Below the pieces are notes generated by a model. That model searched no databases and was not told the origin of the DNA. It saw only the letters and a list, made by a program, of their open reading frames with translations. 32,716 bases of DNA from Desulfocapsa sp. (GTDB lineage: Bacteria; Desulfobacterota; Desulfobulbia; Desulfobulbales; CG2-30-60-27), in contig DYDL01000009.1 of the NCBI GenBank assembly GCA_020717925.1, positions 1 through 32,716 on the forward strand. Reading direction: 5' to 3'. A program made the position numbers and the translations under genes. Every line of letters begins with the position of its first letter. Position 1 is the stretch's first letter. Shown here one piece after another: positions 1-32,716 of the stretch.

Positions 1-402
1 ATCCAGCACCGGCGCCAGGTTCAGGTTGATGCCGATCTCTCGCAGTTCGCGGGCGCAGGTGCGGGCATAAGCGGTCAGGGCGGTGATTGGGTCTGGTCCC
101 TCGGCCAGGTCCCGGGCATGGCCGAACTGGGTGAAGGGCACTGGCAGCCGGGTGACGCTGCCGCCCTCCTGGTCGATGGCGATGAGTGGCGCGGCCAGGC
201 CGGCCGCGGCGCAACGCTCGCGCAGGTCACGACAGAGGGCGGCGAGTTGGGCCGGGTCTTTTACGTTGCGCTTAAAGAGGATGAAGTGGCTGACGCCGTC
301 CTCGCCAATGAGGGCGCGGGTTGAATCATCCAATTCCGGGCCGGGCAGGCCGACCATGCAGAGGCGGCCAAGTTCTTTGACGGCAAGGGGTAGTGAGGTC
401 AT
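1..402 (-). CDS. nagZ: Beta-N-acetylhexosaminidase (glycoside hydrolase family 3, NagZ-like), partial, runs off left edge
   Basis: Reverse-strand translation from 402: MTSLPLAVKELGRLCMVGLPGPELDDSTRALIGEDGVSHFILFKRNVKDPAQLAALCRDL...APLIAIDQEGGSVTRL...; the IDQEGGxVxRL motif is typical of NagZ. Absent from the ORF track because it is open at the window edge. Confidence 0.88.
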   Translation of the reverse strand, partial: MTSLPLAVKELGRLCMVGLPGPELDDSTRALIGEDGVSHFILFKRNVKDPAQLAALCRDLRERCAAAGLAAPLIAIDQEGGSVTRLPVPFTQFGHARDLAEGPDPITALTAYARTCARELREIGINLNLAPVLD

Positions 403-405
403 GGG

Positions 406-1161
406 TTATCTCGGGGCGTAAGGGGCTGGATCCATAATCCCCGCTTCCTGGAAGCCTTTAAGCCGCAACTGACAGGCATCGCAACGGCCGCAGGCCCGGC
501 CGGCTTGGTCCGGGTCGTAGCAGGAGTGGGTGCGTCCATAGTCCACCTTGAGCCGCAGGCCGGTCTCGATGATCTCTTTTTTTGACAGTCGCAGGAGCGG
601 GGCGTGGACAGTGAAGGGGTTGCTGCCCTCCCGGCCCGCCCTGGTGCCAAGGTTGGCCACTTGCTGGAAGGCCGCAAGAAAGTCGGGGCGACAGTCCGGA
701 TAGCCGGAGAAGTCCACCGCGTTCACGCCGATGAAGATGTCATGCGCGCCCAGCACTTCGGCCCAGGACATGGCATAGGCAAGGAAAATGGTATTGCGGC
801 CCGGCACATAAGTAACAGGGATGCCGGACTCCATTTCGTTCAGGGAGCGGCCCTTGGGCACGGCCGTGGCAGTGGTCAGGGCCGAGCCGCCGATCTTGTC
901 GAGATCGAGATGCAATACCAGATGGTCGGCCGCTCCCATGATGTTGGCCAGAGCTCGGGCCCGTTCCACCTCAATGGCCTGGCGCTGGCCGTAGGAGAAG
1001 GTGAGGCAATAACAGTTGTAGCCCGACTCCCTGGCCATGGCCAGCACGGTGGTTGAGTCGAGCCCGCCGCTGTAAAGGACAACGGCCTTGGGGGCATTGG
1101 TGGCGTCTGAGATCATGGCGGTTCTTACCCGGAACGTATGGTCAGCGCAAGGTTCTTTCAT
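406..1161 (-). CDS. queC: 7-cyano-7-deazaguanine synthase QueC (start probably the internal ATG near 1117)
   Basis: Translation contains [18 protein letters not shown] (PP-loop) and a C-terminal [24 protein letters not shown] zinc-binding cluster. Confidence 0.93.
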
Positions 1162-1240
1162 GTCCTGGCGGCGAAGTCCGCTTGAATTCCCTGGGGGCCT
1201 GCGCTATTACCAGATATATGTTGAGCATGGAGGAACCATC

Positions 1241-1552
1241 ATGACCGAAAAAGAGGGCGCCGGCAAGAAGGGCAAGATGAAAAAGGCGGTGGCGCTCCGC
1301 TACGACAAGGACAAGGAGGCCGCCCCCCGGGTGATCGGTAAGGGCATGGGCGAACTGGCCGAACGGATCATCGCCCTGGCCCGGGAGCACAACATCCCTA
1401 TCCGCGAGGACGCCGACCTGGTGGAGATTCTTGCCCGCCTCAACCTGAACGCCCAGATTCCACCGGAAACCTACCTGTTGGTGGCCGAGATTCTGGCCTT
1501 TATTTACCGGGCCAACGAGAAGTACAAAGACCCTGTGAGGCCCGGACCCTGA
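1241..1552 (+). CDS. Stand-alone FlhB C-terminal-domain homolog (FlhX/FhlB-like, EscU/YscU/FlhB family)
   Basis: MTEKEGAGKKGKMKKAVALRYDKDKEAAPRVIGKGMGELAERIIALAREHNIPIREDADLVEILARLNLNAQIPPETYLLVAEILAFIYR matches the FlhBc pattern (AVALxYD...AP.V.aKG...A.rI..lA.e..IPi.ed..L...L......eIP...Y.aVAeiLa.vy). No TM domain precedes it. The internal ATG of ORF 1088..1552 is the likely start. Confidence 0.85.
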   Translation: MTEKEGAGKKGKMKKAVALRYDKDKEAAPRVIGKGMGELAERIIALAREHNIPIREDADLVEILARLNLNAQIPPETYLLVAEILAFIYRANEKYKDPVRPGP

Positions 1553-1851
1553 TGCAGACCTTGCGGGAGGTTCTGGTCCGCCCGGCCTGGTCGCATGGTT
1601 ATGGGTTGCGCCTGGGAAAAAAATGCCCACCTGGCATGACCGGTAGCCGTTGCCCGCGCCAGGCGGGGCTGGCCTGTTTTATTGCTGTAACTGACTGAAA
1701 TCACTTGCCGAACGACGTGGTTCCAGTTTTTTGTGGCCATCTTTTTGACGCTTTCCTTTTGGTCATCATTATCCTTTCCGGTCGTGTTCTCCTGCCATTT
1801 CCCCTTGTCCTACAAGCCATTCCAGCCATTCCCCATTTCTTTTTTCCGCCA

Positions 1852-1868
1852 TGGCACGCCAGTTGCAT
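1852..1868 (+). promoter_or_regulatory. Sigma-54 (RpoN) promoter upstream of flgF operon
   Basis: TGGCACGCCAGTTGCAT matches the consensus TGGCACGNNNNTTGCW at every defined position, about 180 bp upstream of flgF. Confidence 0.88.
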
Positions 1869-1880
1869 TTAGTTTTGGTG

Positions 1881-2017
1881 TAACTACTCAGGTGGATAGT
1901 CCGTAGCTGTTTAGGTGGATAGTGGGGGAATAACCATGCGGGAGCCCATGGTTGGAGCCTTTATTCGTTTTTTGCCTACTCCTAACAGACTACAGTCTAA
2001 ACAACCTGAGCAGCTAT
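1881..2017. repeat. Cluster of three related ~20-27-nt repeat copies (two direct, one inverted) in the predicted flgF leader
   Basis: Copy A 1881 TAACTACTCAGGTGGATAGTCCGTAG; copy B 1904 TAGCTGTTTAGGTGGATAGT; copy C on minus strand (2016-1990) TAGCTGCTCAGGTTGTTTAGACTGTAG. AGGTGGATAGT is repeated exactly at 1890-1900 and 1913-1923. Confidence 0.65.
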
Positions 2018-2045
2018 TTTTGGGTGAACATAAGAGAGGTGCGCC

Positions 2046-2777
2046 GTGATAATCCGTAACCGCCTGGGAATGACCGAAGCCGCTGAAACCATGCTGGCTC
2101 AGCAGAACCGCATGGATCAGGTGGCCAATAATATCGCCAACGTCGATACCGCCGGGTTCAAGCGGGAAAAGGTCACCTTCTGGGAAATGCTTTACCAGGC
2201 CAGCGACAACCAAATGCGGGTGGGCAAGGGTCTGAAGCCTGTCACCGACCAGAGCGGCGGGCCGGTGAAGATGACCGGTAACCCGCTTGACGTGGCCATC
2301 CAGGGCGAAGGCTTCTTCAAGGTTCAGAGCCCGGACGGGGTGCGATACACCCGGGCCGGCAACTTTCTTTTGAACGAGCAGGGCCAGTTGGTCATGCCTG
2401 GCGGCAACCTGGTGCTCGGGGACGGTGGCGCCATTGTGCTGGGTGAGGGCCAGGTGAGCATAGGCCGGGACGGCACTATCGCCCAGAAGGGGGTGGCGGT
2501 CGGTCAGTTGGCCGTGGTCACCTTTGAGGACACGGCAGCCTTGGCGCGAGAAGGCACCAATCTTTTTCGTCTCCAGGAGGGGGCTGGTGGGGAGGCGCAG
2601 CCGCTGGAGTTCGAGGTCAAACAGGGCTACGTTGAACAATCCAATGTCCAGTCCATCCTGGAAATGACCGCGATGATCGATCTCTCCCGGGATTACGAGA
2701 GTCAGCAAAAGGCGATGCGTACCTTGGATGACATTGATGCCATGGCCACCCAGAGAGTCGGGAAATTGACAGGGTAA
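2046..2777 (+). CDS. flgF: Flagellar basal-body rod protein FlgF (GTG start)
   Basis: MIIRNRLGMTEAAETMLAQQNRMDQVANNIANVDTAGFKREKVTF; rod-protein N-terminal motif ANNIANVDTxGFK and C-terminal helix; upstream of flgG. AGAGAGG ribosome-binding site. Confidence 0.9.
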   Translation: MIIRNRLGMTEAAETMLAQQNRMDQVANNIANVDTAGFKREKVTFWEMLYQASDNQMRVGKGLKPVTDQSGGPVKMTGNPLDVAIQGEGFFKVQSPDGVRYTRAGNFLLNEQGQLVMPGGNLVLGDGGAIVLGEGQVSIGRDGTIAQKGVAVGQLAVVTFEDTAALAREGTNLFRLQEGAGGEAQPLEFEVKQGYVEQSNVQSILEMTAMIDLSRDYESQQKAMRTLDDIDAMATQRVGKLTG

Positions 2778-2854
2778 GCGGAGAAAATTGGGGGCGTGGT
2801 AACGACGAAAGAAGCAAAGGCCGGGAACGGGCCATCATCATCAGCGAGGCTATT

Positions 2855-3637
2855 ATGATTCGAGCATTGTATACCTCCACCACCGGCATGAGCGGCCAGC
2901 AACTGCAGTTGGACGTGATCTCCAACAACCTGGCCAATGTCAACACCTCGGGCTTTAAGAAGGCGAGGGCCCAGTTCGAGGATCTGATGTATCAGACCCT
3001 CCGCGAGGTCGGGGTGACAACGGCGGGTGGCGGCATGGTGCCCACCGGGGTGCAGGTCGGCATGGGAGTTCGGCCTACGGCGGTGATGCGCATCTTTACC
3101 CAGGGTGATTTTCAGCAAACCGGTAACGAACTGGACTTTGCCATTGAGGGCGCCGGTTTTTTCAAGGTGCTGCACGATGGCAACGAGTTCTACACCAGGG
3201 CCGGCAACTTCACGCGGGATGTCGATGGCTTTCTGGTTACCGCCAATGGCGACCGGTTGCAGCCTGAATTCGCCATCCCCGCTGGCACGGTGAGTATCGC
3301 GGTTGACGCCGGAGGTTTGCTGGTGGCCACGGATGCCAATCAGCAGCAACTCGGGTCGGTGCAGCTCACCCTGGGCAACTTCATCAACCCGGCCGGCCTC
3401 AAGGCCAAGGGCGCCAACCTGTTTCAGATCACCGAGGCCTCTGGTCCCGTGGTTGAGGCCAATCCCGGCACCGAGGGATTGGGCACCGTCGCCCAACGGG
3501 TGCTGGAGACCTCCAACGTGGACGTGACCGAGGAGATCGTTAATCTCATCATTACCCAGCGGGCCTTTGAGGCCAGTTCCAAGGGCATTCAGACGGCCGA
3601 TCAACTGCTGCAGATCAGCAACGGGCTGATCCGTTAA
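2855..3637 (+). CDS. flgG: Flagellar basal-body rod protein FlgG
   Basis: MIRALYTSTTGMSGQQLQLDVISNNLANVNTSGFKKARAQFEDLMYQTLR...; C-terminal SNVDVTEEIVNLIITQRAFEASSKGIQTADQLLQ is diagnostic for FlgG. Confidence 0.96.
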   Translation: MIRALYTSTTGMSGQQLQLDVISNNLANVNTSGFKKARAQFEDLMYQTLREVGVTTAGGGMVPTGVQVGMGVRPTAVMRIFTQGDFQQTGNELDFAIEGAGFFKVLHDGNEFYTRAGNFTRDVDGFLVTANGDRLQPEFAIPAGTVSIAVDAGGLLVATDANQQQLGSVQLTLGNFINPAGLKAKGANLFQITEASGPVVEANPGTEGLGTVAQRVLETSNVDVTEEIVNLIITQRAFEASSKGIQTADQLLQISNGLIR

Positions 3638-3649
3638 GGGAAAGGTGCC

Positions 3650-4384
3650 ATGCGGTTTTTCAGGATGCCGGTGTTCTTGGTGGCGGCCCTGTGGGTGGCC
3701 GTGGCCCTGCTGGTATCACAGCCCCTGTCCGCTGGCGACACCCAGACAGTGGAGCAGTCCCGGCTGGCGCAAGCCTTTCTGGCGCTGGTCACCGATGGCA
3801 CGCCTTGGCCGGCCGCCGATCTGGCCGTGGAAGAATTTTCCGCCACGCCGTCTATTCTCACCCTGCCCGTCGGAACCTTGGCATTCCGGACTCTCAATCA
3901 GACGCATGCCCAGTATCTTGGGCGAAAAAGGCTGCAGGTAGCGGTGCTGGTGAACGGCCGGGAGGAAGGCAGGGTGACAATGTCCGGCCAGCTCAAGTTG
4001 TTTGGGGAGGTGGTGGTCGCGGCCCGGCGGATGAATCGCCACAAATTGCTAGGGGCCGAAGACCTGCGGCCGGTACGCCGCGATATCTCCCAACTGGACC
4101 CGGATCTGTTGCGCGCCCCGGAGGCGGCCATCGGCTTACGGCTCAAGAATTCGGTCCAGGCCGGTGAACCGCTGTCAGCCGCCATGGTGGAAGCACCGCC
4201 CCTGGTGCGGCGTGGCAGCCTGGTCACCATCGTGGCCGAGGGTGACCGCATCAGCATCAGCGTGCCCGGTGAGTTGCGCGGCAGCGGGGCCAAAGGCGAG
4301 GTCGTGCGGGTCAAGAATCTCATGAGCCGGCGTGAGATCATGGCCCAGGTCGTGGACGAGAACACGGTCCGGGTTACTTTTTAA
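3650..4384 (+). CDS. flgA: Flagellar P-ring assembly chaperone FlgA
   Basis: Signal peptide, SAF-like region (RHKLLGAEDLRPVRRDIS...AIGLRLKNSVQAGEPLSAAMVEAPPLVRRGSLVTIVAEGDRISIS), FlgA C-terminal region (GEVVRVKNLMSRREIMAQVVDENTVRV); placed between flgG and flgH. Confidence 0.93.
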   Translation: MRFFRMPVFLVAALWVAVALLVSQPLSAGDTQTVEQSRLAQAFLALVTDGTPWPAADLAVEEFSATPSILTLPVGTLAFRTLNQTHAQYLGRKRLQVAVLVNGREEGRVTMSGQLKLFGEVVVAARRMNRHKLLGAEDLRPVRRDISQLDPDLLRAPEAAIGLRLKNSVQAGEPLSAAMVEAPPLVRRGSLVTIVAEGDRISISVPGELRGSGAKGEVVRVKNLMSRREIMAQVVDENTVRVTF

Positions 4385-4397
4385 GGAGGGGCGTCTC

Positions 4398-5117
4398 ATG
4401 GGAAGAGCGGGAAACATTCTGGTGTTATTCGGCCTGCTGGTTCTGTTGTCCGCTTGCCTGACCACCGGTCCCAAGGCGGTGAACCCGGAGACGGCGGGGG
4501 CCTTGCCGCCCCGCTATGCCCTGCCCGAGGTGGGCAACCGCGAGGCCGTGCCCCGGCCCGGGACCATCTATGCAGCGGGCAATGCCTTCGATCTTTACAG
4601 CGATCGGCGGGCCCACCGGGTGGGAGATATCCTGCTGGTCAGCATCGTGGAAACCTCAAGCGGCACCAAGAAGGCCTCGACCAAAACGAAACGCGATTCC
4701 AGTGTCACCGGCGGCATCTCCGCCCTGTTCGGGGTGGAAAAGTGGTTGAGCGACAACAACTCCCGCTTCACCCCTTCGCAGTCCAGCCTTTCCGCCGGGC
4801 TGACCAATGATTTTGATGGATCCGGGGAAACCAAGGACGACAGCAAGGTGACCGCCACCTTGTCAGCCCGGGTCATTGAGGTCACCCTGGAAGGCAACTT
4901 GATGATCCGCGGTTACCGTGAGGTACGGCTCAACAACCAAACCCAGTTCCTTATCGTCTCCGGCCTGGTGCGGCCCGAGGATGTGTCCAGGGACAACTCC
5001 GTGCTTTCATCCCATATCGCCGATGCCCGCATCGAATACAGTGGCACTGGCGTCATCAGCGACAAGCAGCAGCCCGGCTGGCTGGCGCGGGGGCTTGACC
5101 TGATCTGGCCGTTTTAA
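4398..5117 (+). CDS. flgH: Flagellar L-ring protein FlgH (lipoprotein)
   Basis: Lipobox-like VLLSACLTTG; RRAHRVGDILLVSIVETSSGTKKASTKTKRDS; LMIRGYREVRLNNQTQFLIVSGLVRPEDVSRDNSVLSSHIADARIEYSGTGVISDKQQPGWLARGLDLIWPF is typical FlgH. Confidence 0.95.
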   Translation: MGRAGNILVLFGLLVLLSACLTTGPKAVNPETAGALPPRYALPEVGNREAVPRPGTIYAAGNAFDLYSDRRAHRVGDILLVSIVETSSGTKKASTKTKRDSSVTGGISALFGVEKWLSDNNSRFTPSQSSLSAGLTNDFDGSGETKDDSKVTATLSARVIEVTLEGNLMIRGYREVRLNNQTQFLIVSGLVRPEDVSRDNSVLSSHIADARIEYSGTGVISDKQQPGWLARGLDLIWPF

Positions 5118-5294
5118 GGCGCAAAGGGGCATGCCCTGTTGGCAGGCAATGGGAAAAATTTTCCCGCCCCGCCCGACGGACCACCTCTGTCTAATTGTCC
5201 GGGCTGTTTGGCAAATAATAATTTGTTTAAATGTCAGACTGTTACTTGGTGGTTAAGCTGTCCACTCACCAGTGGCGCACCCCAGGGGCAGGAG

Positions 5295-5310
5295 TGGCAT
5301 ATAACTTGCA
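5295..5310 (+). promoter_or_regulatory. Internal sigma-54 promoter upstream of flgI
   Basis: TGGCATATAACTTGCA: correct -24/-12 spacing, one mismatch (C to T) to TGGCACGNNNNTTGCW outside the GG/GC cores apart from the non-invariant G7; 240-bp gap between flgH and flgI; predicted TSS about 35 nt upstream of ATG 5357. Confidence 0.7.
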
Positions 5311-5356
5311 ATTCAGTATGGATAGACGAACGCGTGCACAGGGAGCGACGACTGGA

Positions 5357-6463
5357 ATGACCGAAATGGATGTTGCAACGGGACGGATTTGGCGGCGCAA
5401 CCGGCCATGGTTGCGGGTGGGACTCTGTTGCCTGCTCTGGGCAGTCGTGCTGCCCTTGCCCCAGGCGGCCGCGAGCCGTATCAAGGAGCTGGCGTCGGTA
5501 CAGGGGGTCAGGGACAACCAACTGGTCGGCTTCGGTTTGGTGGTGGGCCTGAATGGCACCGGCGACGGCAATAAGGCCGCGTTCACCAGCCAGGGGCTCA
5601 TCAATATGCTGGAAAATATGGGGGTGCACGTCAACCCGGCGGACGTCAAGGTGAAGAATGTGGCCGGGGTAATGATCACGGCCACCTTGCCCCCCTTTGT
5701 CAAGGCGGGCCAGAGCATTGACGTGACCATCTCCTCCCTGGGCGACGCCTCCTCCCTGCAGGGCGGCACCCTGGTCACCACCCCCATGAAGGGGTTGGAC
5801 GGCCAGGTGTACGCTATTGCCCAGGGCCCCTTGAGCATCGGCGGCATCGAGGTTGAGGGCGGGGCGACTGTCGGCGTGCAGAAGAATCACCTGACGGTTG
5901 GCCGTATTCCGGCCGGCGCCACTGTGGAGCGAGAGGTCGGTCTCACCTTTAATGATCATCGCGCCCTTATCCTCAGCCTCAAACATCCTGATTTCACCAC
6001 GGTGGCGCGCATGGTGGAGGTCATTGACCAGGGGTTGGGCGGCTCTTTTGCCCGGGCCGTGGATGGGGCTACCGTTGAGGTCATGGTGCCCGAGGCCTTT
6101 GTCAAGCAGGAGGTGGCCCTGTTGTCGCGGATCGAGAGCATGGAGGTGGAGTCGGACACCGCAGCCCGAGTGGTGCTTGACGAACGGACCGGCACGGTGG
6201 TCATGGGCGAGAATGTCCGGTTGAAACAACTGGCCCTTTCCCACGGCAAGCTTAGTCTGCGCATTGGGCCGGGCCAGGCCAAGGAGCAGCCGTTGGTTGT
6301 GCCGGGCCAGGACAACAAGCTGGTTACCTTGAATGAGGGGGCCTCCCTGGGTGAGGTGGTAAGAGCCCTGAACTCGGTGGGGGTCACCCCGCGGGACATG
6401 ATCGCCATCCTCCAGTCGATCAAGGCGGCGGGCGCCCTCATGGCTGAACTGGTGATCATCTGA
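5357..6463 (+). CDS. flgI: Flagellar P-ring protein FlgI
   Basis: ASRIKELASVQGVRDNQLVGFGLVVGLNGTGDGNKAAFTSQGLINMLENMGVHV...VKNVAGVMITATLPPFVKAGQSIDVTISSLGDASSLQGGTLV...; ATG 5357 chosen over the ORF-track 5231 because the sigma-54 site lies at 5295-5310. Confidence 0.96.
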   Translation: MTEMDVATGRIWRRNRPWLRVGLCCLLWAVVLPLPQAAASRIKELASVQGVRDNQLVGFGLVVGLNGTGDGNKAAFTSQGLINMLENMGVHVNPADVKVKNVAGVMITATLPPFVKAGQSIDVTISSLGDASSLQGGTLVTTPMKGLDGQVYAIAQGPLSIGGIEVEGGATVGVQKNHLTVGRIPAGATVEREVGLTFNDHRALILSLKHPDFTTVARMVEVIDQGLGGSFARAVDGATVEVMVPEAFVKQEVALLSRIESMEVESDTAARVVLDERTGTVVMGENVRLKQLALSHGKLSLRIGPGQAKEQPLVVPGQDNKLVTLNEGASLGEVVRALNSVGVTPRDMIAILQSIKAAGALMAELVII

Positions 6464-6493
6464 GGCAGCACCTTGGTCTGAGAGGAATTTTTT

Positions 6494-6802
6494 ATGGAGA
6501 GCAAGCCAATAGCCACAATAGGGCTCAAGCCGCGGGCCGACGCGGCCGATAACGTCAAAGAGGCGAAACTGCATAAGGCGTGCACCGACTTCGAGGCCAT
6601 CATCCTGCGGCAGATGCTGAAACTCATGCGGGATACGGTGCCCAAGGATGGGCTGTTTCCCCAGAGCCATGCCACGGAAATGTATCAGGGTATGCATGAT
6701 GCCGCCCTGGCCGACAACCTGGCTCAGGGCAAAGGCATGGGGTTTGGCGATCTTCTTTTCCGGCAGCTTTCCGGCCAGATTTTACCTTATAGCAAGAAGT
6801 GA
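6494..6802 (+). CDS. flgJ: Rod-binding protein, FlgJ N-terminal domain only (no muramidase domain)
   Basis: KLHKACTDFEAIILRQMLKLMRDTVPKDGLFPQSHATEMYQGMHDAALADNLAQGKGMGFGDLLFRQLS; single-domain, between flgI and flgN. Confidence 0.88.
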   Translation: MESKPIATIGLKPRADAADNVKEAKLHKACTDFEAIILRQMLKLMRDTVPKDGLFPQSHATEMYQGMHDAALADNLAQGKGMGFGDLLFRQLSGQILPYSKK

Positions 6803-7329
6803 GCATGACCATGGAAACACTTGTTACATCAGGCGATCAGACCGAACAGGCCAGGATGCTCGTGGCCCTGGCCGAGGGCGTTGCCCTCTCGCGACAGTTT
6901 CTAGATATCCTGGCAACGGAGCGCGTTGCCATCGCGGGCATGGATGTGACGCTCCTTATGCGCCAGGTCGGGACCAAGGAGGAACTGCTCGCCAGCCTGC
7001 AGCGCCTGGACCATGAACTGGGGGCGAGCATGGCCAGGCTCAGGGGGGGCGTCCAGGTCGGGCCGGCGGGGCTTGCCAGCCTTGCCTCACTGTTCCATGG
7101 TGACGAGGCGCGCCGTTTCAAGGCCTTGTGCCAGGAATGGGCGGGGCTGCGCCAGGAGATTGTATCCAACAACCTGGTGAACCAGCGTTTCGTCAAGGAG
7201 ACCCTCTCCTTTCTGGGCGATGCCATGGCCCTGTTCGTCGACAGCGGTCGGCAGCAAACGGGATATCTGGCGGGCGGCGGAGTTCTGAAGGCCACCACCG
7301 GCCCCTGTGTTCTCAGCCGGGAGGTGTAA
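6799..7329 (+). CDS. flgN: FlgN-like flagellar export chaperone
   Basis: Helical 176-aa protein directly upstream of flgK; LDILATERVAIAGMDVTLLMRQVGTKEELLASLQRLDHEL and a late NNLVNQRFVKETLSFLGDAMALF match FlgN style. Confidence 0.75.
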   Translation: MSMTMETLVTSGDQTEQARMLVALAEGVALSRQFLDILATERVAIAGMDVTLLMRQVGTKEELLASLQRLDHELGASMARLRGGVQVGPAGLASLASLFHGDEARRFKALCQEWAGLRQEIVSNNLVNQRFVKETLSFLGDAMALFVDSGRQQTGYLAGGGVLKATTGPCVLSREV

Positions 7330-7331
7330 CC

Positions 7332-9812
7332 GTGCCCAGTATCAACGCGGTTCTTGATATTGCCAAGGAGGCCTTGCTGGCCCACCAGCTTTCCATTCAG
7401 GTGGCCGCCAACAACGTGGCCAACGTCGATACGCCGGGCTACTCCAGGCAGATTCTGACCCTTTCCGGCCGGGAGTCGAGCCCCAGTTCGGTGGGCCAGG
7501 TCGGCAACGGGGTACGGCCTGACAGTATTCTGCGGCAGTTTGATCAGTTCATGACCCAGCGTCTGGTCGGGCAGCAGTCCACCCAGAGTAATACCGAGGC
7601 CCAGCAGGATGCCATGCGTGTGGTGGAGGCCCTGTTCAACGAGACCTCGGGCCAAGGTCTCAACGACCTGATGAACAAATTCTGGCAGAGCTGGCAGGAC
7701 CTGGCCAACAACCCGGAGAATCTGTCGGCCAAGCAAACCGTGGTCCAGACCGGCCAGTTGCTGCAGGACCATATGGGGCAGGCCTACACGCAGATCGTTG
7801 AAATACGTTACAATCTGGGCGTGCAATTGGACTCCGCCATCACCGAGATCAACTCTCTCACCCAGAAAATTGCCGGCCTCAATGTGCAGATTACCACCAG
7901 TGAGAGTCCGGGCAGAACATCCAACGACTTGCGTGACCAGCGAGACGGCCTGGTCGAGGAACTCGCCAGTTTTCTCGATATCACCTATTTCGAGAATAAG
8001 GAAAGTGGCGCCTATTCCATTCTGCTGGCCGACGGTCATCCCCTGGTGGACGCCACCCAGTCAAGTCGCCTCGAACTATCCAATGGCCAGATCCAGTGGG
8101 TTAACCAGACCCCCGATGGCCAGGACATGCGCCTGACTATCGGTGCCGGGGCGGACCTGGGTGGCAAGGTGGGCGGCTGGCTGGCGGTATACAACGACTT
8201 GATATCGGATAATCCGGATAATATCATGGGCCAGCTCGATTCCTTCGCCACCTCGTTGATCCTGGAGGTAAACCGCTTGCATTCCCAAGGGGTTGGCTCC
8301 AACGCCTTTTCCACAACCCTTACCGGCGCCTCGGTGGCGGAGAACGCCGCGATCCTCACCACCACAATAGATGCGACCCAGGCAACCACCGATATCGTTG
8401 CCAATACCTTGCGGATCAACGACCGGGATATCGGCGCCATTGATGGGGGGGTGGCGGTACATGGTCTGGCCATGACCAAGGCGGCCAATGCGGTGTATGC
8501 GGTTAACACGGCGTTGAATTCCGTCACCGCCCGGTTGACCACCCTGACGGCCGGCGGCGCGGTGACCGGCCTGGCGGCCGGCGAAACCGTAGCCTTCTCG
8601 GTGAACGGCATGGCAATTTCCTACACGGCCGGGGCGGCGGAATCGGCCAATGCCACCGCGACCAACGTGGTGGCGGCCATTAATGCCGCCATTGCTGCCT
8701 ACAATCTCGACCCGACCAGGGCGCCGGACATGAGTCTTACGGCGGCGGTAGGCGATGGGACCAACGGCGGGGCTGTGGATGCCGTCGTCCTGCGCAACAC
8801 CAATGGTGGCGATCAGTCGTCCATCACCATTGCCGGTATTGATGCAACGGATGCGAAACTGGCCCTGGCCAACGGTGCCACGGGGGCTGACGCCAGCCAC
8901 AACACCGGCCAGCTTACCCTGGTTTCTGGCGAGGAGTTTTCGGTCAGCGCCGGGCCCACCGACACCTTCCTCACGCAACTTGGCATGGGCGGCGGGCTTT
9001 ACAGCGGCGATACGGTCAACGACGGCAACTTCACTTACAGCTTCGACAATCCGGGCGGGGTGCGCGCCGCGCTTCTGGGTTTTCCATACGGCAAGGAGCT
9101 GACCACGGATAACGGCACTCTCGATATCTGGCTTTATGGTGAAAACGGCGCCCCCTTGTTACCGAAGCCGGTCACCGTGCCGCTCGACCGGGTCTATACC
9201 CTGCAGGACGTAGCTGACGCCATCAACGTGGCAATAACCAATACCAGCGGCGGACCGGCCTGGATCACGGCGGCGGTGGAAGGCAACACGCTGCAGATCA
9301 GGCCCGCAACCGGCATCCAGTTCGCCTTTGCCAATGACACTGCCAACATCCTGCAGGTGGTCGGCCTCAATACCTTTTTTGCCGGCCACGACGTCTCCAC
9401 CATTGCGGTCAACGACACCCTGGCGCAGGATGCGGCCAAGGTGGCCGCTGGCAAGGTGGGAGCCCGGGGCGAGATTCTCGCGGGCGACAATGTCAATGCC
9501 CTTGGCCTCGCCGGGCTGCAGTTCAAGGAGGAGGTGCAGTTTGCCAACGGCGATATCACCAGTCTTGACGGTTTTTATAACTCCCTGGTCGGTAAGGTCG
9601 GCGCCCATGTGCAGAGCCTGCAGCGCGACCTGGATTTGAATACCCAGCTTTCCAAGCAGCTCAACGACATGCGGGATGCCATTTCCGGTGTTTCCCTGGA
9701 CGAGGAGATGGCTAATCTGATTAAATATCAGCAGGCCTATACCGCGGCCGCCAAGTTGATCGCCACCGCGGATCAGATGTTGGATACCCTGATGAACAGC
9801 CTGCAAAGATAG
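7332..9812 (+). CDS. flgK: Flagellar hook-associated protein 1 FlgK, enlarged central region (GTG start; about 826 aa)
   Basis: VPSINAVLDIAKEALLAHQLSIQVAANNVANVDTPGYSRQ at N-terminus; C-terminus VSLDEEMANLIKYQQAYTAAAKLIATADQMLDTLMNSLQR. ORF track start 7128 overlaps flgN and is too early. Confidence 0.95.
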   Translation: MPSINAVLDIAKEALLAHQLSIQVAANNVANVDTPGYSRQILTLSGRESSPSSVGQVGNGVRPDSILRQFDQFMTQRLVGQQSTQSNTEAQQDAMRVVEALFNETSGQGLNDLMNKFWQSWQDLANNPENLSAKQTVVQTGQLLQDHMGQAYTQIVEIRYNLGVQLDSAITEINSLTQKIAGLNVQITTSESPGRTSNDLRDQRDGLVEELASFLDITYFENKESGAYSILLADGHPLVDATQSSRLELSNGQIQWVNQTPDGQDMRLTIGAGADLGGKVGGWLAVYNDLISDNPDNIMGQLDSFATSLILEVNRLHSQGVGSNAFSTTLTGASVAENAAILTTTIDATQATTDIVANTLRINDRDIGAIDGGVAVHGLAMTKAANAVYAVNTALNSVTARLTTLTAGGAVTGLAAGETVAFSVNGMAISYTAGAAESANATATNVVAAINAAIAAYNLDPTRAPDMSLTAAVGDGTNGGAVDAVVLRNTNGGDQSSITIAGIDATDAKLALANGATGADASHNTGQLTLVSGEEFSVSAGPTDTFLTQLGMGGGLYSGDTVNDGNFTYSFDNPGGVRAALLGFPYGKELTTDNGTLDIWLYGENGAPLLPKPVTVPLDRVYTLQDVADAINVAITNTSGGPAWITAAVEGNTLQIRPATGIQFAFANDTANILQVVGLNTFFAGHDVSTIAVNDTLAQDAAKVAAGKVGARGEILAGDNVNALGLAGLQFKEEVQFANGDITSLDGFYNSLVGKVGAHVQSLQRDLDLNTQLSKQLNDMRDAISGVSLDEEMANLIKYQQAYTAAAKLIATADQMLDTLMNSLQR

Positions 9813-9822
9813 GGAGATAGCC

Positions 9823-11754
9823 ATGCGTCCCACCATGCAGTCCATTAACCGCAACGCGATCTTCAACCTGAACAAGCTGGCCGCTTCGTTGCAGAACGTG
9901 AACCAGAAAATTTCATCAGGCAAGGAGATGTCGGCGCCTTCGGATGATCCCGTCAATCTGGTCGGGGTGCTGGGACTGCGCAGCAACATTGCGGAGGTCC
10001 AGCAGTATCAGGAAAATCTGAACTACGGCCAGGATATCGTCATGGCCTCGGAAAGCGCACTTTCGCAGATTAAGGGTTTGCTGACCAGCGCCCGCACTCT
10101 TGCCGTGGCGCAGTCCACCGGCACGGTGAACGCCGAAAATCGGGCCAATATTGCTCCGCAGGTGAAGAATCTGTTGGAGTTGGCGGTGGTGCTTGGCAAC
10201 ACCCAGACCACTGGCAAGTATGTCTTCGGCGGTTATCGGACGACCGGCTATACCAACGCTGAGCCGGCCCCATTCATGGTGGACAGGGTGCAGGGGTATA
10301 GGGTTAACGGTAGCACTATGACGCCAGCGAGTCTTACGGCCGGCGATCTGGTTATCAATGGTCTGGCCGTGGGCGCCACAGCGGTTGATGGCCTGTCCGA
10401 CGTTTTGGCCAACGCCTCGGCCGAGGCCAAGGCAACGGCAATAAACCTCATGGCGGATGAAACCGGGGTGTGGGCCACGGCCGTGCCTGTTTTCCAGTTG
10501 GCCGCGGCCGGTGTGGAGGGTGGCACCATCGGGGCCGGCGATCTCTTCATCAACAACGTGGACATCTTTGCCGGTGCCACAACCGTGGTGGCGGAAGACA
10601 GGGATAATGTCGTGATGGCGGCCATCAATGCTCAACAGGCTGTAACCGGTGTGGTCGCCACCCGGGACAACGGTGGGCGTTTGCTGTTGTCTGTCACCGA
10701 TGGCCGCAATCTCCATGTCGAGACCTCGGATAACGGTGAGCAGGTCACCCATATCAACTCCGCACTGAATGTTGCGCAGGACCAAGTCTATTTCGGGTCA
10801 TTGCAGTTTTCCTCGGATAAAGTTTTTTCTATAGCAACGTCTCTGGCTGGGGATGGGGGACTCGCGGCCATCGGTCTGGCGGGAGGCCAGGCGGTGACCG
10901 GCGAACTCGATGACGTGGCCGACGACGGGTTGATCGTGGTGGATGACGTGGCCAGGCAGGACGGCTCGGTGCGCTATACCGGTGACCAGGTTAGTGACCT
11001 GGAGATAAAGGTGGGCCGCAGCAGCACCCTGGCGGTTGGGAGAAACGGCCAGACCAGCCTGATGGATACCGGTGTGTTCGATGCCTTCACCAAGCTCAAG
11101 AACGCGTTACTTGCGCAGGACTATACGGTTGCCACCGGTAAAAACCAGGCAACGGACCGCGGAGTTACATTGGCAACAGGCGGGACCGGCCTGGCGACTG
11201 AAGCCGAGGTGGTGGCAGGCAACTTTACGGTGACGGTTACGGATAAGGCTTATTACCCGCCACGGCCACTCACGATCCAGATCGGTATCGATCCGACTAC
11301 CGACAGCTTGAACAGCATGGCCGACAAAATCAACGGTATCCCCGGGCTGCAAGCCTCCTGGGACACTAACGGTTTTCTGCAGATTGCCAGCAGTGATCCA
11401 GCCCGCTACGGGTTTACCCTGTCTAATGATTCGAGTAATTTTCTCCAGGCCGTGGGGATGCGCGGGGATGATCTGCAGGTGGCGGCCATCCAGAGCTCCC
11501 TGGCCAATTTCGATGTGGCTTTCAGCCATATCAGCAACGTGGTGTCTGATTTCGGTACCCGTTCCAACCGGATTGACTCCCAGCGGGAAATTTTCACGAG
11601 CCTCGAATTGGTATCCACTGGCAACCTCTCGCAGCGGGAGGATGTCGATCTTGTAAAGGTTCTGGGCGACCTCGCCACCAAGCAGACGGCCTTTCAGGCG
11701 GCCTTAAACGCCACGGCCAAGGCCATGAAGCTGAGCCTGATGGATTATTTATAG
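9823..11754 (+). CDS. flgL: Flagellar hook-associated protein 3 FlgL, enlarged, with flagellin-IN-like central segments
   Basis: MRPTMQSINRNAIFNLNKLAASLQNVNQKISSGKEMSAPSDDPVNLVGVLGLRSNIAEVQQYQENL; C-terminus SQREDVDLVKVLGDLATKQTAFQAALNATAKAMKLSLMDYL. Confidence 0.93.
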   Translation: MRPTMQSINRNAIFNLNKLAASLQNVNQKISSGKEMSAPSDDPVNLVGVLGLRSNIAEVQQYQENLNYGQDIVMASESALSQIKGLLTSARTLAVAQSTGTVNAENRANIAPQVKNLLELAVVLGNTQTTGKYVFGGYRTTGYTNAEPAPFMVDRVQGYRVNGSTMTPASLTAGDLVINGLAVGATAVDGLSDVLANASAEAKATAINLMADETGVWATAVPVFQLAAAGVEGGTIGAGDLFINNVDIFAGATTVVAEDRDNVVMAAINAQQAVTGVVATRDNGGRLLLSVTDGRNLHVETSDNGEQVTHINSALNVAQDQVYFGSLQFSSDKVFSIATSLAGDGGLAAIGLAGGQAVTGELDDVADDGLIVVDDVARQDGSVRYTGDQVSDLEIKVGRSSTLAVGRNGQTSLMDTGVFDAFTKLKNALLAQDYTVATGKNQATDRGVTLATGGTGLATEAEVVAGNFTVTVTDKAYYPPRPLTIQIGIDPTTDSLNSMADKINGIPGLQASWDTNGFLQIASSDPARYGFTLSNDSSNFLQAVGMRGDDLQVAAIQSSLANFDVAFSHISNVVSDFGTRSNRIDSQREIFTSLELVSTGNLSQREDVDLVKVLGDLATKQTAFQAALNATAKAMKLSLMDYL

Positions 11755-11756
11755 CG

Positions 11757-11798
11757 ATCAGCTTTCAGCCAAAAAAAATCTAAAAGCTGACTGCTGAT
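11757..11798 (+). repeat. Inverted repeat / hairpin built of GCTGANN heptamers between flgL and csrA
   Basis: ATCAGCTTTCAGC-CAAAAAAAATCTAAAA-GCTGACTGCTGAT: 6-bp and 5-bp arms separated by a 2x2 internal loop, A-rich loop; right arm reads GCTGACT GCTGATA GCTT. Confidence 0.7.
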
Positions 11799-11835
11799 AG
11801 CTTCAATTCCGACTGCGCCAGGGAGGGCTAAGGTC

Positions 11836-12144
11836 GTGCTGATTCTTTCGCGAAAGGTTGGAGAGGCCATTGTCATTGACAACGAGATAACGGTTCGGGT
11901 GCTGGAGGTCAAGGGCGGGCAGATCAAGCTGGGCGTGGAAGCACCCGGCCGTGTGCGGGTCCACCGCGAGGAGGTCTACCGGTCTATTCTCGATGAAAAC
12001 CGGCGTGCCGCCCTGGAAGCCCCGACCGATCCGGCCGCTCTGGCCGATAGCTTGGCCGGGGCGGTCTGGCAAGGGCCCGGTAAAGGTGGTTTGTTGGGTG
12101 GGATGGCGGGCAGCAAGGCGGGCGCTAAGGAAAACGGAGAGTAA
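11836..12144 (+). CDS. csrA: Carbon storage regulator CsrA with long C-terminal extension (GTG start)
   Basis: [55 protein letters not shown] is canonical CsrA, followed by a ~45-aa tail. Confidence 0.95.
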
Positions 12145-12146
12145 CG

Positions 12147-12644
12147 ATGGCTGAGGTAATGCACGATAGCATGACCAGGATGGTTGATACCACTAACGGC
12201 GGCGGGGAAATGGCCGCTCGTTTCAAGGTGATGACGAAGCGGTTTGGCGAGATAGAGGTCGATTCTGACCAGGTAATCCGTATGGTCAGCCCGGTCCTGG
12301 GATTTCCAGAGGCCAGGCGCTTTGTCTTGCGGCCCCATGGCCCTGGGTCGGTATTTTTTTGGCTCCAGTCCCTGGAGAATGGTGATCTGGCCTTTGTGGT
12401 GGTCCCGGCCGCAACAGTGGATACGGCCTATTGTCCGCCACTTGCCGGGGCGGACCGACAGGAGTTGGGGTTGACGGCCAGCCAGGTTCCCGAGTTTTTA
12501 CTCATCCTTAACCTGTCACGCGCCGAGAAGTTGAAGATCACCGCCAACCTTTTGGGGCCCGTGGCCCTGAACGCGGAAAAGCGACTCGCCAAGCAACTGC
12601 TGCTTGATCCAGCCCATTACGATATCGCCTTTCAGGTAGAGTAG
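12147..12644 (+). CDS. fliW: Flagellar assembly factor FliW
   Basis: FKVMTKRFGEIEVDSDQVIRMVSPVLGFPEARRFVLRPHGPGSVFFWLQSLENGDLAFVVV...LLILNLSRAEKLKITANLLGPVALNAEKRLAKQLLLDPAHYDIAFQ; FliW pattern and csrA linkage. Confidence 0.93.
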   Translation: MAEVMHDSMTRMVDTTNGGGEMAARFKVMTKRFGEIEVDSDQVIRMVSPVLGFPEARRFVLRPHGPGSVFFWLQSLENGDLAFVVVPAATVDTAYCPPLAGADRQELGLTASQVPEFLLILNLSRAEKLKITANLLGPVALNAEKRLAKQLLLDPAHYDIAFQVE

Positions 12645-12669
12645 GGTAAAGAAAGGGGCCGCGACCTTT

Positions 12670-12984
12670 TTAAATGACCGGAACCTGTTCGGAGAGCAGA
12701 GCAGTGAGCATCTTGTCCGCCACCTTATACGGGTCGACCTGATACGCGCCGTTATTGATCTGCTCTTGCAGGGCCTGCACCTTTTCCAGGCGCACGTCCG
12801 GGGTATTCAGCAGGATTCCCTTCATTTTCCGCACGTCCATGGAGTTGCCGGACAACTCCACCCGATCCGTCGCCTGTGCTTGGGCCGGAGAGCTTTGGGG
12901 AGCAGCGATGGTTTCCGCCTTTTTGAGGGGCGTCTGGGGCTTGCTTTCGGTTTTGATGGATGTGAAAAGATTGCCAAGTTTCAT
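12670..12984 (-). CDS. flgM: Anti-sigma-28 factor FlgM
   Basis: ATDRVELSGNSMDVRKMKGILLNTPDVRLEKVQALQEQINNGAYQVDPYKVADKMLTALL is a typical FlgM C-terminal region. Confidence 0.9.
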   Translation of the reverse strand: MKLGNLFTSIKTESKPQTPLKKAETIAAPQSSPAQAQATDRVELSGNSMDVRKMKGILLNTPDVRLEKVQALQEQINNGAYQVDPYKVADKMLTALLSEQVPVI

Positions 12985-13078
12985 AATGTTCTCTCTGTGG
13001 ACTGGCAGTACAGCCCTGCTTACTGCATAACCAATTTAAAATATATTTAGTAGCAGACACATTTCTTCCTTACCTTAC

Positions 13079-13105
13079 TTATCGGCCGGCAGCGGCGAAC
13101 CTTTA
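13079..13105 (-). promoter_or_regulatory. Sigma-28 (FliA) promoter for flgM
   Basis: Minus strand TAAAGGTT-N11-GCCGATAA against consensus TAAAGTTT-N11-GCCGATAA; about 95 nt upstream of the flgM start. Confidence 0.85.
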
Positions 13106-13214
13106 AAATAAATATTTTTGGGAGGGATGCGGCTGGTGGCCGCCACGACAGCAGCAAGGGCGCAAGTATAATGCCGGTGCTCAATTCAAGATAACAATGC
13201 AGCTTGCCCGCCTC

Positions 13215-13250
13215 GGGCCGAAGGAGCCCACCCCGGTGCTCCCCCGGCCC
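13215..13250. other. GC-rich inverted repeat (hairpin) between response regulator and flgM
   Basis: GGGCCG-AA-GGAGC-CCACCCCGGT-GCTCC-CC-CGGCCC; no T-tract on either side. Confidence 0.6.
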
Positions 13251-13294
13251 GCCGCGATAATTACGATAACTGATGTCCAGACAGGTGACCCGCT

Positions 13295-13750
13295 TTAAAC
13301 CTCTTGGCGGGATGACCCGCCACAATTGCCCGCGGTTGTCAGAAGCCCCAGCCTCTTCTTGCCATCCAGGATATGCCTGATGGTTTGCGTCAACTCTTTG
13401 CAGCTAAAGGGTTTCATGACATAGGCTTGTATCCCGGCGGTGGCATATTCCCGTGAAAAAAAGGGATCACCGCCGGAGCACATGATGATCGGGACACTCG
13501 GCCGGATCAACCGAAATTCCCTGGCAATATCAAAGCCCGACAGGCCGGGCATCACCAGATCGGTGATCACCAGGTCAAAATTGCGGGCCTTGCCGCGAAA
13601 GATTTTCAGGGCCGCGGCCCCATTTGACTCCACGGTGACCTCATAGCCACTGTTCTCAAGCATGATTTTCAACATGGCGCCAACCGGTTTTTCATCATCA
13701 ATCACCATGAGGCGCTGGTTGTTATGTTGCGTTGTTGCTGCTTGTTCCAC
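13295..13750 (-). CDS. Single-domain (REC) response regulator
   Basis: RLMVIDDEKPVGAMLKIMLENSGYEVTVESNGAAALKIF...FDLVITDLVMPGLSGFDIAREF...PIIMCSGG...YVMKPFSCKELTQTIRHIL; DD, D, T/S and K residues present, no output domain. Confidence 0.92.
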   Translation of the reverse strand: MEQAATTQHNNQRLMVIDDEKPVGAMLKIMLENSGYEVTVESNGAAALKIFRGKARNFDLVITDLVMPGLSGFDIAREFRLIRPSVPIIMCSGGDPFFSREYATAGIQAYVMKPFSCKELTQTIRHILDGKKRLGLLTTAGNCGGSSRQEV

Positions 13751-13759
13751 TTGACGCTC

Positions 13760-14158
13760 CTATGCCCCGACCTCGTTATTTTTTCCGGCCAATCCCAAGG
13801 ATGGTTGCGCCCCACTGTACCTTTTGCTCACCCCTGGCGCCTGTAACCTGGTCATGGGGCGGGCGGCGGGCGCCTCGGCAAAGGGAAGATATTGGAGAAC
13901 GAAATCCGCCTCCATCGCCAGCAAAGGCTTGGCAAGCGCATGCCCGCCACAGAGCACCTGGCCGACATCCTTCAGTTCCAGTTTATAGACCCCCCGGTTG
14001 TCCTCGGTCCACAGATACCAGCAAGGGTTGTCACCGTCCAGGCGGGTAATCTGGGTCACCCGTACCGCCTCTAACACCTGCTCCCGGATCAGGAAATCGA
14101 CGAGTAACCTGTCCATGGCATTTTGCGCCAGTACCTTGTCATGATTTGCGTTGATCAT
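13760..14158 (-). CDS. Conserved-looking protein of unknown function (132 aa)
   Basis: MINANHDKVLAQNAMDRLLVDFLIREQVLEAVRVTQITRLDGDNPCWYLWTEDNRGVYKLELKDVGQVLCGG...; good RBS (AGAGAGGAAAAG-ATG), co-directional with REC gene 10 bp downstream. No family recognised. Confidence 0.7.
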   Translation of the reverse strand: MINANHDKVLAQNAMDRLLVDFLIREQVLEAVRVTQITRLDGDNPCWYLWTEDNRGVYKLELKDVGQVLCGGHALAKPLLAMEADFVLQYLPFAEAPAARPMTRLQAPGVSKRYSGAQPSLGLAGKNNEVGA

Positions 14159-14188
14159 CTTTTCCTCTCTTTTTAGTTGGTTGCGGCC

Positions 14189-14332
14189 TTAATAACGATT
14201 TGTGAACAACAGGACAACGGTAACCACCAGCAAGGTCACACGATAAATTACGTTCATTTGCAGTTTGTCGTCAAGGGAGGCGGCAAGGCTGATTGCCGCC
14301 AGGGCCAGATCTTTTGCTGATTTCTTTTCCAT
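14189..14332 (-). CDS. 47-aa single-TM small membrane protein (below ORF-track cutoff)
   Basis: Minus-strand ATG 14332: MEKKSAKDLALAAISLAASLDDKLQMNVIYRVTLLVVTVVLLFTNRY*; RBS-like TGAGGAAACGCGG before ATG; one hydrophobic segment; co-directional 30 nt upstream of the 132-aa gene. Confidence 0.6.
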   Translation of the reverse strand: MEKKSAKDLALAAISLAASLDDKLQMNVIYRVTLLVVTVVLLFTNRY

Positions 14333-14434
14333 CCGCGTTTCCTCATTGAAGTTGCAACTGAGCCGGCAAGGTGGTTTGCAAGCAATAAACCTGCCGGTCC
14401 CCTGCTGCTTGCCTTACGTGTCAAGGTAAGGTAA

Positions 14435-14450
14435 TTCAAATACCGTGCCA
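14435..14450 (-). promoter_or_regulatory. Candidate sigma-54 promoter for the small membrane protein / 132-aa / REC unit
   Basis: Minus strand TGGCACGGTATTTGAA vs TGGCACGNNNNTTGCW; perfect -24 half, one mismatch at the conserved C of the -12 GC. Confidence 0.35.
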
Positions 14451-14468
14451 AAAAGGAATTACGCCTAA

Positions 14469-14497
14469 TTGTGTGAGCAACTTGCTGATTCTATAGT
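14469..14497 (+). promoter_or_regulatory. Candidate sigma-70 promoter upstream of polA
   Basis: TTGTGT-N17-TATAGT about 170 bp upstream of polA. Confidence 0.35.
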
Positions 14498-14663
14498 ATA
14501 AAATTGACAAGGCGCGGCAGCGGAAAACGAGAACAAGCGTTTGCAGCCGATATGATATTTCGCGGAACCGTCAATTGTCACGGCCGCGCGGCCGCCGGTG
14601 CAAAAATCCGGCCCTGGCCTGAAGCCGATTGCCAAAGGGGCGGGGGGTTGGTAGAATCGCGCC

Positions 14664-17345
14664 ATGTCCGACCAAGCCCCGGTTTTTCTCATTGATGGCA
14701 GCGCCTATATCTATCGCGCCTACCATGCCATCTCCCCGCTTTCCAATCGCCACGGCCTGCCGACGCATGCGGTGTATGGCTTCACCAATATCCTGCTGCG
14801 GGTGATCCGGGAAAAGGCCCCCCAGTATCTGGCCGTGGCCTTTGACCTGAAGGGGCCCACCTTCCGGCACGCGCTCTATAAGGAATACAAGGCCAACCGG
14901 CCGCCCATGCCGGAAGATCTGGCGCCGCAGATTCCCTACATCAAGCAGGTGGTGGCGGCCCACAATATCCTCTGCCTCGAGGAGCAGGGGGTGGAGGCCG
15001 ATGATCTCCTCGCCGCCGCCGCCCGGGTCTTGGGGCGTGACAATACCCCGGTGGTAGTGGTTTCCGGGGACAAGGATCTGCTGCAACTGGTCTCCGACCG
15101 GGTCAGCGTGTGGGATCCGATGAGCGACCGGCTCATGGACCCGGCTGCGGTGCGGGCTAAGTACCAGGTGGGGCCGGAGCATCTCCTCGATCTCTTCGCC
15201 CTCATCGGCGACTCCTCGGATAACATTCCCGGCGTGCCCGGGGTGGGGCCCAAAACGGCCGAGAAGCTTATCAATCAGTTCAACGACCTGGAGGGGTTGT
15301 ACAGCCATCTGGCCGAGGCCGGGTCGGTAAAGATGCAGGAGAAACTGGCCGGCAATCGCGAGCTTGCCTTTCTCTCCCGAGATCTCATTCGCCTGAAGGA
15401 GGATGTCAGCGTGCCGGCCGGACTTGCCGCCTACCGCCTGCCCCCCCCGGACGCGGACAAGCTGCGGGCTCTCTACACCGAGCTGGAGTTTTCCCGGCTG
15501 CTGAAGGAGGAGGTGGCGCCGCGGGCAGGCATGGATACGGCCGGCTTCATACTGGTGGACAGTGTCGCGCACCTGGATACGCTTCTCGGCCTGCTCAAAA
15601 AGGCCACCGTGCTCGCCCTGGACACGGAGACCGACTCCCTGAATACCAGGAGCGCCGGCCTGGTCGGCCTCTCCCTGGCCGTGGACGATGACCAGGCCTT
15701 CTACATTCCCATGGGCCACAAGACCGCGGACGGCGCCCTGCAGCCGGGTCAACTGCCTGAGGCCCAAGTCCTCGACGCCCTGCGCCCCTTTCTGGAGAAC
15801 AAGGATCTCCCCAAGGTGTGCCACAACCTGAAGTTTGATTATGGTGTGCTGCGCGGCCAGGGGGTGAATTTGGCCGGGCCGCTGTGGGACACCATGATTG
15901 CCTCCTATCTGCTCGACTCCTCCCGTCGCTCCCATGGGCTCGACGAGCTGGCCGGGGAACTTCTGGGCAAGCGGCTGACCTCTTATAAGGAGGTGACCGG
16001 CGGCGATAAGCGGGACGACAGTTTTGTCCATGTGGCGGTGGCCGCGGCCTGCCCCTATTCCTGCGAGGACGGCCTGGCCACCTTGCTGCTCTGGCGGAAG
16101 TTCCGGCCCCAGCTTGAACAAAATGGTCTCTGGCCGCTGTTCGCGGACATGGAGATGGCCCTGGTGCCGGTACTGGTCGAGATGGAGCAGGCCGGCATCC
16201 GGGTGGACCCAACCGTGCTCGTCCGCATGTCCGCGGAGTTTGGCGACCAGTTGCAGCAGTTGGAACATGACATCTTCGCCCTGGCCGGCACCGCGTTCAA
16301 CATCAACTCCCCCAGGCAGCTTGGCGAGATCCTGTTTGAGAAACTGAAATTGCCGCAGGGCCGCAAGACCAAGACCGGCTATTCCACCGACGTACAGGTG
16401 CTGGAGAAGCTGGCCGGTTATCACGAGCTGCCGGCCGCGGTCATAAGGCACCGCAACCTTTCCAAACTGAAATCCACCTATGCCGACAAATTGGCGGAAC
16501 TGATGGATCCCGTTAGCGGCCGGGTGCACACCTCATTCAATCAGACCATCACCGCCACCGGTCGGCTGTCGAGCAGCAACCCCAATCTGCAGAACATCCC
16601 CATCCGCACCCCGGAGGGACAGCGCATCCGGCAGGCCTTTGTGCCGGAAGAGGGATGCATCTTTCTCTCGGCCGACTATTCCCAGATCGATCTGCGGGTT
16701 CTGGCCCATTATTCCCAGGATCCGGCCCTGCTTACGGCCTTCCGCGAGGGCCAGGATGTCCACAGTCGCACCGCGGCCGAGATTTTCCGGGTGAATCCTG
16801 GCTTTATCACCCCGGAGATGCGGCGGGTGGCCAAGACCATCAACTTTGGCATTGTTTACGGTATGAGCGCCTTTGGCCTGGCTGGCCAGTTGCACCTGAG
16901 CCGCAAGGAGGCGGCCACCTTCATCGAGCGCTACTTCGACCTTTATGCCGGGGTGAAGCGCTACATGACCGATATTGTCCGCCAGGCCCAGGAGCAGGGC
17001 TATGTCACCACCCTGTTTCACCGCCGCCGCCCCCTGCCCGAACTGGCAAGTTCCAATAAGGCGATGCGGGAGTTCGCCGAGCGCACTGCCATCAACACCC
17101 CTATTCAGGGCACGGCCGCTGATATTATCAAGCTGGCCATGCTTGAGGTGGACCATTGCCTGAAGCAGGCCGGGCTTGCGACCCGCATGCTGCTACAGAT
17201 TCACGATGAGCTGGTCTTTGAGGTGGTGGCCGGGGAAGAGGCTACGGTGTCAGCCTTGGTGCGCCAGGCCATGGAGACGGTGACCGCCCTTGATGTGCCG
17301 CTAGTGGTCAACCTGGCCACTGGCCGCAATCTGGCCGAGGTCTGA
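14664..17345 (+). CDS. polA: DNA polymerase I (5'-3' exonuclease, 3'-5' exonuclease and polymerase domains)
   Basis: LIDGSAYIYRAYHAI N-terminal 5' nuclease; VLALDTETDSL exo; SADYSQIDLRVLAHYS, RRVAKTINFGIVYGMSAFGLA and LLQIHDELVFEV polymerase motifs A, B, C. Confidence 0.98.
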   Translation: MSDQAPVFLIDGSAYIYRAYHAISPLSNRHGLPTHAVYGFTNILLRVIREKAPQYLAVAFDLKGPTFRHALYKEYKANRPPMPEDLAPQIPYIKQVVAAHNILCLEEQGVEADDLLAAAARVLGRDNTPVVVVSGDKDLLQLVSDRVSVWDPMSDRLMDPAAVRAKYQVGPEHLLDLFALIGDSSDNIPGVPGVGPKTAEKLINQFNDLEGLYSHLAEAGSVKMQEKLAGNRELAFLSRDLIRLKEDVSVPAGLAAYRLPPPDADKLRALYTELEFSRLLKEEVAPRAGMDTAGFILVDSVAHLDTLLGLLKKATVLALDTETDSLNTRSAGLVGLSLAVDDDQAFYIPMGHKTADGALQPGQLPEAQVLDALRPFLENKDLPKVCHNLKFDYGVLRGQGVNLAGPLWDTMIASYLLDSSRRSHGLDELAGELLGKRLTSYKEVTGGDKRDDSFVHVAVAAACPYSCEDGLATLLLWRKFRPQLEQNGLWPLFADMEMALVPVLVEMEQAGIRVDPTVLVRMSAEFGDQLQQLEHDIFALAGTAFNINSPRQLGEILFEKLKLPQGRKTKTGYSTDVQVLEKLAGYHELPAAVIRHRNLSKLKSTYADKLAELMDPVSGRVHTSFNQTITATGRLSSSNPNLQNIPIRTPEGQRIRQAFVPEEGCIFLSADYSQIDLRVLAHYSQDPALLTAFREGQDVHSRTAAEIFRVNPGFITPEMRRVAKTINFGIVYGMSAFGLAGQLHLSRKEAATFIERYFDLYAGVKRYMTDIVRQAQEQGYVTTLFHRRRPLPELASSNKAMREFAERTAINTPIQGTAADIIKLAMLEVDHCLKQAGLATRMLLQIHDELVFEVVAGEEATVSALVRQAMETVTALDVPLVVNLATGRNLAEV

Positions 17346-17374
17346 GCCAGGCCGGGGAGGCTTATGGCCGCCGT

Positions 17375-17445
17375 TGTCCAGACCTGGAAAGCTGTTGACG
17401 ACGGCCGGCAAACAACGTACCATAGCGACTTTAGTCGTCTGGACA
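17375..17445 (+). promoter_or_regulatory. Candidate ppiD promoter (TTGACG-N17-TACCAT, 17395-17423) flanked by a 9-bp perfect inverted repeat
   Basis: TGTCCAGAC (17375-17383) and GTCTGGACA (17437-17445) flank the -35/-10 pair; also CGACT-TT-AGTCG at 17426-17437. Confidence 0.45.
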
Positions 17446-17505
17446 GGGCCGTTTTGCGGCGGGATCAGAGCGGGGCCATGATAATGATAAGGAGCGAGAA
17501 GCGTC

Positions 17506-19395
17506 ATGCTGCATTTTTTTCGTAAGCAAGCACAGTCCAAATTTTTGCAGGTCACGGTAGTCATTATCGCCCTGGTTTTCATCTTCTGGGGCGTGGGCAG
17601 CTACGAGAGCGGCAGCAAGAACACGGTGGCCACGGTCAACGGAGCGAACATTTCCATAGCACAGTTCAAGCGGGCCTACGAGGAAAGCGTTAAGCGCTAC
17701 AAGGAACAGACCGGTCGGGATGTGCCTGAGAAGCTGTTGCAGGACGGCAGCTTCCGCAGCCGGGTGCGCGAGGATCTGATCCAGCGGCAGCTCCTGTTGC
17801 AGGGGGCCAGCGAGATGGGCATCGTGGTCAACGATGTGGAGGTGCAGGAAAAGATTCAGGCCATGGAGGTCTTTCGGGTAGGCGGGGTCTTTAACTTGCA
17901 GCGTTATCAGAAGCAGTTGGCCGCCTCCAGGTTGTCGATCACGGATTTCGAGGCCTCCATGCGCAACGACATGTTGACGGCCAAGGTGATGAGCCAGCTT
18001 GGCGCCTTTGTCACGGTCGTGCCTCGTGAGATCCAGGACCGCTATGACTATGTCATGGGCAAGATCAAGTTGCAGTATCTGGCCCTGCAGGCCAAGGGTT
18101 ATCAGGGCAAGGTCAAGGTGACCGACGAGGCCTTGGCCGCCTTCTTCGCCGAACATCAGGAGGAGTATAAGACCGAGCCGCGGCTGAAGGTGCGCTATCT
18201 GTTGTTTCCCTTTGCGCTATCGGGCAAGGGCGCCAACCTGGCCGCCGGGGCGGTGGAGGCCTATTACGAGGCGAACCAGGCCCGCTTTGAGTTGCCCGAG
18301 AAGCGGCGCGTCCGCCACATTCTCATCCGTGCCGACCAGCATGACAGCCCCGAGATCCTGGCCGCCAAGAGCAAGCAGGCCGATGCTCTGCTGGCGCGGC
18401 TTAAAAAGGGTGAGGATTTCGCCACCCTGGCCAAGGCAAACTCCGCGGACAGCTCGGCCAGTCGCGGCGGTGACCTGGGTTTCTTCGGGCGCGGGCAGAT
18501 GGTGCCACCCTTTGAAGACGCGGCCTTTGCCTTGCAGGTCGGGGAAACGAGTGAGGTGGTGCGGACCGCTTTCGGGTTTCACCTTATTAAACTTGAGGAG
18601 ATCCAGGCCGCTCATGTCAAGGAATTGGGCGAGGTGCGGGGTGAAATCGAGGCGACCCTGCTGAAGACCGAGGGCCGCGACTTGGCCTACAAGGCGGCCA
18701 GCGAGGCCTACGAGCAACTCATCATGGCCGGCAGCATGGAGGAGTACGGCAAAAAGAGCGGGGTAACCCTTACGGAGACCGACTTTTTTAGCCGCAGGCA
18801 GCCGGTGGCTCCCTTCCAGGGGCGGGAGCAGTTGCTGGGCGAACTTTTCAAACTCAAAAAGGGTGAATTGAGTTCACTGATCGAAGGTACCCAGGAGTTC
18901 GTCATTCTCTTTGTTGTTGACGAACAGGCGCCGGCGGTGCCCGAATTGGCGGCGGTGCGGGAACGGGTGACGAAGGATTTTGTCGTGGCGCAGGCCAGCC
19001 AACTGGCCCAGGAAGACGCCATCGCGCTGCTGGCCGTGGGCAAGGCGGGCGGCAGCCTGGCGGCAGAAGCGGAAAAGCGCGGGGTAAAGCTTATGGAAAC
19101 CCCGTTTTTCACCCGGGTCGAACCGCCACCCGCCGGGGTACCGATGGAGCTGATGGCAACAGGCTTTGCCCTGACCACTGCCAACCCATGGCCGGAGAAT
19201 ATCCTCACCCAGCCTGACGGCTTTTACGTGTTTGTGCTCAAGGATAAGCAGGCGGCGGACCCGGGTCAACTGGCAGGCAGCGAGGCTGAGATAAGGCGCT
19301 CGGTGGAGCAGGAGAAGCGGCTGCAGATCATGACCGGCTGGCTCAACAACCTGCGGCAGAAGGCCAAGGTCACCATTAATCAGAACCTTGGTTGA
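17506..19395 (+). CDS. ppiD: Membrane-anchored peptidyl-prolyl isomerase, SurA/PpiD type
   Basis: MLHFFRKQAQSKFLQVTVVIIALVFIFWGVGSY TM anchor; SurA_N-like region; parvulin domain RRVRHILIRADQHDSPEILAAKSKQADALLARLKKGEDFATLAKANSADSSASRGGDLGFFGRGQMVPPFEDAAF. Confidence 0.9.
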   Translation: MLHFFRKQAQSKFLQVTVVIIALVFIFWGVGSYESGSKNTVATVNGANISIAQFKRAYEESVKRYKEQTGRDVPEKLLQDGSFRSRVREDLIQRQLLLQGASEMGIVVNDVEVQEKIQAMEVFRVGGVFNLQRYQKQLAASRLSITDFEASMRNDMLTAKVMSQLGAFVTVVPREIQDRYDYVMGKIKLQYLALQAKGYQGKVKVTDEALAAFFAEHQEEYKTEPRLKVRYLLFPFALSGKGANLAAGAVEAYYEANQARFELPEKRRVRHILIRADQHDSPEILAAKSKQADALLARLKKGEDFATLAKANSADSSASRGGDLGFFGRGQMVPPFEDAAFALQVGETSEVVRTAFGFHLIKLEEIQAAHVKELGEVRGEIEATLLKTEGRDLAYKAASEAYEQLIMAGSMEEYGKKSGVTLTETDFFSRRQPVAPFQGREQLLGELFKLKKGELSSLIEGTQEFVILFVVDEQAPAVPELAAVRERVTKDFVVAQASQLAQEDAIALLAVGKAGGSLAAEAEKRGVKLMETPFFTRVEPPPAGVPMELMATGFALTTANPWPENILTQPDGFYVFVLKDKQAADPGQLAGSEAEIRRSVEQEKRLQIMTGWLNNLRQKAKVTINQNLG

Positions 19396-19418
19396 TCAGG
19401 GCGGCGGTCGGGATGGTG

Positions 19419-19739
19419 TCAACGTTTGGCTTTACCCCATAGGGGGTCGTGGCCGAAGCGGTCCATCCACCAATCCTCCGACTCCACCCCGTTGCCGCCC
19501 TCGTCCCGGGTCAAAGGGAACCGGTACTGGGCGCAATAGTCCAGCAGTGTCTGGTAGGCCTCGGTAAGACGCAGGAAGTCGGCGGTTTCTTGTTGATCGA
19601 CATGATTTTTCGTTGCGTCTGGGTGGTGTTTTTTCGCCAGCCGGCGATAGGCGCGTTTGATGTCGGCAAGGGATGCGCGGTCGCCCAGGCCGAGAAGTTC
19701 CTTGGCCGCAATGATTTTCTCCCACTGCCCGCTATCCAT
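19419..19739 (-). CDS. J-domain (DnaJ-like) protein
   Basis: MDSGQWEKIIAAKELLGLGDRASLADIKRAYRRLAKKHHPDATKN...TADFLRLTEAYQTLLDY; HPD motif; internal start at 19739 overlaps the end of plsY by 8 nt. Confidence 0.88.
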   Translation of the reverse strand: MDSGQWEKIIAAKELLGLGDRASLADIKRAYRRLAKKHHPDATKNHVDQQETADFLRLTEAYQTLLDYCAQYRFPLTRDEGGNGVESEDWWMDRFGHDPLWGKAKR

Positions 19740-20361
19740 GGGCAGCCTCCCGCGCCTTTCCCCACTTGGACTCTTCCCCTCGCAGCAGCCGGCTGATGTT
19801 GGCACGATGTTTGACCCAGATCAAGATGGCGATGGCTGTGGCCAGCAGCAGTTGCTCTTGGCCGGCGCCCAGGAAAAAAAGGACTACAGGCATGAGGGCC
19901 GAGGTGGCTAGGGATCCGGCCGAGACATAACCCCAGCGCCACATGATGATCAAGAAGACAAGAAGGGCTGCCAGCACGGCCAGCGGTTGCAGGTAGAGGA
20001 AGACGCCCAGGGCCGTGGCCACCCCCTTGCCGCCCCGGAAGCGGAGATAGATTGGGAAGAGGTGGCCAAGAAAGGCACCCCCGCCGCAGCCGAGGATAAC
20101 CAGTTCCTTGTCAGGTTGGCCGGCAAGCAGTCCGGCGGCCAGTGCCATGGGCAGGATAGCCTTGGCCGCATCACCCACCAGGGTCAATAGGCCTATCTTT
20201 TTACCCAGCACCCGGCTGACGTTGGTGGCGCCGATGTTGGCGCTGCCGCTCTTGCGGACATCCACGCCGAAACATTTGCCGAGCAGAAGCCCCACAGGCA
20301 CGGATCCGATGAGGTAAGCGCAGATGATGAGGATAGTTGCGAAGGCCATAGTGAAATCCAA
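19732..20361 (-). CDS. plsY: Acyl-phosphate:glycerol-3-phosphate acyltransferase PlsY
   Basis: YLIGSVPVGLLLGKCFGVDVRKSGSANIGATNVSRVLGKKIGLLTLVGDAAKAILP...GHLFPIYLRFRGGKGVATALG; classical PlsY motifs. Confidence 0.96.
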   Translation of the reverse strand: MDFTMAFATILIICAYLIGSVPVGLLLGKCFGVDVRKSGSANIGATNVSRVLGKKIGLLTLVGDAAKAILPMALAAGLLAGQPDKELVILGCGGGAFLGHLFPIYLRFRGGKGVATALGVFLYLQPLAVLAALLVFLIIMWRWGYVSAGSLATSALMPVVLFFLGAGQEQLLLATAIAILIWVKHRANISRLLRGEESKWGKAREAAHG

Positions 20362-20507
20362 GCAAGGGCTGGGCGCGCCTGCTCCGGCGTCGGCAACGGG
20401 GCGGCCCTGTCAATGGAGGCCATGGTAGCATGTTTGGCAACGTTTTGCCCGCTTTTGTGGGGGGATGCCGGGCAGCGGGTCGGAAGAAAAGTAAAAAATA
20501 TTTGAAA

Positions 20508-20548
20508 TTGATCTAAGTCAAAGGGTTCCTGTGTGGATCAGCTATACT
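20508..20548 (+). promoter_or_regulatory. FNR/HcpR-type activator box with -10 element upstream of hcp
   Basis: TTGATCTAAGTCAA (20508-20521; FNR consensus TTGATNNNNATCAA, one mismatch) with TATACT at 20543-20548; box centre falls about -41.5 from a TSS near 20556 (class II geometry). Confidence 0.72.
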
Positions 20549-20624
20549 GGTTTCATGCTTAACGGCATGCAGGAAGCTTTATAGAACCTTTGGCTGGTCA
20601 ATAATCTGTATCAAGGAGGACTTC

Positions 20625-22250
20625 ATGTTTTGTTATCAGTGCGAGCAAACGGCAAAGGGAACCGGATGCACCACCCTCGGCGTCTGCGGCAAGCAGGCCG
20701 ATCTGTCCGCCCTGCAGGATCTATTCATTTTTGCCCTGCAGGGGTTGTCGATCTTCGCGGTCGAGGGGCGGCGGGTAGGGTGCAGCGACCCGGAGGTTAA
20801 TCTTTTTATCTGTGAGGGCATCTTTTCGACGCTGACCAACGTCAACTTCGACAACGAGCGCTTTGCCGCCCTCATCCGGCGGACCGTGGAATTGCGTGAA
20901 CGGTTAAAGGCAGCGGTTAAAGCCGCTGGCGGCAAGGTCGATTTCACCGAGGATGCGGCCAATTTCACCCCGGCCGACACCATGGCTGCTCTGGTCAGCC
21001 AGGGTGAGAAGGTCGAGATCAAGCCCGGCGGCGACAATGTTGACGTCACCAGCCTCAAGCATACCCTGCTTTTCGGGTTGAAGGGCGTGGCCGCCTATGC
21101 CGATCACGCCAAGATTCTGGGCCAGGAGGACGAGGCGGTCTACGCCTTTGTGCAGGAGGCCCTGGCCGGGATCCTGCGCACCGATCTCACCGTGGACGAC
21201 TGCGTGGCCCTGGCTATGAAGTGCGGGCAGATCAACCTGCGGGCCATGGAACTGCTGGATGCCGGTAACACCACCACCTACGGCCATCCAGTGCCCACTT
21301 CGGTGCCGCTGGGCGCCAAGAAGGGCAAGGCCATTCTGGTTTCCGGCCATGATCTGAAGGATTTGGAGACCATTCTGGTGCAGAGCGCGGGCAAGGGGAT
21401 CAACGTTTATACCCACGGCGAGATGCTGCCCACCCACGGCTATCCTGGGCTGAAGAAATACCCGCATTTTTATGGTCATTTTGGCACGGCCTGGCAGAAT
21501 CAGGCCAAGGAGTTTCCGCTGTTCCCCGGCGCCATCCTCATGACCACCAACTGCCTGCAGAAACCGCAGGCGTCCTATGCGGATAACATTTTCACCACCG
21601 GCCTGGTGGGGTGGCCGGGCACGACCCATGTGGTGAACAAGGATTTCAGTGCAGTCATTGCCAAGGCCCTGGCCATGCCCGGGTTTACCGAGGATACGGA
21701 CAAGGGCTCGGTTTTGGTGGGTTTTGGCCGCAACACGGTGCTGTCCGTGGCCGACAAGGTGATCGCGGCAGTGAAGAGCAAGGCCATCCGTCACTTCTTC
21801 CTGGTGGGCGGCTGCGACGGCGCCAAGCCGGGCCGCAACTACTATACCGAACTGGTGGAGAAGATTCCGGCCGATTGCATGGTGCTGACCCTGGCCTGCG
21901 GCAAGTTCCGCTTCTTTGACCAGCAGTTGGGCGACATCGGCGGCATCCCGCGGCTCCTGGACATCGGCCAGTGTAACGACGCCTACTCGGCCATCCAGAT
22001 CGCCGTGGCCCTGGCCAACGCCTTTGAGTGCGGGGTGAACGATCTGCCGCTGTCGATTATTCTCTCCTGGTATGAGCAGAAGGCTGTGGCCATTCTGTTG
22101 ACCCTGTTGTCGCTGGGGGTCAAGGATATCAGGCTTGGACCGAGTCTGCCGGCCTTTATCACGCCCAATGTGCTTGAGGTCCTGGTGAAGAACTTCGACA
22201 TCAAGCCCACCACCACGGCGGACGCGGACCTGAAGACGATTCTTGGTTAA
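20625..22250 (+). CDS. hcp: Hydroxylamine reductase / hybrid-cluster protein
   Basis: MFCYQCEQTAKGTGCTTLGVCGKQADLSALQDLFIFALQGLSIFA; AGNTTTYGHPVPTSVPLGAKKGKAILVSGHDLKDLE; FFLVGGCDGAKPGRNYYTELVEKIP. Confidence 0.97.
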   Translation: MFCYQCEQTAKGTGCTTLGVCGKQADLSALQDLFIFALQGLSIFAVEGRRVGCSDPEVNLFICEGIFSTLTNVNFDNERFAALIRRTVELRERLKAAVKAAGGKVDFTEDAANFTPADTMAALVSQGEKVEIKPGGDNVDVTSLKHTLLFGLKGVAAYADHAKILGQEDEAVYAFVQEALAGILRTDLTVDDCVALAMKCGQINLRAMELLDAGNTTTYGHPVPTSVPLGAKKGKAILVSGHDLKDLETILVQSAGKGINVYTHGEMLPTHGYPGLKKYPHFYGHFGTAWQNQAKEFPLFPGAILMTTNCLQKPQASYADNIFTTGLVGWPGTTHVVNKDFSAVIAKALAMPGFTEDTDKGSVLVGFGRNTVLSVADKVIAAVKSKAIRHFFLVGGCDGAKPGRNYYTELVEKIPADCMVLTLACGKFRFFDQQLGDIGGIPRLLDIGQCNDAYSAIQIAVALANAFECGVNDLPLSIILSWYEQKAVAILLTLLSLGVKDIRLGPSLPAFITPNVLEVLVKNFDIKPTTTADADLKTILG

Positions 22251-22258
22251 GGAAAAGG

Positions 22259-22300
22259 GGCCTGGTGCGGGGGGCGACTGCTGGTCCCCGGCACCAGGCC
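22259..22300 (+). other. Strong intercistronic hairpin between hcp and the HD-domain gene
   Basis: GGCCTGGTGC...GCACCAGGCC perfect 10-bp arms, plus inner GGGG/CCCC; starts 9 nt after the hcp stop, no T-tract. Confidence 0.8.
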
Positions 22301-22362
22301 GCGATCATGCTTATCTTGGTATGGCAGGGTACAAATAGCGCAAGCAGGCAGGGAGGAAAGCC

Positions 22363-23097
22363 ATGAAATGCCCTGGACAGGACAGTCGCTACTGGGATGA
22401 GGCCGCCATCTTCGAGGCCTCCTGCCCCAAGTGCGGCAACACGGTAGAGTTTTTCAAGGATGATTCCACCCGGCCGTGCGTAAAGTGTGGCCAAAGGATG
22501 GTCAATCCCCGCATTGACTTCGGCTGCGCCTCTTATTGCCCCTACGCGGAACAGTGCCTCGGTGGTTTGCCGCCGGAACTGGCGGCCAAGAAGAAGGAGT
22601 TGCTGAAGGAGCGGGTGGCCCTGGAGATGAAGCGCTACTTTGGCGCCGACTTCAGGCGCATCGGTCACGCCACCAGAGTGGCCCGCTTTGCCGAGCAGCT
22701 TGCGGCCGTGGAGCAATGCGATCTGGCCGTGGTGCTGGTTACCGCCTATCTGCACGACATCGGTATCAAGGAGGGTGAGCGCAAGTTCAACAGCTCCGCG
22801 CCCAGATACCAGCATCGGGAAGGGCCGCCCGTGGCCCGGAAGATTCTCGTTGGTCTTGGGGCGGAGACGAAGTTGATCGACGAGGTGTGTGACATCATCA
22901 GCCATCACCACCAGGCCAGACCCGGCGACAGCGTCAACTTCAAGGTGGTCTACGACGCCGATATGCTGGTGAACCTGGAGGAGCGGCAGCAGGCAGCCTC
23001 ACCATTGGCGACGGAGGAGTTGGCCCGACGGATCGAGCGAGCTTTTCTTACCGAGAGTGGCCGCGCTTTGGCCAGAAATACATTGCATGCGGCATGA
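22363..23097 (+). CDS. N-terminal zinc-ribbon / Cys-rich protein with C-terminal HD phosphohydrolase domain
   Basis: CPKCGN...CVKCGQ and CASYCPYAEQC, followed by GHATRVARFAEQL...YLHDIGI...QHREGPPVARKIL...CDIISHHHQ...VVYDADMLVNLEE. Confidence 0.88.
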   Translation: MKCPGQDSRYWDEAAIFEASCPKCGNTVEFFKDDSTRPCVKCGQRMVNPRIDFGCASYCPYAEQCLGGLPPELAAKKKELLKERVALEMKRYFGADFRRIGHATRVARFAEQLAAVEQCDLAVVLVTAYLHDIGIKEGERKFNSSAPRYQHREGPPVARKILVGLGAETKLIDEVCDIISHHHQARPGDSVNFKVVYDADMLVNLEERQQAASPLATEELARRIERAFLTESGRALARNTLHAA

Positions 23098-23133
23098 AGC
23101 GTTGCCGCGTTAACGCATGGACGGAGAAGGTAT

Positions 23134-23901
23134 ATGAAGATGTTCAGGAAAATTATTGAAATCGACGAGGCCTTGTGCGACGGCTGTGGCAAGTGCATCC
23201 TCTCCTGCGCCGAAGGGGCCCTGCGGATCGTGGACAACAAGGCCCGCGTCATCGGCGACCGGTATTGCGACGGCCTGGGCGCTTGCCTGGGCGAGTGTCC
23301 GCGTGGGGCGCTCAGGATCGTGGAACGCGAGGCCGAGGATTTCGATTACCAGGCCGTGGAGGCGATGCTGGCCAGCCAGCAGGCGGCGGTCCGGGAGCAG
23401 ATGCCGCCCACGCCGAACTGTGCTTGTGGTTCGGGCGATTTTGAACCAATCAAGCCTCTGACCCCATGTCAGCAGGCCAACCGGCCGACAAGCGGCCTGG
23501 CCTCGGTTGCCACCGGGTCGGCCCTGGGCCATTGGCCCATCCAGATCCGCCTGGTGTCGCCCTCGGTCTCATTCCTACAGGGCGCTGATCTGCTGGTGGC
23601 TGCTGACTGTACACCGTTCGCCTATCCCCATTTTCATAGGGATCTCTTGCCCGGTCGCGTGGTGCTGGTGGGGTGCCCCAAGTTTGACGACGCTGAGGCC
23701 TACATTCAGAAATTCACCGACATCTTTGCCAGCGCCGGGCTGAAGAGCCTCACCCTGGCCATCATGGAGGTGCCCTGCTGTTCCGCCATGAGGATGATCG
23801 TCACCGAGGCCATGAAAAGGGCCGGCCAGTCGATGGCTTGCGAGGAAGTGGTGATCAGTGCCCGGGGTGAGTTGGTGCGCCGGCCGTGCCAGGCGGGGTA
23901 A
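23134..23901 (+). CDS. 4Fe-4S dicluster ferredoxin-type protein
   Basis: IDEALCDGCGKCILSCAEGALRIVDNKARVIGDRYCDGLGACLGECPRGALRIVEREAEDFD; two 4Fe-4S motifs. Confidence 0.9.
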   Translation: MKMFRKIIEIDEALCDGCGKCILSCAEGALRIVDNKARVIGDRYCDGLGACLGECPRGALRIVEREAEDFDYQAVEAMLASQQAAVREQMPPTPNCACGSGDFEPIKPLTPCQQANRPTSGLASVATGSALGHWPIQIRLVSPSVSFLQGADLLVAADCTPFAYPHFHRDLLPGRVVLVGCPKFDDAEAYIQKFTDIFASAGLKSLTLAIMEVPCCSAMRMIVTEAMKRAGQSMACEEVVISARGELVRRPCQAG

Positions 23902-23949
23902 GGATTTTTACAAATTCAGGGCTGGAATGCGTCGAATGGGTCATTTTTT

Positions 23950-23978
23950 TTGTCGTGGCCTGGAAATGATGGTATATA
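23950..23978 (+). promoter_or_regulatory. Candidate sigma-70 promoter upstream of TlpA-like gene
   Basis: TTGTCG-N17-TATATA about 100 nt before ATG 24079. Confidence 0.45.
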
Positions 23979-24078
23979 GTTGGTCTGCACTGAAGGCCAT
24001 GCATCGTAGTTTGTTGGCGGTTTGTAACAGGTGGTCGAGAAGCGCGGGGCGGGCCGCATCCTGTTGAGGAAGGAATTT

Positions 24079-24591
24079 ATGCTGAAAGTACAAGGAAAAG
24101 ATCGGCCCTGGCGGGGGGTGCTCTTCGTCGGGCTGCTCGCCCTGCTGTTCTTGATCGGGCCGCGCTCGGCCCAGGCGCGTATGGTACCGCATTTTGTCCT
24201 GCCCATGGTGACCGATGGCGTGCTCACTGACAGCGACGACTATAAGGGCAAGGTGCGGCTGATCACCTTCTGGGCCACCTGGTGCCCACCATGCCGCGAG
24301 GAGATCCCCGCCTTGATCAGTTTGCAGGATGAGTTCGGGCCCAAGGGCTTTACGGTTGTCGCTTTATCGGTCGATCAGGATAGCTCGGGGATGTTGAAGA
24401 AGTTTGTTGAAAAGAATAAGATCAACTATCCGGTGATGCGGGCCGACCAGGACGTGCTGCAGAAATTCGGCGGGGTGAATGGTGTACCGTATTCCTTCCT
24501 GGTGGATCAGGCCGGCAATGTAGTAAAAAGTTATCCAGGGTTTGCTGATCATCGTATCTTGCATAACGATATCAAGGGGTTGATTCATTAG
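24079..24591 (+). CDS. TlpA/ResA-like thioredoxin-fold protein (exported/anchored)
   Basis: N-terminal signal anchor, ITFWATWCPPCREEIPALISLQDEFGPKGFTVVALSVDQDS; WCPPC active site; RBS GAGGAAGG before ATG 24079. Confidence 0.92.
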   Translation: MLKVQGKDRPWRGVLFVGLLALLFLIGPRSAQARMVPHFVLPMVTDGVLTDSDDYKGKVRLITFWATWCPPCREEIPALISLQDEFGPKGFTVVALSVDQDSSGMLKKFVEKNKINYPVMRADQDVLQKFGGVNGVPYSFLVDQAGNVVKSYPGFADHRILHNDIKGLIH

Positions 24592-24644
24592 ACCGGCGGG
24601 CAACACCACGGGCTGAGTTTGAGGATGGAAAAATTTTTTTCAAC

Positions 24645-24674
24645 TTGACAGGTAATGCGGCAATCTTTTATGTT
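24645..24674 (+). promoter_or_regulatory. Candidate sigma-70 promoter for 71-aa exported protein
   Basis: TTGACA-N18-TATGTT about 80 nt upstream of ATG 24756. Confidence 0.5.
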
Positions 24675-24755
24675 ACTTACTGCTTTTTTTGTCTGCTAAC
24701 CGTCCGGAAACGGACAGATTATTAAAAAGGTTTTATTTAAAAAAGGAGTAGAGAG

Positions 24756-24971
24756 ATGAGCAAGAAAGCTATCGTTTCCGCCCTGGCCTTGACCTTTGTA
24801 CTTGGCGCCGCCACCGCTGGTTTCGCCGCCAAGATCGAATGCACCGTTGACGCTGTGGAAGCCGGCAAGGTGACCATGACCTGCAAGGATGCCGCTGACC
24901 TGAAGGCCGGTGACGCTGTCGAAGTCAAGGCGGCCAAGGCTGCTGGCAAGAAGAAGCTGGAAGGCTGCTAA
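24756..24971 (+). CDS. Small exported Lys/Ala-rich protein with three cysteines, unknown function
   Basis: MSKKAIVSALALTFVLGAATAGFAA|KIECTVDAVEAGKVTMTCKDAADLKAGDAVEVKAAKAAGKKKLEGC; clear signal peptide, strong RBS (AAAAAGGAG), followed by a terminator. Confidence 0.85.
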   Translation: MSKKAIVSALALTFVLGAATAGFAAKIECTVDAVEAGKVTMTCKDAADLKAGDAVEVKAAKAAGKKKLEGC

Positions 24972-25003
24972 TTCTTCTTGTCCCAAAGATTTTGCACAAA
25001 CAG

Positions 25004-25044
25004 GGAGCTGCCTGATCTTCTGGTCAGGCAGCTCCTTTTTCTTT
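25004..25044 (+). terminator. Rho-independent terminator after 71-aa exported protein gene
   Basis: GGAGCTGCCTGA-TCTTCTGG-TCAGGCAGCTCC-TTTTTCTTTT; perfect 12-bp stem plus T-tract. Confidence 0.96.
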
Positions 25045-25058
25045 TGTCTTTCAGAAGG

Positions 25059-25092
25059 GTCTGACTAGTCGGACCTGTCAGACCGGTCCGAC
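25059..25092. repeat. Four-unit GTCNGAC array with exact 9-bp period
   Basis: GTCTGAC-TA-GTCGGAC-CT-GTCAGAC-CG-GTCCGAC. Confidence 0.85.
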
Positions 25093-25104
25093 AAAGGTAA
25101 AAAG

Positions 25105-25875
25105 ATGCAGACCACGGAATTGCCCGAAAAGGCAGCCAAACTCCTGCGGGAAATCCGCAAAAAATACCAGGTCGCCTTCGAGAACCTGCGGGTGGGGAAT
25201 ACGGCGCTGGAAATCCTCACGATTCAGAACCTGGAACCGCTTCTGGCCGGCAAGGATCCCTTTAAGGACGCAAGCGATTTTCCTTTCTGGGTTAAGCTCT
25301 GGGAGGCCTCCATGGTGCTGGCCGGCATTATGGCGGCCAGCAAACCAACTCCGGGCCAGACCCTGCTCGAGTTGGGCGCGGGTCTTGGGGCTGCCGGCCT
25401 GGCGGCCGCGGCCAGCGGCCATGCCGTGACCCTTAGCGATTATGAACCCAGGATTTTGGACTTTCAGCGGGTCAATGCCGCGGCCAACGGCCTGCGCAAT
25501 GTGCAGTTCCAGATCATCGACTGGCTCAAGCCACCAACCCTTCCCCCATTCGACACCATCATTGGCGCCGAGATCCTCTATCGGGAATCATTTTTTGAGC
25601 CTCTGCTCGCGGTGTTTGCCCGTCTCTTGAAACCATCGGGGGTTATTTATCTGGCTCACGACGCCAGGCTGCGCAGCCTGGGTAAATTTTTACAACTGGC
25701 GGAGCCGGACTATCAGATTGCGGCCTTGTCTAGGAAGTTGCGCTCCGACAAGGGCGAGTTGACCGTGATTGTCAATCGTTTAACGCGGCGGGAGGCTGAA
25801 CACCCCGGGATACAGTCCGGCAAGAGAAGGGATGCGCGAGGCGGGCGAGGGCCAGACAGTCATGCCGGTTTATGA
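25105..25875 (+). CDS. Class I SAM-dependent methyltransferase (lysine methyltransferase-like fold)
   Basis: TLLELGAGLGAAGLAAAASGHAVTLSDYEPRILDFQRVNAAANGLRNVQFQIIDW...FDTIIGAEILYRESFFEPLLAVFARLLKPSGVIYLAHDAR. Confidence 0.85.
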   Translation: MQTTELPEKAAKLLREIRKKYQVAFENLRVGNTALEILTIQNLEPLLAGKDPFKDASDFPFWVKLWEASMVLAGIMAASKPTPGQTLLELGAGLGAAGLAAAASGHAVTLSDYEPRILDFQRVNAAANGLRNVQFQIIDWLKPPTLPPFDTIIGAEILYRESFFEPLLAVFARLLKPSGVIYLAHDARLRSLGKFLQLAEPDYQIAALSRKLRSDKGELTVIVNRLTRREAEHPGIQSGKRRDARGGRGPDSHAGL

Positions 25876-26176
25876 GTATGAACACGAGCAGGAACCCTGC
25901 GGGCTGGGGAAGTGCTTCGAGGTAACCCAGTCCATAAGCAGCGTCAGGCTGGCCTCGTGCCCGCAGTGCGGCGGGCCGGTCAGACGGCTGATCTCCCTGG
26001 TGGCGATCAGCGCACCCAAAACATCTAGTGACCTCAAGAACATGGGCTTCACCAAGCTGGTCCGTCGGGACAAGGGCGTGTACGAGAATGTTACCGCCAC
26101 GGGCAAGGAGAGTCGGTATTGGGATGCCAGCAAGCCTGAAACCATGCCTGATCTGAAGTCAAAGATCCGGGATTGA
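25862..26176 (+). CDS. FmdB-type zinc-ribbon family protein
   Basis: [45 protein letters not shown]; FmdB pattern with CPQCG; start at 25862 rather than 25832. Confidence 0.85.
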
Positions 26177-26181
26177 ACGGC

Positions 26182-28053
26182 ATGGCAATGCAAGTCTATG
26201 ACGTGGTGGTAATCGGGGCGGGGCATGCTGGCTGCGAGGCGGCCCTGGCCGCGGCCCGTATGGGATGCCGCACCCTGGTGACGGTCATCAATGTTGACAC
26301 CATCGGCGCCATGTCTTGCAATCCGGCGGTTGGGGGGTTGGCCAAGGGCCACCTGGTGAAGGAGATCGACGCCCTGGGCGGCGAGATGGCCAAAAACATC
26401 GACGCCACCGGTATTCAGTTCAGGCGCCTCAATACCAGGAAGGGGCCGGCGGTCTGGTCCTCCCGCGCCCAGGCCGACCGCAGCCTGTACCGGCTGCGGA
26501 TGAAGTCGGTGCTGGAGCAACAGCCCGGGCTGGACATCAAGCAGGCCGTGGTCGATCGTCTGCTCGTGGAGAACGGCCGCGTGGTTGGCGTAGTCACCTC
26601 CCTGGCCGAGGAGATCCGCGCCCGGGCCGTGGTGATAGCCACCGGCACCTTCCTGAACGGCCTCATCCATATCGGCCTGCAATCCTTCCCGGCCGGCCGC
26701 ATGGGTGATGCCCCCTCCCTGCGTCTGCCCGAGCATCTGCGCGAGCTGGGTTTTGCCATGGGTCGGATGAAGACCGGCACGGTGCCGCGGCTGGACGGCC
26801 GTAGTATCGATTATGGCGGTCTTGTGGCCCAGCACAGCGACGAGCCGGCCAACCTCTTTTCCTTTTCCAGCACCACTACCCCCAGTTTGCCGCAACGGCC
26901 CTGTCATATCACCTATACCAGCGAAGTCACCCATGCCATCATCCGGGCCGGGGTAGACCGTTCACCCATGTATGCCGGCATCATCAAGGGGGTGGGGGCC
27001 CGTTACTGCCCCTCCATCGAGGACAAGGTGATGCGCTTCCCGGACAAGGAGCGCCACCAGATCTTCCTGGAGCCCGAAGGGCTGGACACCATCGAAGTCT
27101 ACCCCAACGGCGTGCCCACCAGCCTGCCGCTGGACGTGCAACTCGCCATGCTGCACTCCATCCCTGGCCTGGAAAAGGTGCGGGTCATCCGGCCCGGCTA
27201 TGCCATTGAATACGACTACGTCGATCCCCTGGAGTTGTTGCCATCCCTGGAAACAAAGCGGCTCAAGGGATTGTTTCTGGCCGGCCAGATCAACGGCACC
27301 TCGGGCTACGAGGAGGCGGCGGCCCAAGGAGTGATGGCCGGCATCAACGCCGTGCTGGCGGTGCGCGGGGAGGAGCCGGTGGTCCTCGATCGTTCCCAGG
27401 CGTACACCGGGGTGCTCATCGACGATCTGGTGACGGTGGGCACCAAGGAGCCCTACCGGCTTTTCACCTCGCGGGCCGAGTACCGGCTGCTGCTGCGGGA
27501 GGACAACGCCGACCTGCGGCTCCGCGATCTGGGCTACCGGTTGGGTTTGGTGGATCAGGCTACCTATGCGGGCTTCGTGGCCAAGAGAGAGGCGATCAGC
27601 GCTGGTCTTGCGTGGCTGCGGGAGACTACGGTGCGGCCCGAGGCCGGGGTCAATGACCGCCTGTCGGCCGCCGGCTCAACGCCCATCAAGAATGCCCTGC
27701 TTTTGGCCGATCTCCTGCGGCGGCCGGAAATCACCCTGGAAATAATGGAACAAATCACTGGCAGCGCTATTCCGGTTGACCAAGCGGTTCGGCAGGAGGT
27801 GCAGTTGCACATCAAGTACGAGGGCTACATCCAGCGCCAGGAAGAACAGGTGGCCCGTTTCCGTAAACTCGAGGGCGTTGTCCTGCCAGAAGACTTCGTC
27901 TGTCAGGGGCTGGCCGGTCTGTCCAACGAAGCAGTGGAAAAGCTCACCAGGGTCAGGCCACGTTCCCTGGGGCAGGCCTCCCGCATCCCGGGGCTGACGC
28001 CCGCAGCTATCGCCATCCTCCAGGTGCACCTGAAAAGAATCGGGCGTCTGTAG
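26182..28053 (+). CDS. mnmG: tRNA uridine-5-carboxymethylaminomethyl modification enzyme MnmG (GidA)
   Basis: [62 protein letters not shown]; canonical throughout. Confidence 0.97.
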
Positions 28054-28131
28054 CCTCTGGCCCTCCTGATTCTTGTGAAATGACCCTTGTTCTTTTTACG
28101 CCTTTTTTCCGGCGGTCAGAGATGCCAGGCG

Positions 28132-29514
28132 CTAGGCTTCCGGCTGCCCGACCCCGTATTCCTTGATCTTATAAAACAGCGTGGGCAGGCTGATCTCCAG
28201 CAGGCTGGCAGCCTTGGTCTTGTTGCCGGCGGTCTCGGCCAGGGCCTTTTCGATCAGCCGTTTTTCCAGAATAATGCTGTTCTGTTTGATGGAAAAACCC
28301 TCTTCAAAGGGTGGCTCGTTGGACGGGGAGGCCCACAGCAGTTCGGGTGGCAGGTTGTTTGGCAACAGTTCGTTACCGTCGGCCAGGGCCATGCAGCGTT
28401 CAATGACGTTTTCCAGTTCCCGGACGTTGCCGGGCCACCCGTAGTCCATGAAGCGCTGCAAGGTCTCGGGGCCGACCCCCTTGATCTTCAAATTAAGTCG
28501 CTTGTTGTACTTCTGGATGAAGTGATCGACCAGCAGGGGGATGTCCTCCTTGCGTTCCCGCAGCGGCGGCACCTCGATGGTGAGGACGTTTACCCGGTAG
28601 AAGAGATCCTCCCGGAAGCGCTTCTGGGCCACCTCTTCGCGGAGGTTCCTGGCCGTGGCGGAGATGATCCGCACGTCCACCTTGATGGAGGTGGTATCAC
28701 CCAGGGGGCGGATCTCCTCCTCCTGCAGGGCACGCAGGATCTTCACCTGCAGGCTGGCGGGCAGTTCACCCATTTCGTCCAGGAAGAGGGTGCCGCCGTC
28801 GGCCTCCTCGAACAGCCCCTTTTTGCTGCGGTAGGCGTCGGTGAAGGCGCCCTTGACGTGGCCGAAGAGCTCGCTTTCAAGCAGGGTTTCCGGAATGCCA
28901 CCGCAGTTTACGCTCACCAATGGGCCGTCTTTGCGCGATGAGTTGTAGTGGATGGCCTTGGCGATCAGTTCCTTGCCAGTGCCGGATTCACCCGTAACCA
29001 GCACCGTGGTCTTATAGTCGGCGATCTTGGCAATGGTATGGAAGATGGCGTTCATCTTCTTGCTCTTGGCCACGATGTTGGCAAAGCTGTATTCAGTGTT
29101 GACCTCCTGGCGGAGGCGGCGGTTTTCGGCGCGCAGGCTCTCTTTTTCCGTCACCCCGTCCAGGGTTAGCAGGATTGCGTCCACACTCTGCAGGGGCTTG
29201 GCCAGGTAGTCGCTGGCGCCGAGCTTCATGGCGCGTTTGACATGCTCCATGTCGGAAAAGCCTGAGAGCATGATGACGCTGGCGCTGATTTTCTTGTCTT
29301 TCAGGTTTTGGAGCAGGGTGAGGCCGTCCATCTCGGGCATGTCGATGTCGGAGATAATGTGGTCGAAGAGGCCGGCCTCTGCCTTGGCCAGGGCCTCCCG
29401 GCCGTTGGCCGCGGTATCCACCGTGTAGCCGTTACTCGAAAGCATGGTGTCGAGCATCTCCCGCAGCATGGGATCGTCGTCCACCACCAGTACACGTTTC
29501 TGTTTTTTCGTCAC
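28132..29514 (-). CDS. Sigma-54-dependent response regulator (REC-AAA+-Fis), GAFTDA variant
   Basis: REC (VLVVDDDPMLREMLDTML), Walker A GESGTGKELIAKAIH, GAFTDA, Walker B GGTLFLDEMGELP, R-finger region, Fis-type HTH (NKTKAASLLEISLPTLFYKIKEYG). Confidence 0.95.
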   Translation of the reverse strand: MTKKQKRVLVVDDDPMLREMLDTMLSSNGYTVDTAANGREALAKAEAGLFDHIISDIDMPEMDGLTLLQNLKDKKISASVIMLSGFSDMEHVKRAMKLGASDYLAKPLQSVDAILLTLDGVTEKESLRAENRRLRQEVNTEYSFANIVAKSKKMNAIFHTIAKIADYKTTVLVTGESGTGKELIAKAIHYNSSRKDGPLVSVNCGGIPETLLESELFGHVKGAFTDAYRSKKGLFEEADGGTLFLDEMGELPASLQVKILRALQEEEIRPLGDTTSIKVDVRIISATARNLREEVAQKRFREDLFYRVNVLTIEVPPLRERKEDIPLLVDHFIQKYNKRLNLKIKGVGPETLQRFMDYGWPGNVRELENVIERCMALADGNELLPNNLPPELLWASPSNEPPFEEGFSIKQNSIILEKRLIEKALAETAGNKTKAASLLEISLPTLFYKIKEYGVGQPEA

Positions 29515-29532
29515 GACTTCCTCCCCTCCACC

Positions 29533-30324
29533 TTATGGCAGCCAGTGCAGGCGGTGCATTAACAACAGAATTTCTTCCTGGAAAAACAGGTACAGCATGG
29601 CGCTCATGGACAGGAAAGGGCCATACGGGATGATGGTTTTCCCACCTTTTTTCTGTTTGACCATGGCGCCGATACCGGCCAGGGAGCCGATGAGCGACGA
29701 GCTGAAGACCACAAAGGGCAGACACTGCCAGCCGAGCCAGGCGCCGATCATGGCGAGCAGCTTGATGTCCCCGCCGCCCATGCCCTCTTTGCGGGTGAGC
29801 AGGTAGTAGCCCATGGCCACCGCGTATAGCAAGCCGCCGCCAACTATCAGGCCGATGGCCGAGTTTTGCCAGGTTACGTGCGGGTTAATCAGCGAGAAGG
29901 CCAAACCCGTGGCCATGCCCGGCAGGCTTATGACGTCTGGTATGATCTGGTGTCTGAGATCGATAAAGATGATGACCAGAAGGGCGGCGGTAAACAGAAA
30001 ATAGCCGGCAAAGGCTGGGGAAATAAGGTAGCGTTGGAACAGAGCCAGGGAGAGCAAGGCCATGGCCAGTTCCACCAGCGGATATTGCCAGGAGATGGTC
30101 GTTTTGCAGGCGCGGCAGCGGCGGCCGAGCAGCAGGAAGCTCAGAATGGGGATGTTGTCGAACCAGCGGATCGGGGCATGGCAAAAGGGGCAGTGGGAGG
30201 GAGGCAGGACAATGGAGGCCTCGGGGTCGGGCAGCCGCAGAATGACGACATTAAGGAAACTGCCGACCAGGGCTCCGAAAACAAAGGAAAAAATGGGAAA
30301 AATATACACCGTTGTCAGGTCCAT
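29533..30324 (-). CDS. pilD: Type IV prepilin peptidase / leader peptidase (PilD-like)
   Basis: GSFLNVVILRLP, HCPFCHAPIRWFDNIPILSFLLLGRRCRACKTTISWQYPLVEL, IDLRHQIIPDVISLP, GMGGGDIKLLAMIGAWLGW. Confidence 0.96.
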   Translation of the reverse strand: MDLTTVYIFPIFSFVFGALVGSFLNVVILRLPDPEASIVLPPSHCPFCHAPIRWFDNIPILSFLLLGRRCRACKTTISWQYPLVELAMALLSLALFQRYLISPAFAGYFLFTAALLVIIFIDLRHQIIPDVISLPGMATGLAFSLINPHVTWQNSAIGLIVGGGLLYAVAMGYYLLTRKEGMGGGDIKLLAMIGAWLGWQCLPFVVFSSSLIGSLAGIGAMVKQKKGGKTIIPYGPFLSMSAMLYLFFQEEILLLMHRLHWLP

Positions 30325-30512
30325 TTTTTGGTGTGGATGGCGGCAAAAAAGTATGATAGTACTTCGGCATCAGGCGTTTGCCGGCCCGGGTATCGGGATG
30401 CGGGCCATACCGCAAGCGCACCTTCTACTATACCGGCTCTGGTGGTATTTTGCATCCAACTCTTAGCAATCATGACGGAAGCGGGCCAAAAGCCGGTTTA
30501 GCCGGAGAAATC

Positions 30513-31133
30513 GTGGCCTCCGCGCAAGACAACGGTAGCCCGCCGAACGTGCCCATGCCCATGGACGAGGCCGTGCGGCGCTTGAAGGCCGAGATCATCG
30601 CCCCGGACTGGCGGCTCACCGTCGCCAGGATCGATCTGCTGGAGGCAGCCCTGATCAGTCTGCGGCACGCCTTGGCGGCCAGGCGGGACGCGCTTGGTGT
30701 GATCACCATGGCCGAGAATGTGCTCCGCTACATCAAGCGCCATCAGGCTTTGGCCACCTATGTCCTGCTCGCCTTCCTCAAGGAGGCCATGGCGCTGGCG
30801 GTGAGTCTGCACGAGGAGGTTGCACCGGATCCGGACCAGGACAGCCGGACCTTTCGGGCCGTATACCAGCGTTTTCAGGCCGTCAAGGGTAGTCTGCAAG
30901 GTCGTGCCGGAAGCAGGGCCAGCGGCCCGCCGCGTTCCTTGCCAGGGGCGGGCGACCTGGAGCTGGACGTTGCGGAAGACAGCGGTGCCGGCCACCGGGT
31001 AAAGAAGGCTAACCTCTGGCAGGTGGTCGAAGGGCTGGCCCGCGACGTGCAGGTGCTGGCCGACCGGGTGGAGGCGCAAGGGGTGCTGCTTGAGCGGCTG
31101 CTTGCCAGGCTTGACCAGAAGCCGCCGGGCTGA
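30513..31133 (+). CDS. Hypothetical helical protein (start uncertain: GTG 30513 or ATG 30555/30561)
   Basis: ORF 30378..31133; GGAGAAATC-GTG RBS/start context at 30513; DEAVRRLKAEIIAPDWRLTVARIDLLEAALISLRHALAARRDALGVITMAENVLRYIKRH; co-directional with PilZ gene. Confidence 0.65.
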   Translation: MASAQDNGSPPNVPMPMDEAVRRLKAEIIAPDWRLTVARIDLLEAALISLRHALAARRDALGVITMAENVLRYIKRHQALATYVLLAFLKEAMALAVSLHEEVAPDPDQDSRTFRAVYQRFQAVKGSLQGRAGSRASGPPRSLPGAGDLELDVAEDSGAGHRVKKANLWQVVEGLARDVQVLADRVEAQGVLLERLLARLDQKPPG

Positions 31134-31223
31134 AAGAGTTGCAGGACGACGAGCATCGAGCTATCATCGGGAAAAGGGGCAGGCATGGGATGGGGATAGG
31201 AGTTCTTCAGCCACGGAGGGAAT

Positions 31224-31583
31224 ATGGCACAGAACGACCGGCGGGCCAACACCAGGGTTTCCTTCCAGACCACCGTGGATGTACGCTTTACCCGGGGCCA
31301 GGAATATCCAAGTTGCGCCATTGAGGATCTGAGCGTGAAGGGAGTTTTTCTGGTCGGGATCAGGGACCAGGCGGTGGGCGATAGTTGCAGCCTTACCCTC
31401 TGCCTCAGCGGCACGAGCAGCAAACTGTGCCTGCGCATCCAGGGTAAGGTGATGCGCGTTGAAGAGGGCGGCGTGGGCGTCCATTTTGTCGAGATGGATC
31501 TGGACAGCTTTTATCACTTGAAGAATATCGTCTACTTCAATGCCGAGGATCCGGATCACATCCAGGAACAGCTTGTGGAATAG
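31224..31583 (+). CDS. PilZ-domain protein (putative c-di-GMP receptor)
   Basis: NDRRANTRVSFQTTVDVRF ... IEDLSVKGVFL: RxxxR and DxSxxG PilZ motifs. Confidence 0.9.
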   Translation: MAQNDRRANTRVSFQTTVDVRFTRGQEYPSCAIEDLSVKGVFLVGIRDQAVGDSCSLTLCLSGTSSKLCLRIQGKVMRVEEGGVGVHFVEMDLDSFYHLKNIVYFNAEDPDHIQEQLVE

Positions 31584-31592
31584 GAGGTCAGC

Positions 31593-31901
31593 ATGGCCTT
31601 GATGCAGATTACCGTCATTCCCCTGGGCCTTGGTTCGCCCAGTGTCGGGGAATATGTGGCGGACATTGAAAAATTTTTGCAAAGTGAAGGGGTGGTCTGC
31701 CAGTTGCACGACATGGGCACGGTTATTCAGGGTGAGGCCGTTGAACTGCTTGCCCTCGCGGCCCGGATCCACGAACTCCCCTTCAATAAGGGCGTGCAGC
31801 GTGCCGTCACCCAGATTGTCCTGGATGACCGCCGTGATCGGACGGTCACCATCGGCGACAAGGTCGCCTCGGTGCGCGCCCGGCTGGCGCGGGCCAAATA
31901 A
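31593..31901 (+). CDS. MTH1187 family (UPF0045) thiamine-binding-like protein
   Basis: ALMQITVIPLGLGSPSVGEYVADIEKFLQSEGVVCQLHDMGTVIQGEAVELLALAARIHELPFNKGVQRAVTQIVLDDRRD. Confidence 0.88.
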   Translation: MALMQITVIPLGLGSPSVGEYVADIEKFLQSEGVVCQLHDMGTVIQGEAVELLALAARIHELPFNKGVQRAVTQIVLDDRRDRTVTIGDKVASVRARLARAK

Positions 31902-31916
31902 CCATGCGAGGGACGA

Positions 31917-32084
31917 ATGACCGCAAAACGCCGGGGCAGACCGGGCTATAAACTGCGCAAGGCGCCTTTTTTTGTCATCTTTTTTTTCGTGATCTGCATG
32001 TGCATTGGCATTGCCGCCGATGAACCGGCCCGCGTCTTTGAGCAGGCGGTGCGGGTCTGCCTGAGCTGCATAGGGATCGGCTAG
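31917..32084 (+). CDS. 55-aa CD1871A-family-like CXXC motif membrane peptide
   Basis: ATG 31917: MTAKRRGRPGYKLRKAPFFVIFFFVICMCIGIAADEPARVFEQAVRVCLSCIGIG*; C-terminal VCLSCIGIG signature; absent from ORF track because <60 aa; GAGG RBS. Confidence 0.8.
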   Translation: MTAKRRGRPGYKLRKAPFFVIFFFVICMCIGIAADEPARVFEQAVRVCLSCIGIG

Positions 32085-32087
32085 CCG

Positions 32088-32716
32088 ATGAATTTCTTGC
32101 GCAAATGGGTGCAGGCTGTCTTCAGCCTGCTGACCAACGCCTACTGGGCCTTCCCCTTTACCCGTACCATCTACCAGGGGCCCATGAAGGTGATCTGCGC
32201 GCCGGGGCTCAACTGTTACTCCTGTCCGGCCGCCACCACTTACTGCCCCATCGGCACCATCCAGCAACTTCTCGCCTCGGTGCGGCTCTCCCTGGAGAGC
32301 GGCCAATTTTTTCTCGGTTTTTCCGTGCTGGGCTTTATCGGCATCCTGGGCGGTTTTTTCGGCCGCCTGATCTGCGGCTGGGCCTGCCCCTTCGGCTTTA
32401 TCCAGGAGCTACTCTACAAGCTGCCCACCCGGAAATTCGGTGTGCCCAGGGTGCTGAACTATGGGAAATATTTTTTTCTGGCCTTTTTCGTGGTGCTCTT
32501 GCCTCTAATTGTGGTGGACGATTTCGGCGGCGGGGTCACCTGGTTCTGCAAGTACGTCTGCCCTGCCGGCACCCTGGAGGCCGGCTTGCCCATGCTGGCC
32601 ATGCAGCCCAGTCTGCGGGCCCAGGTGGGTGGGCTTTTTCTGAATAAGTTCGTGATCATGATTTTTGTCCTGGTCTGGAGCGTGCTGGCCAGCCGTCCTT
32701 TCTGCCGCACCATCTG
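32088..32716 (+). CDS. NapH-like 4Fe-4S binding membrane protein, partial, runs off right edge
   Basis: MNFLRKWVQAVFSLLTNAYWAFPFTRTIYQGPMKVICAPGLNCYSCPAATTYCPIGTIQQLL...LICGWACPFGFIQELLYKLPTRK...WFCKYVCPAGTLEAG; TM helices with CxxxCP motifs. Confidence 0.88.
   Translation, partial: MNFLRKWVQAVFSLLTNAYWAFPFTRTIYQGPMKVICAPGLNCYSCPAATTYCPIGTIQQLLASVRLSLESGQFFLGFSVLGFIGILGGFFGRLICGWACPFGFIQELLYKLPTRKFGVPRVLNYGKYFFLAFFVVLLPLIVVDDFGGGVTWFCKYVCPAGTLEAGLPMLAMQPSLRAQVGGLFLNKFVIMIFVLVWSVLASRPFCRTI

Follow-up and report, generated by a model that had tools for sequence, protein, structure and literature searches.

The right-hand end of the window (the whole stretch of 32,716 nt analysed here, which reaches the end of contig C189 in a genome of 513 contigs) raises the question of whether a frame of only 55 codons lying between two larger genes is a gene at all and, if so, what it does together with the iron-sulfur membrane protein encoded beside it. 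Behind it stands a wider question, namely how reductant is delivered to the periplasm, for instance for cytochrome c maturation, in anaerobes without DsbD/CcdA. Up to the contig end, the forward strand carries genes for a PilZ-domain protein (31224..31583; PF07238, 8.5e-11), an MTH1187-family protein of the thiamine-binding type (31593..31901), the 55-aa peptide (31917..32084) and a NapH-like 4Fe-4S membrane protein, hereafter FER (32088..32716, partial). These genes are separated by 9, 15 and 3 nt, the last two distances having been put at 16 and 4 nt in the first-pass annotation. The PilZ and MTH1187 genes probably share one operon, and a PilZ gene also lies upstream of the module in many Desulfobulbales loci.

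The first-pass annotation had described the 55-aa frame as a CD1871A-type peptide with one transmembrane (TM) segment and a C-terminal CXXC, and both parts of this description were borne out. The peptide (MTAKRRGRPGYKLRKAPFFVIFFFVICMCIGIAADEPARVFEQAVRVCLSCIGIG) combines a basic N-terminus and one TM helix with a predicted exoplasmic tail bearing a terminal CxxCxGxG; its frame is preceded by a Shine-Dalgarno-like GAGGGA and ends in VCLSCIGIG-stop (32055-32084), so that the CXXC at the end of a small protein, a feature of CD1871A, is present. The redox motif CLSCIGIG itself occupies 32058..32081. Against the CD1871A model NF040920 the peptide scored 35.6 bits (cut-off 32), covering profile positions 3-38 of 38. 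The closest relative found is Desulfobacterales bacterium CG2_30_60_27. In a comparison with the nearest genome, the peptide's own frame gave a dN/dS of 0.30 and both other frames exceeded 1, with values of 0.095 for FER and 0.29 for the MTH1187 gene. Given the CD1871A match and this frame-specific constraint, the 55-aa ORF is a real gene; a random small ORF is ruled out by the in-frame purifying selection together with conservation throughout the phylum. The family takes its name from Clostridia, and a literature search found no paper naming CD1871A.

Tabulation of neighbours across genomes confirmed that the CXXC peptide is linked to the 4Fe-4S membrane protein, and the linkage is near-absolute across the phylum. 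At E <= 1e-7 the peptide was detected in 52 of the 58 genomes of the order, and FER lay within 1.5 kb in all 60 loci retrieved by the peptide. Conversely, when FER alone was used for retrieval, 79 of 80 loci showed an intact CxxCxGxG-stop motif next to it; the remaining one stops at a contig end with a VCLECIGIG tail still visible. Over the full set, the peptide accompanies FER in about 155 of 156 FER loci, L194 being the sole locus that shows none. The order is mostly peptide-FER, with FER-peptide in L042, L048, L088, L090 and L137; thus what is kept is adjacency and not a fixed order. No match to the peptide was obtained by tblastn against plasmids. Some variation is seen in the tail: in the small genomes of family f42 (L185, L188, L193, L197, L205, L209 and L215) CLSCMGLEE or a similar sequence replaces CIGIG, and the peptides of L202 and L228 terminate in CYSCIGV(E).

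In the window, FER is open at the contig end after 209 of about 300 codons (32088-32714), and a full-length protein of 300 aa, with PF12801 and a double 4Fe-4S C-terminus, is encoded at L032:8001-8903. PF12801 (Fer4_5) was matched at 55.8 bits (4.5e-15) by the window protein and at 67.9 bits by that of L032. Among 102 FERs, 28 positions are invariant, 15 of them Cys, and two further Cys are nearly so. These cysteines belong to the C-terminal double 4Fe-4S region, to the paired motifs C96xxxC100P and C206xxxC210P, and to a loop C37-x5-C43-x2-C46-x6-C53 together with C158P. According to the positive-inside rule, the C-terminal 4Fe-4S region and the CxxxCP motifs would be cytosolic, and the C37-C53 loop and C158P would face the exoplasm, on the same side as the peptide tail.

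FER shares Fer4_5, CxxxCP and the C-terminal double 4Fe-4S region with NapH/MauN-type proteins and with the NapH-like conduits NosR and PceC, and its best NCBIfam matches are NapH and NosR. It differs from NapH/MauN, however, in that the full-length FER of L033 reached only 62.4 bits against TIGR02163 (cut-off 213), and in having the additional conserved Cys loop on the putative exoplasmic side. In the NapH-like conduits described so far, the electron acceptors are respiratory enzymes or FMN domains (PMC8238504), whereas the partner linked to FER is an exoplasmic dithiol or selenothiol peptide. A confident AF2 model of FER was obtained, with pLDDT 93.1 and pTM 0.86; Foldseek searches with it returned ferredoxin domains only and no solved match for the membrane part, and a PDB sequence search gave just one weak ferredoxin-type match. 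A FER-peptide complex was modelled from L137, in which the FER gene comes first and shares its reading frame with the peptide, the intervening TAG being read through; the peptide tail and the exoplasmic loop came out at low confidence in this model, and no docking is claimed from it.

In a set of loci the codon for the leading cysteine of the CXXC (32058-32060 in the window) is replaced by TGA. Direct reading of FER loci without a family-model match revealed the first of these, and 25 distant FER-linked loci are now known (19 from a systematic scan, L200, the four paralogous FER loci L219, L223, L224 and L227, and L207). The codon is TGA in all 25 and never TAA or TAG, which would yield UxxC, and the downstream LSCIGVG is conserved. 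Of 20 Sec-form genomes searched, a set that excludes G250, G260 and G331, 19 have a tRNA-Sec gene scoring 68-79 bits; the exception, G133, is 62% complete and yielded just one match of 58 bits, perhaps to a different tRNA. Most Cys-form genomes also have tRNA-Sec, making this test necessary and non-discriminating. In the Sec-form locus L190 (G138), FER is followed after about 350 nt by the tRNA-Sec gene itself (L190:5195-5285).

In most sequences the TGA codon is followed by a hairpin, its stem beginning 11 nt past the codon and its loop usually being GGGU. In the alignment 81% of the cells are paired, compared with 34-56% in slid versions, and the region after the TGA has a mean MFE of -10.0 kcal/mol in Sec forms, the Cys forms averaging -4.2 (p 2e-8, with no correction for relatedness). 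Only two pairs are changed on both sides, this covariation being slight because the 5' arm of the hairpin is coding. Since single-sequence z-scores are also weak (-0.3 to -2.2) and L183, L206 and L190 fit the consensus poorly, we consider the hairpin a probable SECIS element and go no further. The same z-scores and poorly fitting loci would suit a reading in which each TGA simply terminates translation and the conserved codons after it are leftovers, with no selenoprotein at all. The exclusive use of TGA, the retention of LSCIGVG after it, the presence of tRNA-Sec (next to the module in L190) and the several switches described below make this extremely improbable, and the selenoprotein form of the distant peptides is, on these sequence grounds, almost certainly real.

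In the FER tree, well-supported branches force at least four Cys/Sec switches, and Cys-form and Sec-form peptide-FER loci coexist in G250, G292 and G331 (Sec loci L227, L223, L224 and L219). Exchange between Cys and Sec is typical of redox-active and not of structural cysteines, and it pins the redox-active residue of the peptide. It also bears on the possibility that the peptide acts as a subunit in the structure or assembly of FER, its CxxC serving for example as an extra cluster ligand, with no thiol exchange. Strict linkage, tiny size and a conserved C-terminus are what such a subunit would have, but the repeated switches and the thiol-pathway genes found around the pair argue against it, and we regard it as unlikely.

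Ordinary gene calling would stop the UxxC peptides at the TGA, and six of them scored 12.6-26.8 bits against NF040920, below the cut-off that the window peptide, with its CXXC after a single TM helix, exceeds; no better NCBIfam family and no selenoprotein model was found for them. Known UxxC selenoproteins (thioredoxins and peroxiredoxin-like, DsbA-like and TlpA-like proteins), as tabulated in two reviews (PMC13188914, PMC9312934), have in common with the peptide the UxxC itself, Cys homologues, an in-frame TGA, tRNA-Sec and, probably, a 3' hairpin. In contrast to these, the peptide has no thioredoxin fold: it is built on one TM helix and bears its UxxC at eight residues from the C-terminal end. 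It is absent from the table parts consulted in these 2026 and 2022 reviews and is not among the nine new deep-Sep families (PMC12013277); it looks like an undescribed selenoprotein family, although an earlier mention elsewhere may exist. The TsoA selenoprotein motif 'LULAXC' was rejected as a relative, having a different spacing and no model match. What looked like stops at the second position in L166 and L168 proved to be matches in the wrong frame, each locus having an ordinary Cys form, and internal stops in FER (G069, G129 and G331) were dismissed as extra Sec sites: G069 has a broken frame, and the aligned portions of G129 and G331 contain no stop. In L186, L191, L195, L199 and L212 the open frame is longer, additional hydrophobic segments preceding the Sec peptide, which makes up its C-terminal end.

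Further information on the role of the pair comes from its neighbours (the names TlpA, DsbA, DsbB, CcsA, TatC and FdhE were assigned by reading the sequences and not by a family scan). TlpA-like redoxins adjoin the pair in 22 of 156 loci, in seven of which DsbA or DsbA plus DsbB is also present, with the order DsbB-DsbA-TlpA-peptide-FER in five. CcsA adjoins the pair in seven loci, and L196, from a genome without a DsbD domain (G180), is arranged as CcsA, UxxC peptide, FER and TlpA. TatC and/or FdhE stand beside the pair in five loci. The neighbours share a theme of thiol chemistry on the exoplasmic side and of maturing c-type cytochromes or exported enzymes. The majority of Cys-form loci, however, have either MTH1187 or no neighbour from a thiol pathway, a point against the thiol-reducing conduit proposed below. 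The first-pass annotation had proposed a small membrane redox relay made of the dithiol peptide and the 4Fe-4S protein, and this idea is strengthened by the UxxC forms and by the TlpA, DsbA/DsbB and CcsA neighbours. As separate observations, TatA-TatC lies directly upstream of peptide-FER in L142, L159 and L170, two of which also have FdhE, so that a connection with export or with the maturation of formate dehydrogenase may exist; and FER-peptide-TlpA is preceded in L048, L088 and L090 by a flavodoxin-like FMN reductase that contains a Cys-rich insert and is a candidate for the cytosolic electron donor.

These contexts also speak to the direction of electron flow. FER could instead oxidise the peptide dithiol and send its electrons inward, either to quinone or into the cytosol, as a DsbB-like or respiratory module; the five loci with the order DsbB-DsbA-TlpA-peptide-FER could be taken this way, and NapH-like proteins work with reductases and oxidases alike (PMC8238504). 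The DsbB of those very loci, however, already provides the oxidation, and the TlpA adjacent to the pair is of the reductase type, and both the CcsA context and the association of FER with missing DsbD/CcdA (see below) suit a reducing role. We therefore give oxidation a low probability.

The window itself has MTH1187 as the companion of the pair. Its product is a genuine member of that family, scoring 86.4 bits against TIGR00106 (cut-off 54.7) and 5e-27 against PF01910, thus passing both, and matching PDB 1lxn at 1e-11. Loci with MTH1187 beside the pair number 58 out of 156 and are spread over many families; in only one of them is TlpA present as well. Being found beside a minority of the pairs, MTH1187 is an accessory and not a core subunit; the thiamine- or other ligand-binding cytosolic partner initially suggested holds as to family but not as a general component, since most peptide-FER loci are without it. 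TM0486, of the same family, was reportedly described by Dermoun in 2010 as binding thiamin and as mattering under oxidative conditions. One could thus imagine a system that reduces a small molecule or metal on the exoplasmic side, for example a thiamine-related or sulfur compound, with MTH1187 handling the ligand inside, and the thiamin binding and the recurrence of MTH1187 in many families would be in keeping with it. As, however, MTH1187 is missing from most loci, including all listed Sec-form loci, and the neighbourhood survey found no transporter generally conserved beside the pair, we hold this to be very unlikely. In the window, where MTH1187 stands in place of TlpA, it may perhaps sense or modulate the pathway.

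DsbD and CcdA pass cytosolic electrons to exoplasmic thioredoxins via intramembrane cysteine pairs. To compare their distribution with that of FER, the sample was fixed at 297 genomes from the phylum, with FER called at E <= 1e-30 and the cross-table compiled by hand. FER is present in 37 of the 51 genomes without PF02683 (DsbD/CcdA) versus 57 of the 246 with it (Fisher p 4e-11, and 0.004 at a conservative family level, by hand tally; the genomes are not independent, and phylogeny is only partly corrected for). When 36 of the 37 FER-positive genomes without PF02683 were retested with PF13386, 31 had neither domain, and all 31 carry the cytochrome c assembly domain PF01578; the question of reductant supply is posed by such genomes. 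Many other genomes possess both systems, among them the window genome, which has DsbD_TM proteins as well as FER, and FER is therefore not a general replacement of DsbD/CcdA. A Pfam scan found PF02683 and PF13386 in neither FER nor the peptide, and no homology between the two systems was detected; FER has iron-sulfur motifs instead of membrane cysteine pairs, although the proposed job is the same, with TlpA and CcsA as neighbours and a higher frequency of FER where DsbD/CcdA are missing.

The simplest reading of the linkage, the Cys/Sec exchange, the neighbours and the distribution complementary to DsbD/CcdA, all of which, like the conserved cysteines, are read directly from the sequences, is that FER and the peptide together act as a conduit that brings thiol-reducing power across the membrane to TlpA/ResA-type proteins, and we consider this moderately probable. 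A cytosolic donor would pass electrons into the presumed clusters of FER, which would carry them across the membrane to the exoplasmic face if the direction postulated here is right. There, on the predicted topology, FER would hold the C-terminal CxxC or UxxC of the peptide and reduce its disulfide or selenylsulfide, and the peptide would in turn reduce its putative substrates, TlpA/ResA-type thioredoxins, by thiol exchange. The thioredoxins could then be used to reduce apocytochrome c, to repair disulfides and for comparable purposes. Such a conduit would be DsbD/CcdA-like in its job, with iron-sulfur clusters taking the place of the intramembrane cysteine pairs. The broader proposition, that an Fe-S wire joined to a one-helix dithiol or selenothiol peptide constitutes a new class of transmembrane thiol reductase which replaces DsbD/CcdA in many anaerobes and includes a selenoprotein family hidden by UGA, is to our mind evenly poised between true and false. 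The uncharacterised CD1871A family thereby gains a proposed role, and both this role and the source of periplasmic reductant become open to deletion and thiol-state assays.

Two further gene contexts recur around the module. In many Desulfobulbales loci (e.g. L033:8994-9434 and L104:8909-9373) a secreted protein with a bacterial SH3 domain (PF06347/PF08239) is encoded directly after FER, and in many Desulfobulbaceae (L046, L051, L067, L072, L104 and others) the chromosome partition genes ParA-ParB lie directly upstream of the module.
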